Shown: one piece after another, positions 1-64,000 of the stretch
How the letters are laid out: each line of letters begins with the position of its first letter
Position numbering within the stretch: the stretch's first letter is position 1
Origin: Altererythrobacter epoxidivorans
GTDB taxonomy: Bacteria > Pseudomonadota > Alphaproteobacteria > Sphingomonadales > Sphingomonadaceae
Direction of reading: 5' to 3'
Length of the DNA: 64,000 nt
Assembly: GCF_001281485.1 (NCBI RefSeq)
Contig: NZ_CP012669.1
Span: 248,001-312,000 of the forward strand
The notes under the pieces: generated by a model
Database searches by the model: none
What the model saw: only the letters and a program-made list of their open reading frames with translations
What the model was told of the DNA's origin: nothing
Program-made: the position numbers and the translations under genes

Positions 1-204
1 GCGCGCGTCGTGTTGCTGATCACCGGACGCTCGCGGCCCGTCGATCCTGCCGATCGGGCGGAGCGCCGCGGGGCGATCCGTGCCAAGATTCTCGACTGGC
101 TTGCGGCGAGCAGGCACGCGGATGCGATCGCCGCAATCCGCCGCGCCCATATCCGCCACGGCGGCGAAGGCGCGCTTTACTTGATGCTCAAGCGGCGGCG
201 CTAG
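1..204 (+). CDS. Smr-domain protein, C-terminal end (partial)
   Basis: The reading frame is open from the first base of the window and ends at a TAG stop, so only the last 67 residues are present and the true start lies upstream. The visible part runs from a hydrophobic strand ending LLITGR to HIRHGGEGALYLMLKRRR, which matches the C-terminal end of the Smr (small MutS-related) fold. In that family the last strand carries the HGG-GA-YV/LLRR pattern. Smr domains nick branched or single-stranded nucleic acids; the substrate of this protein cannot be told from the fragment. Its 3' end overlaps the end of the convergent membrane-protein gene by 17 bases. Confidence 0.7.
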   Translation, partial: ARVVLLITGRSRPVDPADRAERRGAIRAKILDWLAASRHADAIAAIRRAHIRHGGEGALYLMLKRRR

Positions 205-820
205 GCGCGGCACCATCGCGCCGCCGCCAGACCAGGCTGCGCAGCCCCATCAGCAAGACGCCCATCGCCATGAAGAATGCTGCGAGGCCGACGATATTGG
301 CGATCAGCTGCGGCCATCCGAGCACCGATTTGTCGATGAAGAAATAGGCGTAGAAGCCGGACAATTCGCCATATCCCAGGGCAAAAACGGTGTAGAGCAC
401 CGGCGCTATCATCACGAACGGCACCCGCCGCGGCTGGAAGCCGTCCTTGCGAGTTACCACCATCCACCAGCCGATAACCGATGCCGGTATCAGCGTGTGG
501 AATGACAGGTTGGTCCACCAGTCGAGGCCCACCGGATGGTGATCTGCCGCCAGAAGCGCGTGATAGACCAGCGCCACAACGCTCAGCGCCGTGGCGAGCG
601 CCAACAGCACACGCCGGTCGACGCCCCTTCCGGTCGCGACCCAGGCCATGATCGCTCCCGCGGAAAAATTGCTCCAGATCGTAAAGAAGCGGAACAGCAT
701 GACGAATGCCGTCAATGGCGAGCCGTCATTGATCGAAACCTGAACCGCGAAGGTCGCTGCAGCGAGGATAGCGATCAGGCCTGCGACCATGCGGGCGGGG
801 AAGGAGAAAGCGGTGCTCAT
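188..820 (-). CDS. Pr6Pr-family integral membrane protein
   Basis: A 210-residue protein with about six hydrophobic segments, at roughly residues 8-28, 35-60, 70-90, 100-120, 135-155 and 165-195. The order and the conserved polar positions (FRFFTIWSN near residue 43; LSFHTLIP near 105; FFIDKS near 160) resemble the bacterial Pr6Pr/FAR-17a-AIG1-like membrane family. No enzymatic role is established for the bacterial members. It lies 40 bases after the DUF2306-like gene on the same strand, so the two may share a transcript. The C-terminus ends in a basic, then alanine-rich tail. Confidence 0.7.
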   Translation of the reverse strand: MSTAFSFPARMVAGLIAILAAATFAVQVSINDGSPLTAFVMLFRFFTIWSNFSAGAIMAWVATGRGVDRRVLLALATALSVVALVYHALLAADHHPVGLDWWTNLSFHTLIPASVIGWWMVVTRKDGFQPRRVPFVMIAPVLYTVFALGYGELSGFYAYFFIDKSVLGWPQLIANIVGLAAFFMAMGVLLMGLRSLVWRRRDGAAPSAAA

Positions 821-860
821 GCACGCGCCATAACGCGCGCGGTGATGCGCGGATAGCCGC

Positions 861-1406
861 TTATGCCGGCCAGCCGAACGTCCACACGTTCATCAAGCGT
901 CCCGGCAGGAGGAATGCGACAAGCCCGGGGATCATCAATGCGCCCAGGTACATGCCGACGATCTGCTTGCGATGCTCGGCGATGCGACCCAGCCGGGCGT
1001 AGCGCACGGTCTGCCACGCGCCGATCAGGGTGAGGGGCACGAAGACATGGATGAAACTGAAGGAGCCGCTCGTCCGGATGAAGATCGCGGAAAGCGCGGT
1101 GACGACCATCATCGCGATCCATAACTTGCCCAACTGCTTGTGGAGGGCAGTCCCTTTCCGGCTCAGCAGCAGGTAGCCGCCCAGCGGAATGGCCGGGATA
1201 ACCGAGACGACATGAAGGACGATGGCGGCGCTGCGGATATTGGGATGGGCAGGCGCGATCCCCAGCATGGCGCGCAGGATCGCATAAAGCGCCATTGCCG
1301 TGAGAATGGTCGATGCAGCGAGGACGATGCCGCGCATGGCGGGCGAAAGGTCGAAGCCCTTGGCTGGCGGATTGGATGGCGAAAGCATGGTGGCGAGAAT
1401 TGTCAT
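861..1406 (-). CDS. DUF2306-like membrane protein
   Basis: A 181-residue protein with about five hydrophobic segments (near residues 25-47, 60-80, 93-110, 117-135 and 150-168). The pattern of HKQLGKLWIAMM and a later EHRKQ resembles DUF2306, a predicted heme/quinone-type membrane family of unknown function. The start chosen gives MTILATMLSP; an internal ATG seven codons on is also possible. It is divergent from the LytTR regulator with a 161-base gap, and precedes the Pr6Pr-like gene on the same strand. In several bacteria LytTR regulators with membrane domains sit beside small DUF2306-like proteins, so regulation by the neighbour is likely but inferred. Confidence 0.7.
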   Translation of the reverse strand: MTILATMLSPSNPPAKGFDLSPAMRGIVLAASTILTAMALYAILRAMLGIAPAHPNIRSAAIVLHVVSVIPAIPLGGYLLLSRKGTALHKQLGKLWIAMMVVTALSAIFIRTSGSFSFIHVFVPLTLIGAWQTVRYARLGRIAEHRKQIVGMYLGALMIPGLVAFLLPGRLMNVWTFGWPA

Positions 1407-1567
1407 TGCAAAACCTCAGGTGGATCGGTTGTCTGCGCCGATCCTTGCCGCCCGCCATGGTCCCCGCAATCCGGCTTTCGCGAACCGGCTGGTTACTGCG
1501 TGAAAGGCGCGGAAACAGGGCCTTCTGCCACTTTACGAAGCGCGAATGGGCGCTAGTTTCGCGCGCA

Positions 1568-2356
1568 ATGAACGCTGCATACCCATCCGGGCGCAAAGCG
1601 CTGCTGCGCAAGCTGCTGGTCGATTTCGCGATCATGGCGGTGATCGGGGTCGTGCTGGCCCTGATCGGTCCGCTCGGGACATTCCGTGAGCCGATCGGCC
1701 TGCGCCTCATCGCATGGGTGCTGTTCTGCTTCATCGGATACGCGCTCTACTCCCCGATCGACACGCTGGCGCAGCGCCTGGCTCCGGCGCTCGACCTGCC
1801 CGTATCGGCCCTGCGGCTGGCCGGGGTTCTGCTGTCGTCCATCCCGATGGCGGTGGTCGTCTGGGTGCTGCCGCGCTTTCCCGGCAACATCGATTGGCCT
1901 GGCGCCGACAAGGCGATCGAGCACTATCTCTACGTGGTCGTGATTGGCGGGATGATCACTTTCATCACGACCCTGATGTCCCCACCAGCAACCGAAGAAG
2001 CGGGGGCATCAGAAGCCGGCGCTCCGACCGCGGCCATGCGACGAAAGGCGCAATTCCTCGAGCGTCTGCCGCCAGCGCTGGGTTCCGACCTCATCGCCCT
2101 GGAAATGGAGGACCATTACGTGCGGGCGCATACCCCGCTCGGATCGGAGCTGATCCTGATGCGGATGCGCGATGCCGTGGCGGAACTCGGCGGGATCGAA
2201 GGCATGCAGGTCCACCGCAGCTGGTGGGTCGCGCGCGGCGCGGTGGAGGACGTCGAACGCGAAGGGCGCAATGTGCGGCTCGTGCTCGGCAACGGCATCA
2301 CGGCACCGGTCAGCCGCGCCAAAGTCGCCGTGCTGAAAGACGCCGGCTGGATCTGA
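1568..2356 (+). CDS. Membrane-bound LytTR-family transcriptional regulator
   Basis: A 262-residue regulator. Residues 1-140 hold four hydrophobic segments (about 16-36, 44-62, 76-100, 118-135). Residues 150-262 form a LytTR DNA-binding domain, recognisable from the order LIALEMEDHYVRAH, then ILMRMRDAV, then MQVHRSWWVA and a final strand before KVAVLKDAGW. The frame stays open upstream to position 1313, but the ATG at 1568 follows the divergent promoter region and starts the first sensible membrane segment. There is no receiver domain, so the signal is probably sensed in the membrane part. Divergent placement against two small membrane proteins suggests a local regulon. Confidence 0.85.
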   Translation: MNAAYPSGRKALLRKLLVDFAIMAVIGVVLALIGPLGTFREPIGLRLIAWVLFCFIGYALYSPIDTLAQRLAPALDLPVSALRLAGVLLSSIPMAVVVWVLPRFPGNIDWPGADKAIEHYLYVVVIGGMITFITTLMSPPATEEAGASEAGAPTAAMRRKAQFLERLPPALGSDLIALEMEDHYVRAHTPLGSELILMRMRDAVAELGGIEGMQVHRSWWVARGAVEDVEREGRNVRLVLGNGITAPVSRAKVAVLKDAGWI

Positions 2357-2365
2357 GCGCGAAAC

Positions 2366-2405
2366 GAAAAAGCCGGCCACCCATGGAAGGTGACCGGCTC
2401 TTTTC
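2366..2405. terminator. Bidirectional Rho-independent terminator (LytTR gene / katG)
   Basis: AGCCGG at 2371-2376 pairs with CCGGCT at 2394-2399, extended by CACC/GGTG after one mismatch. A-rich sequence lies on the left and TTTT on the right, so it can act in both directions between the convergent regulator gene and katG. Confidence 0.8.
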
Positions 2406-2443
2406 ATTCGATCATTGTCGGGGCCTCAATGGCCTCAGGCAGA

Positions 2444-4660
2444 TCAGTGATATTTCGCCATCTTCAGGTCGAAGCGGTCGGCATCCATCACCTTGGTCCA
2501 TGCCTTGACGAAGTCGCTTGCGAACTTCGCTTCATTGCCATTGGCGGCATAGACTTCTGACAGGGCACGCAGCTGGCTGTTCGAACCGAACACGAGATCG
2601 GTGCGGGTCGCACGCCACTTTTCCTCGCCCGACTTGCGGTCGGTACCGACAAATTCCTCGTCGCCGCTCTTGTCGACGGTGCGCCATTTGGTGCCCATGT
2701 CGAGCAGGTTGACGAAGAAGTCGTTGCTGAGCACGCCCGGCCGGTCGGTCAGGACACCGATCGAATTGCCGTGGTCGGCATGCTTGCTGACCGCACCCAG
2801 TGCGCGCAGGCCGCCGAGAAGCACGGTCATCTCCGGCACCGACAGGCCGAGCAGGTTGGCCCGGTCGATCAGCATGTCCTCGGTCTTCACCGTGGCTTTG
2901 GTCTTGAGGTAGTTGCGGAACCCGTCGGCGAACGGTTCCAGCGGCTCCCAGCTTTCAGCGTCGAAGTCTTCGCGGCGGGCGTCGCCGCGACCGGTGGAGA
3001 CAGTGACGCTGAGGTCAAAGCCGCCGTCCTTCGCAGCCTTTTCGACCGCAGCCGCGCCTGCCAGCACGATCGCATCGGCCATCGAGATGTCGCCGCGAAG
3101 TTCGTCGAGCTTGGCCAGGACCTTGCCCAGTTCCTCGGGGTCGTTGACCGCCCAGTTCCTGATCTCGTCGAAGCGGATGTGTGCGCCGTTGGCACCGCCG
3201 CGATGGTCCGAATTGCGATAGGTCGAGGCCGAGGCCCAGGCCGCCTTGACCAGTTCCGAAACCGACAGGCCGCTGCCCATCACCTTCGCCTTGAAGTCCG
3301 CAACCGCGCTATCCGACGGCTTGGTTCCGGCCGGTACCGGATCCTGCCAGATCAGGTCTTCGGACGGAACTTCGGGGCCGAGATAGCGAGCCTTGGGCCC
3401 CATGTCGCGGTGGGTCAGCTTGAACCATGCGCGGGCAAAGGCATCCTTGAACGCTTCGTGGTCGTTGCGGAAGCGTTCGGAAATCTTGCGATATTCCGGA
3501 TCGCGCTTCAGCTGCATGTCCGCGGTGGTCATCATCGTTGGCACCTTCTTGGAAGGATCGCGGGCGTCGGGCGCCATGTCCTCTTCCTTCGGGTTGATCG
3601 GCTGCCACTGGTTGGCACCGGCCGGCGACTGGACCAGCTCGTAATCGTAGTCGAGCAGCAGGCGGAAGTAGTTTTCCGTCCATTTGTCCGGCGTGTTGGT
3701 CCACGCACCTTCGATACCCGAAGTGGTGATGTGGCCTTCGCCGATCTGGTCGGCATCTGTTGCCCAGCCAAAGCCCATCAGTTCCAGCGCTTCGCTTTCG
3801 GGCGATCCGCTGAGCTGATCCGCGGGCACGGCACCGTGGGCCTTGCCGAAGGTGTGGCCGCCTGCAGTCAGGGCGACGGTTTCCTCGTCGTTCATAGCCA
3901 TGCGGGCAAAGGTTTCGCGCATGTCGCGAGCCATGCCTTCATCGTCGTGCGGGTTGCCGCCCGGACCTTCCGGATTGACGTAGATGAGGCCCATCTGGAT
4001 CGCTGCGAGCGGGGTTTCCAGCGCCTTGCCTTCATCCGGGATGATGCGCGTTTCGGCGCCCTGGTCGACCCACAGGTCTTCGGTGCCCCAGTAAACCGTT
4101 TCCGGCTCGTACACGTCCTTGCGGCCGCCGCCGAAGCCGAAGGTCGGGCCGCCCATGCTTTCGATCGCGACATTGCCGGTCAGCACGAACAGGTCGGCCC
4201 AGCTGATGTGGTTGCCGTATTTCTGCTTGATCGGCCACAGCAGGCGGCGTGCCTTGTCGAGGTTGCCGTTGTCCGGCCAGCTGTTGAGGGGGGCGAAGCG
4301 CTGTTGGCCGCTGCCTGCACCGCCGCGACCGTCGCTGGTGCGATAGGTACCGGCGGCGTGCCAGGCCATGCGGATGAAGAAGGGGCCGTAATGGCCATAG
4401 TCTGCCGGCCACCATTCCTGGCTGTCGGTCATCAGCGCGGTCAGGTCTGCCTTCAGCGCGTCATAGTCGATCGCGTTGAACGCTTCGCAATAGTCGAAGT
4501 CTTCACCCAGCGGATCGACCGATTTGCCTTCCTGCGTGAGGATGGAGAGGTCGAGCGCATCGGGCCACCAGTCCTTGTTGGTGCGGCCGAACAGGGCACG
4601 CGTACCGCCGTCTCCGTGGAAGGGGCAGCCGCCGCTCATTTCACCTGTCTTTGCGTCCAT
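2444..4660 (-). CDS. katG: Catalase-peroxidase KatG
   Basis: A 738-residue heme catalase-peroxidase, the usual size for the family, which removes hydrogen peroxide in the cytoplasm. The N-terminal catalytic half carries the distal [12 protein letters not shown] motif (Arg, Trp, His), the Tyr in YVNPEGP and the Met of [10 protein letters not shown] that form the Met-Tyr-Trp adduct, and the proximal-His signature [10 protein letters not shown]. The second half is the degenerate C-terminal peroxidase-like domain. The frame stays open 47 codons upstream, but the ATG at 4660 gives [14 protein letters not shown], typical of KatG, and is preceded by a strong GGAGAGGAG ribosome site. It stands beside ahpF-ahpC, forming a peroxide-defence block; no oxyR gene is in the window. 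Confidence 0.97.
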
Positions 4661-4746
4661 CGGGATATTCTCCTCTCTCCAAAAGGGGGGACTCGGGTAA
4701 TTTCCGAGCCTTACCCGTCGAGGATGGGCCTCGACCGGTAAACTGT

Positions 4747-4789
4747 CCAATCGATTAATTCCTATTGATTGATTTATTGATCCGATTGG
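4747..4789. promoter_or_regulatory. Candidate operator upstream of katG
   Basis: An AT-rich stretch 90-130 bases upstream of the katG ATG is flanked by a perfect 7-bp inverted repeat, CCAATCG (4747-4753) and CGATTGG (4783-4789), with ATTGATTGAT inside. AATCG/CGATT half-sites also occur upstream of ahpC. A peroxide regulator of the LysR type is a reasonable but unproven binder. Confidence 0.35.
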
Positions 4790-4815
4790 AAGGGGAGTCA
4801 TTGTCCCATGTCAAA

Positions 4816-4846
4816 ACCGCCGCCTCCCGGGGTGGGAGACGGCGGT
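4816..4846 (-). terminator. Rho-independent terminator after ahpF
   Basis: A 13-bp stem (4816-4828 with 4834-4846, one G-U pair) and a 5-base loop, followed on the minus strand by TTTT. It lies 28 bases after the ahpF stop. Confidence 0.9.
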
Positions 4847-4873
4847 CTTGAAGCCATTAAGCGCTGCGGGCCG

Positions 4874-6463
4874 TCAGGCGGCGGCTGCGATCTCTTCCAC
4901 CGGTTCGGTACGGATCAGATAGTCGAAGGCAGACAGGCCGGCCTTCGAACCTTCGCCCATTGCGACAACGATCTGCTTGTAGGGGACGGTGGTCACGTCG
5001 CCTGCGCCGAAGATGCCGGGCAAGTTGGTGCGGCCTTCCTCATCGGTCACGATCTCGCCGTGCTTCGACAGTTCCAGACCGCTTTCGGCCAGCCATTCGG
5101 TGTTGGGGACAAGACCGATCTGGACGAACACGCCTTCGAGCTCGATCCGCCGCTCTTCACCCGACTTGCGGTTCTTGACGATCATGCCGTCGACCTTGCC
5201 ATTGTTGCCGGTGATCTCGGTCGTCTGGCCGCTGGTGACGATTTCGACATTGGGCATGCTGCGCAGCTTGGCCTGCAGGACCTCGTCCGCGCGCAGCTTC
5301 TCGTCGAATTCGACCAGGGTGACGTGGCCCACGATCTTGGCAAGGTCGATCGCCGCTTCCACGCCTGAATTGCCTCCGCCGATCACCGCAATGCGCTTGC
5401 CCTTGAACAGCGGACCGTCGCAGTGCGGGCAATAGGCCACGCCCTTGTTGCGATATTCCGCTTCACCCGGGACGCCGAGGTTGCGCCAGCGCGCACCGGT
5501 CGACAGGATGAGCGAGCGTGCCTTCAGCGTCGCTCCATTGGCGAGCCTGACCTGGTGGAGGCCGCCTTCCTTCGTGGCAGGGACCAGTTCGACCGCGCGG
5601 GCGAGGTTGATCGTATCGATCTCATATTCGCCGACGTGGCGTTGCAGGTCGGCAGCGAGCTTGGGCCCTTCGGTGTAGGGCGTGCCGGGAAGGTTCTCGA
5701 TACCGAGCGTATCGTTGAGCTGCCCGCCGAAGCGTTCGGCCGCGATGCCGGTGCTGAAGCCCTTGCGCGCGGTATAGATCGCCGCAGCCGCACCGGCCGG
5801 ACCGCCGCCGATGACGAGCACTTCGAAAGGCGGCTTGTCAGCCAGCTTTTCCGCAGCCCTGGCATCGGCATTGGTGTCGAGCCTGGCGAGGATTTCGGCC
5901 AGCTCCATCTTGCCGTTGTAGAAGGGCTCGCCGTTGAGGAAGGTCGCGGGCACGGCCATGACCTCGCGCGCATCGACCTCGTCCTTGAACGTGCCGCCCT
6001 CGATCAGGGTCGCAGTGATGCGCGGGTTTTCCAGCGCCATCAGCGTCAGCGCCTGCACCACGTCGGGGCAGTTGTGGCAGGAAAGCGAGAAATACATCTC
6101 GAATTCGAAATCGCCTTCGAGGCCGCGCACCTGTTCCAAGAGGTCGGCGTCGAATTTCGGCGGGTGACCACCGGCCCAAAGCAGCGCGAGCACCAGCGAG
6201 GTGAACTCGTGCCCCATCGGCAGGCCGGCGAAGCGAACCCACTTTTCCGCATCGCTTGCGCGGCGGATGATGAAGCTCGGCTTGCGCGCATCGGTGCCGT
6301 CGAAGCTGGCGCTCACATCGTCGTGGAGCGCGGCAATTTCCTCGAGCAGCTGGCGCGTCTGGTCCGACTTCTCGCCTTCGCCGAGCGATGCGACCAGTTC
6401 GACCGGCTCGCGCAGGTTGGCAAGATAGGTCTTGAGCTGTTGCTTCATCGTATCGTCGAGCAT
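4874..6463 (-). CDS. ahpF: Alkyl hydroperoxide reductase subunit F
   Basis: A 529-residue flavoprotein that passes electrons from NADH to the peroxiredoxin AhpC. Residues 1-200 form the double-thioredoxin N-terminal domain with the redox pair in SCHNCPDVV. The rest is a thioredoxin-reductase-like module: FAD site [12 protein letters not shown], redox pair [11 protein letters not shown](P)H site [12 protein letters not shown], and a final FAD motif GIFGAGDVT. The start [14 protein letters not shown] aligns with the enterobacterial AhpF N-terminus. It is transcribed after ahpC across a 167-base gap filled by three strong hairpins, so its expression may be uncoupled from ahpC. Confidence 0.97.
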
Positions 6464-6504
6464 GGCAATGTCCTCGGATCTGGGTGGTCGGGAGAGAAAT
6501 TGTG

Positions 6505-6617
6505 AAGGCCCGGGGCGATCGGGAGGGGGGAGGATGCCCCGGGCCTTCGTGCGACCCGAGTACGGGACTCGGGCGATGTTTTCGGCGGACTAGGGAGGGG
6601 GGAGAGGTCCGCCGAAA
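6505..6617 (-). ncRNA. Three consecutive hairpins in the ahpC-ahpF gap; two with shared C-rich loops
   Basis: On the minus (transcribed) strand the gap holds, in order: an 11-bp perfect stem (6607-6617 with 6580-6590) with a 16-base loop; a 7-bp stem (6567-6573 with 6555-6561); and a 12-bp perfect stem (6536-6547 with 6505-6516) with a 19-base loop. The first and third loops share the 12-base motif CTCCCCCCTCCC, complementary to Shine-Dalgarno-type G/A-rich sequence. None has a T-run immediately after it, so they look like RNA-stability or regulatory elements, or an sRNA processed from the ahpC 3' end, rather than plain terminators. The function is inferred. Confidence 0.5.
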
Positions 6618-6630
6618 CTTTCAAACCGGC

Positions 6631-7197
6631 TTAGATCTTGCCGACGAGGTCGAGCGAAGGAGCCAGCGTTTCGCTGCCTTCTTCCCAGGCGGCCGGGCAG
6701 ACCTGGCCGGGGTTGGCGCGAACGTATTGTGCAGCCTTGATCTTGCGGGCGAGTTCGTTGGCATTGCGGCCGACGCCTTCGCAGGTCTGTTCCATGATCT
6801 GGATCACGCCATCGGGGTCGACCACGAAGGTGGCACGATCGGCAAGGCCAACGCCTTCGCGCAGCACGTCGAAATTGGTGGCGAGCACGTGGTTCTGGTC
6901 GCCCAGGAAGGGGAACTGCAGCTTGCCGATCTTTTCCGACGTGTCGTGCCATGCCTTGTGGCTGAAGTGCGTGTCGGTCGACACGGCATAGACTTCGACG
7001 TCCATCTTCTGGAGCATGTTGTACTGCTCGCCCAGGTCTTCGAGTTCGGTCGGGCACACGAAGGTGAAGTCGGCCGGATAGAAGAAGAATACGGCCCACT
7101 TGCCCTTCACGTCTTCGTCGGTGACGTCGAAGAAATCCTTGCCGGCCTGGAATGCGGTCGCCTTGAACGGCTTGATGGTCGAACCGATGATACCCAT
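6631..7197 (-). CDS. ahpC: Peroxiredoxin AhpC
   Basis: A 188-residue typical 2-Cys peroxiredoxin that reduces hydroperoxides. The peroxidatic cysteine is Cys48 in [11 protein letters not shown] and the resolving cysteine is near residue 167 in [11 protein letters not shown]. Length and both motifs match AhpC of the E. coli type, the partner of AhpF rather than of AhpD. The ATG at 7197 has a GGGACAATTTCC leader with a weak ribosome site. ahpF follows on the same strand after a structured gap. A CGATT/AATCG repeat about 90-110 bases upstream may be a regulator site. Confidence 0.97.
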
Positions 7198-7283
7198 GGA
7201 AATTGTCCCTTTTCTGGTTTGATGCGGGTTGAAAACTCACACCCCAGATAGGACTTGTTGCGATGCACAAAAGCGATTTAGAC

Positions 7284-7307
7284 CGATTGCAACGATTGAA
7301 ATAATCG
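7284..7307. promoter_or_regulatory. Candidate operator upstream of ahpC
   Basis: CGATTG occurs twice (7284-7289 and 7293-7298), and the second copy forms an inverted repeat CGATT-N5-AATCG (7293-7307). The same half-site brackets the AT-rich region upstream of katG. The rest of 7198-7414 is AT-rich non-coding sequence with no convincing gene. Confidence 0.35.
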
Positions 7308-7414
7308 ATCAATCAGGCGATACTTTCGAAAAGTGCAACCTGCGCCCGCTTTTTGATGCAATTTTTGCATCCGACGGCCTCGTATCCTCCGAAAATGCCG
7401 GAAAATCCGGAGGT

Positions 7415-8845
7415 TCAACAGTTGCCGATGGGTGCTGCTTCTCTCGAGTGCGCGAGAACAAGTCGCAAAATGGCCCAGGCCGGCGCCAGTATCGCCGTCG
7501 CGATCAGGCACAGAGCGAAGTCGGGTTGATAGATCCGGAGCGTCGCAATCGAACCGCCGAACATCTGCGGAAGATAGACGAGAAGGAAGAATGCGAGACC
7601 ACCCATCGCCAGCACTGGCAGCCACAGACTGATCCTTCCCCCGGAACTCTCCCTTTTTCGGCGCAGGCCCGAGCGGCCTTTCCATGAAATGAACCCGAAC
7701 AAGATGAAAAGAGGTGGAAGGAGCGCAATCGAAAGATAGGCCACCTGCGGTCCGATCCTCGACCCGTCATCCTTGTGATCCTGGCCCATCGCCTGCGCCG
7801 AAACACCGCCGATCAGGTACCAGGTATCGGCAAAGCCCAATCCGCCATTTGCATTGACCAACACGACTACGCCGGTCCCCTTGGCAGGGGCGAACGAGGC
7901 AAGCGTTTCGAACCCCGGTACCAGACCGGTGTGATATGCCGTTCCCTGGGCGGCGTCGAGCGCCCAACCCAGCCCGTAGGATTGCGAAGCGGGGCCGGAC
8001 GGCGCGAGCATGGCAGCCTTGGTCGCGGCGCTAATGACGTCGTCCTTCCCGTTGAGCCACATCGCGACATACCTGCCCATGTCATTCGCGCTGGAGATTA
8101 TCCCGCCCGCCGGCGCGTTGATGCGATGCTGCGGGCCGCTGGCGGCAGGACGAACGCTGCCGAACCATGGGCGATGGCCTGTTGCAGCCGAGGCCGGGAA
8201 GTCTCCGACAGCAACAAGGCTGTTGGCCATGCCAAGCGGTTCGAAAATGCGCGCATCGACGTAATCGCTGTAGGAGCTTCGGCTAACGCGTTCCATGACC
8301 GCGCCGAGGATCTGGTAATTCGCGTTGGAATATTCCCATGCCGTTCCCGGCGTGCGTGCCGGTCCGGCCTTGGCAAGTTCCCCGGCGTATTCGACGAGGC
8401 CAAACTGCGATGCATCCGCATTGCCATGCTGGCTGTTGCCCTGAACAGTCGAAAAGCCGCTGGTATGATTGAGGAGCTGGCGCAGTGTTATCTTGCTGCC
8501 CGCGCCGTCGGCAAACGCGGGCAGGTATTTCGACACGGGATCATCGAGGTTTATCTCATCCGCCTCGACCAGCTGCATGATCGCAAGGGCGGTGAAGCTC
8601 TTGGTCACCGATCCGATCGGGAAAAGCGTGTCTGCGGTGACTTCATCGCCGCTTCCCTTCAGTTGCTCGCCGAAACCACGCGCAACGATCTCGCCATCCT
8701 CGACCCGCGCATAGGCCAGTCCCGGTGCGGCGCTATCCGGCAGTTCGGCCTGGATAAAGGCGTCCAGTTCGGCTGTGCCGGCCACGGGCGAGAGACTGGA
8801 GGTCAAGACCGCCAACGCGCCGAGTATCCAGCCGAAAGCCACCAT
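7415..8845 (-). CDS. Serine hydrolase, beta-lactamase/esterase (class C-like) family
   Basis: A 476-residue exported hydrolase. Residues 1-25 are a signal peptide. Residues 27-360 form a serine beta-lactamase-like domain with the SxxK nucleophile in SVTK (near residue 79), a Tyr-x-Asn equivalent in YSNANYQILG, and a late HTGLVPGF where the H-x-G motif is expected. The last ~100 residues hold about three membrane segments, so the enzyme is anchored with its catalytic part in the periplasm. The substrate is unknown: esterase, peptidase or D-aminoacid-peptide hydrolase are all possible. The start codon lies three bases after the aroC stop, so translation is probably coupled to aroC. Confidence 0.8.
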   Translation of the reverse strand: MVAFGWILGALAVLTSSLSPVAGTAELDAFIQAELPDSAAPGLAYARVEDGEIVARGFGEQLKGSGDEVTADTLFPIGSVTKSFTALAIMQLVEADEINLDDPVSKYLPAFADGAGSKITLRQLLNHTSGFSTVQGNSQHGNADASQFGLVEYAGELAKAGPARTPGTAWEYSNANYQILGAVMERVSRSSYSDYVDARIFEPLGMANSLVAVGDFPASAATGHRPWFGSVRPAASGPQHRINAPAGGIISSANDMGRYVAMWLNGKDDVISAATKAAMLAPSGPASQSYGLGWALDAAQGTAYHTGLVPGFETLASFAPAKGTGVVVLVNANGGLGFADTWYLIGGVSAQAMGQDHKDDGSRIGPQVAYLSIALLPPLFILFGFISWKGRSGLRRKRESSGGRISLWLPVLAMGGLAFFLLVYLPQMFGGSIATLRIYQPDFALCLIATAILAPAWAILRLVLAHSREAAPIGNC

Positions 8846-8848
8846 GCG

Positions 8849-9931
8849 TTACCCGCGCTGCGCGCGGTGCAGCAGCTTGTGATCGGCCAGCACCAGCGCC
8901 ATCATCGCTTCCACCACCGGTGTACCGCGAATGCCGACACAGGGATCATGGCGGCCCTTGGTTCGCACCTGCGTCGCTTCGCCATCGGCAGTGATCGAAT
9001 CCACCGGCGTCAGGATCGAGCTGGTCGGCTTGAACGCAACGCGGCAGACGACGGGCTGGCCGGTCGAAATACCGCCGGCAATGCCGCCTGCATGGTTGGC
9101 CTCGAACCGAGGTACGCCATCATTGCTGCCGGCTCCTGCCGGGCGCATCGGATCGGCATTCTGTTCGCCGGTCAGGCGCGCTGCCTCGAACCCGTCGCCG
9201 ATCTCCACGCCCTTTACCGCATTGATGCCCATCATCGCTGCGGCAAGGTCGGCGCTCAACTTGGCATAGATCGGCGCGCCCCATCCGGCAGGCACGCCAG
9301 TCGCCACGCATTCGACCACCGCGCCGAGCGAGGATCCGGCCTTGCGTGCTGCGTCCACCTTTGCTTCCCACCGCATCGCCGCGGCGGGATCGGGGCAGAA
9401 GAAGGGGTTCTGCGTAATCTGGCTGAAATCCATCGCATCGCGGTCGATCGCATCGCCGCCCAGTTCGCAGACATAGGCGGTGATCGTCACTTCGGGGACG
9501 ATCAGGCGGGCTACCGCCCCTGCAGCGACACGCGCTGCCGTCTCGCGCGCGCTTGAACGGCCACCGCCGCGATAATCGCGCAGGCCGTATTTCGCATCAT
9601 AGGCGTAATCGGCATGACCCGGGCGGTATGCCTTGGCGATCTCGGAATAATCTTTCGACCGCTGGTCGGTGTTCTCGATCATCAGGCTGATCGGCGTTCC
9701 GGTCGTCTGGCCTTCGAACACGCCCGACAGGATGCGGACCTGGTCCGCCTCTTGCCGCTGGGTGGTAAAGCGGCTCTGGCCGGGCTTTCGCGCATCGAGG
9801 AACGGCTGGATGTCGCTTTCCGACAGCGCGATCTGCGACGGGCAGCCGTCGACCACCGCGCCCAGCGCAGGTCCGTGGCTTTCGCCCCAAGTGGTAAAGC
9901 GCAGCACGCGCCCGAACGTGTTCCAGCTCAT
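8849..9931 (-). CDS. aroC: Chorismate synthase
   Basis: A 360-residue FMN-dependent enzyme that converts EPSP to chorismate, the last shared step of aromatic amino-acid synthesis. The N-terminus [20 protein letters not shown] carries the GESHG signature, and later [17 protein letters not shown] and the C-terminal [18 protein letters not shown] are the other two family signatures. The frame extends 13 codons upstream, but the ATG at 9931 gives the canonical start. It is divergent from ruvA with a 250-base gap, which holds only short frames and a TGTTCCAT direct repeat (near 10090-10106). Confidence 0.97.
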
Positions 9932-10181
9932 GCGCGCTGTCTTAGCAAAATGCTCGCCCAAGTCGAGCAAGCGAAGGTTTTCCTACTTCAAGGCCGGATG
10001 GCACAGATGCGCCATGCCGCAAATCATTCGTCCTTGCCGGCCCGCCTCTTCGCGGGTGCTTCGCGCCGCAGTTTTTCACTGCCAGGACTGTGTTCCATGT
10101 GTTCCATCCAGTAGGATTTCACGGGGTAAAATCGCGCAATCGCCTCTGGCCAAACCGCGCGCAATCGGCCAAGAACAAACC

Positions 10182-10787
10182 ATGATCGCCAAACTCAAAG
10201 GGCTGCTCGACGAAACCGGCGAGGACTGGGCCGTCATCGACGTCGGCGGCGTCGGCTATCTCGTCCACTGTTCGGCCAAGACGCTGGCCGCGCTGGGAGA
10301 GAAGGGCGAGGCATGCACCGTCCACACCGACCTGCAGGTGTCCGAAAACGACATGCGCCTGCTCGGCTTTGCCGAGGCGGGGGAGCGTGAATGGTTCCGC
10401 CTGCTGACACAGGTGCAGGGCGTGGGCAGCAAGGTGGCGCTGGCGGTGCTTTCGGCCCTGTCGACCGGAGAATTGCGCGATGCCTGCGCGGCGCAGGATG
10501 CGGCGACCGTCGCCCGGGCGAAGGGTGTGGGGCCGAAGATGGCGAGCCGCATCGTCAATGAGCTGAAGGACAGGGCAGGCGCGCTTCCCGGTGGCGGCAT
10601 CGCTGGCGGCGCGGCAGCCGCGACACCTGCCGGCGGAGCAAGCGCCGACGCGGTGAGCGCTCTCGAAAACCTCGGCTTCAAGCCTGCCGTGGCGGCTCAG
10701 GCTGTCGCTCGGGCGCAGGGCGAACTGGGCGAGGGCGCAAGCGAGAGCGACCTCATCCGCGTGGCGCTAAAGAGGGCAGCGGGGTGA
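10182..10787 (+). CDS. ruvA: Holliday junction branch migration protein RuvA
   Basis: A 201-residue protein, usual length, that binds Holliday junctions and loads RuvB. The N-terminal OB fold begins MIAKLKGLLDE and includes VDVGGVGYLVH-like sequence. The helix-hairpin-helix core is VQGVGSKVALAVLS and AKGVGPKMASRIVNELKD. A Gly/Ala linker near residues 135-155 leads to the C-terminal RuvB-binding domain (ALENLGFKPAVAAQAV). The upstream open frame is not coding. ruvC is not beside it. Its stop overlaps the start of a small orphan gene (GTGA), which separates it from ruvB. Confidence 0.97.
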   Translation: MIAKLKGLLDETGEDWAVIDVGGVGYLVHCSAKTLAALGEKGEACTVHTDLQVSENDMRLLGFAEAGEREWFRLLTQVQGVGSKVALAVLSALSTGELRDACAAQDAATVARAKGVGPKMASRIVNELKDRAGALPGGGIAGGAAAATPAGGASADAVSALENLGFKPAVAAQAVARAQGELGEGASESDLIRVALKRAAG

Positions 10788-11269
10788 GTGAACTTCTCGC
10801 AGCACTCGTTGGTGCGCTGCTCGGCGGTGGCATCAAGATTTGGACTGACAAAATTGACCGTGCAAAGGTCGCCGATACTGTGCTTGTCGCGCTTTTATCA
10901 GAGATCAAAGCTAACTGTGATCTGCTTAGGTCTCTAGGATATGAAGAAGAACTGCGTGGAATCATCGCTAGTAGCAGGGCAAACCCTGAATCGCTCTTCT
11001 CTTTCGCGATCGACTTCGACTCTGATTATATGACACTCTACCATGGAATCGGCTCGGAAATTGGCAGGCTGGAACCCGCCACGGCGAACAAAATTGTTCG
11101 TTTCTATGCGAACTGCAAAACGTTGAAGGATAGCTGCCGGCCAGATGGACCAAGGAAAACTGAATATCGTGGCAGCTTGGCCGTGAAGCCAATGACACAA
11201 TCTCTTAACTTGCTAATCGACACCTTAAAGTTGGGCGATGAGTTAGTTCAGTTGCGGCGAATGCGCTAA
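10784..11269 (+). CDS. Hypothetical protein inserted between ruvA and ruvB
   Basis: A 161-residue protein starting with GTG that overlaps the ruvA stop by four bases (GTGA) and ends eight bases before ruvB. Residues 4-20 ([17 protein letters not shown]) form a short glycine-rich hydrophobic segment, probably a membrane anchor. The rest is helical and charged with no motif I recognise. Its base composition is visibly more AT-rich than ruvA and ruvB on either side, and it uses codons such as TTA, AGG and CTA that are rare in the neighbours. Both signs suggest recent acquisition into the ruv operon. The domain pattern is loosely like small phage- or island-borne membrane proteins, but no function can be assigned. 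Confidence 0.75.
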
Positions 11270-11277
11270 GTGCTTCC

Positions 11278-12321
11278 ATGACCGATCCCATTCCCCTCCA
11301 TTCGCCCGATCGGCAGCCTGACGATCCCGACGCCGCGCTGCGGCCAAAGTCGCTTGCCGAGTTTATCGGGCAGGAAGCTGCTCGCGATAACCTGCGCGTC
11401 TTCATCGAAAGCGCGAAGTCCCGCGGCGAGGCGATGGACCATACGCTGTTCTTCGGACCGCCCGGCCTCGGCAAGACCACGCTGGCGCAGATCATTTCGC
11501 GCGAATTGGGCGTCGGTTTCCGCGCCACCAGCGGTCCGGTGATCGCAAAGGCTGGCGATCTTGCGGCGCTGCTCACTAATCTTGAACCGCACGATGTCCT
11601 GTTCATCGACGAGATCCACCGCCTCAATCCGGTGGTGGAGGAAGTTCTCTATCCCGCGATGGAGGACCGGGCGCTCGATATCATCATCGGCGAAGGGCCG
11701 GCGGCGCGCTCGGTTCGCATCGATCTGCCGCCTTTCACCCTGATCGGTGCGACCACGCGCCAGGGCCTGCTGACCACCCCGCTGCGCGACCGATTCGGGA
11801 TTCCGGTACGGCTCAATTTCTACACCCATGACGAACTCGACCAGGTCGTGACACGGGGCGCGAGACTGCTCGGCATGGAGATAGACTCCGCGGGCGCGCG
11901 CGAGATTGCGCGTCGAAGCCGCGGTACGCCGCGTGTGGCAGGGCGCCTGCTGCGCCGGGTGCGCGATTTCGCTCATGTCGCAGGGCAGGCGACTGTCACC
12001 CGCGCTCTTGCCGACGATGCGCTCACCCGGCTGGAGATCGATTCGCTCGGCCTCGATGCGATGGACCGGCGTTATCTCGCCATGATCGCCACCACCTACA
12101 AGGGCGGGCCGGTGGGGGTGGAAACGCTCGCTGCCGGGCTCGCCGAACCGCGCGACACGGTTGAAGAGGTGATCGAGCCCTACCTCATCCAGCTCGGCCT
12201 GCTGGCCCGCACGGCTCGCGGGCGGATGCTCAACGATGCCGGGTGGGAGCATATGGAGATGAGCCCTCCGGCCCCAAACAGCGGCGCCGCGCAATCGGGC
12301 CTGTTTGACGGAAACCGTTAA
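11278..12321 (+). CDS. ruvB: Holliday junction helicase subunit RuvB
   Basis: A 347-residue AAA+ ATPase that drives branch migration with RuvA. Residues 1-30 are a variable N-terminus. The core has Walker [10 protein letters not shown] (near residue 61), Walker [10 protein letters not shown], sensor 1 [12 protein letters not shown], and the arginine finger region RDRFG. The C-terminal winged helix carries [14 protein letters not shown] and [12 protein letters not shown], typical of RuvB. It is expressed from the same operon as ruvA despite the inserted orphan gene. Confidence 0.98.
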
Positions 12322-12539
12322 CAGGTCGGCAAGGACTGCCGGGGATTCGGTTCCATTGTGGGACAACTCGCCCCGGAACCGCAGTTTCGAGCCAAAAAAA
12401 CGTCAGTCAGGTAAGCTAATCGTGGTTAACGCAATTGCGGTTTAACCGTCTCGACCGTCTTCTGCACGTGAGGGAATGCCCTGGATGCGGAGCCGCCGCT
12501 TCCCGGTTTCCCGAGAGAAGAAGTTGAGAGAATTAGCTC

Positions 12540-14126
12540 ATGTCGGTCAAAATGCTAGCAGCAAAGCTGTCCGCAACCGCCGCAGGCCTGGCCCTGCTGG
12601 GTGGCGGTGCAGTGCACGTCGCCGAGGAGCCTTCCACCGCCGATCCGGCCTTTGCCAGCGAAATGAAGGGCAAGCCGATTCCGGTGAAGGGACAGCCGGT
12701 GCGCTACGTCAAGACTGGCGAACGCGAGATTCCCAAGCCGATCAAGCGCAAGCGCCGCGTCGTCGAACGCGTTGTCGAATGCGAACCGGTGATGCCCGGC
12801 CTGCCGGGTGCAGAACGCCAGCTTGGCGGCTCCAAGCGCGGCGAAGTCGTTGAGACCTATTCCGATGCGGCCGAATGCCCGCCGATCTATCGCGCACGCA
12901 TGATCCCTGCAGCGCTTCCCCCACTCCCGCCGGTTAGCGGCGGCGGCGGTGGCGCGCCCGGCTGGGGCGGCTTTGGCGGCGGTTACGGCGGCGGCTTTGG
13001 CGGCGGTTTCTTCGGAGGTTTCTTCGGAGGTGGCGGTTCGTCGAGCGGAAGCGTTACCGTGACCTCGACCACGACCACTTCGGGCAGCAGCGGTTCGACC
13101 ACAAGCGGTGATTTCCCGCCGTCGCCGCCGCCGCCTTCGTCCTCGGGCGATCCAGCTCCGCCGCCGTCCCCGCCTTCGAGCAGCACCTCGGGCGGCGAGA
13201 CCAGCAGCACTGGCGGCATCACGATCATCATCGACAACTCGACGTCGACGACATCGTCCAGCGGTCAGATCAGCTCCTCGACCGGCAGCGTCAGCACCAG
13301 CACTTCGACCGGTTCGGTCAGCAGCTCGGGCAATGTCTCGTCGTCGACAGGATCGGTCTCGAGCAGTTCGGGCAACGTGTCGTCGTCGACAGGTTCCGTT
13401 TCCAGCTCCAGCGGCAACGTCTCATCTTCCTCGGGCAATGTTTCGAGCAGCTCGGGCAATGTTTCGTCCTCAAGCGGTAATGTTTCGAGCAGTTCGGGCA
13501 ATGTCTCGTCCTCGAGCGGCAATGTTTCCAGCTCTTCGTCCTCGTCGAGCTCGAGCAGTTCGTCGTCCTCCTCAAGCTCGTCCTCCTCGTCGTCCAGCTC
13601 GGGCGGTTCGAGCGGGCGTCCCGGTGGCAGCTCTGGCGGTCACCATGGCAGCTCTTCGGGCGGCAGCGGCGGTTCTTCCGGTGGGTCGTCCAGCGGTAGC
13701 TCCTCGTCCAGCAGCTCGTCCTCTTCCTCGGGTTCCTCGTCCTCGGGCGGGTCCGGCGGCAGCGGTTCGTCGAGCGGTTCGAGCTCGTCGAGCAGCAGCT
13801 CCTCCAGCTCGTCTTCGGGCAGCAGCACCGGCGGCATTTCGACCAGCGGCGGCAGCACCGGCGTGATCACGAGCAGCACAAGCAGTTCGTCTTCGTCGTC
13901 GAGCAGCTCGAGCAGCAGTTCCTCTTCGTCTTCGGGCTCGTCGTCCGGATCGTCGAGTTCGTCCAGTTCATCGAGTTCGTCGAGCAGCTCTAGCAGCAGT
14001 TCGTCCAGCTCGGGCGGCACCAGCAGCGGGACGGACGTCCCCGCGCCGCCGATGACCCTCTTGTTCGGTGCGGCGGCCGCTGCGATCCTCGGTCGGCGCA
14101 AGTTCAAGATCCGCAAGGGCGCGTAA
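12540..14126 (+). CDS. Serine/glycine-rich repeat surface protein with PEP-CTERM-like C-terminus
   Basis: A 528-residue low-complexity protein. Residues 1-40 resemble a signal peptide (KLSATAAGLALLGGGAVHVA). Residues 40-130 are a basic, cysteine-containing segment (RVVERVVECEP; AAECPPIY). A glycine-rich stretch (GGYGGGFGGGFFGG) follows, then about 330 residues that are mostly Ser, Gly and Thr. These include repeated heptads of the type SSSSGNV/SSSTGSV and long Ser runs. The last 30 residues read VPAPPMTLLFGAAAAAILGRR then a basic tail, the plan of a PEP-CTERM/exosortase sorting signal (proline motif, hydrophobic helix, Arg cluster). It is therefore probably an exported, processed envelope or matrix protein. 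A GAGAG-type ribosome site precedes the ATG. Confidence 0.8.
   Translation: MSVKMLAAKLSATAAGLALLGGGAVHVAEEPSTADPAFASEMKGKPIPVKGQPVRYVKTGEREIPKPIKRKRRVVERVVECEPVMPGLPGAERQLGGSKRGEVVETYSDAAECPPIYRARMIPAALPPLPPVSGGGGGAPGWGGFGGGYGGGFGGGFFGGFFGGGGSSSGSVTVTSTTTTSGSSGSTTSGDFPPSPPPPSSSGDPAPPPSPPSSSTSGGETSSTGGITIIIDNSTSTTSSSGQISSSTGSVSTSTSTGSVSSSGNVSSSTGSVSSSSGNVSSSTGSVSSSSGNVSSSSGNVSSSSGNVSSSSGNVSSSSGNVSSSSGNVSSSSSSSSSSSSSSSSSSSSSSSSSGGSSGRPGGSSGGHHGSSSGGSGGSSGGSSSGSSSSSSSSSSSGSSSSGGSGGSGSSSGSSSSSSSSSSSSSGSSTGGISTSGGSTGVITSSTSSSSSSSSSSSSSSSSSSGSSSGSSSSSSSSSSSSSSSSSSSSSGGTSSGTDVPAPPMTLLFGAAAAAILGRRKFKIRKGA
13318..13529 (+). repeat. Tandem 21-bp coding repeats (serine heptads)
   Basis: About ten 21-bp units encode SSSSGNV or SSSTGSV heptads; eight end in GNV. 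Ser codons alternate between TCG/TCC and AGC/AGT, so the DNA is less uniform than the protein. Repeat-number change by slippage or recombination is likely but not shown. Confidence 0.8.
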
Positions 14127-14155
14127 GCGGACCTTACGGGACTTCAAACCTGGTC

Positions 14156-14190
14156 AGGGCGGTATCTTTCGGGATGCCGCCCTTTTCTTT
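14156..14190 (+). terminator. Rho-independent terminator after the serine-rich gene
   Basis: An 11-bp stem (14156-14166 with 14173-14183, one G-U pair), loop TTTCGG, then TTTTCTTT. It reaches the end of the convergent hydroxylase gene. Confidence 0.85.
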
Positions 14191-14192
14191 GC

Positions 14193-14903
14193 TCAGGCCG
14201 GATTGATCAGCCGCCAGGCTTCCTGGCGATACCACTTGGTGATCACGTGCTTGATGCCCTTGGTCACCGGCATCCCCGCGTGTAGGGTCTTGGGATTGGG
14301 CGTGCCGTCCGGGCGCATGTTGTTCCAGAGCAGCATTTCGCCGGTTAGAGGCTTGAACCGCTTCTCGAGATGCGGGAAATCGGTTTCTCCGCCTTCACGC
14401 GCTTCGTGCAGGCATATCATGGCTGTCCAGGTGCGCTGGCCACCTTTGCGGGCCTCTTCGGGCCAGTAGCTGCTTCCGACCTGGAAATAGTCGAAGTGAT
14501 GCTTGTACTGCTGCCCCACCTGATAACGCTGGCCCTGCATCAGTTCCGAATGGTCATCGTCCATCCCCATGAGATCGGAGATGTAGAGCTCGATGCTGCG
14601 GGTCAGGCTGTCGTCGCGGTCGAAGTGGTGGGTGTAGCTGGTGCGATAACCCTCGATCCCGGTCCCGCGGTATAGCGTTGAGGGCACAGCACACTGGTTG
14701 ATGACGCGCATGATTTCCTTGCAATCGCGCCGGGTCAGGAATCGGGCGACCCGGTACACTTCTGCATGGGGGGTATCGATCCGCTCGACAGCGGGATTGC
14801 GATCGAGTTTTGCGCGCACGACAGCCCCGATATAGGCAAGCTTCGCCGGATCCGCGCCGGGATCGAAAGGTTGCTCGGCGGAAATATCGCACTGCGCGTT
14901 CAT
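14193..14903 (-). CDS. 2OG-Fe(II) oxygenase, prolyl 4-hydroxylase-like
   Basis: A 236-residue protein. The C-terminal ~150 residues form a P4Hc double-stranded beta-helix that uses Fe(II) and 2-oxoglutarate. The iron-binding triad is visible as His136-x-Asp138 in YKHHFDYF and His208 in TLHAGMPV, followed by the 2OG-binding Lys in TKGIKHVITKWYR. Residues 80-110 hold the substrate-side loop (RGTGIEGYRTSYTHHF). Bacterial members hydroxylate proline or small molecules; the substrate here is unknown. It stands alone, convergent with the serine-rich surface-protein gene. Confidence 0.85.
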   Translation of the reverse strand: MNAQCDISAEQPFDPGADPAKLAYIGAVVRAKLDRNPAVERIDTPHAEVYRVARFLTRRDCKEIMRVINQCAVPSTLYRGTGIEGYRTSYTHHFDRDDSLTRSIELYISDLMGMDDDHSELMQGQRYQVGQQYKHHFDYFQVGSSYWPEEARKGGQRTWTAMICLHEAREGGETDFPHLEKRFKPLTGEMLLWNNMRPDGTPNPKTLHAGMPVTKGIKHVITKWYRQEAWRLINPA

Positions 14904-14944
14904 GCAAGCGATTTACCACCGCCGGGTTAACCATTCGCTAGTGT

Positions 14945-14970
14945 GCTAGGCGCGCCGCTGCGCGCCTAGC
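14945..14970 (-). terminator. Hairpin after the acnA-rhodanese transcript
   Basis: A perfect 10-bp stem GCTAGGCGCG/CGCGCCTAGC with a 6-base loop, two bases past the rhodanese stop on the minus strand. There is no clear T-run, so termination strength is uncertain. Confidence 0.55.
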
Positions 14971-14972
14971 CT

Positions 14973-15397
14973 TTATGGATTCACGACCGGTTTTTCGGCT
15001 TCTTCCCAGGCAAGGATGCCGCCATCGAGATGACGGGCGGGTTTGCCGGTGAATTTGGAAAGCTGTTCCGCCGCGATACCGCTGCGCCGGTCGGACCGGC
15101 AGTAAAGCACGATCTCGCGCCCATCGCTCATGTCGAGCTTCGCCGGGTCGAATTCGTCAAGCTCGATATGCTCGGCGCCGGGAATGATGCCATCCTCGAC
15201 CTCTTCGTCGGTGCGAACGTCGATCAGGCGGATCGAGGCGTTTTCCATCATTTCCGAAAGTTCGGCGACGGTGACGGTTTCGACCGCGACGGCATTGCCC
15301 GCCACAGACGTGGAATCGTCCGCCTGCTGCGCGCCGGCTTCGCAGGCGGCGAGCGCAAGGCCCGCCGCCGCGATGGGAATCAAATTGGCTTTTCGCA

Positions 15398-15398
<1 letters not shown>
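14973..15398 (-). CDS. Rhodanese-domain lipoprotein
   Basis: A 141-residue protein with a lipoprotein signal peptide: MRKANLIPIAAAGLALAAC has a lipobox LAAC with the lipidated Cys at residue 19. A single rhodanese domain follows (LSEMMENASIRLIDVRTDEEVEDG near residue 50) with the active loop CRSDRRSG, Cys followed by six loop residues. It could transfer sulfane sulfur or bind phosphorylated or thiol ligands in the periplasm. The start ATG overlaps the acnA stop by one base (TGATG), so translation is coupled to aconitase; the longer upstream frame lies inside acnA and is not used. Confidence 0.85.
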
Positions 15399-18073
<2,675 letters not shown>

Positions 18074-18260
18074 GGGCGCGTTTCATCCTTTCATGGGTTG
18101 CAAGGCTTCCCGGGGAGGAAAACAGGAAGCGGCATTTGCCGCGGCACCTGCTCTTTCGCGCGCGATTGGTCAAGGGGGCGGGGCGGAACCGGAAGGGGGG
18201 TAAAGGCATTCTTTAGTCGAACAGGGCGTCGAATCTATCCGCCCGGAAGGGAATTGACCG

Positions 18261-18422
18261 ATGAATAGCTCGAAACAGGGCGTGTCACGCCCGACCGCTA
18301 CCGTGCGCGTTTGCGTGATGGCCGCCTCTCTTGCAGTCGCTGCGTGCTTCAGTGCCGCAGCCGCGCTTGCCGACGAACCCGCAGCCGATAACCCGGTTAT
18401 TGCCGCCGAGTTGTCCCGCTAG
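18261..18422 (+). CDS. Small secreted peptide, 53 residues
   Basis: An ATG at 18261 follows GGAAGGGAA with a normal spacer and opens a 53-codon frame ending in TAG at 18420-18422. The product starts MNSSKQGVSRP, has a hydrophobic segment near residues 16-36 (VCVMAASLAVAACFSAAAAL) and a likely signal-peptidase site ALA before DEPAADNP, leaving a mature peptide of about 16 residues. Alternatively it is an uncleaved membrane peptide. The end overlaps the convergent DMT transporter gene by four bases. No homologue is recognised. The start site, composition and signal sequence support a real gene; nothing more is known. Confidence 0.55.
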   Translation: MNSSKQGVSRPTATVRVCVMAASLAVAACFSAAAALADEPAADNPVIAAELSR

Positions 18423-19339
18423 ACCACAGACTGTTCCGTATGCCTGCGGGTCGCCATCAGGCATCCCACCACAATCAGACCGGCGCCAAGCACGGCGGTT
18501 GAAGTGGGTGTCTCGGACAACAACAGCCATCCGAACAGGCTGGCCCATAGAAAACCGCTGTATTCCATGGGAACGAGCACCTGCGCCTCGGCCCTTGCGT
18601 AGGCCCAGGCCATCATCAGTGCACCTGCGAGCGAGAGTATGGAAGCCGTCCCGACCTGCTTCAACCCTTCGATTTCCGGCAACTGGAAGAACCATGGCGC
18701 GGCAATCAAATAAACGAGTGTTGCGGTGCCCATGTAGAATGTCGAGATCTCGGTCGGCTTGCTGACCAGCGCCTGCTTTCGCTGCAACACGAGGTTCCAA
18801 GCATAAAGAAGGGCAGAGATGAAGATTGCGGTGAGGCCGAGTGCGGCATCATCGTCGAAACGGCCCCTGCCAAGCTTTCCCCCTACGATCACGACCGTTC
18901 CAGCTAGCCCGAGAACGGCTCCCCATATCGCCTCGCGCCTGACCTGCTCGCCCAGCATGATCGCAGCGAGATAGAGCGAGATCACAGGCGCGATGAAGGA
19001 AATCGCTATCGTTTCGGCCAGCGGCAGCTTGGTAAGGGCGTAGAAGAAGGTCAGCGCCATCATCGATCCGACCACGCCGCGCGTCAGGTGAACCTTCAAC
19101 ACTTCGCGCTTGGGCCATTTTCCCCCGGCTGCAAGCCAGACCGGCAGGATCAGCGCAAATGCAATGCCTGCGCGCAGCACCGCTGCCGAATATGCCCCCA
19201 TGGCAAGCGACGCGTTCTTCATGAACGCATCCATCAGCGACAGGAATCCGATGCCGACCAGCGTCGCGAATACGGGCATCAAGGCGATATGACGCTGCAT
19301 GCCGGGTTGCTTAGACCGGGTGTGTGGCTGCGTCACCAT
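18419..19339 (-). CDS. DMT-superfamily (EamA) transporter
   Basis: A 306-residue inner-membrane protein with ten predicted helices in two EamA repeats (about residues 20-150 and 165-295). The first repeat includes the conserved A-x-x-L-x-R end of helix 2 (AAVLRAGIAFALILPVW), and the second ends in EYSGFLWASLFGWLLLSE. Members export metabolites or amino acids; the substrate is unknown. An ATG at residue 14 (position 19300) is an alternative start. It stands alone between the 53-residue peptide gene and the divergent L,D-transpeptidase. Confidence 0.88.
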   Translation of the reverse strand: MVTQPHTRSKQPGMQRHIALMPVFATLVGIGFLSLMDAFMKNASLAMGAYSAAVLRAGIAFALILPVWLAAGGKWPKREVLKVHLTRGVVGSMMALTFFYALTKLPLAETIAISFIAPVISLYLAAIMLGEQVRREAIWGAVLGLAGTVVIVGGKLGRGRFDDDAALGLTAIFISALLYAWNLVLQRKQALVSKPTEISTFYMGTATLVYLIAAPWFFQLPEIEGLKQVGTASILSLAGALMMAWAYARAEAQVLVPMEYSGFLWASLFGWLLLSETPTSTAVLGAGLIVVGCLMATRRHTEQSVV

Positions 19340-19476
19340 AGCGCATGCAATTCAGCGCCGCGAAAGCTGATCTGGTTGATAGGAGGCGGGGAAAGGCCTT
19401 ATAAACGGGTCATCAATTCAATTCGCGTGGCGACCTGTCACACGAAACTTAGATAAGCAGGGAATTGTTCGGTAAT

Positions 19477-20859
19477 ATGCGACGTCTGGTGGGAAAATTT
19501 GCTGCAGGTATTGCTCTCGTCACGCTGACCGCCGTGGTTCATGCGCAGGATGCAGAGCCCGAAAACCTGTTGCCGGGTGAAAACACTGCCAAGGCCCAGC
19601 AGGATGCCAAGCCGGCTGCGACTTTCGATGAAGCCTTCCAGATCACGTCTGAACCGATGGTGCAGGGCGGCCTTCCGGCAACGCCCGAACCACTCGTGCA
19701 GCCATGGACGGTTGCCGCAGCTACCAAGCTTGCAAATATCATCGATAATATCGCCGCAGAAGGGCTCGATCCGAAGGATTACGACGGGCAAGCACTCCGC
19801 ACGGCAATCGCCTCCGGTCCTTCCGAAGAACTCGACCAGCTGGCGAGCCGGAATTTCGTCTGGCTGGTCGAGGACCTGCGGGATGGCCGCACCCCGATGG
19901 ATGCGCGCAAGCAGTGGTTCGTCGTCGATCCGGACCGCGATCGCTTCCGTACCGGCACGCTCCTGACAGAGGCGCTCGCAAGCGGCGACATCGCCGGGAC
20001 GCTGGCCCAGCTCAATCCGACGCATCCCGATTACGAACGGCTCAAGGCTTCGCTTGCCAAGGCGAAAGACCCGGCGAAGCGCAAGCTGATCCGCGCCAAC
20101 ATGGATCGCTGGCGCTGGCTCGCCCGCGACCTGGGCAAGCAATACCTGATCACCAACGTGCCTGAGTATCAGCTGCGCCTGACCGTCAACGACAAGATCA
20201 TCAGCACCTATCGCACGATCGTGGGCAAGCCGGGGCGTACCGCTACGCCGCAGCTGGCTGAAACCGTCGAAGGCGTGATCTTCAATCCTACCTGGACCGT
20301 TCCGCAATCGATCGTGAAGGGAGAGGGGCTTGGCGCGAAAGTTCTGAACAACCCCGGTTGGGCCAAGGCAGCAGGATACAAGGCGACGAAGGGTGAAAAC
20401 GGCTGGGTTACGGTCGTCCAGCAGCCCGGACCGGGCAATTCGCTCGGCCGGATGAAGCTCGACATGCCCAATGCGCACGCAATCTTCCTGCACGACACGC
20501 CGTCGCGCAATCTGTTCCAGCAGAACGAACGCGCCTTGAGCCACGGCTGCATCCGCACTGAGCGCGCCCTCGAACTCGCCATTACCATGGCGATCCTCGG
20601 CAAGGGCGCGACGAAGGACGAGGCGGTAGAGGTAGCGACGTCGGGCGAATACACCCGCGTTCCGATCGAGCGCGAAATGCCGGTCTACATTACCTATTTC
20701 ACCATGGCATCGGACATCGATGGCAACATGGCGACGTTCAAGGACATTTACGGGCGCGACGCGCCGGTTCTGGCGAGCTTCGACAAGCCGCGCGTTTCGA
20801 ACCGCGCGCAGGAAACCGATGAAGAAGTGATCGTGATCGAGGACGACCTGCGGACCTGA
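19477..20859 (+). CDS. L,D-transpeptidase, YcbB/LdtD-like
   Basis: A 460-residue periplasmic enzyme that forms 3-3 peptidoglycan cross-links. Residues 1-25 are a signal peptide (MRRLVGKFAAGIALVTLTAVVHA). A scaffold region with a peptidoglycan-binding-like helix (PLVQPWTVAAATKLANIID) and LNPTHPDYERLKASL follows. The YkuD catalytic domain at roughly residues 220-370 carries FLHDTPSRNLF and SHGCIRTERALELA with the catalytic Cys. The ATG at 19477 is chosen over an in-frame TTG four codons earlier. It faces a second YkuD-type gene across a short hairpin, so two peptidoglycan transpeptidase-like enzymes lie tail to tail. Confidence 0.9.
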   Translation: MRRLVGKFAAGIALVTLTAVVHAQDAEPENLLPGENTAKAQQDAKPAATFDEAFQITSEPMVQGGLPATPEPLVQPWTVAAATKLANIIDNIAAEGLDPKDYDGQALRTAIASGPSEELDQLASRNFVWLVEDLRDGRTPMDARKQWFVVDPDRDRFRTGTLLTEALASGDIAGTLAQLNPTHPDYERLKASLAKAKDPAKRKLIRANMDRWRWLARDLGKQYLITNVPEYQLRLTVNDKIISTYRTIVGKPGRTATPQLAETVEGVIFNPTWTVPQSIVKGEGLGAKVLNNPGWAKAAGYKATKGENGWVTVVQQPGPGNSLGRMKLDMPNAHAIFLHDTPSRNLFQQNERALSHGCIRTERALELAITMAILGKGATKDEAVEVATSGEYTRVPIEREMPVYITYFTMASDIDGNMATFKDIYGRDAPVLASFDKPRVSNRAQETDEEVIVIEDDLRT

Positions 20860-20865
20860 CAGGGG

Positions 20866-20883
20866 CGGGCCGGATCAGGCCCG
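20866..20883. terminator. Short hairpin between convergent L,D-transpeptidase genes
   Basis: CGGGCC (20866-20871) pairs with GGCCCG (20878-20883) around GGATCA. It has no clear T-run and probably serves both genes. Confidence 0.4.
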
Positions 20884-20885
20884 GT

Positions 20886-21569
20886 CTACACCGAGTTCAG
20901 TAGCTCGGAATCGGTCAGGTCGAGTGTCGGCGCCTGAGCAAGGGTGCCATCCTCGCTCCAGCCAAGGCTGTCAGCATAGAGCAGGCGTCCACCGGAAAGG
21001 TTCAGCAGTGCGATCTTGAACTGTTCTTCGCCCATGGCGAAGCAGCCGTTCGACCTGCCCAGGCGTCCCCAACGGTCGATATGAGAAGGTTCTGCATACT
21101 GGGCCCGGTGCATGACGATCGCGCGATCGAATGCATTGTTATTGGTGGAATCCAGCCCGCCAAGACGTACGGACGTTCCGTATTTCCCGACATACCATTC
21201 CCATGTGATGTAGGCGCCGCGGCTGGTCGCGTTGGAACCTTCGACATTGCTGTACCGGTTCAACCACCCGTCGTGCTCGGGATCGGACCCCGTTCCATGC
21301 GCGACGTGATAGCTTGTCACTTCATCGCGTTCGAGATTGACGAAATGGAAGCGGCGTTCCGATGAATGAAGGCCATAATCGGCGATGCCGACGATATCGT
21401 TCTTCCAGACGACGCTGCCGGCTCGTTCAAGCTCTCTCTTGGCGAGCTTGAGAAGCGCACGGTCGCGCTTGGAATTGCCGGTGGGAGAGGCGAAAACGCG
21501 CGCAGGCATGGCAATTGCAGCGCCAGCCGCCAAGGATCCTGCAAGGATGTCTCGTCTCTTCATATCCAC
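20886..21569 (-). CDS. Murein L,D-transpeptidase catalytic-domain protein (YkuD_2 type)
   Basis: A 227-residue protein. It starts with a twin-arginine-like signal (KRRDILAGSLAAGAAIAMPARVFA), suggesting Tat export. The catalytic part carries GNSKRDRALLKLA, HVAHGTGSDPEHDGW, and the Cys motif GRLGRSNGCFAMGEEQFK, which fits the YkuD_2 branch of L,D-transpeptidases rather than classic YkuD. An ATG two codons on (21563) is also possible. It is convergent with the YcbB-like enzyme. A role in cell-wall remodelling is inferred from family. Confidence 0.85.
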   Translation of the reverse strand: MDMKRRDILAGSLAAGAAIAMPARVFASPTGNSKRDRALLKLAKRELERAGSVVWKNDIVGIADYGLHSSERRFHFVNLERDEVTSYHVAHGTGSDPEHDGWLNRYSNVEGSNATSRGAYITWEWYVGKYGTSVRLGGLDSTNNNAFDRAIVMHRAQYAEPSHIDRWGRLGRSNGCFAMGEEQFKIALLNLSGGRLLYADSLGWSEDGTLAQAPTLDLTDSELLNSV

Positions 21570-21608
21570 CGGCTCATACCATACCGTGTCTTAACTCGCG
21601 ATTGAAGC

Positions 21609-22526
21609 CTAAACGCATGGCGGCGCGTATAGGGCATTCTGGCGCGCCATCGCGATCATGGAGCGCGCATGGCGGGCGGCGACTTCGCGCTGATCCGCGC
21701 CATATCCGCCGCCAAGCGCCGAAGCGATGGGCAGCCCGCGTTCGCGCGCCTGTGCCACGACGTAGCTGTCACGCGCCTGCAGCCCCTCGTCGGTCAGGGC
21801 CAAGCGACCGAGCTTGTCATTCTCATGCGGATCGACGCCTGCTTGATACAGGACGAAGTCGGGTGCGAAGCGTTCGATCGCAGCGGGAAGGTGGTGGGCC
21901 AGTGCCTCGAGATAGCCGTCGTCGCCGAGCGCATCGGGCAATGCCACATCGAGGCTCGAGCGAGCCTTGCGTACGGGGAAGTTCTTCTCGGCATGGAGGG
22001 AGAGGGTGAAGATGTCCTCGCGCCCGGCTGTCAGGCTGGCCGTGCCGTCCCCCTGATGGACATCGCAATCGACGATCAGAACCCGGCGGGCGACCCCTTC
22101 TGCAACCAGCCGGTTGGCACACACCGCGAGGTCGTTGAATACGCAATAGCCAGCCCCGGTATCATGCAGGGCATGGTGGCTCCCGGCGGCCGAATTGGCA
22201 GCGTAGCCGTGCCGGATTGCGAGATGTGCGGCGAGCCACGTTCCGCCATTGGTATGTCGCACGCGGCTGGCGATCTGGGGAGTGACCGGGAAACCGATCC
22301 GGCGTTCCTTTTCAGGGGGGACGGTCGATGTGCAAACCTGATCCACATATGTGGGGCAATGCACCGCTTCGAGCCACTCTCTGGGCATCGGGTCGGGCGC
22401 ATGCTCCGTCATCGGGAAGCCGCTGGCCCTGAGTTCCTCCATGACAAGGAAGTATTTGTCGAATTTGAATGTACCGCGTGTTGGCTGCGGCGCCATGTAA
22501 TCGGCGTGATGGACGACGTGGAGCAA
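21609..22526 (-). CDS. Histone-deacetylase-family amidohydrolase (AcuC/HDAH-like)
   Basis: A 305-residue zinc hydrolase of the arginase/deacetylase fold. The active site is intact: GSHHALHDTGAGYCVFND (tandem His), VDCDVHQGDGTA (zinc Asp and His), AGVDPHENDKLG (second zinc Asp), and the late ALGGGYG. Bacterial members deacetylate acetyl-lysine, polyamines or small amides; the substrate here is unknown. It follows a small membrane-protein gene by two bases and ends the ispG transcript. Confidence 0.9.
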   Translation of the reverse strand: MLHVVHHADYMAPQPTRGTFKFDKYFLVMEELRASGFPMTEHAPDPMPREWLEAVHCPTYVDQVCTSTVPPEKERRIGFPVTPQIASRVRHTNGGTWLAAHLAIRHGYAANSAAGSHHALHDTGAGYCVFNDLAVCANRLVAEGVARRVLIVDCDVHQGDGTASLTAGREDIFTLSLHAEKNFPVRKARSSLDVALPDALGDDGYLEALAHHLPAAIERFAPDFVLYQAGVDPHENDKLGRLALTDEGLQARDSYVVAQARERGLPIASALGGGYGADQREVAARHARSMIAMARQNALYAPPCV

Positions 22527-22528
22527 TG

Positions 22529-22975
22529 TCAGTCCAGCGGCTTTCCATTAAGTAAGGGACGATTGCCCGTGTCAGGCAAACCGCCACCGACCTTCCCTAC
22601 TTGGCCCCTTGGATTCCGAAACCCTTTTCCAAATCGGGTGAGGGACCACGCGAGAAATCGCTTGAGCTTCGCCGCGATGTAGATTGCTGCAACCGGCAGG
22701 CCGAGCATCGCACCCATCGCTGCAAGCAACCCGTGACTGTCCGAAAGTCCCAGTGCGAGATAGAGCGCTACCAACCCGGGGAGCGCCATGACGCAGAGCG
22801 TAGCGGGAAGACCAAGGAGTTTCGCGAACTCACCTGGCCGGTCGCGACCCATCCAGTGAAGGACCACCTGGATAATGGCGAGCAGAGCGATTGACCCGAG
22901 CCAGATCGCGAGCATTTCCCTCCAGAATGGGACGAATTGCGCTAATTGGAGTTCGAGGACCCGGTCCCCATTCAC
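22529..22975 (-). CDS. Conserved hypothetical membrane protein
   Basis: A 148-residue protein with three hydrophobic segments (about residues 20-42, 53-76 and 83-102) and a basic, glycine-rich C-terminal tail. Its ATG overlaps the ispG stop by four bases (ATGA), and its stop is two bases before the HDAC-like gene, so all three form one transcript. No family recognised. Confidence 0.7.
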
Positions 22976-24117
22976 TCTGCCGCTTCCTTGGCTGCATGCG
23001 GGTCGAAAGCAACGGCGTCGCCGGCATCGATCGCGGCGGCCTTTTCCTCGACCAGTTTCACGATGTGATCGAGCATGTCGTCCGATTGCACATGATGGTC
23101 GGTCACACCCGACAGATAGACCATGTGCTTGCCATTCCCGCCGCCGGTGATCCCGATATCGGTCTCGCGCGCTTCACCGGGGCCGTTGACGACGCAGCCG
23201 AGCACCGAAAGGCTCATCGGCGTCTTGATATGTTCGAGCCGCTTCTCGAGCGCTTCCACCGTGCGGATCACATCGAAACCCTGGCGCGAACAGCTGGGGC
23301 AGGAAACCACGCGCACGCCGCGTGTACGCAGACCGAGCGATTTGAGGATTTCGTAGCCGACCTTCACTTCCTGCTCGGGTTCGGCGCTGAGCGATACGCG
23401 AATGGTATCGCCGATACCGGCCCAGAGCAGGCTGCCGATGCCGATCGCGCTTTTCACCGTTCCGCCGACAAGTCCGCCAGCCTCGGTAATGCCGAGATGG
23501 AGTGGGCAATCGACCGCATCGGCAAGGCCGTGATAGGCCGCAACCGCGAGAAAAACGTCCGAAGCCTTCACCGCGACCTTGTATTCGTGGAAGTCGTGGT
23601 CCTGCAGCAGCTTGATATGGTCGAGTGCGCTCTCGATCAGCGCCTCCGGACAAGGCTCGCCATACTTTTCGAGCAGGTCCTTTTCCAGGCTGCCAGCATT
23701 CACACCGATGCGGATGGCACAGCCGTTGGCCTTGGCCGCGCGGACGACTTCGGCCACGCGCTGGTCCGAACCGATGTTGCCTGGATTGATGCGCAGGCAG
23801 GCTGCACCGGCATCGGCTGCTTCGAGCGCGCGCTTGTAGTGGAAATGAATGTCGGCAACGATCGGGACGCGTGCGGCCTTGGTGATCTTGCCGAAAGCTG
23901 CCGTGGCTTCTTCCGTCGGACAGGACACGCGGATGATGTCGGCGCCCGCCTCTTCGCACCGGCGGATCTGGTCGATGGTCGCGACCGCGTCCTCGGTCGG
24001 CGTATTGGTCATGGTCTGCACCGTGATCGGTGCATCGCCGCCGACGGGGACATTGCCAACCATGATCTGGCGGCTCTTGCGACGTTCGATATCGCGCCAA
24101 GGTCTGACTGAAGACAT
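22972..24117 (-). CDS. ispG: HMBPP synthase IspG (GcpE)
   Basis: A 381-residue [4Fe-4S] enzyme of the MEP isoprenoid pathway that converts MEcPP to HMBPP. The TIM-barrel half includes [26 protein letters not shown]. The cluster-binding half has [12 protein letters not shown] and [11 protein letters not shown], containing the three cluster cysteines. The start [23 protein letters not shown] fits the family; the frame runs 12 codons further upstream. It leads an operon with a membrane protein and the HDAC-like enzyme. The 35-base gap to the divergent CorA gene must hold two promoters or an overlap. Confidence 0.96.
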
Positions 24118-24152
24118 GGACGCGCATATAAGCGCAGCTTGATGAAGGGGCA

Positions 24153-25214
24153 ATGACAGGTGCTCGGCTTTGGGGCATGAGAGTGCACATGGAAGATGAC
24201 CTCGAAGACCTGCAACTCGAAAGCGCGGACGATTGTTCGGACGAAAACCCCATGCTGTTCGGGCGCATCCTCGATGGAAACGGGGCGGGGCGCTCGATAA
24301 GCTGGGAAGAAGCCAAGGTCTGGAAGCCCGAACGATCGGGCGAAGTCCTGTGGGTCCATTTGTGCCGCAACCGGCCGGGGGTCGATGGGTGGTTGCAGCA
24401 ACTCGAGATCCCTGAACCGACGCGCGAATTGCTCACCGGCGAACGGACCCGGCCGCGCGCCTTTCGCGAAGGCAATACGCTGGTAGCGACCTTGCGAGGG
24501 ATCAACTTCAATCCCGGTGCCGAACCGGAAGACATGCTCTCCATGCAGTTATGGTGTGACGGGGAAAGGCTGGTCACGCTCCGCAAGATGCCGTTGCAGA
24601 CCCCGCGTCACGTCTTGCGAATGATCGACCGCCGAGAAGCCGGGCCGAGCGATTGCGGCGCACTGATCACCGAACTTACCGAAGCGATGATCACGCGCAT
24701 GAACCGCTCCATCGTCGATATGAACGAACATATCGATGAGCTGGAAGATCGCGATCCGGAAGATGATCCCGAAGGCATGCTCGAAAAGATCGCGACGATC
24801 CGGCGCAACTGCCTGGGACTGAAGCGCCACATGGGCCCGATGCACGAGGCGCTCGAGGCGATTTCGCGCAATGCACCGGCCTGGTTCGAAGATCACGACC
24901 GCCGCGAAATCGCTGAATCGATCGACCGTCTGCGGCGCTATCTCGAAGATCTCGACATCAGCAAGGAAAGCGCAGTCGTCCTGATGGACGACATCCGCGG
25001 ACGTTCGATCGCGCGTAACGAGCAGACTAATTACATGCTCACAATCGTGGCCGCGATCTTCCTGCCGCTCGGCTTCCTGACTGGCCTGCTCGGGATCAAT
25101 GTCGGGGGCATCCCCGGAACTGAGAATCCCGACGCATTCTGGATCGTCGTAGCGCTATGCGCCACCGTAATTGCCCTCCAGCTGGCACTGTTCTGGCGTT
25201 GGAAGTGGCTCTGA
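24153..25214 (+). CDS. CorA-family divalent metal transporter, ZntB-like
   Basis: A protein of up to 353 residues. It has a large cytoplasmic domain (residues 1-290, rich in acidic pairs and long helices) and two C-terminal membrane helices. After the first helix comes [12 protein letters not shown], the pore signature of CorA homologues in the GxN form typical of ZntB, which suggests zinc or other divalent cation transport rather than classic magnesium uptake. The ATG at 24153 has AAGGGG only two bases before it; the ATG at 24189 ([11 protein letters not shown]) has a GAGAG site with better spacing and may be the real start. Confidence 0.85.
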
Positions 25215-25227
25215 TCCGGCCTGAGGA

Positions 25228-26184
25228 TCAGTCGCCGAATTTCTCGCCGACCAGCCGCTCGCTCAACTCCCACAGCCGGTCTGCATTGCCCTTGTCGAGA
25301 GCGTAGGAGCGCACCCCGCCGATCGGGCTCGTATCGTCCTGCTGGGCAATCTGGCAGTCCTCGCAATACACCCCGCCGGTGCCTTCCAGCTCTTCGGCAG
25401 TCGCGGCCCAGCAAGTCGTAGCTGCGCCCTGTTCAGTATTCTTCCAGCCTTCGCCGCCAGCCTTGGCGACCTGTTCCATCCTGTCGCGCAGGAAGGCACG
25501 ATCCTGGTCAGTCAGATGCCTGCCGAGGTTCGTTTCGATACCGCCCGGATGCAGGGCATAGGCATGGATGCCCTTGTCGGCGTAGCGATCTTCCAGCCCG
25601 ACAGCGAAAAGGACATTCGCCGTCTTCGATTGCCCGTAGCTCTGCCACTTGTCGTAATCGCGCGTCTCGAAATTGGGATCGTCGAAGTCGACCGGGGCGA
25701 TGTGATGGCCACGGCTCGAAAGGTTGACAATTCGCTTGTCCGATCCCTTCTCAACCAGCGGCATGAGCTTGCTGGTAAGCAGGAAATGGCCAAGGTGATT
25801 GGTGCCGAACTGCTGTTCGAAGCCGTCCGCAGTGCGGCCGAGCGGCGATGCCATGAGACCTGCATTGTTGATGAGAATATCGATCTTTTCGAAGCGCTCC
25901 TTCGCCTCTTTTCCTGCAGCGCGCACGCTGTCGAGAGAAGCGAGATCGACGACGATCGTTTCGACATCGTCATTGCCGCTGGCCGACCGGATGGCTTTGG
26001 CGGCGGTATCCAGTTTCTCCTGACTGCGGGCTGCGATCACGACATGCGCACCGCGCGCTGCCATGGCGCGAGCGGTTTCCTGGCCGAGGCCCGAAGCGCC
26101 GCCCGTTACGAAGACCGTCTTTCCGGAAAGATCCTTGCCGGCGAGCACTTCGTCGGTCGTGCTGTGAAATCCGAACTCGCTCAT
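25228..26184 (-). CDS. Short-chain dehydrogenase/reductase
   Basis: A 318-residue Rossmann-fold oxidoreductase of the retinol-dehydrogenase-like type. The cofactor site TGGASGLGQETA (near residue 28) and the ILINNAGLM motif are intact, as are the catalytic Ser in IVNLSSRG and Tyr/Lys in YGQSKTANVL. The C-terminal part binds substrate; none can be named. A GNAT gene lies 14 bases upstream on the same strand, so they form a two-gene unit. Confidence 0.9.
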   Translation of the reverse strand: MSEFGFHSTTDEVLAGKDLSGKTVFVTGGASGLGQETARAMAARGAHVVIAARSQEKLDTAAKAIRSASGNDDVETIVVDLASLDSVRAAGKEAKERFEKIDILINNAGLMASPLGRTADGFEQQFGTNHLGHFLLTSKLMPLVEKGSDKRIVNLSSRGHHIAPVDFDDPNFETRDYDKWQSYGQSKTANVLFAVGLEDRYADKGIHAYALHPGGIETNLGRHLTDQDRAFLRDRMEQVAKAGGEGWKNTEQGAATTCWAATAEELEGTGGVYCEDCQIAQQDDTSPIGGVRSYALDKGNADRLWELSERLVGEKFGD

Positions 26185-26198
26185 TTGTTCTCTCCCAA

Positions 26199-26765
26199 TC
26201 AGTCGCCCAGTCGTTTTTCGAACAGGAATTCATCGTCCCTGTGCGAACCGACCCAGAAATCGATATCTGCTATTTTTTTGAAGCCGTAGCGTTCGTAAAA
26301 TCTCTGTGCTCCGAAATTTTCGGACCAGACCGACAGCTGGATCGCATCGCAGCCGCGCTGCTTCGCCTCGGCGATGGCCCAACCCATCAGCCGCGCACCG
26401 ATACCGCGGCCGGTCATGCCGGGGGCCGTATAGAGCTGGTTGAGGGCGATCGGTTTCACCGCATCGGAATATTCGATGTAGCCGCTCGGGTCGGACATCT
26501 TGCAATAGCCGAGCAGCGCCCCCTCTTCATCGGCGAGCTTGTGGATGTACCGATCATCCGCGATTTCCTGCTCGACGACCTGCGGAGTGTAGGCGCTCTC
26601 GAGGAAGGCTGAGAGATCCTCGGCGGCGTAGAGATGCTCGAAAGAGGCGCAGAAGCTCTCGCGCCCCAGTTTTGCCAGTTCGGCTGCATCGGAAAGAAAA
26701 GCGGGACGCAGGATATAGTCCTGCGCCCCGCCTTCGATGGCATCAGATGATGTTCCAGAAGTCAT
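26199..26765 (-). CDS. GNAT-family N-acetyltransferase
   Basis: A 188-residue acetyltransferase. The acetyl-CoA loop is GMTGRGIGARLMGWAIAEA (near residue 120) and motif B is FGAQRFYERYGFKKIADIDF. The ATG at 26765 starts MTSGTSSDAIEGG; the much longer upstream frame lies inside the next gene and is discarded. Substrate unknown. The SDR gene follows 14 bases later. Confidence 0.88.
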   Translation of the reverse strand: MTSGTSSDAIEGGAQDYILRPAFLSDAAELAKLGRESFCASFEHLYAAEDLSAFLESAYTPQVVEQEIADDRYIHKLADEEGALLGYCKMSDPSGYIEYSDAVKPIALNQLYTAPGMTGRGIGARLMGWAIAEAKQRGCDAIQLSVWSENFGAQRFYERYGFKKIADIDFWVGSHRDDEFLFEKRLGD

Positions 26766-26788
26766 CCGATGCTCTCTAGCTTCAGAAG

Positions 26789-27955
26789 CTAGTTTCGTGA
26801 AGCGCGGTCCATCTCTTCGAGTTTGCGCGCCGCCCATTCCCGGCCGCCGAGGCCAAAGGCGAGCGCTGCCGCCACCGCGATACCGGCGATAATGATTGTC
26901 AGAATGTTCGTCGGGATCATCCCGCCGATGCCGGTGAAATCGAGGCCCATGAACACGAACAGCACTATGGTGAGCCATTTGACGACGGCCCCTGCAGAGC
27001 TTGTCTGCGCATCGCCGCTGATCAGTCGTGCCAGCAGGTTCGCGATCAGGAAACCGAAGGCGATGACCACGGCCCCGAAGATGACCCTGCCGCCAAGTTC
27101 GAGCAGGTGGTCGAGTATTGCAGTCAGTTCAGGGAAACCGAGCAACCTGGTCGCCGCGATGGCAAAGAACAGCACGATGGCCACCTGGACGACGCGAGCG
27201 ATGATGCCCGATGCCGTAGTGCCTTCGGCTATCAGCCCGCTTTCGGCCAGTGCCCTGTCGACACCCAGCCCGGGCAGGATCTCCTTGATGATCTGCACCA
27301 CGAACTTGCTGATCAGGTAACCGATGCCCAGCAGGATCGCGGCTGCGATGATGTTGGGGATGGCGTTGAAGATCATGCGCAGCATGTCGCTTGCCGGTGC
27401 CGAGATGGATTCGATGCCGAGCTGTTCGAGCGCAGCAATCGCCACGGGAATGGCAATGAGGACATAGGCGATCGTGCCGATGGTCTTGCTGATCGCACTA
27501 TTCCCGGTGACATTGTCGACACCGCCGCGATTGGCCCATTTGTCGAAATCGACCGTCTGCAATGCGGTCACTACGATATCGCGTGCGATACGCGCCACCA
27601 TCATGCCGATGAAGAAGATCAACCCTGCCCACAGAAGGTTCGGCAGGAACGCAACGACATTTTCGAGCAGGCTATCGACCGGTCCGGCGACGCCGCCGAG
27701 GCCCAGTATGTTGAGGATGACCAGAAGGCCGAAAAGCCAGATCAGCAGCGAGACGATCTTGCCCAGCGATTCACCCAGCGATTCCCCACTGCCCGTTCCA
27801 CGTTTGAAAAAGTCGACATTGTCGACCAGTTTGGCGAATGCCCATTTTGCGGCACGCGCCAGTGCCCATGTTACGACGAGGGCGATGAGCGCCAGTCCGA
27901 CTTTCTCGGCCAGCTCCCTCGCAACGTCCTGATCGAAGCGGTAATTCCAATCCAT
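26789..27955 (-). CDS. Mechanosensitive-channel-like membrane protein (conserved TM-helix repeats)
   Basis: A 388-residue protein with about nine hydrophobic segments. It contains repeated glycine-rich helices with the pattern found in the TM_helix (CmpX/MscS-like) family: NLLWAGLIFFIGMMVARI, NIIAAAILLGIGYLISKFV, and GAVVIAFGFLIANLLARLI. It lacks the full cytoplasmic MscS beta domain, so it may be a channel subunit or a membrane-stress component. The ATG at 27955 is preceded by GGGGGAGAG, which decides the start over an upstream ATG. It is a single gene on its strand. Confidence 0.8.
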   Translation of the reverse strand: MDWNYRFDQDVARELAEKVGLALIALVVTWALARAAKWAFAKLVDNVDFFKRGTGSGESLGESLGKIVSLLIWLFGLLVILNILGLGGVAGPVDSLLENVVAFLPNLLWAGLIFFIGMMVARIARDIVVTALQTVDFDKWANRGGVDNVTGNSAISKTIGTIAYVLIAIPVAIAALEQLGIESISAPASDMLRMIFNAIPNIIAAAILLGIGYLISKFVVQIIKEILPGLGVDRALAESGLIAEGTTASGIIARVVQVAIVLFFAIAATRLLGFPELTAILDHLLELGGRVIFGAVVIAFGFLIANLLARLISGDAQTSSAGAVVKWLTIVLFVFMGLDFTGIGGMIPTNILTIIIAGIAVAAALAFGLGGREWAARKLEEMDRASRN

Positions 27956-28290
27956 GGTTTCTCTCCCCCAAGATTGAGAAGGGAAGCGTATCACGGCGCC
28001 GCCGTAGGGGAAAAACGGGGCCTTACACGCGGTGGATAACTTTGACGCGGGTCAAGAGCGCCGGTCGGGAACGGCCATTACGATTTCGAGTCGCGCGGCT
28101 TGGGCGGTATGCGGAAACAATTGAAAATGGCTGCAATTACAGAGTTTTATCCGAGCAGTTTGACTCTCACCCATTCAAGGTGAACGTTTCCGCCCGCGTT
28201 GGGGGTGCAATCTCAGAACAATCGGGCCGCTTTCGGCCCTGACGCCTTACTTGGTCGCAATCTTGCGGGCCAAGCTAGGGGAGACTGCAT
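27956..28290. other. 335-base non-coding region with inverted repeats
   Basis: No convincing gene lies here; a 66-codon frame at 28042-28242 lacks a ribosome site and family resemblance. A perfect 8-bp inverted repeat GCGGAAAC (28111-28118) and GTTTCCGC (28186-28193) encloses an AT-richer segment with a small CACC/GGTG hairpin. GGGCCG/CGGCCC forms another hairpin near 28225-28240. The right part is the leader of the next gene. Confidence 0.5.
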
Positions 28291-28746
28291 ATGAAACTGC
28301 AACTACTCGCGCCTGTGGGGGCGCTGGCGCTTACCTTTGCTCTGCCATACGCCGCATTGGCACAGGACGATGATCCTTATCCGATGGAGCCGGGTGAATG
28401 GGTTGAAGTGACCGGAATCGACCTGTCCGATGGGGCGGGGCTCAAATATTCGCAATGGCTTGCCGGGGAATGGCGCGCCAATTCCGATTTCGCAGTCGAG
28501 CAGGGCTGGCTCAACAGCTATGAAATCCTGATCAATACCCATCCGCGGGCGAACGAACCCGATCTCTACCTGATCCGGCGTTTTCCCAATTTCGTCGATA
28601 ATGCCGAAGGCAAGCGCCGCAACAAGGTGATGATGGAGCGCTACAAGCGCAGCGAGGAAAAGCTGCAGTCGGAATCGGCCGACCGGGCCAGCTATCGCAC
28701 CGTCGTGAGCGATATGCTGCTGCGCAAGATGGAATGGAAGGACTGA
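28291..28746 (+). CDS. Hypothetical secreted protein
   Basis: A 151-residue protein with a signal peptide (residues 1-24, cut after AALA). The mature part is acidic at first (QDDDPYPMEPGEWVEVTGIDLSDG), then contains a predicted alpha-beta region and a basic C-terminal helix (MMERYKRSEEKLQSE). No domain is recognised. It resembles small periplasmic proteins annotated as hypothetical in Erythrobacteraceae, but I cannot name a function. A GC-rich hairpin just after its stop (near 28759-28782) separates it from the convergent beta-lactamase gene. Confidence 0.75.
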   Translation: MKLQLLAPVGALALTFALPYAALAQDDDPYPMEPGEWVEVTGIDLSDGAGLKYSQWLAGEWRANSDFAVEQGWLNSYEILINTHPRANEPDLYLIRRFPNFVDNAEGKRRNKVMMERYKRSEEKLQSESADRASYRTVVSDMLLRKMEWKD

Positions 28747-28803
28747 CGCGAACCGGCAGGCGAGGGGGCGTTCGCGTCCCCTCCACGCGTGATCGGATCG
28801 CGA

Positions 28804-29694
28804 TCAGGCCGTGGCGAAATCGGCGATAACCTCACCGACCTGCTGCATTACGAGGTTTGCCCGCGTGGTTGTTTCCGGGCCATCCTTGGTATGGTGGTAA
28901 ACTGCGAAACACGTCGGTGGATGCCCTGCAGGTTCCACCCAGCCGATATCTACATAGAGCGGCTGCATTCCCGGCCAGTGCGACGTGCCCGTCTTGTCGC
29001 CCGCACTCCAATCCGATGGCAATCCGGCGCGGACACGCTGAAGACCGGTTGCTGTATCGACCGTCCACTTCAGCAAGGTCGCCCGGTTGTCACGGTCAAG
29101 TACGTTCCCGAACAGCAATCTTGCGACGGTACGGACCATGCTGTCCGGCGTGGTCGTATCGCGCACCTCGCCGGCAGGCACATTGTTCAATTCAGGCTCC
29201 ATCCTGTCCAGCCGGCTGCTGACATCGCCAATTTCGCGCCAGAACGCCGTCATCCCCTCGGGTCCACCGAGCCGCTGCAGCAGCAGGTTGGTCGCCGTGT
29301 TGTCGCTCAGGACCTGGGCTGCCCTGGCGAGCTCTCGCAACGTGGCACCTTGGCCGAGCCGCTCGGTCGTGAAGGGAGCATGGGAAAGAAGGTCGTCCTT
29401 CGTCCATCGCACCAATTCTTCGGCGTCGATCGCCCCGCTAGCGTCCTTCGAAAGGAGCATGGCAGCGAGCGACAGCTTGAAGGAAGAGCAGTGGCCGAAA
29501 CGTTCGAAACGGTTGAGGCCGGCGGTCGCCCCGGTCAGCGTCTTATACATAGCGACGCCGAGCGTTCCACCTGAAGCCGCCTCGATGATCCGCAGTTTCG
29601 CATTGATCCGGCCAAGCGGGCTCTGGTCGATGGGGACACATGCGGAGAGCCCCGACAGGCCTATACCACCAAGTACGGCGCGGCGTCCGATCAT
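28804..29694 (-). CDS. Class A serine beta-lactamase, predicted lipoprotein
   Basis: A 296-residue penicillin-recognising enzyme with the complete class A catalytic set: Ser70-Ser-Phe-Lys73, Ser130-Asp-Asn132, a Glu166-Pro-Glu-Leu-Asn170 omega-loop motif, and KTG in DKTGTSHW. The N-terminus MIGRRAVLGGIGLSGLSAC has both a twin-Arg and a lipobox (LSAC), so it is probably exported folded and lipid-anchored. The ATG overlaps the preceding GNAT stop (ATGA). It is the last gene of the MoxR operon, with no nearby ampR-type regulator. It may hydrolyse beta-lactams or act on peptidoglycan-related substrates. Confidence 0.9.
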   Translation of the reverse strand: MIGRRAVLGGIGLSGLSACVPIDQSPLGRINAKLRIIEAASGGTLGVAMYKTLTGATAGLNRFERFGHCSSFKLSLAAMLLSKDASGAIDAEELVRWTKDDLLSHAPFTTERLGQGATLRELARAAQVLSDNTATNLLLQRLGGPEGMTAFWREIGDVSSRLDRMEPELNNVPAGEVRDTTTPDSMVRTVARLLFGNVLDRDNRATLLKWTVDTATGLQRVRAGLPSDWSAGDKTGTSHWPGMQPLYVDIGWVEPAGHPPTCFAVYHHTKDGPETTTRANLVMQQVGEVIADFATA

Positions 29695-30161
29695 GCCAAT
29701 TCCATCTCCATGCAGACGCTGAAATCGTCGGCGACGTAATCGCCGAAAGGCTCGCACTGTGCGAAGCCATGGCTGAGATAGAGCTGGCGGGCAGGCTGGA
29801 ACGCCTCGGGCGTTCCCGTTTCCAGTCCGATCCATCGATATCCGCGTTCCCTTGCGACATCGAACAGGTGATGCAGAAGGGCTTTCCCTGCACCTTTCCC
29901 GCGATATGCGGGGCTCGCCCGCATCGACTTCAGTTCTCCGCGATTCCGATCCAGTTCCTTGATCGCGCCAACGGCGGCGAGGACATCGCCATCCCATGCG
30001 ACAAAAAAAGTCACGTCGGGATGGGCGAGCCGCTCGGCAGGCATCGCGTGCACGCTTTCGGGCGGCGACCACTGGTGCATTTCATCGAGGTGCAATTGCA
30101 GCAGTGCGCGGACTTCCGCATCGCCTAGATCCCCCTTTTCGATCCGGTATGTGCCGATCAT
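29691..30161 (-). CDS. GNAT-family N-acetyltransferase
   Basis: A 156-residue acetyltransferase with the CoA-binding motif AYRGKGAGKALLHHLFDVA (near residue 85) and the following ETGTPEAFQPARQLYLSHGF. The pattern is like the phosphinothricin/PanZ-type small GNAT group; substrate unknown. It overlaps RDD upstream and the beta-lactamase downstream by four bases each, so it is part of the MoxR operon. Confidence 0.88.
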   Translation of the reverse strand: MIGTYRIEKGDLGDAEVRALLQLHLDEMHQWSPPESVHAMPAERLAHPDVTFFVAWDGDVLAAVGAIKELDRNRGELKSMRASPAYRGKGAGKALLHHLFDVARERGYRWIGLETGTPEAFQPARQLYLSHGFAQCEPFGDYVADDFSVCMEMELA

Positions 30162-31075
30162 GAGAACTTGTCCCTTTTCCGCTTGCCGAAACGCATATCA
30201 CCTTCGAGCCTTGCCCGTAACTGCGCATAGAATGCTTCGAGGAAAGCCCGTTCGTCGCCAGCGCCGGGATCCCATCCGATCTTGCGACAGATGGTCTCGT
30301 GAACCGCCGCAATCGCATCGGGCTGGTCATCGCGAAGGACACGCTCGAGCGTTTGCAGTTCATGCTCTCCGTAAACCGATAGCTCGGCTTCGCCGAATTC
30401 GTAGCGCGTGCCGGTGATTTCGCTCGCGCCGCTGGCGGCCACCGTCGTCGACAGCGTGTCGGCCAATTTCGCGCGCGGTGCCTCGACGACCCAGGTACCG
30501 GCGATCACGTCACCTGCCCGCAGGGCATCTTTGTTGAAGAACGGGAAGGCCATGAACATAAGAAACCAGGCGAGCCCGGCATATCCCGCATTTCCCATCT
30601 CGCCGCTCGGTGCGACCATGATGAAAATGAGCGGCATGAACAGCTCGATGTCGCGCAGCAGGTTGCGCGCAATCACGGCCTCTGCGGTCAACCTGCCGCC
30701 ATCGCGCGCCGCAACCCGAATGCCGGTTATATGCTTGCCCGGTGTGGCCCCCCTCGGTCCCAGCTCGAAAAAGAGAAAATAAGCGTAGCGGACGAGGAAC
30801 AGCACGATCACATAGACGATGAAGATGAACTCGGCAGCGCCTGTAACCTGGTCGTCGACGCCGGTTACGATGGTGTCGATGATCCCGCCGAATATCCACG
30901 CCATCAGGGCATTGAAGATGATGAGGCCGAGGAAAAGGAACAGGAAATCCAGCGTCAGTGCACCGAACCTCGCACCTCTCGACGCCACCGTGATCGGTAC
31001 GGTCACGCCTTCGGGTGTGACCATCTGGCGCCGACGGTCGCCGCGATGCTTCAGGACGGGGGAGGCCGCACTCAT
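30158..31075 (-). CDS. RDD-family membrane protein
   Basis: A 305-residue protein. Residues 30-190 form an RDD domain: membrane segments at about 38-60, 80-100 and 155-178, with the R-D-D positions in ASRGARFGALTLDFLF and the PRGATPGKHITGIRV loop. The last ~110 residues are cytoplasmic and charged (VYGEHELQTLERVLRDD), suggesting a protein-interaction tail. RDD proteins often sit beside SpoIIM and DUF58 genes, as here. Stop and start overlaps on both sides are four bases. Confidence 0.88.
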   Translation of the reverse strand: MSAASPVLKHRGDRRRQMVTPEGVTVPITVASRGARFGALTLDFLFLFLGLIIFNALMAWIFGGIIDTIVTGVDDQVTGAAEFIFIVYVIVLFLVRYAYFLFFELGPRGATPGKHITGIRVAARDGGRLTAEAVIARNLLRDIELFMPLIFIMVAPSGEMGNAGYAGLAWFLMFMAFPFFNKDALRAGDVIAGTWVVEAPRAKLADTLSTTVAASGASEITGTRYEFGEAELSVYGEHELQTLERVLRDDQPDAIAAVHETICRKIGWDPGAGDERAFLEAFYAQLRARLEGDMRFGKRKRDKFS

Positions 31076-32136
31076 TCTGCACCGCCACGGTCAGGCGGGT
31101 TGAAGACGAAGAAGTAAATTACCCAGAAAACCAGCAACGTCCCGCCGATTGCGAAGCGTTCACCCATCCCGCCGATCAGCTGGCGGGGAAAAGCTTCGAG
31201 GAAAGCTGCGACCACCATCATGATGACGACGCCCGTCATGACCAGCGCCGACCGGCGACCGGACTCAGAGGCCGCATCGAGCACGGAGCGATTTCCGGGA
31301 AAGGCCATAGAGCGGCCGATGTGCAGGCCCGCCGCCCCTGCCAGAAGGATCGCGAACAGCTCTGTCGTTCCGTGGACCGATAGCCATGCGGCGAAATTCA
31401 GCTCCAGCCCCTGGCCTGCAAACAGCCACATCATCGCGCCGAGCACGGCCATGTTGTGAATGAGGAGCAGGATCGACGGGATACCGAAGGCGAAGCCCAG
31501 GGCAAACGCCATGATGGCGACCCCGGCATTGTTGCTGAACAGCGAGGCGGCGAATGTCGACAGCCCTTGCGCGTTTTCCTGCACGGATAGCGACTGCAGC
31601 AATTCCTCGCGGCTTGCCCCGGGTACGCGTGTGTCGAGGAACTGCGTCGGGACCAGCCGGTAATACCATTCGGTTTCGCGCGAGACGAGCAGCCAGCCGA
31701 CGATTGTGCCTGCAACCATTGCAAACAGTGCGATGCACACGTCGAGCCAGATTTCACGCACTGCCCGGCTCCACCCGCCGAGGAAGAAGCCGCGCAGCCA
31801 GGTAAACAGGCCCTGCCGCGGACCATAGACCTGGAACCAGGCGCGCTGGACGAGCGATTCAAGGTAGTCGAGGGTGGCACGATCGAGCGACGTTTCGCGG
31901 GCAACCGAAAGGCTCGATGCGGCGGTGCGATAGAGGGTCGGTAGCTCGAGCAGTTCTTCGTCGGTGATACGGCGCAGCGATCCACGCTCCATCCGGCTGA
32001 GGATGTCCTCGAGCCTGCGCCAGTCGCCTTCCCGCTCCAGCCGGAAACGGTCGGACCGCAGCGCGGCACTCTCGATATCAGGCGGCGCGGTTACGTCACC
32101 CGTTCTGAACCAGCTGGAGATAACGGGGGCCTTCAT
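31072..32136 (-). CDS. SpoIIM-family (stage II sporulation protein M-like) membrane protein
   Basis: A 354-residue protein. Residues 1-100 are soluble and helical (WRRLEDILSRMERGSLRRI). Residues 105-340 hold about six membrane segments with the SpoIIM-type motif NNAGVAIMAFALGFAFGIPSILLLIHN and HGTTELFAILLAGAAGL. It is not sporulation-related in Gram-negatives; the family is a membrane partner in MoxR clusters. The ATG at 32136 overlaps the DUF58 stop by four bases. Confidence 0.9.
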   Translation of the reverse strand: MKAPVISSWFRTGDVTAPPDIESAALRSDRFRLEREGDWRRLEDILSRMERGSLRRITDEELLELPTLYRTAASSLSVARETSLDRATLDYLESLVQRAWFQVYGPRQGLFTWLRGFFLGGWSRAVREIWLDVCIALFAMVAGTIVGWLLVSRETEWYYRLVPTQFLDTRVPGASREELLQSLSVQENAQGLSTFAASLFSNNAGVAIMAFALGFAFGIPSILLLIHNMAVLGAMMWLFAGQGLELNFAAWLSVHGTTELFAILLAGAAGLHIGRSMAFPGNRSVLDAASESGRRSALVMTGVVIMMVVAAFLEAFPRQLIGGMGERFAIGGTLLVFWVIYFFVFNPPDRGGAE

Positions 32137-33470
32137 CCGATCGCCTCGCTCCGCTTGATCGCGAAATAACGATCGATGAGTTGGTATCCGATCTGCTCCC
32201 ACGGTGCCTCGATCACATCGACGCCCAGCCGCCTCAGGCGCTGGAGCACGATGGCACGCTGTTTCCCGAGCGTTTCGGCAGTGACGCTGCGGGCCATGAC
32301 CGCAAGATCGCTCGGCGCTTGCGAGGTTGCCTCCTCAATCTCGCTGTCGGCGATCGTGACGAACAGGACGAGGTGTTTGTCGACCAGTCGCCCTACGCTC
32401 TCCACCATGATTTCGGCGGCGGTCGGATCGGTGAAATCTGAGAACAGGACGATCAGCGAGCGGCGCTGCAGTTTGGCGGTCAGGGTTGCCAGGGCCAGGG
32501 TGAAATTCGATTCCGTCGAGTGGTAGTCGAGGCCGGCAGCGGCGCTTTGCAGGCGGTGGAACGCGCGGCTGTCACCGATAAATGGTGTGCTGACTTCGGG
32601 ACGCTGGGCAAAGCCGAACAGCGACACGCGGTCACCGCCCTTGAGCGCGACATAGGCGCAGGTGAGGGCGGCAGAAACCGCCCTGTCGATACGCGGAAGG
32701 CCATCGACCGGCTCGCACATGGCCTGCCCACAGTCGAAGGCGAAAACGATCTGGTTGTTACGCTCGCTTTCGTTCTCGCGAGCATAGAGGCGTGTGTGGC
32801 GGGCGCTCGCCTTCCAGTCGATGCGCCGGCGATCCATGCCCGGCTCGTATTCGCTCAAGGCTTCGAATTGCGTACCTTCCCCGCGGATGCGGCGCGCGAT
32901 GAGGCCGAACTGGGCGTCGCGCAGATATGTCTGGAGATCTTTCGACCTGACCGGGCTGAGATCGGGCCAGATCCGAACCGAGCGATCGACCTCGTATGTC
33001 ACCTGCCTTGCGGCAAGGCCCAGCGGACCGTTCCACCTTAGCCATACGCGGCTGATTGTCGCGGTACCCCGGCGCGTCGGGCGGGCTAGGTGGATGCCGC
33101 GATAGACGCCGTCGTGCGGAGTGAGGGCGATCGACGCACGCCCCCCGTCGCCCAGGCGCGGATCGAACTCAACCGCACCATCGACACTGCCCGCCATCCG
33201 GCCACCAAGGTCTGCAACCAGCGTAATCGGCGTCGGCTCTCCCACCTCGGCATCCGCCGGAGCAAGCAATTGCCACGAGGCCAGTCGCCCGGCAATCAAG
33301 CCGTCGAGGAGGGCGACCAGCAGGAACGCCAACAGTGCGGCAGGCGCGATGATCCACGATCCGGGTGCCGTTGCAGCCACCAGCAGCGCGACCGGCGCAG
33401 CGGCTGCCGCAATCCATGCGGAGCGCTCGGTCGGCACGATTGGCAGCTGTGGGATAGCCGGCAGCTTCAT
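32133..33470 (-). CDS. DUF58-domain protein (MoxR partner)
   Basis: A 445-residue protein with two N-terminal membrane helices (about residues 17-60) and a DUF58 domain with the hallmark GEGTQFEALSEYEPGMDRRRIDW (only its start and end are quoted here as GEGTQFE and MDRRRIDWKASAR). The region after it has a von Willebrand-like fold (IVFAFDCGQAMCEP) with a partly conserved metal site. DUF58 proteins are thought to be folded or remodelled by the adjacent MoxR ATPase. The gap to moxR is four bases; SpoIIM overlaps by four. Confidence 0.9.
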   Translation of the reverse strand: MKLPAIPQLPIVPTERSAWIAAAAAPVALLVAATAPGSWIIAPAALLAFLLVALLDGLIAGRLASWQLLAPADAEVGEPTPITLVADLGGRMAGSVDGAVEFDPRLGDGGRASIALTPHDGVYRGIHLARPTRRGTATISRVWLRWNGPLGLAARQVTYEVDRSVRIWPDLSPVRSKDLQTYLRDAQFGLIARRIRGEGTQFEALSEYEPGMDRRRIDWKASARHTRLYARENESERNNQIVFAFDCGQAMCEPVDGLPRIDRAVSAALTCAYVALKGGDRVSLFGFAQRPEVSTPFIGDSRAFHRLQSAAAGLDYHSTESNFTLALATLTAKLQRRSLIVLFSDFTDPTAAEIMVESVGRLVDKHLVLFVTIADSEIEEATSQAPSDLAVMARSVTAETLGKQRAIVLQRLRRLGVDVIEAPWEQIGYQLIDRYFAIKRSEAIG

Positions 33471-33474
33471 CGGA

Positions 33475-34445
<971 letters not shown>

Positions 34446-34449
<4 letters not shown>

Positions 34450-35717
34450 TGCTTCAATTTCCTCTCGATATCTTTGAGGGCCGCAGCTGCGGCGAGGATT
34501 TCTGATGGACGACGCGCGCGGCGCAATGCGGCGGCGCGACGTGAAAAGGGTTCTTCGTCGGGAAGCCTGCGCTGCATGGCGAGGTCGATTGCGCCCGCGT
34601 CTGCACGCGTCAGGCCAAGCCGGGCCTGAAGCCGGCGCGCGACCAGCGAAACATAGGGTTCGGCGAGCAGGCGATACCGCCGGGCGCGCAGGATCAGCCC
34701 GGCGCCGTTTGCGATGAGGCGCTGTTTCCCGAAGGCGATCGCGGGTTCTTGCGCGATGGCTGGTCCGAATCGCATGAAGGCGCGCCATCCCACCACGATC
34801 AGCGCCAGCAGCAGGCACAGCGTGGCAGCGAGGAAAGGCGGCGTGAAGGCGAGGGTCAGGAGGTTGGTTTCTCCGCCGAAACCGCTCTGCGTCAGGTCGA
34901 ACGTGACCGAATAGGCATCACCATTGGCGACATATTCGACGATTGCCATGGCGAACTCGGCATTTTCCGGTCGGGCCATGCCGTAATTGTTCACCAGATC
35001 CGGCTCGACGATGAAGATCGTCCAGTGGGCATTGTTGTAATAGTCGCTGTCTTCCTCTCCCAGCACCGACAGCGCCAGTACGCCGCCCCCGCTGTCGGTG
35101 GCGAGGGTCTCGTGCTCGCTCGTCTGCGAGGCGACCTGCGACTGAGGTTCCGGAAGCTTGCCGCTCAGCCCCATGCCGGACCAGCTGAGCCGTTTCGATC
35201 CACCCTCGTCATGTTCTGTTGTGTCGAAAGCGTATGGTTCGGGTAGGTCTGCGGTCCAGTCGGGCGCAGCCGTCCCTTGCAAGACGACCCAGCCTTCTTC
35301 CGGCTTGCGCTCCAGCTTGTCCGCTACCTTCTTGGGCAGGTTCTCGGGGAAGCGGGTCGCGTACCATTTCGGAAGGATGACGATGGTCGGCCCGAGGTTT
35401 TCCCGCTTTTCCAGGATGTCCCCGATCTCTTCGGCGTCGGTGAAGGTCGGCGGTGTGAGGATCAGGAGGTCGTATGTGTCGAGACCGCTGGGGGACCGCG
35501 AAAGGTTGACGTCGAACCCCTTGAGCTCGAGCAGTTTGGCAAAAGCGGAATAGCCGTTGAGGCCGTTCGATGCAGCGTGGGATCGCCCGTCATTGCCCTG
35601 TCGCTCGGTATCGCCCGCGCCGATGAAATAGAGCAGCGCAAGAAAGGCGATGGCGCCAAATACGACCAGCGCAAGGACCGTCCTCAGCGAGAAGGGCGAG
35701 TTGCCGGACCTGCTCAT
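34446..35717 (-). CDS. DUF4350-domain membrane protein
   Basis: A 423-residue protein: one N-terminal membrane helix (about 12-32, [21 protein letters not shown]), a periplasmic DUF4350 (glutamine-amidotransferase-like) domain at about 40-260, a second helix (about 280-305, [19 protein letters not shown]), and a cytoplasmic basic tail. It is a standard member of MoxR/DUF58/DUF4129 clusters. It overlaps both neighbours by four bases. The ATG at 35717 starts [10 protein letters not shown]. Confidence 0.88.
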
Positions 35718-36382
35718 GACGTGCGCCTTTCCAGCCTGACGAGCGCGAAGCTCGCGTAAGCTTCGCGGGCGACCTGCCAGTCGTTGCTGTCGAGGGTGCG
35801 CAGCGCGAACAGGCTGCGCTCGACCCGTTCCGCAATAGTGCCGAATGCACCGCGGGCGGCATCGGACAACAGATCCAGTGTCGCCAGTTCGCGGGCGGTA
35901 CTTGATGGTTCGACCCAGCCGGGATGCGCGTCGGCAATATGGCCGACGCTGCGCTTGAGGAGTAAGTGCGTCGCCTCGTCGTAGCGTCCCTCTGCCGCCA
36001 GCCTGTCCGCCTCCTCGAGCAGGGCGATGCTGGCTTTCTCGTCCGGACGCCAAGCTTCCAGTTCGTCTTCTTCGACCGAACTCGACCGAACCCCTTGCGG
36101 ACCGAACGTGCGATAGAGGAACCACGCGACCGCCGCGATGAAAGCGGCGAGCAGGACCCAACGCAAGACCGGCCAGCTTTCGGCGATGAAGCGGCCAACA
36201 GGCGCGAAAAAATCGGCGAGTTGGGCAATCAGCCTGTCGAACCAAGTCGGTTCGGGCGGTGGGACCTCGGGAATTTCGAGTGGGGCGAATTGGATTTCGT
36301 CGTGGGATTGCAGTTCGCGCCACGCACCGGCGCTATCCGCTGCGCCTGCTGTTTGCGCCCCTACCGTCGAACCCGTCGCCAT
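35714..36382 (-). CDS. DUF4129-domain membrane protein
   Basis: A 222-residue protein with one clear membrane helix (about 75-95, PVLRWVLLAAFIAAVAWFLYR). The C-terminal DUF4129 domain begins around residue 120 with EADRLAAEGRYDEATHLLLKRSV, a helical tetratricopeptide-like pattern. DUF4129 is found almost only with MoxR/DUF58 clusters and transglutaminase-like proteins. It is the first gene of the operon, 64 bases after pheA on the same strand. No strong ribosome site is visible at 36382, so the start is less certain. Confidence 0.82.
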   Translation of the reverse strand: MATGSTVGAQTAGAADSAGAWRELQSHDEIQFAPLEIPEVPPPEPTWFDRLIAQLADFFAPVGRFIAESWPVLRWVLLAAFIAAVAWFLYRTFGPQGVRSSSVEEDELEAWRPDEKASIALLEEADRLAAEGRYDEATHLLLKRSVGHIADAHPGWVEPSSTARELATLDLLSDAARGAFGTIAERVERSLFALRTLDSNDWQVAREAYASFALVRLERRTS

Positions 36383-36446
36383 CGCATGGTTGGTGACACG
36401 TGAGCGTTCGTGGCGCAACCACTTACGCCAAGCGATCAACGACTTG

Positions 36447-37340
36447 TCAGCCGCGTGGACGCGCCTGCCTGTAAGTTCCCAAGATGCGAAGCTCCTTGCA
36501 GTGGAACGCCAGTTCCTCCAGCGCACGATCGACTGCCGGATCGCCCGGCGCGCCGATGATGTCGGCATAGAACATGGTCGCGGCGAAGCTTGCGCCCTGC
36601 TGGTAGCTTTCCAGCTTGGTCATGTTCACTGCATTGGTCGCGAATCCGCCCATCGCCTTGTACAGCGCGGCAGGGATGTTCTTCACCTCGAAGATGAAAG
36701 TCGTGATCGCATCTTCGCCTTCGAACAGGGCCGGGTCGTTGGCTTCTTTCGCAAGGATGACGAAGCGCGTCATGTTGTCCGGCGAATCCTGGACATGTTC
36801 CTCGATGATTTCGAGGCCATAGAGTTCGGCGGCAATCGGTGGGGAAATCGCGGCAATCGTGGGATCGCCCTTTTCGGCGACGAATGCGGCAGCGCCTGCC
36901 GTATCGGCATAACTCATCGGCACGATACCGCGTTCGCGCAGGAAGTGGCGCGACTGGCCCAGCGCCTGCGGGTGACTGTAGGCCGCTTCGAACGGTCCCT
37001 TGCCGACGCCCATCAGGGCATGGTCGATCGGCATGAAGAATTCGCCGACGATCGACAGGCCGCTTTCGGGCAAAAGGAAGTGAATATCGGCGACACGACC
37101 GTGCTGCGAATTCTCGATCGGGATGATGGCCGATCCCGCCCGTCCGGTTTTCACCGCTTCCAGCGCGTCGGCAAAGCTGAAGCAGGGCAGCGGCAGGCAA
37201 TCGGGGCAGGCTTCCAGCGCGGCACGATGCGAATTGGCGCCTGGCGACCCCTGGAACGCGATTGCGCGTGAGGGATCTGCAGAGGCGGATTCGCGCATGG
37301 AGTCGACCATGGCCTGGGCTGGCGCGGGAAAGCTGTGCAT
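36447..37340 (-). CDS. pheA: Prephenate dehydratase
   Basis: A 297-residue monofunctional enzyme that converts prephenate to phenylpyruvate for phenylalanine synthesis. The catalytic domain shows IAFQGSPGANSHRAALEA, IIPIENSQHGRVADIHFLL and the signature DNMTRFVIL with its catalytic Thr. The C-terminal ACT domain (ITTFIFEVKNIPAALYKAM; LESYQQGASFAATMF) is the phenylalanine-sensing regulatory part. There is no chorismate-mutase domain. The ATG at 37340 is chosen over an upstream frame. It is divergent from the cytochrome c gene, and the MoxR operon follows 64 bases later. Confidence 0.95.
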   Translation of the reverse strand: MHSFPAPAQAMVDSMRESASADPSRAIAFQGSPGANSHRAALEACPDCLPLPCFSFADALEAVKTGRAGSAIIPIENSQHGRVADIHFLLPESGLSIVGEFFMPIDHALMGVGKGPFEAAYSHPQALGQSRHFLRERGIVPMSYADTAGAAAFVAEKGDPTIAAISPPIAAELYGLEIIEEHVQDSPDNMTRFVILAKEANDPALFEGEDAITTFIFEVKNIPAALYKAMGGFATNAVNMTKLESYQQGASFAATMFYADIIGAPGDPAVDRALEELAFHCKELRILGTYRQARPRG

Positions 37341-37490
37341 GGCGATGCTGCTATCCCCGCTGAGGGGCGCCCGCAAGCCTTGTTGCCCCGCTTGCAACAG
37401 AAGATGCGCGCATCGCCCTTGCACCTTGCGTCAGGCGCGACTAGAGCGGCGCCCAATTGCGTAACAGTCAATCGCGGATCAAATCTGACC

Positions 37491-38153
37491 ATGGACGATC
37501 GTTTCAACACTGCAGCCGGCTGGATCCTGTTCTCCGGCATCATCGCGCTGGGCCTCTCGATCCTGAGCGGTATGTACTTCCATGCCGACGGGCACGAGGA
37601 ACTGGAAGCTCCCGGCTTTGTCATCGAAGGTGGCGACGAAGCTGGCGGCGGCGCTGCCGAAGTCACGATGGCACAGGCGCTGAACATGGAAGGCGTTTCG
37701 GCTGCTGCGGGCGAAAAGATTTTCGCCAAGTGCACCGCATGTCACACCATCAACCAGGGCGGCGCTGACGGTATCGGTCCGAATCTCTACGGCATCATGG
37801 GCAAGCCGGTTGGCAAGCATGCCGCAGGCTTCGCTTACAGCTCGGCCCTGTCCGAACATGGCGGCGTGTGGGATTGGGAAACCATGAACGAATGGCTCAA
37901 GAGCCCGAAGGCATTTGCCAGCGGCACGAAGATGAGCTTCGCCGGCCTCAGCAAGATCGAAGATCGTGCTTCGGTTGCTCTCTATCTCAACGAAAACGGT
38001 TCGAACCTCGCCGTGCCTGAATATACCGCACCGGTTGCGGATGAGGCTGCAGAGGGTGAACCTGTCGATGCCGAAGCAAGCGCCGAAGCCGAACTGGTGA
38101 CGGAAGAAGCGGTCGAAGCTGGAACGGCAGCGGACGCTCCGCCGGCAGGCTGA
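37491..38153 (+). CDS. Membrane-anchored cytochrome c
   Basis: A 220-residue class I cytochrome c that carries electrons between respiratory complexes in the periplasm. It is anchored by an uncleaved N-terminal helix (residues 10-30, GWILFSGIIALGLSILSGMYF). Heme attaches at Cys81-Thr-Ala-Cys84-His85, and the axial Met is in TKMSFAG near residue 147. The last 45 residues are Glu/Ala-rich and unusual. The plan matches CycM/cytochrome c552-type proteins, and the divergent pheA neighbour is a common arrangement in alphaproteobacteria. Confidence 0.93.
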   Translation: MDDRFNTAAGWILFSGIIALGLSILSGMYFHADGHEELEAPGFVIEGGDEAGGGAAEVTMAQALNMEGVSAAAGEKIFAKCTACHTINQGGADGIGPNLYGIMGKPVGKHAAGFAYSSALSEHGGVWDWETMNEWLKSPKAFASGTKMSFAGLSKIEDRASVALYLNENGSNLAVPEYTAPVADEAAEGEPVDAEASAEAELVTEEAVEAGTAADAPPAG

Positions 38154-38176
38154 TCAGCCGCTGAAATTTACAGTTG

Positions 38177-38202
38177 AAAGGGCGGGCTTAGTCCCGCCCT
38201 TT
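38177..38202. terminator. Bidirectional terminator (cytochrome c / rlmE)
   Basis: Perfect 10-bp stem AAAGGGCGGG/CCCGCCCTTT with a 6-base loop. The loop contains the rlmE stop codon. It can act on both strands. Confidence 0.85.
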
Positions 38203-38853
38203 GAATTTCTGGGCTATCACATACCACTCGGACGAACCCTTACGGCTTGCGGGTGGTTTAGCGTGTTTGACGCTGGCAAAATTCTTCTTGAGCAGCGTCA
38301 GCAGGTCCTGGTCGGTACCGCCGGCTAGTACCTTGGCGACGAATGCCCCGCCTTTCTCAAGGTTCTCGATCGCGAACCATGCTGCCGCCTCGACGAGGCC
38401 CATCGTGCGCAGGTGATCGGTCTGCTTGTGGCCGACGGTGTTGGCCGCCATGTCCGATATGACGAGATCGGGCGCGCCATCCAGGCCCGCTTGCAGCGCT
38501 TCCGGCGCCGCATCGTCCATGAAATCCATCTGCAGGATGGTGACACCTTCGATCGGGTCGGTCGGGAGCAGGTCAATACCGACGACAGACGCCTTGGGCG
38601 CGAGTTTTCGCACCACCTGGCTCCAGCCGCCTGGCGCGATTCCCAGATCGACCACGCGCTTCGATCCCTTGATCAGGCTGAATTTGTCGTCGAGCTCGAT
38701 CAGCTTGTAGGCCGCACGGCTGCGATAACCTTCGGCCTTGGCCTGCTTGACGTAGGGGTCGTTTAGCTGCCGCTCCAGCCAGCGGGTCGACGAGGCTGTC
38801 CTGCGCTTGGCAGTCTTGACGCGCTTGTCGGGATTGCGGCCGGACCGGCTCAT
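38188..38853 (-). CDS. rlmE: 23S rRNA 2'-O-ribose U2552 methyltransferase
   Basis: A 221-residue SAM-dependent methyltransferase of the FtsJ/RrmJ type. The SAM site is [15 protein letters not shown] (near residue 67), and [25 protein letters not shown] and the [16 protein letters not shown] block carry the K-D-K catalytic positions. The N-terminus is basic. It overlaps the Ppx/GppA-like gene by four bases (ATGA), so both are co-translated. Confidence 0.95.
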
Positions 38854-40094
38854 GATTGTTGCTCCGCCGGGATCGGGCGCTGAAGTTCGGAAGCCATCAG
38901 GCTCCGCAGGATGCCCTCGCGAATGCCGCGATCGGCAACGCCCAGCCGTTCAGCCGGCCAGATGTCGAGGATCGATTCGAGGATGGCGCAACCGGCGACG
39001 ACCAGTTCTGACCGGTCGTGTCCGATACAGGGCAGCTCCCCACGCTCTGCCTGTGACATGCCGGACAGGCGCTGACAAATGCCGCGCATAGCATGAGCGG
39101 GGACGATCAGCCCGTCGACAGCCTTGCGGTCGTAATGCGGCAATTCAAGATGCAGGCTGGCAAGGGTGGTCACCGTGCCGCTCGTGCCCAGCAGGCGGAT
39201 ATCAGCTTGCTTGGATGCCTCTGCAATACGTTCGGCAAAAGGCGCGAAGCTCTCGCTGACGATCTCGCGCATTCTTGCAAACCGCTCGACGCGGGCAGCC
39301 TCATCGCCTTCGCTGCGGCCCACGGTGTCGGTAAGCGAAACGACGCCCCACGGCACGCTGAGCCAGTCGAGGATGCGCGGGACCCTGCCACCTTGTTCGA
39401 GCAGCACGAGCTCGGTGGAGCCGCCACCGATGTCGAAGATTATCGCCGGACCTTCACCCTGTTCGAGCAGGATATGGCAACCAAGCACCGCGAGACGGGC
39501 TTCTTCCTCTGCGCTGATGATGTCCAGCGCGATACCGGTTTCCTGCCGCACGCGCTCGATGAATGCCGGACCGTTGGCGGCTCGGCGACACGCTTCGGTC
39601 GCGACGGACCTTGCCAGGAAAACGTTGCGGCGGCGCAGTTTCTCCGCGCAGATCGAAAGCGCGCTGAGTGTGCGATCCATCGCGGCATCCGAAAGCCTGC
39701 CCGAATTGGCGAGCCCTTCGCCAAGTTTTACCACGCGGCTGAAGGCGTCGATAACCGTGAAGCCATCGCCCGATGGCCGCGCGATCAGCAGGCGGCAGTT
39801 GTTCGTGCCAAGATCGAGCGCGGCATAGGCCTGGCGCGGATGCGGGCCGGTGCGCTGCACGATCGGGTCGATGCGCTGCGGGTTTTGCCCGTCCGGCTTC
39901 GAATCGCGTCTGGATTTGCGGTGCGGGTGGTCTGTGCGTGCAGATTCGCGGCCGGCCCCCTTGTCCTGGGTGCCTTGGCGATTCTTGCCGGGCTGCGAGG
40001 AACGTTTGTAGCGAAAATCGGCTACCTTGCCGGACTTGCCGTTCCTTTTTCCGCCAGCCCTACGTTTGGCGTCCGGCGGAGAATAATCCGCCAT
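38850..40094 (-). CDS. Ppx/GppA-family phosphatase with long basic N-terminus
   Basis: About 414 residues. The sugar-kinase/actin-fold core starts near residue 88 with [17 protein letters not shown], followed by [33 protein letters not shown] and the second phosphate loop [15 protein letters not shown]. Family members hydrolyse polyphosphate or pppGpp. It lacks the extra C-terminal HD domain of full-length Ppx, so GppA-like activity fits better. The first ~85 residues are rich in Lys, Arg and Gly, unusual for the family. In-frame ATGs at 40124 and 40160 are alternative starts. Confidence 0.87.
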
Positions 40095-40278
40095 AATCAG
40101 TACTTTCTTTTCCTCTCGCGCCATCGTGACGCGAGGACTTGGTACCGATGTTAGTCGCAAGTGGGGCTACTCGCAAGTTTGCGTTCCTGCAGCTGTCATC
40201 GCGGCCTTGACCTTATGGCTGCACGAAACTAGATGCACGCCTCGCCCAAGCGGACCGGAAGCGGTCGCGAGGGCCCGT

Positions 40279-40352
40279 TGCCCCGTCGTCTAATGGTAAG
40301 ACTACGGACTCTGACTCCGTCAATTGAGGTTCGAATCCTCACGGGGCATCCA
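40279..40352 (+). tRNA. tRNA-Gln (anticodon CTG)
   Basis: The acceptor TGCCCCG pairs with CGGGGCA, the D stem is GTCT/AGAC, and the anticodon arm is ACGGA-CTCTGAC-TCCGT, giving anticodon CTG. The T arm is TGAGG-TTCGAAT-CCTCA. The terminal CCA is encoded at 40350-40352. The first pair U1-A72 is typical of glutamine tRNAs. Confidence 0.95.
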
Positions 40353-40395
40353 AAACCTCCATATCTGTAAATTGTGCCGGCCGGTGCAGGCGTGC

Positions 40396-41484
40396 CTAGC
40401 CGCCGTCGAACATGGCTGTAAGCCCGAGCGGCCCATACGGCCCCAGGATCAGCTGTTCGAATACGCCGATCCCTTCCTGCCCGTCGCTGGCCACAACCTT
40501 GCAGATCAGCTGGACATGCAGGTTCGAGGGATCGAGCGGATCGAGATCGGCGAGCACGTAATCCTCGCGTTCGATCTCCAGCGCGCCATGATGCAGTCCG
40601 TGTCCCCACTTGGGGTGCGTATAGCCCAGGCCCTTCATCTGGAAACGGCCGAGCGGTTCGAGGGTCACGCTGTCGGGCGCACCCTCTACATCGAGTTCGA
40701 TCGTCCCATCCTCGGGCCAGCGGGTGCCCTGCTGGAGCGCAGAACTCATCACGCCGTGGCCCTCGGCGATCCGGTCGTCGTTCGAACCGTCGCGCGCAAA
40801 TGCAGCCCGGGTATTCCAGGGGTGTCCCCCGGTATCGGCGTTCAGATGGAAGAACAGGGAGGACGAGGGAAAATTGATCGGGGTCCACTGCCAGAAGAAG
40901 GCGGGCATGGGCGCGCCGGGAATTGCCTGCGGGTCGCGTTCGCCGATCGGCCTTACGCCCCAGCTCCGGTCCCGTGTTCCGGCAGTGCCCGATGCGATTT
41001 CCCGCCTGACGCCATCGACGCTGATCCAGCCTTCGTAATGGCCGTTCTGGGTCATCCGCGTGTAGTCCATGAACGCCCGCGTGCCGATGCGGTGGATGAA
41101 GCGCGGTTCCTCGATCGGGAATGCCCGTCCGGTAAAGGTGATTTCGGCAGATATGCCGTCGGTCTCATCGACGATCAGCCGTAACCGGTTGAGCGGTTCG
41201 ATCACTTCGATTGAAATGGGACCACAACGCAGCGCCATGCGCTCCATGCCCATTTCGCAGCTGGCATGGAGGTTGTGCTGGACGCCATCCCTGATGATGC
41301 TGAAGTGTGCGTCGGCGACGTCGAGGTGCGGATACACGCCGAACGCTGCCGCAAAGAACTCGCTGCCGTCTGGGGCATATCCGTTGAAGAAATACCGGTC
41401 GTAGAAATTGCGGTCTGTGCCAGAGTAGGCGACCGGCTCGCTGGTCTGGTGCAGGGGGTATTCGTCGCCTCTGGAAAGTACCAT
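40396..41484 (-). CDS. DUF7064/DUF7065-like protein (lipocalin-like fold)
   Basis: A 362-residue soluble protein without signal peptide. The sequence alternates short beta strands and contains HLDVADAHFSII, GTRDRSWGVRPIG and FFWQWTPINFP, which resemble the DUF7064/DUF7065 and CrtC/AttH-type calycin families of lipid- or terpene-modifying proteins. The RDRSWGVR motif is the usual hallmark in the middle. Function unknown. It is translated one base after the phosphotransferase gene. The pairing is found in sphingomonads and mycobacteria, as far as I recall; this is not checked. Confidence 0.65.
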   Translation of the reverse strand: MVLSRGDEYPLHQTSEPVAYSGTDRNFYDRYFFNGYAPDGSEFFAAAFGVYPHLDVADAHFSIIRDGVQHNLHASCEMGMERMALRCGPISIEVIEPLNRLRLIVDETDGISAEITFTGRAFPIEEPRFIHRIGTRAFMDYTRMTQNGHYEGWISVDGVRREIASGTAGTRDRSWGVRPIGERDPQAIPGAPMPAFFWQWTPINFPSSSLFFHLNADTGGHPWNTRAAFARDGSNDDRIAEGHGVMSSALQQGTRWPEDGTIELDVEGAPDSVTLEPLGRFQMKGLGYTHPKWGHGLHHGALEIEREDYVLADLDPLDPSNLHVQLICKVVASDGQEGIGVFEQLILGPYGPLGLTAMFDGG

Positions 41485-41485
41485 T

Positions 41486-42556
41486 TCAATATCGCTCCTT
41501 GAGTGCCGCTATCGAGCCATGCTCCAGCGCGAGCGCGCATGCTCCGCGCGCCATCGACAGGAAGTTCCGGTCTCCGCGTTCCGTGCGCTCGACGAACGCG
41601 GCGCTGAAGACGGCGGTCGATGCGCCGTGCAGCGCGCCGATCCTGTAATCTTGCCAGAACTCAGCATCGTCGAATGTGACGCCGCGCGCGTCCATTTCGG
41701 CGCGATAGAGATCTAGCAATTCGGTTTCGTGAGCGCGGCGAAGATCGTCGCCGATACCGCAACCCAGGAAATATCCGATATCGGTCATCGCGTTCCCGGT
41801 CGCCACGGTCTGCCAGTCGAGGATCGCGATGGGTTCGGCGCCATCCCTGATATCGAACAGCATGTTGTCCAGCCGGAAGTCGCCATGGATGATGCATTGC
41901 GGTGGGTCACCGCGATGGAACCAGAGATCGCAATTCTCGGCCAGTTCATTGCAGACCTGCATCAGTTCCGGTTCGAGCAGGTCGCCATAGCGTTCCTGCC
42001 AAATGGCGTGGGCCTGCGGGTAGAGTGCCGCGATTTGCGATCCGAGGTCGGGTGGAGGCTGGATCCATCCGGCCTCCAGCATGGCGACATTATTCCAGCT
42101 GGGTCCATGTAGCGCAGCAGCTTGACGGACGGCGTGACGTGCCTCTTCCAGCGTGCAGCTTTCCAGCTGGTTGCCGCCCCGTGCCGGTCCGAGATCTTCG
42201 AACAGCAGGATGAAATCGCGCCCCTCGTCATCGACGCATGCTGCATGGGTCCTTGGCACGCGAACATCGAGGCGCGGCGCGAAATCGCGGTAGAATTCGA
42301 CTTCCTTCCTGTAGAGCCCGAAGAGTGCGGCAGTGTTCCTGCTCGTTTCGTCTGCCGCCGGAAACTTGCCGGCCAAGGTCGCGGGCAATGTGCCGGGGTC
42401 GCTCCATTCCAGTGCGAAACGTGCGCTGTCGCCGACCTGTCCGGTCCCGATGGGTTGCCACGATACCTGCTCGATAGCGGCATCCCCGCTGTAATCGAGC
42501 GCTTCGGTTATCCATGTCGGCGTGACCTCTTCGGGTCTTGTCGGGAATTCTGCCAA
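41486..42556 (-). CDS. Aminoglycoside-phosphotransferase-like kinase (APH/ChoK fold)
   Basis: A 356-residue kinase-fold protein. The catalytic loop IIHGDFRLDNMLF and the metal Asp in ILDWQTV are intact, and the N-lobe contains GDSARFALEW and FEDLGPARGG. The frame is open from an ATG at 42583, but a TTG at 42556 is preceded by AGAGAGGGAGG with a 5-base spacer and gives MAEFPTRPEEVTPTW, a likelier start. Members phosphorylate small hydroxyl compounds; here the paired DUF7064-like gene suggests a lipid or terpenoid substrate, an inference only. Confidence 0.82.
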   Translation of the reverse strand: MAEFPTRPEEVTPTWITEALDYSGDAAIEQVSWQPIGTGQVGDSARFALEWSDPGTLPATLAGKFPAADETSRNTAALFGLYRKEVEFYRDFAPRLDVRVPRTHAACVDDEGRDFILLFEDLGPARGGNQLESCTLEEARHAVRQAAALHGPSWNNVAMLEAGWIQPPPDLGSQIAALYPQAHAIWQERYGDLLEPELMQVCNELAENCDLWFHRGDPPQCIIHGDFRLDNMLFDIRDGAEPIAILDWQTVATGNAMTDIGYFLGCGIGDDLRRAHETELLDLYRAEMDARGVTFDDAEFWQDYRIGALHGASTAVFSAAFVERTERGDRNFLSMARGACALALEHGSIAALKERY

Positions 42557-42660
42557 ACACTGCCTCCCTCTCTCCACTGGCAAGCTTATGGAAGGGTTGG
42601 GTTTGCCGCAATGCAGAAGGTGACTTGCCGTGTTTACCGCTCGCGCCTAGTGCCGGAGCA

Positions 42661-43545
42661 ATGAACGAAAAACATCCAGATCACGAACTTACCGACCGCA
42701 AATTCTACCGTGCCAAGCAGGAAGCCGCGTTCTCCGACGCCGGTCCGCACGAAACCCCTCAGACGCAGCACCCGGCCTACAAGCTGGCGTTCCGCGACAC
42801 CGATTTTATCCTGCGCGACGAATTGCGCCCGGTTCGCTTCCAGCTTGAACTGCTGAAGCCCGAAATGCTTCTCGACGAAGCGCGCATCGGCTCGACCTTC
42901 GTCATGTATGGCTCGGCTCGCATCCCTTCGCCCGAAGAGGCAGAAGCACGTGTCGAAGCTTCGAAGAACGAAGGGGAATACGAGCAGAAGGTCGCGCAGA
43001 ACCTTGCTGCGAAGGCCAAGTATTACGACGAGGCATACAAGCTCGCCCGCATGGTGAGCGAGAAGTCGATCATCGAAAACGGAGAACGCCAGTTCGTCGT
43101 CACCACGGGCGGCGGACCGTCGATCATGGAAGCGGGTAACCGCGGCGCGAGCGACGCCGGGGCAGAATCGATCGGCCTCAATATCGTGCTCCCGCACGAG
43201 CAGGCGCCGAACACCTACGTGACGCCCTATCTCAGCTTCCAGTTCCACTACTTCGCGCTGAGGAAGATGCATTTCCTGCTGCGCGCACGGGCGGTCGCGG
43301 TCTTCCCGGGCGGCTTCGGCACGTTCGACGAATTCTTCGAGCTGCTGACGCTGATCCAGACCGGCAAGATGAAGCGCATTCCGATCCTGCTGTTCGGCAA
43401 GGATTTCTGGAATCGCGTCATCGACTTCGAAGCTTTTGCCGAAGAAGGCACGATCTCGAAGAAGGACCTCGAGCTGTTCCACTGGTGCGAAACGGCTGAC
43501 GAGGCATGGTGCCACGTCGCCGATTTCTACGAACTTAAATGCTGA
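42661..43545 (+). CDS. LOG-family protein (TIGR00730-like)
   Basis: A 294-residue protein with the Rossmann-type LOG fold. The signatures GGGPSIMEAGNRGASDAGAES and PGGFGTFDEFFELLTLIQ carry the nucleotide-binding residues. Many LOG proteins cleave cytokinin or nucleotide 5'-monophosphates; others are moonlighting nucleotide hydrolases, so the exact activity is uncertain. The N-terminal ~75 residues are an extension beyond the core. ATG at 42661; the longer frame overlaps the divergent kinase gene and is discarded. It is convergent with thiD two bases away. Confidence 0.85.
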   Translation: MNEKHPDHELTDRKFYRAKQEAAFSDAGPHETPQTQHPAYKLAFRDTDFILRDELRPVRFQLELLKPEMLLDEARIGSTFVMYGSARIPSPEEAEARVEASKNEGEYEQKVAQNLAAKAKYYDEAYKLARMVSEKSIIENGERQFVVTTGGGPSIMEAGNRGASDAGAESIGLNIVLPHEQAPNTYVTPYLSFQFHYFALRKMHFLLRARAVAVFPGGFGTFDEFFELLTLIQTGKMKRIPILLFGKDFWNRVIDFEAFAEEGTISKKDLELFHWCETADEAWCHVADFYELKC

Positions 43546-43547
43546 AT

Positions 43548-44357
43548 TCAGTCCAGGCGGCGCACCGCCTGGTGACCTAGCGGGCCATTGCCTTCGCCAA
43601 AGCCGGGGGCAAGCTCGATCGCCGTATAGACGAACTGCCGGGCCAGCCTGACGGCATGCTCGATCGGCTGGCCATGCGCGAGCAATGTCGCAATGGCGGA
43701 TGACAGCGTGCATCCGGTGCCGTGGGTATGGGGTGTGTCGATCCGCGCATGGTTGAACGACACGGCCCGCGCATCGCCAGGGCCCAGTAGCGAGTCGATA
43801 ATGCGTTGATCGTCGGTGTGCCCGCCCTTGGCGAGGACCCAGGTGTCGTGGGTCTGGGCGAGTTCGTATGCAGCTTCCTGCATCAGCGCGAGTGTTCCGA
43901 GCGTCTTCCCGTAAAGGTGTTCAAGCTCGGGCAGGTTCGGCGTGATCAGCGTTGCGCGAGGAAACAGCAGGTCACGCAGCATTGCGACGGTGTCGGGCGC
44001 GATCAGCGCTGCGCCGGATGTTGAGATCATCACCGGGTCGAGCACCACGGGTATGGCCGGATCGATCTGTTCGAGCGCGGCAAATACCTCGCCTACGATG
44101 GCTTCGTCATGAAGCATTCCGATCTTGATCGCATCGACGCCGATGTCTTCGACGCATGATGCGATCTGCTGTCCGACGAAGGGACCCGACAAGGGCGTGA
44201 TCGCCTGCACGCCGACCGTATTCTGTGCGGTCACGGCAGTAATTGCCGTCATCGCATAGCCACCCAGCATGGTGATCGTTTTGATATCGGCCTGGATACC
44301 GGCGCCGCCCGAACTGTCCGAACCGGCGATCGAAAGAATACGCGGCGGTTGCTTCAC
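43548..44357 (-). CDS. thiD: Hydroxymethylpyrimidine/phosphomethylpyrimidine kinase
   Basis: A 269-residue ribokinase-fold enzyme that phosphorylates HMP and HMP-P for thiamine synthesis. The N-terminal ILSIAGSDSSGGAGIQADI, the central KIGMLHDEAIV and the C-terminal HTHGTGCTLSSAIATLL (anion hole Gly-Thr-Gly-Cys) are typical. The start is a GTG at 44357 that overlaps the upstream DUF1272 stop by four bases (GTGA); the longer ATG frame lies across the neighbour. No other thi genes are nearby. Confidence 0.93.
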   Translation of the reverse strand: MKQPPRILSIAGSDSSGGAGIQADIKTITMLGGYAMTAITAVTAQNTVGVQAITPLSGPFVGQQIASCVEDIGVDAIKIGMLHDEAIVGEVFAALEQIDPAIPVVLDPVMISTSGAALIAPDTVAMLRDLLFPRATLITPNLPELEHLYGKTLGTLALMQEAAYELAQTHDTWVLAKGGHTDDQRIIDSLLGPGDARAVSFNHARIDTPHTHGTGCTLSSAIATLLAHGQPIEHAVRLARQFVYTAIELAPGFGEGNGPLGHQAVRRLD

Positions 44358-44578
44358 CCCTTGAACTTCCGCTCGGTCGAAGGCGGGAATTTCTCGTGCA
44401 ATTTCTTCGCCCGCGTCGGACGGTCCATCAGTTCGCCACCACAATTGGGGCAGGCATCATCGAGGGCATCCGCACACTCGGCGCAATAGGTGCACTCGAA
44501 ACTGCAGATGAAGGCGCCGGGCGCCTCTGCCGGTAAGTCGGTGCCGCAGCGTTCGCAATCGGGGCGCATTTCCAGCAT
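44354..44578 (-). CDS. DUF1272 zinc-ribbon protein
   Basis: A 74-residue protein starting [19 protein letters not shown], the typical DUF1272 N-terminus. Four cysteine pairs (CERC, CSFEC, CAEC, CPNC) make a likely zinc-binding fold. The start codon overlaps the glmM stop by one base (TGATG) and the stop overlaps the thiD GTG. Function unknown; coupling between glmM and thiD is odd and may be only operon economy. Confidence 0.87.
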   Translation of the reverse strand: MLEMRPDCERCGTDLPAEAPGAFICSFECTYCAECADALDDACPNCGGELMDRPTRAKKLHEKFPPSTERKFKG

Positions 44579-45915
44579 CACACGGCATCCTTTACAGCGG
44601 CGCATATCCGGTCGACGACGGCCTCGACTTGCGCCTCGTCGTCGCCTTCCGCCATCACGCGAATGACCGGCTCGGTTCCCGAAGGGCGGATGACCAGCCT
44701 GCCGCGACCTTCCAGTTCCTTCTCCGCTTCTGCGATGACCGATTTGACTGTCTCGTTTTCGAGCGGTTGGCCGCCTTCGTAGCGAACGTTCTTCAACAGC
44801 TGCGGTACAGGATCGAACAGGTGCATCAGCTCGCTTGCCGGTTTGCCCGAACGCACCAGGCTGGCCAGTACGCGAAGGGCGGCAACGGTGCCGTCGCCGG
44901 TGGTCGCGTGGTCGAGCAGGATCATGTGACCCGACTGTTCACCGCCGACATTGAAACCACCCTCCTTCATGCGCTCGAGGACATGGCGGTCACCCACCTT
45001 GGTGCGCTCGAGCGTAAGGTTCTGCGACGCGAGATAGCGTTCGAGGCCAAGGTTCGACATCACCGTTGCGACGACCCCGCCGCCTGTCAGCGCCCCTTTT
45101 TCCGCCATTCGCGTCGCAATCAGGGCCATCAGCTGGTCGCCATCGACAGCCTGGCCCTTCTCATCGACGACGATCAGCCGATCGGCATCGCCATCGAGCG
45201 CGATGCCGATGTCCGCGCCTTCTTCGACCACTTTGGCCTGGAGCGCTCCGATTGCGGTCGACCCGACATTGTCGTTGATGTTGGTACCGTTCGGATTGAC
45301 GCCGAGCGTGATCACTTCGGCGCCCAATTCCCAGATTGCGGAAGGTGCGACCTGGTATGCCGCGCCGTGGGCGCAATCGACGACGACTTTTAGGTTGTCG
45401 AAGCGGATGTCGCTGCCGACGGACTGCTTTACCGCGTGGATGTAGCGGCCCCGTGCATCCTCGATCCGCCTTGCACGGCCAATACGGGGCGCATCGACAA
45501 GCTGGGGTTCGGTTTCGAGCAATGCCTCGATTGCCAGCTCATCCTCGTCCGAGAGCTTGAAGCCGTCGGGGCCGAACAGCTTGATGCCGTTGTCTTCGTA
45601 AGGATTGTGGCTGGCCGAAATCATCACGCCAAGATCGGCGCGCATCTCGCGGGTCAGCAGTGCGATTGCAGGGGTAGGAAGGGGGCCGGTCATGATGACA
45701 TCCATGCCCACGCTTGTGAACCCGGCGACCAGCGCGCTTTCCATCATATAGCCCGAAAGGCGCGTGTCCTTGCCGATGACGACGCGATGCCGGTGCGAAC
45801 CGCGCAGGAAATGTGCCCCGGCAGCCTGCCCGACCCGCATGGCGGTGGCAGCGGTCATGACACCCTTGTTGGTGCGCCCTCTGATCCCGTCGGTACCGAA
45901 AAACTTGCGTGACAT
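44578..45915 (-). CDS. glmM: Phosphoglucosamine mutase
   Basis: A 445-residue alpha-D-phosphohexomutase that converts glucosamine-6-P to glucosamine-1-P for cell-wall UDP-GlcNAc. The N-terminus [15 protein letters not shown], the phosphoserine loop [16 protein letters not shown], the metal loop [12 protein letters not shown] and the C-terminal [17 protein letters not shown] are all intact. It heads a unit with DUF1272 and thiD. It has no known operon partner such as ftsH or folP beside it here. Confidence 0.97.
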
Positions 45916-46007
45916 GATTGCGGCTTGCGCTCCCGTTTAAATAACGTGCCGATTGTCAGCGGCTTCTGGCGTGGTTATCGGGCAAAGGGAAGGGGAAGGG
46001 TTCAGTT

Positions 46008-47270
46008 TTGACGCAGCCGGCAGCAGATCGTTTCGAACTCGTCACCATCAGGTTGCCGATCGCATGGACCTTTGCCGCGCTTGTCGCCGGCCTCGTCCTG
46101 GGACTCGTGCTGTCGAATACGGCGGCCATCGAAACCATAGTCGGCATATCAGCCCCAGTGGGAACGCTGTGGCTGCGTGCCTTGCAGATGACGATCATTC
46201 CGCTGGTCGCCAGCCTTCTGGTCCTCGGCATCGTGCAGATGACGGCGGCTGCCCGGGCAGGCGCTGCCGCGAGACGTTTCGTGCTCCTTGTGTTCGGTGT
46301 GCTGATCCTTTCGGGCCTGATCACCGCTGTTCTCATGCCGATGCTGCTGGCGGCGTTTCCCATCCCTGCTTCGGCGAATGGATTGCTCGGCACCGCTCCC
46401 GATGGCGAGCAGGTCCTGCCGGGTCTTGCCGATTTCGTGACGTCTCTCGTCGCGCCCAATATTATCGCTGCCGCGGCAGAGACCTCGACCTTGCCGCTCA
46501 CGATCTTCTTTGCAGCCTTTGCCGTCGCCCTGACGCGCTTGCCCGATACCCAGCGGATGAACCTGCTCGGTTTCTTCCACGCGACCGCAAACGCGATGCT
46601 TGTGGTGATCGGATGGGTGCTGTTCCTCGCCCCTATCGGCGTGTTCGCACTTGCCCTTGGCGTTGCTGCGACAAGCGGGACGGGGGCATTCACCGCCCTT
46701 GGCCATTACATCCTGGTCGTTTCTGCCATGGGCGGGGTCGTCTTGCTGGTCGCCTATCTCGTGGCATGGCTGTTGGGCGGGATCGGATTGCTTACCTTCG
46801 CGCGGTCCGTCATGTCGTCGCAGGCGGTCGCCCTTTCGACGCAGAGCTCACTCGCCAGTCTTCCCGCCATGCTCGACAGTTCGGGCCGCCTTGGCCTGCG
46901 CAACAGCACGGCTGAATTCGTGCTGCCGCTGGCTGTCGCCGTGTTCCGCGCCACCAGCCCGGCGATGAACCTGGCGGTGGCGATCTATGTCGCGCATCTC
47001 GCCGGGGTGGAACTCAATCCGGCGATCCTTGCAGCCGGGATCGCGGTTGCCATCATCATTTCCATCGGTTCAGTCAGTCTGCCCGGCTCGATCAGTTTCG
47101 TGGTGTCGGTCGGGCCTATCGCGATGGCCATGGGCATACCAATCGAGCCGCTCGCCCTGTTGGTGGCAGTCGAAATGCTGCCGGACATCATGCGCACGGT
47201 CGGCAATGTGACGATGAACGTCGCAGTTGCTTCCGTGGTCGACCGCGTCAATACCGGTGCCGAGGGCTGA
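46008..47270 (+). CDS. Dicarboxylate/amino-acid:cation symporter (SDF/DAACS family)
   Basis: A 420-residue inner-membrane transporter with eight helices and two hairpins. Family marks include the serine-rich hairpin (AVALSTQSSLASLPAML, near residue 290), the NAxxP-like equivalent region and PLAVAVFRATSPAMNLAVAI. The substrate is a C4-dicarboxylate or acidic amino acid with Na+ or H+. The start is a TTG at 46008 preceded by GGGGAAGGG with a 7-base spacer. It is divergent from glmM. Confidence 0.88.
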   Translation: MTQPAADRFELVTIRLPIAWTFAALVAGLVLGLVLSNTAAIETIVGISAPVGTLWLRALQMTIIPLVASLLVLGIVQMTAAARAGAAARRFVLLVFGVLILSGLITAVLMPMLLAAFPIPASANGLLGTAPDGEQVLPGLADFVTSLVAPNIIAAAAETSTLPLTIFFAAFAVALTRLPDTQRMNLLGFFHATANAMLVVIGWVLFLAPIGVFALALGVAATSGTGAFTALGHYILVVSAMGGVVLLVAYLVAWLLGGIGLLTFARSVMSSQAVALSTQSSLASLPAMLDSSGRLGLRNSTAEFVLPLAVAVFRATSPAMNLAVAIYVAHLAGVELNPAILAAGIAVAIIISIGSVSLPGSISFVVSVGPIAMAMGIPIEPLALLVAVEMLPDIMRTVGNVTMNVAVASVVDRVNTGAEG

Positions 47271-47343
47271 CGCGATGCAACTTTTCATCCCTTCGTGCGT
47301 TGATCGTACGGAATTCTGCCAAAACTAGAAATATGGAGCTCTC

Positions 47344-47952
47344 ATGGCTTTCGAACTGATGCCTCTCCCCTATGCCGACGATGCCCTGGATCCGGCCGTT
47401 TCGGCTGAAACTCTGTCGTACCACCACGGCAAGCACCACCAGGCCTATATCGACAAGACCAACGCTGCGATCGAAGGCACGGAACATGCCGACAAGTCGC
47501 TGCAGGACGTCATTGCGGCTGCCCGTGGTTCAAACCAGGGCCTGTTCAACAACTCGGCCCAGAGCTGGAATCACGGCTTCTACTGGCATTCGATGGCACC
47601 CGATGGCGGCAGCCCGAGCGATGAGCTCAAGTCGATGATCGACGATGCTTTCGGTTCGCTCGACGAGCTGAAAAAGCAGCTAAAGGACCGCGGCGCAGGC
47701 CACTTCGCCAGCGGCTGGGTCTGGTTGGCCGAGAAGGGCGGCAAGCTGTCGATCGAGGAAACGCACGACGGCGACACGCTGGCCGATAGCGATTTCAATC
47801 CGCTGCTGACCATCGACGTGTGGGAACACGCCTACTACCTCGACCACCAGAACAAGCGTCCGGCCTATCTGGATGCTGTCGTGGACGGCAAGCTCAACTG
47901 GAAGTTCGCGTCCGAAAATCTGGCGCGTGGAACGACTTGGGAATATCCCTGA
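47344..47952 (+). CDS. sodB: Superoxide dismutase (Fe/Mn type)
   Basis: A 202-residue cytoplasmic enzyme. Metal ligands appear in ETLSYHHGKHHQAYI (His), SWNHGFYW (His) and DVWEHAYYLDHQ (Asp, His). The QSWNHGF signature and the Gly/Gln pattern in NNSAQ favour the iron form, though Mn cannot be excluded. A strong terminator follows. It adds superoxide defence to the peroxide genes elsewhere in the window. Confidence 0.95.
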   Translation: MAFELMPLPYADDALDPAVSAETLSYHHGKHHQAYIDKTNAAIEGTEHADKSLQDVIAAARGSNQGLFNNSAQSWNHGFYWHSMAPDGGSPSDELKSMIDDAFGSLDELKKQLKDRGAGHFASGWVWLAEKGGKLSIEETHDGDTLADSDFNPLLTIDVWEHAYYLDHQNKRPAYLDAVVDGKLNWKFASENLARGTTWEYP

Positions 47953-47984
47953 TCAGATAACTCGATCCGGTTCAGGATACGAAG

Positions 47985-48014
47985 GCCCGTCTGCCGTGTG
48001 GCAGGCGGGCTTTT
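47985..48014 (+). terminator. Rho-independent terminator after sodB
   Basis: An 11-bp stem (47985-47995 with 48000-48010, one G-U pair), loop GTGT, then TTTT. Confidence 0.9.
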
Positions 48015-48039
48015 CATTACATGCTAGCGGCAAGTGCGA

Positions 48040-49212
48040 TCATCCCGCCTGCTGCCCTTCGCCCTCGTCATGACCGATACCGAGCAAGTTGGTCTTGAAC
48101 AGCGGTTCACCGAAAACAAAACCGATCAAATTGGGGCGTCCGACATGGTCGAAGAACGCTGTCAAAGTCAGCAGGATCGGAACAGATAGCAGCGCGCCGA
48201 AAACGCCCCAGACCCATGAGAAATAGCTGAGCGCAATCAGGATCATCACCGGGTTCATGGTGAAACGGGCACCGAGGATCGACGGGGTGAAGATGTTGGA
48301 TTCGATCGTATGCAGGCCGAGATAGGCGGCTGCAGGGACCAGCCCCAGGATCAGCGTTTCAGTGGTGCCAATGCCGAACAGGGCGAGGACCACCGTCATG
48401 GCCAGCGGACCGATATAGGGGACGAAGTTGAGGATGGCGGCCAGGCCGCCCCACATGACCGGTGCGTCCACACCCAGCAGCCAGGCACCGGTCGCGACGA
48501 TGACGCCGACCCCTGCGTTGATCCATGCCACCGTGAGGATATAGGCGGCGACCCGGTCCTGCACTTCGCGCATGACGCGGGCAGCCTTGACCGAAGAGCC
48601 GAAATTCTCGCGATCGAATAAAAGGTGGCGGCGCAAACGAACACGTGCCTCGATCATGAAAAACGCCATCAGGATCGTCAGCAGCGTTTCGATCAACACG
48701 CTCGGCGTGGCGAAGGCGAGCTGCTCCAGCACGCTCGGGCTTGCGAGCACGACCTGTGTCGTTCCAGACTGCCCCATCAGATTGCCGAGCTCGCGGTTGA
48801 GGACGGCGAGCCAGGCGAACTGGTCGCGCAATTCGCCGAACCGTTCGCCGACACGGTCTGCCATTGCCGGCAATTCGTCAAACAGCGCGACAGCCGGCTG
48901 GAGCACCAGTGCAAGGGCTAGCATGACGATGGCCAGGAAGACCAGAAGGGCACCGAGAGAGGCCAGAACGTTAGGCAGGCCGAACTGCGCGAACCTGTCT
49001 GCCAAGGGACTCAGCATGATCGTCAGGATGATCGCCGTGACGAGCGGCAGGAATACGACCGAGCCGATCGAAAGCACGAAAGGAAGCGCGAGGAACAGTC
49101 CGAGGCCGAGGATCAGCACGAGCGCCGAGATCAGGCGCAGCTCCTGCTCGGCAAAAGCTGCGCGCCGACCCGAAGCGGGTGCCTGTGTCGGATCGGGTGA
49201 TTCAGCGCTCAT
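48040..49212 (-). CDS. AI-2E/PerM-family transporter
   Basis: A 390-residue inner-membrane protein of the AI-2E exporter superfamily with about eight helices. Family signs include the long amphipathic region after the third helix (FDELPAMADRVGERFGELRD), the central GLHTIESNIFTPSILGARF, and PVMILIALSYFSWVWGVFGALLSVPIL. Substrates range from autoinducer-2 to Na+; none can be fixed here. It follows ecfG on the same strand, but a hairpin lies between. Confidence 0.9.
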   Translation of the reverse strand: MSAESPDPTQAPASGRRAAFAEQELRLISALVLILGLGLFLALPFVLSIGSVVFLPLVTAIILTIMLSPLADRFAQFGLPNVLASLGALLVFLAIVMLALALVLQPAVALFDELPAMADRVGERFGELRDQFAWLAVLNRELGNLMGQSGTTQVVLASPSVLEQLAFATPSVLIETLLTILMAFFMIEARVRLRRHLLFDRENFGSSVKAARVMREVQDRVAAYILTVAWINAGVGVIVATGAWLLGVDAPVMWGGLAAILNFVPYIGPLAMTVVLALFGIGTTETLILGLVPAAAYLGLHTIESNIFTPSILGARFTMNPVMILIALSYFSWVWGVFGALLSVPILLTLTAFFDHVGRPNLIGFVFGEPLFKTNLLGIGHDEGEGQQAG

Positions 49213-49231
49213 CGCAAGGCAATTTGGCTAG

Positions 49232-49267
49232 GTGCCGGGCCCAGGGCAAGAGGCCTGATCCCGGCAC
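49232..49267 (-). terminator. Hairpin after ecfG
   Basis: GTGCCGGG (49232-49239) pairs with CCCGGCAC (49260-49267); the 20-base interior can fold further. It lies 45 bases after the ecfG stop and probably ends the nepR-ecfG transcript, although no T-run follows. Confidence 0.45.
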
Positions 49268-49311
49268 GAAAATTTGCTGCGCTGGTGTGGCGCAATGGTC
49301 GACTTTTGGGT

Positions 49312-49923
49312 TCAGTTCTTGGCAGCCGCGATGCCATGGCCTGCAGCGACATCATCGAGCTCTTCGAGGATGGCACGGTGGGCGCTTTCATCTTCGACCG
49401 ATCGCTGGGGGATGTCGCCGTCCTGCAGCATCGAAGTCAGCGCGGCACGGGCGCGCCCGACGCGGCTCTTGATCGTACCCACGGCGCAGCCGCAGATATT
49501 GGCAGCTTCCTCGTAGGAGAAGCCTCCAGCCCCGACCAGCAACAGCGCCTCGCGGCGTTCCGGCGGCAGGGTCAGCAATGCGCGGTGCATGTCCGACAGG
49601 TGGATCGGCTCTTCCTGTCCGGCGGGAGCGGTCAGGATCCGCTCTGCCACGACTTCATCATAGTCGCCGCGGAAACGGTTGCGCCGCATGTCCGTAAGAT
49701 AGGCATTGCGAAGGATCACGAAGGTCCAGGCACGCATCGAAGTGCCGGGCTCAAACCGTTCCTGTGCCGCCCATGCTTTCAACATGGTTTCCTGCACCAG
49801 ATCGTCGGCCATGTCGGGGCGACCGCAAAGACCGCGCGCGAAGGCGCGAAGGTGCGGCACCACCTCGGTCAATTCCTTCTTGAAATCGGCCTTTTCCGCG
49901 GCCGTACGCTTACTCTCGCCCAT
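49312..49923 (-). CDS. ecfG: General stress sigma factor EcfG
   Basis: A 203-residue ECF sigma factor. Region 2 spans about residues 20-90 (LRAFARGLCGRPDMADDLVQETMLKAW; SMRAWTFVILRNAYLTDMRR) and region 4 about 115-175 (LTLPPERREALLLVGAGGFSYEEAANICGCAVGTIKSRVGRAR). The GFSYEEAA and VGTIKSR motifs are typical of ECF15/EcfG. It overlaps nepR by one base (TAATG) and sits beside phyR and a HWE kinase, which fixes the identity. It directs RNA polymerase to GGAAC-N16-CGTT promoters, several of which lie in this window. Confidence 0.95.
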   Translation of the reverse strand: MGESKRTAAEKADFKKELTEVVPHLRAFARGLCGRPDMADDLVQETMLKAWAAQERFEPGTSMRAWTFVILRNAYLTDMRRNRFRGDYDEVVAERILTAPAGQEEPIHLSDMHRALLTLPPERREALLLVGAGGFSYEEAANICGCAVGTIKSRVGRARAALTSMLQDGDIPQRSVEDESAHRAILEELDDVAAGHGIAAAKN

Positions 49924-50132
49924 TAGGCCCCGTTGCCCTGGCTCTTGCCTGAGTCCGATTCGTCGAACTGTTGTAGCAGATCTTTGAAAGCGTCGGGGAT
50001 GGGCTCGTCGACGACTGAATCGTACAGCTTGCGCAAGCCGTCCGCCCATTCAGGATCCTTGTCCTGGGGCTTCGCCTGTTTCCCGGTCCGTCCGTCCTGA
50101 CGATCCTCTGAATTCTTATTGGGGGGAGTCAT
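49923..50132 (-). CDS. nepR: Anti-sigma factor NepR
   Basis: A 69-residue protein with an N-terminal charged, disordered part and the conserved helix pair LRKLYDSVVDEPIPDAFKDLLQQFD at about residues 33-57 (quoted in part). This is the NepR core that holds EcfG and is taken over by phosphorylated PhyR. The ATG at 50132 is chosen for size. It is coupled to ecfG by TAATG, and the exact EcfG promoter at 50214-50238 reads into it. Confidence 0.93.
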   Translation of the reverse strand: MTPPNKNSEDRQDGRTGKQAKPQDKDPEWADGLRKLYDSVVDEPIPDAFKDLLQQFDESDSGKSQGNGA

Positions 50133-50211
50133 ACGTAATTGAACGCCCTCGGCATATAAATCTTCCAAAAATGCGACCCTCTGCACTGCCTGAAAATATG
50201 GCGGCTCATGG

Positions 50212-50238
50212 GGAACGATAAGCCCCGCCTTTGGTTCC
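50212..50238. promoter_or_regulatory. Divergent EcfG-type promoter for nepR-ecfG and the HWE kinase
   Basis: The minus strand has GGAAC (50238-50234), 16 bases, then CGTT (50217-50214): an exact EcfG consensus, 82 bases upstream of nepR. Because GGAAC and GTTCC form an inverted repeat, the plus strand also reads GGAAC (50212-50216), 16 bases, GGTT (50233-50236), one base off the consensus, 29 bases upstream of the kinase start. One element may therefore serve both transcripts. Confidence 0.8.
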
Positions 50239-50264
50239 CATGCCTGTAGGGGTTTAGTTTCCCG

Positions 50265-51953
50265 TTGCGAGAGGATGAGGTTCTGACCAAGCAAGCACGT
50301 CGCGAGGGGCGCACGACGCGTTGGCTTGTCGCATATCCGCGCGCGGTTCCCGTCGGTATTTTCCTGGCAATTACGGCGATCACTTCGCTCAGCGTCTTTG
50401 CGATCGAACGCGGAGAAGCGCAGCGTGACGATTCACTGATGCGCGAAGCGGCGCAATCGGTGTCCTCGGCGCTCGACCGGCGCGGGGCGACGAGTTCGTC
50501 CTACCTGCGCGCAGGTGCAGCGCTCTTCGCCACTGTCGACGACGTCGATCTGGACCTGTTCAGGCGGTTCGTGAGCGAACTGCGTCTCGATTCCGAATAT
50601 CGCGGAGCCGATGGCATCGGTTGGGCTGCAGCCGTGCAGCCGAGCGGGATTCCAGACTTCGAGGCCAAGATGGCCGAAGAAATTCCGATCGGCATCAAGG
50701 TCAGCCCGGCCAATTCAGGGGAAATGCATTTCCCCGTCACCTATCTGGAGCCCGATACCGCGCGCAATCGCCGCGCACTGGGCTTCGACATGTATTCCGA
50801 ACCAACGCGCCGCGAAGCAATGGACGAGGCGATGCAGATGGTGCGACCGACCGCATCGGGCAAGATCGTCCTGTTGCAAGAGGGCGCCGATGATGCGCCC
50901 GGCTTTCTGATCTACATGCCTGTGTTCGATACATCGTCGCCGGGCCGCGATCTCAAGGGCTTCATCTACAGCCCCTTCAACGCCCAGCAATTCCTCGAAA
51001 GCGCCCTCGAAATCGGTTCTCTCGGGGGTCGCGGCGTGCGCCTCTATGATGGGGAGGCCGATCCGGAAAACCTGCTCGCATCGCATGACCCGGATTTCTC
51101 AACCGGGCGGATCCTGCGGCGCGAGGTCCGCATCGCCAACCGGCCACTGCTGCTCGAGATCGAATCCAATCGCGCCAATATGCTGTCGACCATGTCGATG
51201 ATCACCCTGATCTTCGGCCTTGCTCTGGCGAGCCTCCTGATGCTGCTCGCGCGCCTGCTGACCCAGCAGGCGAAGGAGGACGAGCGCGCCATGAAATTGC
51301 TCGAGGAGCAGAACTCGATCCGCAACTCGCTTGCGCGCGAACTGAACCACCGCGTCAAGAACACGCTCGCCAATGTCCTGTCGATCATGTCGCTCACTCG
51401 CAGGCGCACGGATGACCTGGATACATTTGCAGACGGTCTGGAAGAGCGCGTGCGCGCCCTTTCAGCGACACATTCGCTGCTCACGCAGTCAGAATGGGGG
51501 ACCACCCCTGTCAGGGCGATCATCGAGGAGGAATTGGCACCCTATGTCGCCGATCCTGAACGGCAGGTCGAGCTGACTGGTCCCGAAGTGAACCTCGCTC
51601 CCAACGATGCGCTATCGCTCGGCATGGCGATCCACGAACTTTCGACCAATGCAGCAAAGTACGGCGCGCTGAGCACACAGGAAGGTCGCGTCAGCGTGAA
51701 CTGGAACCTGTTGAGCGAAAATCTCGTCCAGGTCGAATGGCGGGAGAGCCACGGACCCGAAGTGTCTGCCTTGCGCGAACCCGGTTTCGGGACCGAACTC
51801 ATCGAAAAGATCGTTGCCCACGAATTGAAGCATCCGGTCGACCTTAAATTCGAAAGCGACGGCGTTGTCTGCGTCCTGCGCGTTCCGGTCCGGTCCCGCG
51901 GCGAATTCCGCATCCGTGCAAATCCATACGGCGGCAAGCTGACCAGCAGCTGA
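50265..51953 (+). CDS. CHASE-domain HWE-family sensor histidine kinase (PhyR kinase candidate)
   Basis: A 562-residue membrane kinase. A first helix (about 28-48) and a second (about 308-330) enclose a periplasmic CHASE domain (residues 60-300). The HWE dimerisation domain has the phospho-His in ELNHRVKNTLANVLSI (His362), and the ATPase part carries AIHELSTNAAKYGALS (N box) and GFGTELIEK. HWE kinases are the usual activators of PhyR, and the divergent nepR-ecfG and nearby phyR support that role. The start is a TTG at 50265 with no good ribosome site, so it may begin a few codons later. Confidence 0.87.
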   Translation: MREDEVLTKQARREGRTTRWLVAYPRAVPVGIFLAITAITSLSVFAIERGEAQRDDSLMREAAQSVSSALDRRGATSSSYLRAGAALFATVDDVDLDLFRRFVSELRLDSEYRGADGIGWAAAVQPSGIPDFEAKMAEEIPIGIKVSPANSGEMHFPVTYLEPDTARNRRALGFDMYSEPTRREAMDEAMQMVRPTASGKIVLLQEGADDAPGFLIYMPVFDTSSPGRDLKGFIYSPFNAQQFLESALEIGSLGGRGVRLYDGEADPENLLASHDPDFSTGRILRREVRIANRPLLLEIESNRANMLSTMSMITLIFGLALASLLMLLARLLTQQAKEDERAMKLLEEQNSIRNSLARELNHRVKNTLANVLSIMSLTRRRTDDLDTFADGLEERVRALSATHSLLTQSEWGTTPVRAIIEEELAPYVADPERQVELTGPEVNLAPNDALSLGMAIHELSTNAAKYGALSTQEGRVSVNWNLLSENLVQVEWRESHGPEVSALREPGFGTELIEKIVAHELKHPVDLKFESDGVVCVLRVPVRSRGEFRIRANPYGGKLTSS

Positions 51954-52000
51954 TCGCTAGTCAGTCAGTCGGCAGGCTCACCCGATTCCAGATACAAAAA

Positions 52001-52030
52001 AGCCGGACCGCGAGGCCCGGCTCAATTGTT
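52001..52030. terminator. Bidirectional terminator (kinase / phyR)
   Basis: AGCCGG (52001-52006) pairs with CCGGCT (52017-52022), extended by CC/GG past a mismatch, with loop GCGA. AAAAAA precedes it, and TTGTTTT follows within a few bases. Confidence 0.75.
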
Positions 52031-52049
52031 TTCAGCTATCAGCTGACAA

Positions 52050-52844
52050 TCAGCCCAGCGGTTGGCTCGAATTGAAGAACAGCGCCTGGCTGATCGCAGT
52101 ACGCACCGTCTGTTCCTGGAACGGCTTGGTAACGAGGTAGGTCGGTTCCGGACGGTCGCCCGTCAGGAGTCGTTCGGGATAAGCGGTGATGAAGATCACG
52201 GGCACGCTGCCGATGGCCAGAATGTCGTCGACGGCATCGAGGCCGGACGATCCGTCAGCCAGCTGGATGTCGGCAAGGACGAGGCCCGGGGTCTTGTCCT
52301 TCACCACTTCCATCGCCTGGGTATGGGTGGCTGCCGTTCCGCAAACCTGATGGCCCAGCGACTGGACCAGGTCTTCGAGCTGCATCGAAATGAGCGGTTC
52401 GTCTTCGATGATGAGCACGCTCGTTGCGGACTCACGATCGATTTCCTCAATCGCTTCGCGGACGAGGGCCTGAACGTCTTCCTCTGGAAGATCCATGATT
52501 TCGGCCGCCTGTGCGACGCTGAAATCTTCGAGCGTCGTCAGCAGCAGGGCCTGCCGGTTGAGCGGGGTGATGGAACCGAGGCGCGCATTTGCAGCGCCTT
52601 CGTGACCGCCTGCGAAATCACCGGCGTTTTCGACTTCCATGTAGGCGCTCGACCAGACTTTGTTGAAGACATGATAGAGCGGCACGCGGCCACCATCGAG
52701 CGAAGCCTTGACTTCGCTGTCGGCCAGAGCCGCTTCGAGAGTTGCACGTACAAAAGCATCGCCTGTGGCCTGCGAACCGGTGAGTGCGCGAGCATAGCGG
52801 CGCAGATACGGCAGGTTGGAGGCAACTTTTTCGCTTAAAGACAT
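52050..52844 (-). CDS. phyR: General stress response regulator PhyR
   Basis: A 264-residue anti-anti-sigma regulator. Residues 1-130 form the sigma-like domain (LPYLRRYARALTGSQATGDAF; LNRQALLLTTLEDFSVAQAAEIM) that mimics EcfG and captures NepR. Residues 140-264 form the receiver with acidic pocket VLIIEDEPLIS, phospho-Asp in LVLADIQLADGSSG, and the Lys in LVTKPFQEQ. Length and domain order are exactly those of PhyR. An exact EcfG promoter lies upstream, giving positive feedback. Confidence 0.97.
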   Translation of the reverse strand: MSLSEKVASNLPYLRRYARALTGSQATGDAFVRATLEAALADSEVKASLDGGRVPLYHVFNKVWSSAYMEVENAGDFAGGHEGAANARLGSITPLNRQALLLTTLEDFSVAQAAEIMDLPEEDVQALVREAIEEIDRESATSVLIIEDEPLISMQLEDLVQSLGHQVCGTAATHTQAMEVVKDKTPGLVLADIQLADGSSGLDAVDDILAIGSVPVIFITAYPERLLTGDRPEPTYLVTKPFQEQTVRTAISQALFFNSSQPLG

Positions 52845-52876
52845 AATTTCCCTTCCCGGTGAGGATACGCGCGTTG

Positions 52877-52901
52877 AACGAACGGTTCAGGGATCGGTTC
52901 C
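52877..52901 (-). promoter_or_regulatory. EcfG-type promoter of phyR
   Basis: The minus strand reads GGAAC (52901-52897), 16 bases, CGTT (52880-52877), an exact match. The -10 box is 33 bases upstream of the phyR ATG. Confidence 0.85.
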
Positions 52902-53005
52902 CTTGTCGCCGCGCTTTATCGCCCTGTTTGACAACCGCTGGCGACTTGGCGCAAACGGGCGATCGAAGCGTGATCCGAAAACACGTTCAGGGATAGGGTG
53001 TTGAG

Positions 53006-53752
53006 ATGAATCGCCATGCGCAATCCATCCCCTGCAAGAAGTGCCCGCTTCAGGGGCGTCCCGGGCTGCGTGAGCTCGACGAGTGCCAGCTCGAATACAT
53101 GCAGGATTTCAAGCGCGGTGAGATGGCGATAGCCCGCGGGGGCATGGTGTTCGAACAGGGGCAGGCCGGTCCGCACCTCTACACCGTGCTCGAAGGCGTA
53201 CTGATCCGCTACCGTTCGCTGGATGACGGGCGGCGCCAGATCGTCAATTTCATGTTCCCGGGCGACCTGATCGGATTGCAGGGCGCATTCGACGGTCCAT
53301 CGAACCATGCCGTCGAAGTCCTCGTCGACAGCCGGCTGTGCATTTTCGATCGCTCGACCTTTCCCGAATTCATCGGTTCGCACCCGCGCCTTGCTTATGA
53401 CATCACGTGGCTGGCCGCGAAGGAAGAAACCCAGCTCGAAGAACACCTCGTGTCGCTGGGGCAGCGTACTGCGAAAGAACGACTCGTCTATCTCGCCGTC
53501 TGGCTGGTTGATCGCGCGCAAAAGAGCGGAATCGCGGGCAAGGGAAACACGCTGACCATTCCGATCACGCAGACACAAGTTGCAGACATGCTGGGCCTGT
53601 CACTGGTTCACACCAATCGAACAATGCGCGCTTTGCTCAGCGAGGGACTGGTCGAGTGGACCCCCGGCGAAATTTGTGTACCTGACATGGAAGCGGCCTG
53701 CGATTTTGCGAAATTTACGCATGAACCGGACGAAAAACGACCGTTCTTGTAA
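53006..53752 (+). CDS. Crp/Fnr-family transcriptional regulator
   Basis: A 248-residue regulator with a cyclic-nucleotide-binding-like N-terminal domain (about residues 30-150, including GGMVFEQGQAGPHLYTVLEG and FPGDLIGLQGAF) and a C-terminal HTH (QTQVADMLGLSLVHTNRTMRALLSEGL). Cysteines at 10, 13, 27 and 112 recall the four-Cys set of FNR, but the spacing C-x2-C-x13-C is not that of E. coli FNR, so an iron-sulfur sensor is possible but unproven. The HTH helix LVHTNRTMR is like the FixK/FnrN group. It is divergent from phyR. A candidate sRNA and strong terminator follow. Confidence 0.9.
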   Translation: MNRHAQSIPCKKCPLQGRPGLRELDECQLEYMQDFKRGEMAIARGGMVFEQGQAGPHLYTVLEGVLIRYRSLDDGRRQIVNFMFPGDLIGLQGAFDGPSNHAVEVLVDSRLCIFDRSTFPEFIGSHPRLAYDITWLAAKEETQLEEHLVSLGQRTAKERLVYLAVWLVDRAQKSGIAGKGNTLTIPITQTQVADMLGLSLVHTNRTMRALLSEGLVEWTPGEICVPDMEAACDFAKFTHEPDEKRPFL

Positions 53753-53800
53753 GGCCGGATCAGGCCATCGGAAAAAAATCGAAAAAAAATTTGAGGGGCG

Positions 53801-53825
53801 GGAACTTCGCGTCTGGACGGGCATT
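53801..53825 (+). promoter_or_regulatory. EcfG-like promoter upstream of candidate sRNA
   Basis: GGAAC (53801-53805), 16 bases, CATT (53822-53825). The -10 differs from CGTT at one base. The expected start site near 53832 falls just before the first hairpin of the candidate RNA. Confidence 0.45.
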
Positions 53826-53831
53826 TAGTCC

Positions 53832-53922
53832 TTGTCACCGCCGAGACCCCCCTCCCGTCCAAGCGGCTGGTGATACGATCCCGAAAGGCCTCCACTCAGG
53901 AAATGAGTGGAGGCCTTTTTTT
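53832..53922 (+). ncRNA. Candidate sRNA with C-rich loop and terminator
   Basis: About 90 bases with two hairpins. The first (53835-53843 with 53864-53873, one bulged base) displays a 20-base loop containing CCCCCCTCCC (53847-53856). The second is a 15-bp perfect stem (53884-53898 with 53904-53918), loop GGAAA, ending in a T-run, an excellent Rho-independent terminator. The layout is that of alphaproteobacterial CCUCC-loop sRNAs (ar14/cuckoo, CcsR), but sequence identity to them is not shown. It could instead be the 3' end of the crp/fnr mRNA. Confidence 0.5.
53884..53922 (+). terminator. Strong Rho-independent terminator
   Basis: 15-bp perfect stem AAAGGCCTCCACTCA and its complement, 5-base loop, seven T at the 3' side. 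It can end both the Crp/Fnr transcript and the candidate sRNA. Confidence 0.95.
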
Positions 53923-54044
53923 CGTCAGATGTTCGCAGCGCTGAAATGCGACCTCGACCGTGCCGCAGGACTCAGACTTTCGGGGACATGCGCGATAGCG
54001 AGGCAAGGGCTGCCACCAAGCGAATGCTTGTTTCGGGCTAAGGA

Positions 54045-54521
54045 TCAGGCTTTGGTACGGGGACGGCGAAAGAGGCCGAGAAGACCGCGCTTGGGCGGTT
54101 CTTTGGCCAGTTCGATCAGGCGCGCCGGATCGTATGGCTTTTCAAGCACTGGCCCCATGCTGGCAATGTCTTCCGGTATGTCCTGCGGATTGCCGGTCGA
54201 AAAGATGATCTTGGGCGGGTTGGGGCCGATCGCTGAGAGCAGCTGCGCGATTTCATAGCCCTCGTCGCTGTCGGCAAGATGCACATCCAGAACGACTACC
54301 TTGGGCTTGTTTTCGCGCAGGAATGCGAGCGCTTCGTCGGCGGCAGCGCAAACGGTCACAGCCGCGGCGCCTGCATCTTCGAGGGTCTGCTCGAGCGTCA
54401 TCGCGAGGATCGCGTCGTCTTCGACGACCAGGACATGACCGATAGACGCCGATTTCTTTGGCAGGGTCGGACGCGACAGCGCACCGAGCTTTGCCCGACC
54501 GCCTTTCGCTTGTTTCACCAT
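54045..54521 (-). CDS. Single-domain response regulator (SdrG-like candidate)
   Basis: A 158-residue protein. A basic N-terminal extension (residues 1-25) precedes a receiver domain with VLVVEDDAILAMTLEQ, phospho-Asp in VVVLDVHLADSDEG, and the conserved Lys in VLEKPYDPARL. The switch segment is IIFSTGNPQD, close to the FAT-GUY motif of receivers that act in the general stress pathway. A basic C-terminal tail follows; there is no DNA-binding domain. Location next to phyR and a near-consensus EcfG promoter upstream suggest it relays phosphate in that pathway, as SdrG does in Sphingomonas. Confidence 0.85.
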   Translation of the reverse strand: MVKQAKGGRAKLGALSRPTLPKKSASIGHVLVVEDDAILAMTLEQTLEDAGAAAVTVCAAADEALAFLRENKPKVVVLDVHLADSDEGYEIAQLLSAIGPNPPKIIFSTGNPQDIPEDIASMGPVLEKPYDPARLIELAKEPPKRGLLGLFRRPRTKA

Positions 54522-54567
54522 GATGCCAATCCTCGACCCGGCGACCCGTTGCCACCTTCTGGAAGAG

Positions 54568-54592
54568 AGCGCATCAAGCGAGCGGATGTTCC
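54568..54592 (-). promoter_or_regulatory. Near-consensus EcfG promoter upstream of the response regulator
   Basis: The minus strand reads GGAAC (54592-54588), 16 bases, CGCT (54571-54568). One base differs from CGTT. The -10 box is about 47 bases upstream of the start codon. Confidence 0.5.
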
Positions 54593-54646
54593 CGCCTGCT
54601 GCATGATTGCATTGCATTGTTGCCGCGCCGCCACATCGGCCGGAGA

Positions 54647-55810
54647 TCAGGCGCTCAAAGGCTTCTCATAGATCGCATACTCGCGGTTGATCGTGCTCTC
54701 GATTGCATCGGCAATTGCGATCATTCCCTGATTGTCGTCCAGCACCCAACCGAGTTCGCCCCGCACGCCGTTGAACTTGTCGGCGGCGACTTCACGGATG
54801 TCGCTGATCATCATGAAGGCGAGCTGGCTGGCGACACGAGAATTGTGCAACTCTTTGAGGACGCCCATCAACGGAACGCGCATATTGGCCTGCTTCGGCT
54901 TCTTCAGCCAGCGCAGCAGCTTCACCCAGCCGAAGGGAAACAGCTTCCCGTCGATGTCCTTGAGCACATCGTTGATGTCTGGGAAGGTCAGCATGAATGC
55001 CACAGGCCTTCCATCGACCTCGGCAATCATGTTCAGGTCTTCATGGATGATCGGGCGAAGCTTCTTGCCGGCATAAGCCACTTCTTCCGGCGTGAACGGT
55101 ACGAAGCCCCAGTTTTTCGACCATGCATCGTTGAGGATGTGAAGCACGATGGCGACTTCCTCGTCCCAGCGGCTCTTGTCGACGGGGCGGACATTGATCC
55201 GCTCGTTCCGCTTGCCCGATTTGACGATCCGCTGGATCAGCGGAGGGAAATCGTGGCTGATGTCGAGATCATAGGTGCGCAGGGTCTTGGCGCGTTCGAA
55301 GCCGTAGCTCTCGATCCATCCCTGATATTCGGCGGGGTGGTGACCCATCATGATCATCGGCGAGTGATCCTGGCCGCTCACCAAAAGACCTGGCTCTTCC
55401 CAGATCGAGAGCGAGATCGGGCCCAGGATACGGGTCATTCCTTCGGCTTTCAGCCATTCCTCGGCTCTGGCGAGCAAGGCATGGGCGACCTGTTCGTCGG
55501 TGCCGTCGAAATAGCCGAACATGCCCGTGCCGGGGCCAAATCCCTGGTCGGCAGGCATGGCAAGAGCCATCTCGTCGATATGCGCCGAGATACGGCCGAC
55601 AGGCTTGCCGCCGCGCGTTGCGACGAAGAATGCCACCCGGGCATGGCCGAAGAACGGGTTCTTGTCGGGATTGACCAGTTCGAGCTGTTCGGAGCGGATT
55701 TGCGGAACGGCATGAGGCACGCGGGCGGCAAACGCACGTCCGATGTCCACGAAACGGGCGCGTCCCTTCTTGCCGGAAACCTGCTCGATCACTATCTCTC
55801 TATCGCTCAC
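54647..55810 (-). CDS. GNAT-like acyltransferase (YghO-like)
   Basis: A 387-residue protein of two acyl-CoA N-acyltransferase-fold halves. The first half has FFVATRGGKPVGRISAHID and GYFDGTDEQVAHALLARAEEW, where a degenerate CoA loop would lie. The second half has FTPEEVAYAGKKLRP, IAEVDGRPVAFMLTFPD and a basic region near KLLRWLKKPKQ. The order resembles the E. coli YghO family. Related genes near sphingolipid synthesis clusters have been suspected of a role there, but no serine palmitoyltransferase is visible here. Function unproven. Confidence 0.75.
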   Translation of the reverse strand: MSDREIVIEQVSGKKGRARFVDIGRAFAARVPHAVPQIRSEQLELVNPDKNPFFGHARVAFFVATRGGKPVGRISAHIDEMALAMPADQGFGPGTGMFGYFDGTDEQVAHALLARAEEWLKAEGMTRILGPISLSIWEEPGLLVSGQDHSPMIMMGHHPAEYQGWIESYGFERAKTLRTYDLDISHDFPPLIQRIVKSGKRNERINVRPVDKSRWDEEVAIVLHILNDAWSKNWGFVPFTPEEVAYAGKKLRPIIHEDLNMIAEVDGRPVAFMLTFPDINDVLKDIDGKLFPFGWVKLLRWLKKPKQANMRVPLMGVLKELHNSRVASQLAFMMISDIREVAADKFNGVRGELGWVLDDNQGMIAIADAIESTINREYAIYEKPLSA

Positions 55811-55950
55811 TCGGACTATCCTGTTCAGCTTTGAGATAATCCTGTGTGTGCATTTTGCTTCAAGTCAAGCAAGCCAGTCGATTACTCTGGTAGAGATCAC
55901 TTGTTTGTCCTCAGCCGCGTTCTTGCGGTAGAGGGAACCGAGACCCGATT

Positions 55951-57048
55951 ATGACCATGGACACTGCATTCGATCAAGGCGCGCCCACGCGCCCCGCACC
56001 CGCTACCCGCGCACAGTTCCTTGCCAGCGATGACAAGGCGATGCTGCGTGCCGCCCGCGACCTGACCAAGGGGCTGGGGACGGCCAGGGGTGCCTATTAC
56101 TGGCCCGACATGCTGTTGTCGGTGCTGGTGGGTTATGGCGCCATGGCAGGGGCGATTCTGGTCGAAAGCGTGCCGATGGCCGTTGTACTCGGCCTGGTGT
56201 CTTCGCTCGCGCTCTACCGCGCGCTGATGTTCATTCACGAGCTTACGCATATCCACCGCGATGCGCTGCCCGGTTTTCGGACGGCCTGGAACCTGCTGGT
56301 CGGAATTCCGCTGCTGACGCCAAGCTTCATGTACGAAGGTGTGCACACGCTGCATCACAAGCGCACGCAGTACGGCACAGTCGAAGATCCCGAATATCTC
56401 CCGCTTGCACTGATGAAGCCGTGGAGCCTGCCGCTTTTCGTGCTTATCGCATTGCTCGCTCCGGTCGGTTTCCTGCTTCGTTACGCGGTGCTGGTGCCGC
56501 TGGGCGTCATCATTCCCCCGGTTCGCAAGCTGGTTTGGGAGCGCGCATCGGCGCTCATGATCAATCCGGAATTTCGCCGGAAACCTGCCGAGGGCGATTT
56601 CAGGCGCCGCGTGATGTGGCAGGAATTCGGCGGGTTCATCTGGGCGTGGACCCTACTTGCGAGCACGCAGTTCGTCGGCTGGCGACCGCTCCTGATCGGC
56701 ATGGCGATCGTCTCGTTCACGGCAGTCCTCAACCAGCTTCGCACATTGGTGGCCCATCTGTGGGAGAACGAGGGCGAGCCGATGACGGTAACCGCGCAGT
56801 TCCTCGATAGCGTGAACGTGCCGCCACCCGGCCTTGCAGCCGAGATCTGGGCACCTGTCGGACTGCGCTATCACGCGCTGCATCACCTGATGCCGTCGAT
56901 GCCCTATCATGACCTGCCCGAGGCGCATCGCCGCCTGCGGTCGGAACTGGGCGAGCTGTCGACCTATGACGGGGCGAACCACCCGGGCATGGCGGTGCTG
57001 GTCGCGCGCATCGCGCAGAGCACGATGAAGCGGCGCGCCGCCGACTGA
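55951..57048 (+). CDS. Fatty acid desaturase
   Basis: A 365-residue membrane-bound diiron enzyme. Three His boxes bind the metals: HELTHIHRD (near residue 97), HTLHHKRTQYG (near 132), and RYHALHHLMPSMPYH (near 310). About four membrane helices lie between. It probably introduces a double bond into acyl lipids or modifies carotenoid or hopanoid-type lipids; the region-selectivity cannot be read from sequence. Divergent from the YghO-like gene with a 140-base gap. Confidence 0.9.
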   Translation: MTMDTAFDQGAPTRPAPATRAQFLASDDKAMLRAARDLTKGLGTARGAYYWPDMLLSVLVGYGAMAGAILVESVPMAVVLGLVSSLALYRALMFIHELTHIHRDALPGFRTAWNLLVGIPLLTPSFMYEGVHTLHHKRTQYGTVEDPEYLPLALMKPWSLPLFVLIALLAPVGFLLRYAVLVPLGVIIPPVRKLVWERASALMINPEFRRKPAEGDFRRRVMWQEFGGFIWAWTLLASTQFVGWRPLLIGMAIVSFTAVLNQLRTLVAHLWENEGEPMTVTAQFLDSVNVPPPGLAAEIWAPVGLRYHALHHLMPSMPYHDLPEAHRRLRSELGELSTYDGANHPGMAVLVARIAQSTMKRRAAD

Positions 57049-57074
57049 CTAACGATAGCGAACCTCCGGATACA

Positions 57075-57112
57075 AAAAGGCCGCGAAGTCCATGAAGGAC
57101 CCGCGGCCTTTT
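57075..57112. terminator. Terminator between the desaturase and lipoprotein genes
   Basis: An 11-bp outer stem (AAAAGGCCGCG with CGCGGCCTTTT) encloses an inner GTCC/GGAC stem. A-rich and T-rich flanks allow bidirectional action between the convergent genes. Confidence 0.9.
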
Positions 57113-57136
57113 CAGTAAGCGCGTTGCTTTCGGGTG

Positions 57137-57391
57137 TTAGTCGACCTTGATGTCGGCCTTCACGCCATCTTCACTGATGGTCGCATCGACGTCCGAACCG
57201 TCGATCCGGACGCTCGAACCTTCTTCGGTCGTCGCCGGAACTTCGACCGGTACTTCTTCCGTTACGACGGTGGTTTCGGTTGCGGTGGGTTCCACGACGG
57301 TTTCGGTGCCATCGCCTTCCGGCGAGTCGGTTTCGGCACAGGCACCGAGAGCAAGACCAAGGGCGAGGACGGGGATTGCTAGCTTTTTCAT
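57137..57391 (-). CDS. Small stress-induced lipoprotein candidate
   Basis: An 84-residue lipoprotein: signal MKKLAIPVLALGLALGAC with lipobox LGAC, then a Thr/Glu/Val-rich linker (TETTVVTEEVPVEVPATTEE) and a short polar end with DGSDVDATISEDG. AAGGAG precedes the ATG with a 9-base spacer. An exact EcfG promoter lies 36 bases upstream of the start, so it is a probable member of the general stress regulon. No known family. Confidence 0.85.
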   Translation of the reverse strand: MKKLAIPVLALGLALGACAETDSPEGDGTETVVEPTATETTVVTEEVPVEVPATTEEGSSVRIDGSDVDATISEDGVKADIKVD

Positions 57392-57426
57392 TTCTTTGCT
57401 CCTTTGTGGCAAGAATGTGGCAAAGA

Positions 57427-57451
57427 AACGGGCCGTACGCGCCTTTGTTCC
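57427..57451 (-). promoter_or_regulatory. EcfG-type promoter of the small lipoprotein gene
   Basis: The minus strand reads GGAAC (57451-57447), 16 bases, CGTT (57430-57427), an exact match, in the short gap after lptG. A start site near 57420 would give a leader of about 30 bases. Confidence 0.85.
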
Positions 57452-57454
57452 CGG

Positions 57455-58558
57455 CTACTCTTCCGTCCGCACGAGCACGGTCTCGCCGATCAGCAGGAAC
57501 AGCAGGAAGGGTCCCCACGCTGCAAGGAAGGGCGGATATCCGCCGAAGCTACCCATCGCGAGCGCTGCATTGTCGACCACGAAATAGGCAAAACCGAGCG
57601 CCATCCCGATGATTGCACGCAGGAAGAGCTGCCCCGATCGTGCGAGGCCGAATGCGGCAACCGCGCCAAGGAGCGGCATGAGGAAAGCCGACAGGGGCCC
57701 GGAAATCTTGTGCCACCATTTCGCCCGCAATTCGGATGTGCGGCGACCGGCTGCCTCATAGGCGTCGATTGATCGCGATAGGGTGAAGAAGTCTTCTGCA
57801 TCGGGATCGACCGTTTCCAGCTCGATCTGGTCGAGCGTCAGCCCCTCTCCGACCGTCAGGCTTTCGAGGGTCTTCGTGTCGGCCCTGCCGACGTCGAACT
57901 GCTCGACGTTCTCGAGTTTCCATCCGGGGTTGGCGTAGGTCGCTTTCTCTGCCCGGCTGCGTTGGCTGATCATCCCGCCGGGGCGGCGTTCGTACCAGGT
58001 GACATCGCTCATGACGGTGTTTTCGCCGATGCCGGTCACATTTGTGGCGGTCAGGACGTTTGTCCCGTCAGTCAGATAGACGTTGGCCCTGATCGTCGAG
58101 GCACCCGCCTCAGGCACCGGACCGAATTCCGCCGCTTCCCATGCTTTCAGCGTGGCTGTTGCGCGGGTCACGATCCGTTCGTTGAAGGCGAAGCTTGCGA
58201 CCGACACGATCCCTGCGGTGAGCAGCAGCGGCGCCAGGACCTGGTGCGCCGATAAACCCGCGGCCTTCATCGCGATGACTTCGCTGTTCTGATTAAGGGC
58301 GACCAGCGTGATGATGGTGGCAAGAAGTACGGCATAGGGCACGAAGCGCTGGATAAGCTGCGGTATGCGCAATCCCGCATAGGTCAGCAGTTCTCCCTGC
58401 CCGTTACCGGCAACGGCGAGGATGTCGCCGCTCTTGGCCAGGAGGTCGAGCATCATCAGCACCAGGACCAGCATCACCAGCACGGCGAGGATGCGCGCAA
58501 TGAACAGCCGGCCGAGGTAGAAGGTCAGGCTCTTCGAAGGGAAGAAATCGAATTGCAT
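57455..58558 (-). CDS. lptG: LPS export permease LptG
   Basis: A 367-residue inner-membrane subunit of the LptB2FG ABC transporter that extracts lipopolysaccharide. It has three N-terminal helices (YLGRLFIARILAVLVMLVLVL start), a periplasmic beta-jellyroll (about 130-265), and three C-terminal helices. The coupling-helix region reads LIQRFVPYAVLLATIITLVALNQNSEVIAMKAAGLS. It follows lptF by 13 bases on the same strand. Confidence 0.95.
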   Translation of the reverse strand: MQFDFFPSKSLTFYLGRLFIARILAVLVMLVLVLMMLDLLAKSGDILAVAGNGQGELLTYAGLRIPQLIQRFVPYAVLLATIITLVALNQNSEVIAMKAAGLSAHQVLAPLLLTAGIVSVASFAFNERIVTRATATLKAWEAAEFGPVPEAGASTIRANVYLTDGTNVLTATNVTGIGENTVMSDVTWYERRPGGMISQRSRAEKATYANPGWKLENVEQFDVGRADTKTLESLTVGEGLTLDQIELETVDPDAEDFFTLSRSIDAYEAAGRRTSELRAKWWHKISGPLSAFLMPLLGAVAAFGLARSGQLFLRAIIGMALGFAYFVVDNAALAMGSFGGYPPFLAAWGPFLLFLLIGETVLVRTEE

Positions 58559-58571
58559 CGGGCCCCTGGTC

Positions 58572-59810
58572 CTATTCTGCCGGTGCAGTTTCCATCGCCG
58601 CGACCTGGCGCGGACGGCGGCGCTTGAACAGCTTGCGCAGGCGCTTTGTCAGCTTCGCGAACCACGCCTCGAGCGCGCCGATTGCCTGTCCTCCGGGAAC
58701 ATAGGCGACGCGATAATACATCCACAGGATCAAAGCGGCGAACAGGGCAAACGGGCCCCACAGGGCAAGGATCGGATCGACCCGGCCAAGCGCGGCAATG
58801 TCTTCGCCGTACTGGTTCACCTTGTGATAGGAAACGACCATGATGATCGACACGAAGACGCCAAGCGCGCTCGTGGATCGCTTCGGAGGGATGGCCAGGG
58901 CCACGGCGAGCAATGGCATCAGCAGCATCATCACGACTTCGACCAGCCTGAAATTGAAACTCGCCTGGCTCGCGTCGCGCACATCGTCCGGCGCATTCTG
59001 GTTCCAGCCAATGCGGAGCAGTTCCGGCAGAATGTATTCCCGCTCGTCGTCCCCCCGGTTCCGGAATTCCTCTATCCGGGGCAGGTCGATCGGAAGATCG
59101 TGCCGGGTGAAGCTCAACACGCGCGGACTTGTTCCTTCTGCCCCCGTATCCTGGATGATCGTACCATCGCTCAGGCGCAGGATGATCGTGTCGGGGCTGT
59201 CGCTGGTGGCGAGGAAAGCGCCTTCGCGTGCAGAGATCGACAGCACCTGGCCCTTGTCGTTGGATACGCGGGCGAAGATCCCTTTCAGCTGCCGGCCTTC
59301 GTCCTCGCTCTGCTCGATCCTGAGGGCCATGCGGTCCTTCAGAGTCGTGAACTCTCCGACCTTGATCGAGGCACCCAGCGCCCCTGACCGCAGTTCGTAT
59401 TCCATCTGCTCGTAGTAGAAACGGCTCTTTGGCTGGATGTAGAACACCAGCGCGACGTTGACCGCGACGAGCACTGCAGTGATCAGGTAGGGCGTGCGCA
59501 GCAGCCGGTTGTAGCTCATGCCGACCGCACGCATCACGTCGAGTTCGCTGGAGGTCGCCAGCTTGCGGAAGGCGAGCAGGACGCCGAGCAGCAGCCCCAG
59601 CGGAATTGCAAGGCTGGCATATTCGGGGATAAGTGCAGCGAGCATCCGGAAAACGACGCCGATCGGGCCGCCTTCCTCGCCAACGAACTGGAACAGGCGC
59701 AGCATTTTTTCGAGCAGCAGCAACGATGCCGCCAGCGCGAAAACCCCGAGCATGGGGATGAGCGTCAGCCGCAGGATATAGCGGTCAATGCTGGGAAGGG
59801 GATTTGACAA
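58572..59810 (-). CDS. lptF: LPS export permease LptF
   Basis: A 412-residue partner of LptG with the same six-helix plan and periplasmic domain (about 130-270). The coupling region reads LIPEYASLAIPLGLLLGVLLAFRKLATSSELDVMRAVGMS. The start MSNPLPSIDRYILRL fits the family. A basic C-terminal tail (LTKRLRKLFKRRRPRQ) is longer than usual. clpS lies 63 bases upstream on the same strand. Confidence 0.95.
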   Translation of the reverse strand: MSNPLPSIDRYILRLTLIPMLGVFALAASLLLLEKMLRLFQFVGEEGGPIGVVFRMLAALIPEYASLAIPLGLLLGVLLAFRKLATSSELDVMRAVGMSYNRLLRTPYLITAVLVAVNVALVFYIQPKSRFYYEQMEYELRSGALGASIKVGEFTTLKDRMALRIEQSEDEGRQLKGIFARVSNDKGQVLSISAREGAFLATSDSPDTIILRLSDGTIIQDTGAEGTSPRVLSFTRHDLPIDLPRIEEFRNRGDDEREYILPELLRIGWNQNAPDDVRDASQASFNFRLVEVVMMLLMPLLAVALAIPPKRSTSALGVFVSIIMVVSYHKVNQYGEDIAALGRVDPILALWGPFALFAALILWMYYRVAYVPGGQAIGALEAWFAKLTKRLRKLFKRRRPRQVAAMETAPAE

Positions 59811-59873
59811 ACTGCCTCGGGACGCGATCGGATTGCTTTGTTCGAACGCCCCTAGCGCGATTTTTGTCCCGGG

Positions 59874-60203
59874 TCAGGCCTTTTCGAGGGTGCACTGCAG
59901 CGGGTGCTGGTTCTGCCGCGCAAAATCCATCACCTGGTTCACCTTCGTTTCGGCAACCTCGTATGGGAAGATTCCGCATACACCCACGCCTTTCTGGTGG
60001 ACCTGGAGCATGACGCGGGTCGCCTGTTCGAGGTCCATCGAGAAGAACCGTTTGAGCACCATGACGACGAATTCCATCGGCGTGTAATCGTCGTTGAGCA
60101 TCAGCACCTTGTACTGGCTCGGCTTTTTAGGGCGTGCCTTGGTCTTGGTGGCGATGCCGACCTGATCGTCACTGCCCGCGTCGTCGCCTGCATCATCAGC
60201 CAT
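59874..60203 (-). CDS. clpS: ClpS adaptor protein
   Basis: A 109-residue adaptor that brings N-degron substrates to ClpAP. The core [23 protein letters not shown] with the NDD-x-P/T-x-E-F pocket, [25 protein letters not shown] and the terminal [10 protein letters not shown] are highly conserved. The start used gives [16 protein letters not shown]; an upstream in-frame ATG at 60263 would add 20 residues. clpA is not adjacent. Confidence 0.94.
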
Positions 60204-60378
60204 CGCGACAAATGGGATGGGCTGCGCAATCGTGCGGGAAGGATAGGTGGTCGATCGGATCATAGGTGGGCCAATATCGTATCGCTTGGGAGAATCGCAA
60301 GAATGCGTTTGCCCGCGTTTCGCTAAAATACCTTAAGCCGGTGGTGCGATTACGATTTCAACACGCCAGAAAAGGAAA

Positions 60379-60407
60379 ACCGGACGAACCACTAGGGTCC
60401 GCCCGGT
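60379..60407 (-). terminator. Rho-independent terminator after the phasin
   Basis: A 12-bp stem (60379-60390 with 60396-60407, two G-U pairs), loop of five, then TTTTCC and TTTT on the minus strand. Confidence 0.85.
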
Positions 60408-60419
60408 CCTTGTTCGCGA

Positions 60420-60447
60420 GCCGGCGAGGGAGAGAGGAGATGCCGGC
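60420..60447 (-). ncRNA. Hairpin with pyrimidine-rich loop in the phasin 3' region
   Basis: GCCGGC (60442-60447 and 60420-60425) forms a stem around a 16-base loop that reads ATCTCCTCTCTCCCTC on the minus strand. Directly after it comes the terminator. The layout repeats that of the candidate sRNA near 53.8 kb, though the loop is less C-pure. It may be only part of a compound terminator. Confidence 0.4.
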
Positions 60448-60472
60448 CCAGCAGAACTTAAATCAGTAAGGC

Positions 60473-61264
60473 TTAGGCAGCCTTCTTGATCTTTTCAGCA
60501 GCGACGCTGACGCGGTTCGAAATCGGCGCGAATGCATCGTTGTAAAGTTTCACGAGAGCTTCGGTGCGCTGCGAACCGAACGAAACGGCTGCGTCGAAGT
60601 TACGACGGGCCAGCTCGCCTTGCAGCTGCATGAATTCGGTCGGCGACTTGACGGTTGCCATCTTCTTCACGTCTGCGGTGACGGTTTCGAAAGCGGACTT
60701 GCCGTTTTCGATGTCGGTGCGGGCCAGTTCCTGGGCGCCAGCGAAGAAAATCTTGCCGGATTCGACGACTGCTTCGACATTAGCCTTGCTGAATTCGCCT
60801 ACTTCGCCAGCGAATTCGCCGGTCTTGGCATAGGCAGTCTTCATGCGGGTCTGAACGTCGGCAGCCATTTCCTTGGCGGTTTTGGTGAAATCGGTGGTCT
60901 TTGCAGTGGCCATGATCTTGTCCTTAATCTGGGAAACCTTGGTGGTCTGAGCTGGTTTGGCGGCAGCCTTCTTCGGCGCAGCCTTCGATTTCGCTACAAC
61001 AGCCTTCTTGGGGGCAGGCTTGGCAGCGACAGTCTTCTTCTTGGGCGCAGCCTTCTTGGCTACGGCCTTCTTCTTGGGTGCAGCTTTCTTCGCAGGAGCC
61101 TTCACCGCCTTCTTGACGGCTTCGACCTTCACTTCAGCCTTCGGAGCATCCGCTTCGACGGCTTTCGCGACTGCTTTCTCGCTCACCTTGGTCTTTGCAG
61201 CTGCTTCGGCATAAGCCTTCTCGGCAGCGGCATCGATCTTCGACTGGTTGGCATTTTCAGCCAT
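60473..61264 (-). CDS. Phasin with histone-like N-terminal repeats
   Basis: A 263-residue PHA-granule protein. Residues 1-120 are Lys/Ala/Pro-rich and contain repeats such as KKAAPKKKAVAKKAAPKKK, like histone H1/AlgP tails. Residues 125-260 form a phasin-family domain (MAADVQTRMKTAYAKTGEFAGEVGEFSKANVEAVV; SPTEFMQLQGELARRNFD) that coats polyhydroxyalkanoate granules. It follows phaC, separated by a gap with TGCAGTGCACAA repeats. The basic tail suggests DNA contact as in PhaM-type proteins, an inference. Confidence 0.9.
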   Translation of the reverse strand: MAENANQSKIDAAAEKAYAEAAAKTKVSEKAVAKAVEADAPKAEVKVEAVKKAVKAPAKKAAPKKKAVAKKAAPKKKTVAAKPAPKKAVVAKSKAAPKKAAAKPAQTTKVSQIKDKIMATAKTTDFTKTAKEMAADVQTRMKTAYAKTGEFAGEVGEFSKANVEAVVESGKIFFAGAQELARTDIENGKSAFETVTADVKKMATVKSPTEFMQLQGELARRNFDAAVSFGSQRTEALVKLYNDAFAPISNRVSVAAEKIKKAA

Positions 61265-61282
61265 AGAAACCTCGCTTCATGT

Positions 61283-61343
61283 TGCAGTGCACAAAAATAG
61301 GCATTGCAACTGCGAAGTCAAGGATTTTTTGTGCAGTGCACAA
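61283..61343. promoter_or_regulatory. Candidate PhaR operators upstream of the phasin
   Basis: TGCAGTGCACAA occurs twice (61283-61294 and 61332-61343) as a direct repeat 49 bases apart; the second lies in a near-palindrome TTGTGCAGTGCACAA. TGCA-rich repeats are typical targets of the PHA repressor PhaR. phaR itself is not in the window. Confidence 0.55.
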
Positions 61344-61373
61344 TAACGGAGAAAGGCGAGTGAATTTAGTGCG

Positions 61374-63272
61374 TTAACGGGCTTTCACGTAGCGACCGGG
61401 AGCATCTTCGATCACTTTATCGCCCTTCCCACCGGGTTTCCGCTTGCCGGTTGCGGGGACTTTGGCGCTGTCCTGAGCTTCCAGCCATTCGATCCAGTTC
61501 GGCCACCAGCTTCCCGGATGCTCGGTCGCCCCGTCGCGGAATTCTTGCAACGATGCGGCCGAACTGTCGCCGGTCCAGTACTGGTATTTGTTGGCGTCGG
61601 GCGGATTGACCACGCCGGCGATATGGCCCGAGCCTGCGAGGAGGAAGTTTACAGGCCCCTTGAAGTGGCGGGTGATGCGCCACACGCTTTCCGCCGGCGC
61701 GATGTGATCTTCCTTGCCGGCCTGAATGTATGAAGGCGTGTGGACCTGCGTCAGGTCGATCGGCGTGCCGTCAGCCTCCAGCGCGTCGGGGACCACCAGC
61801 TTGTTGTCGCGATAGAGGTCGCGCAGGTAATCATTGTGCCACTTCGCGGGCAGATTGGTGACGTCGCCGTTCCAGTGCAGCAGGTCGAAGGCCGGATAGT
61901 CTTCACCCAGCAGGTAATTGTTGACGACGTAGTTCCAGATCAGGTCCTTCCCGCGCAGCGAGTTGAACGTCATCGCGAGATAGCGACCGTCGAGATATCC
62001 GTCGTTCGATAGCGAGCCGATCATCTGCAGCTGACCATCGTCGATGAAGTGCTTGAGCTCGCCGCTCTTCTCGAAATCGACCTGGGCGGTGAAGAACGTC
62101 GCGCTCTTCACCTTGTCGGCTTCGCCCCGCCGGGCGAGGATGGCCAGTGTTGCCGCCAGCGTCGTACCGGCCACGCAATATCCGATGGTGTGGACCGCCG
62201 GGACCTTCAGCCGCTCGCGCACCTTGTCGATCGCCTCGATCTGGCTGCGAATGTAATCGTCCCAGACGATGTCCTTCATGCTGGCATCGGCCGATTTCCA
62301 GCTGACGACGAAGACGGTTATCCCCTGGTCGACCGCCCATTTGATGAAGCTCTTCTTGGGCGTGAGGTCGAGAATATAGAAGCGGTTGATCCACGGTGGG
62401 AAGATAACGAGCGGAACCTCGTAAACCTCCTCCGTCGAGGGGCTGTACTGGATCAGCTGGTACAGGTTTGTCTCGAATACGACCTTTCCCGGGGTCGCGG
62501 CCAGATTTTCGCCGAGAGTGAACGCATCGGCATCGGTGTGGGTCAGTTGCCCACGCTCCAGATCCTTGATGAGATGGCGCATACCCTTAACCAGGTTCTG
62601 CCCCTTGGTCTCGATGGTGCGCTTCAGCACGACTGGGTTGGTCAGGATGAAATTGTCCGGGCTCATCGCTTCGACCAGCGCGGTGGTCGCGAATTCGAGC
62701 TGCTTCTTTTCTTCGGTGCCGATGCCCTTCAGGTTCTTTGCGGCCGAAACGAAATACTCTGACAGCATCAGATAGGTTTGATGCAGCAGTGCAAATGCCG
62801 GGTGGTCCTGCCACGCCGGATCGGAAAAACGGCGGTCCTTGCGCGGCAGTTCGGGCTTGTGATCCTGGTCCTCGCTGCCGGCTGCAAACCGGCTGAACAC
62901 CCCTTGCCACAGCGCCATGGTGTCGCCTGCCATTTTCTGGGCGGCTTCGAAGGATGCAGTCGGAACCTGTTTTGCCAGGCTCTGGGTCAGCAGCATGAAT
63001 TGTGCAGGGTCGAGCGGGTTTCCGGTGGCGGCAGATTTCTTCGCCTGTTGCTGGACAAACTCCAGCCACATCGCATGCATTTCGCTGGCTGTGCGCGACC
63101 ATTCGGCAACGTCTTCGGGCGTATAGGGGGAGGCGCCGGGCTGAGACTGCGAGGCTGCCATTGCCTGTGGCAACTGGCCGAACATCTCGCGCATCGCCTC
63201 GCCTTGCATGTCGAAGAACGCACGGAAGGGTTCTGCCTGCTGTTTCCAGAAGTCGCCGGGGTCGTTCGCCAT
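61374..63272 (-). CDS. phaC: Class I polyhydroxyalkanoate synthase
   Basis: A 632-residue enzyme that polymerises 3-hydroxyacyl-CoA, about 40-60 residues longer than the usual class I length. The catalytic Cys is in the lipase-like box GYCVAGTTLAA (near residue 350), with catalytic Asp in AGKEDHIAP and His in GSGHIAGVVNPP. The N-terminal domain begins MANDPGDFWKQQAEPFRAFF. The last ~15 residues are basic. The phasin follows after a 109-base gap on the same strand. Confidence 0.96.
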   Translation of the reverse strand: MANDPGDFWKQQAEPFRAFFDMQGEAMREMFGQLPQAMAASQSQPGASPYTPEDVAEWSRTASEMHAMWLEFVQQQAKKSAATGNPLDPAQFMLLTQSLAKQVPTASFEAAQKMAGDTMALWQGVFSRFAAGSEDQDHKPELPRKDRRFSDPAWQDHPAFALLHQTYLMLSEYFVSAAKNLKGIGTEEKKQLEFATTALVEAMSPDNFILTNPVVLKRTIETKGQNLVKGMRHLIKDLERGQLTHTDADAFTLGENLAATPGKVVFETNLYQLIQYSPSTEEVYEVPLVIFPPWINRFYILDLTPKKSFIKWAVDQGITVFVVSWKSADASMKDIVWDDYIRSQIEAIDKVRERLKVPAVHTIGYCVAGTTLAATLAILARRGEADKVKSATFFTAQVDFEKSGELKHFIDDGQLQMIGSLSNDGYLDGRYLAMTFNSLRGKDLIWNYVVNNYLLGEDYPAFDLLHWNGDVTNLPAKWHNDYLRDLYRDNKLVVPDALEADGTPIDLTQVHTPSYIQAGKEDHIAPAESVWRITRHFKGPVNFLLAGSGHIAGVVNPPDANKYQYWTGDSSAASLQEFRDGATEHPGSWWPNWIEWLEAQDSAKVPATGKRKPGGKGDKVIEDAPGRYVKAR

Positions 63273-63331
63273 GTCGTGCTCCGTACTGCCGCTGCGCAAT
63301 GAAAGATGTTGCTGCCGATGACATAACGAAT

Positions 63332-63348
63332 GTGCATTTCATCTGCAC
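63332..63348. promoter_or_regulatory. Inverted repeat in the phaC-alaC gap
   Basis: GTGCA (63332-63336) and TGCAC (63344-63348) form an inverted repeat 60-76 bases upstream of phaC. The half-site matches the core of the repeats at the phasin, so it may be another PhaR site. Confidence 0.4.
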
Positions 63349-63416
63349 CCGATATATGCGTAGATTCGTATGCAGCGCGGCAATCACGCCGCCAGCATGA
63401 TTGGCCGAAGGACCCT

Positions 63417-64000
63417 ATGGATACCGATTTCTACCGCATGAAGCGCTTGCCGCCTTACGTTATCGCCGAAGTCAACGGCATGCGTCACGCGGCACGTCTC
63501 GCGGGTGAGGACATCATCGACCTCGGTATGGGCAATCCCGACCAGCCGCCGCCGCAGCACGTCATCGATAAATTGTGCGAAGTTGCGCAAAAACCGGACG
63601 CGCACGGATATTCGCAATCGAAAGGCATTCCGGGGCTGCGCCGCGCACAGGCCAATTATTATGGCCGCCGTTTCGGCGTGGACATCGACCCCGAAACCGA
63701 AGTTGTCGTGACCATGGGCTCGAAAGAGGGTCTGGCCAGTCTTGCCACGGCAATCACTGCACCGGGCGACGTCGTGCTCGCTCCCAACCCGTCCTATCCG
63801 ATCCACACGTTCGGGTTCATCATCGCAGGCGCGACCATTCGCAGCGTGCCGACCACGCCGGACGAGAACTATTTCAGAAGCTTGGAAAAGGCGATGCATT
63901 TCACCGTGCCGCGTCCCAGCGTGCTCGTCGTCAACTATCCTTCGAACCCGACTGCGGAAGTCGTTGATCTCGCATTTTACGAACGCCTGGTCGCCTGGGC
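63417..64000 (+). CDS. alaC: PLP-dependent aminotransferase, AlaC-like (partial)
   Basis: The first 194 residues of a class I/II aminotransferase cut by the window end. The start MDTDFYRMKRLPPYV, then EDIIDLGMGNPD, HGYSQSKGIPGLRRA, VVTMGSKEGLA and NPSYPIHTFGFIIAGA follow the order in E. coli AlaC, which makes alanine from pyruvate. The same fold is sometimes annotated as LL-diaminopimelate aminotransferase. GAAGGA precedes the ATG with a normal spacer. The PLP-Lys is beyond the window. Confidence 0.87.
   Translation, partial: MDTDFYRMKRLPPYVIAEVNGMRHAARLAGEDIIDLGMGNPDQPPPQHVIDKLCEVAQKPDAHGYSQSKGIPGLRRAQANYYGRRFGVDIDPETEVVVTMGSKEGLASLATAITAPGDVVLAPNPSYPIHTFGFIIAGATIRSVPTTPDENYFRSLEKAMHFTVPRPSVLVVNYPSNPTAEVVDLAFYERLVAW

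Follow-up and report, generated by a model that had tools for sequence, protein, structure and literature searches.

Does the short stretch that follows the Crp/Fnr-type gene beside the general stress response (GSR) locus of Altererythrobacter epoxidivorans encode an RNA of its own, and might this RNA belong to the stress response? The PhyR-NepR-EcfG switch is well established; to our knowledge, the GSR of sphingomonads and Erythrobacteraceae has been described mainly at the protein level. In the window, i.e., the whole 64,000-nucleotide stretch of DNA analysed here, the order of the locus is EcfG, NepR, CHASE-HWE kinase, PhyR, Crp/Fnr-type regulator, sRNA (Table 1); beyond the sRNA, a receiver-domain protein and then a 387-aa protein without Pfam match are encoded on the opposite strand. 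The nepR product, above its Pfam cut-off, scores just 30.7 bits against NCBIfam NepR (cut-off 100). An EcfG box is located ahead of nepR-ecfG (50214-50238, minus strand), and phyR has one of its own (52877-52901, minus strand). The segment 53801-53921 (+) has the appearance of an independent sRNA gene, whose transcription is predicted.

Table 1. Features of the putative sRNA gene and of the neighbouring stress locus (positions in the window).
Feature	Position	Strand	Basis
EcfG-type promoter GGAAC-N16-CATT	53801..53825	+	read from sequence
sRNA gene, predicted transcript about 88-90 nt	53832..53921	+	covariance-model matches
5′ hairpin, stem TGTCACC/GGTGATA plus GCCG/CGGC, bulged U	53833..53875	+	fold
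Exposed C-rich loop, putative mRNA-pairing seed	53844..53863	+	CCCCCCTCCC at 53847-53856
Linker, within conserved ACGATCCCGA stretch, possible second seed	53876..53882	+	centroid fold unpaired
Intrinsic terminator, 16-bp stem, T-run to about 53921	53883..53921	+	fold
phyR, anti-anti-sigma response regulator, GSR core	52050..52844	-	NCBIfam NF006623 364.7 bits, cut-off 240
ecfG, ECF sigma factor, start approximate	49312..49917	-	Pfam Sigma70_r2, Sigma70_r4_2 above cut-off; adjoins NepR, PhyR
nepR, anti-sigma factor, start approximate	49923..50126	-	Pfam NepR 57.3 bits, cut-off 25.7
CHASE-HWE histidine kinase, GSR locus	50265..51953	+	Pfam CHASE, HWE_HK
Crp/Fnr-type regulator between phyR and sRNA	53006..53752	+	Pfam cNMP_binding, HTH_Crp_2

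The first-pass annotation had reported a GGAAC-N16-CATT motif after the Crp/Fnr stop, a 20-base C-rich loop on a first hairpin, a terminator, and an RNA of about 90 bases starting just before that hairpin. The motif is indeed present, with GGAAC at 53801-53805 and CATT at 53822-53825, and a conserved TCAC begins nine bases past CATT. The predicted start and length also agree with what had been proposed: two covariance models, R1 and R2, match 53832-53921 (G000:C1:301832-301921) with 108.1 and 105.8 bits, respectively. GGAAC-N16-CRTT sites occur four times in the 64-kb window vs. 1.03 expected (4/100 shuffles had four or more), preceding nepR-ecfG, phyR, the sRNA, and a small ORF of 91 aa. The last of them, GGAAC-N16-CGTT at 57427-57451 (-), lies just upstream of this ORF (57137-57412, minus strand), which is lipoprotein-like by eye, has no Pfam or NCBIfam match, and is likely to be a further member of the EcfG regulon.

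The promoter is also kept in the relatives. Among 187 distinct occurrences retrieved from the collected loci with a regular expression that requires CTCCCGT (diverged copies fall outside this count), GGAAC is located at the matching place in 185; the count is anchored on the loop, and the GGAAC columns being invariant by construction, it is the matching place that counts. The two occurrences without a GGAAC box resemble coding DNA in L172. In the 185 boxed occurrences the spacing is 16 in 182 and 17 in 3, and the -10 box is CATT in 159, CGTT in 15, and other in 11; the spacer is mostly variable, with its first column and a G three places ahead of the -10 box partly kept. The 29 genus sequences behave alike, with a spacing of 16 in 28 and 17 in one, and a distance to TCAC of 9 in 28 and 10 in one. 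Three further loci (L029, L241, and L242), inspected by eye, have GGAAC-N16-CATT or GGAAC-N16-CGTT. For Sphingopyxis, a GGAAC-N16-CGTT consensus with a flexible -10 box is given in the portion of PMC7083833 consulted. General-stress (EcfG) control of the sRNA, to which both the promoter and the linkage to phyR point, is very likely, the two boxes being retained around a largely variable spacer.

Folding of 53826-53924 yielded -46.5 kcal/mol (z -6.98), a stability that none of 200 shuffles equalled. The hairpin and its 20-base loop are where they had been placed: 53833-53843 pairs with 53864-53875 around a loop that reads AGACCCCCCTCCCGTCCAAG, so that the hairpin presents CCCCCCUCCC. The terminator was confirmed as a strong stem with a T-run, and only its length needs correction, the stem measuring 16 bp by folding rather than 15; a simple terminator scan did not report it at 53883-53921. 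When the folding includes the promoter, a different 5′ structure is obtained because promoter bases complement the loop, which does not matter provided that transcription starts past CATT. In alignment A1, 8 of the 24 predicted pairs are kept via two-sided changes, all 8 in the terminator stem. In the 47 aligned sequences, 97.1% of the 5′ stem cells pair, vs. 24.5-71.0% in slid controls; two of its pairs show two-sided changes (52/500 shuffles reach as many), and its covariation score is matched by 2/500 shuffles. The support for the 5′ stem thus comes mostly from its pairing, and covariation adds to it only modestly.

In 45/47 aligned sequences the loop shows a run of 5 to 7 C's and then TCCCGT; of the two exceptions, one carries an additional T within the run, and the other is L031. 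In this locus (genome G021) the copy is otherwise intact, with the loop TTCTTCTCCCGTCC, the sole C-poor one of the 47. The mean unpaired probability of the 8-base window CCCCCUCC has a median of 0.98 and a minimum of 0.83 in 41 sequences (L031 left out). The linker columns are nearly invariant as well (alignments A1 and A2), and a role as a second seed is possible. A protein-coding gene was considered and rejected, since the length of the C-run (5 to 7) changes by single bases, as is not expected of a reading frame. The exposed and near-invariant C-rich loop suggests, by analogy, pairing with G-rich mRNA sites; the earlier proposal that it could pair with Shine-Dalgarno sequences is plausible, given a mean unpaired probability above 0.8 in 41/41 folded sequences, and the pairing itself stays a prediction.

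The hairpin and the loop had been expected to recur in relatives, and they do so. A blastn search with 136 bases retrieved the element in 33/37 same-genus genomes (own included) and in 0/24 genomes from the other families of the order. Model R1 was built from 29 of the 33 genus matches (alignment A1; L029 was removed by a motif filter, and no locus was retrieved for G008, G015, or G024), R2 from 47 sequences of 38 genera. R1 found the RNA in 120/298 sampled genomes of the family, that is, 118 strong matches (>60 bits), spread over 40 of the 96 sampled genera, plus two truncated ones (G328, 38.5 bits; G321, 30.4 bits) that were kept after phyR had been seen adjoining; at E 0.01, 132/298 genomes match, the 12 weak ones, among which G211 and G346, being excluded from the former count. 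The sRNA appears to be more than a chance arrangement because it is conserved to this extent in the genus and in the family. In the draw from the order, 96/296 genomes match at E 0.001, all within the window's family and some weakly, and in the draw from the class, which may lack Caulobacteraceae, R2 matches 4/385 genomes, again all within that family; these model-search counts are lower bounds, stricter filters being applied to large draws. A pattern scan retrieved at least 119 contigs, and among the matches listed there are Erythrobacter, Porphyrobacter, Qipengyuania, Altererythrobacter, Pontixanthobacter, Croceibacterium, Croceicoccus, Tsuneonella, Citromicrobium, and many Novosphingobium. 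Diverged copies exist too: two genomes with weak hits, G447 and G346 (L241 and L242), harbor about 170 bp from phyR an RNA that is built alike and preceded by an EcfG box, but whose C-rich loop has other letters. That of G346 was only a weak R1 match in the 298-genome search and was recognised beside phyR later. In both loci, a further GGAAC-type box is located downstream of the diverged RNA.

Concerning the genomic context, the RNA is divergent from phyR in 120/120 carriers (118/118 without the truncated matches), at a distance of 400 bp or less in 97 and of 700-1705 bp in 23. A PhyR match at E 1e-30 was obtained in 266/298 family genomes, and the 32 genomes without it include no carrier; one of them, G211, has a weak R1 match (32.8 bits) that was left out of the carrier count. 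In 40/40 diverse loci the RNA is located upstream of phyR and divergent from it, and EcfG is present inside the 12 kb taken around the RNA in 36/40. Of the five same-genus genomes lacking the RNA, four also lack a PhyR match (E 1e-30), two of these four being fragmented assemblies. In the fifth, an Erythrobacter that does possess phyR (G030, locus L240), no strong RNA match and no EcfG box were found in the 480 bases upstream. Of 19 other phyR upstream stretches, 14 contain an EcfG-like box, loosely defined, that points in the direction opposite to phyR; in the 17 of these 19 genomes searched with R2, no match was found beside phyR. On the whole, the sRNA identity and the EcfG control put forward by the first-pass annotation are well supported by comparison, through the promoter boxes, the conservation of the RNA, the covariation of the terminator, and the linkage to phyR, and they keep the status of predictions.

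The best term of comparison is GsrN of Caulobacter crescentus, an sRNA that pairs with the katG leader through a C-rich loop in its 5′ part. In the text of PMC5869019 consulted, its relatives were sought by three parameters: an EcfG site, the GSR locus, and a C-rich 5′ loop. All three features are found in the RNA described here, i.e., a near-consensus EcfG promoter whose boxes are kept in relatives, a position at the ecfG-nepR-phyR locus, and an exposed C-rich 5′ loop; the pairing with katG concerns a target of GsrN and lies outside these parameters (PMC5869019). With GsrN and its proposed Rhizobiaceae relatives it shares an EcfG/SigT-type promoter, a C-rich 5′ loop, and a 3′ terminator, the size being similar (106 nt for GsrN vs. 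about 90 here), and, as is usual in that group (C. crescentus itself excepted), the RNA is located near ecfG-nepR-phyR (PMC5869019). BLASTn homologs of GsrN were reported, in the same portion of that paper, within Caulobacteraceae only, and the likeness rests on described features rather than on a letter-by-letter comparison. The traits listed for the GsrN type also include an EcfG-dependent, stress-induced intergenic transcript and a Hfq-influenced processing into a 5′ isoform. By analogy, the RNA looks like GsrN in kind, and in this sense GsrN stands closer to it than the alpha-r14 RNAs.

The anatomy, the conservation, the covariation of the terminator, the conservation of the promoter, the linkage to phyR, and the exposure of the loop by folding were computed here, and it is from them that we infer transcription, EcfG dependence, base-pairing, and targets. 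As a whole, we consider it probable that the locus encodes an EcfG-driven sRNA with a C-rich loop that acts, like GsrN, by pairing with mRNAs. Stress would activate PhyR, which would take NepR away; the freed EcfG would then transcribe the RNA from GGAAC-N16-CATT; the RNA would fold so as to present the C-rich loop, with its own terminator ending the transcript; the loop would pair with G-rich stretches of many mRNAs, probably located in or close to their ribosome-binding sites, and this pairing might alter the translation or stability of these mRNAs, as happens with Caulobacter GsrN.

The pairing of GsrN with the katG leader is not conserved for this RNA: among 22 katG leaders the median z is 0.2 and 2/22 fall below -2 (mononucleotide shuffles), and katG was rejected as a conserved target. 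A catalase-peroxidase gene katG, over the cut-off of TIGR00198 and with a C-run in its leader, is located in the same window at 2462-4588 (-) (G000:C1:250462-252588). The pattern GGGAGGGG-N2..12-ATG, searched in four genomes, gave 7, 12, 18, and 17 sites vs. 4, 5, 6, and 2 for the reversed one, an excess that would be expected from Shine-Dalgarno sites in general. Among the ORFs behind these 54 sites, three pairs could be matched between genomes, and two matched candidates are patchy, being present in 8/27 and 4/27 genomes; we take them to be a symporter and a sulfotransferase. No conserved mRNA target was found among katG, the candidates behind the Shine-Dalgarno sites, and phyR; a broad and changing set of targets would fit best.

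A different possibility is feedback on the GSR core as the main role of the RNA, whose loop would pair with the G-rich ribosome-binding site of the neighbouring phyR mRNA and tune the synthesis of PhyR. The tract GG(G)AAGGG, able to pair with CCCCUCCC with one bulge, is indeed present in 80/151 phyR leaders on the RNA side, a count that pools clades and relies on a script-called RNA-bearing or RNA-less status, and the phyR of the window itself carries GGGAAGGG at 52850-52857 (-). Yet the tract is absent from the remaining 71/151 leaders, many of them from Erythrobacter, where the loop is unchanged, and it also occurs in 7/33 leaders scored as RNA-less, which are apparently overlooked carriers. 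Moreover, the median pairing z of phyR leaders is -0.85 (40 loci), and that of Crp/Fnr leaders is lower, -1.43 (9 loci), both against mononucleotide shuffles. The tract count and this median leave phyR unsupported as a universal target, and such a feedback as the main function of the RNA is improbable.

The RNA might otherwise act on a protein, or as a sponge, with the C-rich hairpin titrating an RNA-binding protein or another sRNA. This would account for the strong conservation of the loop and of its closing letters in spite of the lack of a detected conserved mRNA target; however, the combination of a conserved C-rich loop and an EcfG-type promoter is that of the pairing sRNA GsrN, as far as the consulted text of PMC5869019 describes it, and the diverged copies keep the C-richness and not the exact letters, which is easier to explain by pairing with G-tracts. 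We regard titration as unlikely, and pairing with mRNAs as the preferred reading of the loop.

The same element could be no gene at all, but the terminator or 3′ UTR of the Crp/Fnr gene that it directly follows in the window, or the leader of a downstream gene; this is largely contradicted, and very improbable, since a Crp/Fnr relative lies between phyR and the RNA in just 9/40 diverse loci, the conserved downstream gene (54647-55810) has the opposite orientation in 40/40, and the RNA has a conserved promoter at a fixed distance as well as its own terminator. The adjacency to the Crp/Fnr gene appears to be incidental because of that same low frequency, the gene probably representing an insertion, or a loss, specific to some genera.

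The first-pass annotation had also likened the RNA to ar14/cuckoo, a comparison that did not hold. The exposed loop does contain CCUCC, a feature that, as described for NfeR1 of the Rhizobiales in the part of PMC10746234 consulted, would allow alpha-r14/cuckoo RNAs to pair with Shine-Dalgarno sites. The alpha-r14 RNAs, however, have three hairpins, each with CCUCCUCCC (PMC10746234), vs. one CCCCCCUCCC hairpin and a terminator here, and, unlike them, the RNA has an EcfG-type promoter and no Rfam match. The Rfam covariance search suggested earlier returned no sRNA family at gathering score over the sRNA, tRNA being the sole match at that level in the whole window; the best weak match, ctRNA_p42d, reached 21.3 bits vs. 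50 on the terminator only, and it was discarded together with Thr_leader and Phe_leader, far below their cut-offs with alignments resting mainly on the terminator. An identity with alpha-r14/cuckoo, which lacks here both the three hairpins and the Rfam match, or with another known Rfam sRNA, is thus extremely unlikely.

Coming back to the GsrN-like sRNA that we favor, a wider scenario can be drawn, which we hold only tentatively and consider rather doubtful: an RNA with a C-rich loop, linked to phyR, might be a standard part of the GSR locus, kept or lost together with PhyR, from which this RNA and GsrN both diverged (or which arose repeatedly), and which would here also pair with the ribosome-binding site of phyR in a feedback. 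In the portion consulted of the 2018 paper on GsrN, E. litoralis is drawn as an outgroup with no apparent gsrN-like gene (PMC5869019). The RNA described here is a candidate for the one missing there, as most sampled Erythrobacter genomes carry it; E. litoralis itself was not among the matches listed by the pattern scan (at least 119 contigs). Beyond that remark, no account of this RNA, or of any GSR sRNA in sphingomonads or Erythrobacter, appeared among the matches listed in the literature search, and a term search in the text consulted of two sphingomonad GSR transcriptome papers (PMC6599016 and PMC7083833) disclosed no GSR sRNA. The transcriptome in the paper on light and GSR in E. litoralis (PMC6703928) may already list the transcript.

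A conserved RNA at the side of phyR with an EcfG-type promoter represents a concrete candidate for a post-transcriptional regulator of the GSR in a large group of bacteria. No Rfam family matches this RNA, for which a covariance search model is now available, and it allows asking whether RNAs with a C-rich loop belong generally to the stress response of Alphaproteobacteria.
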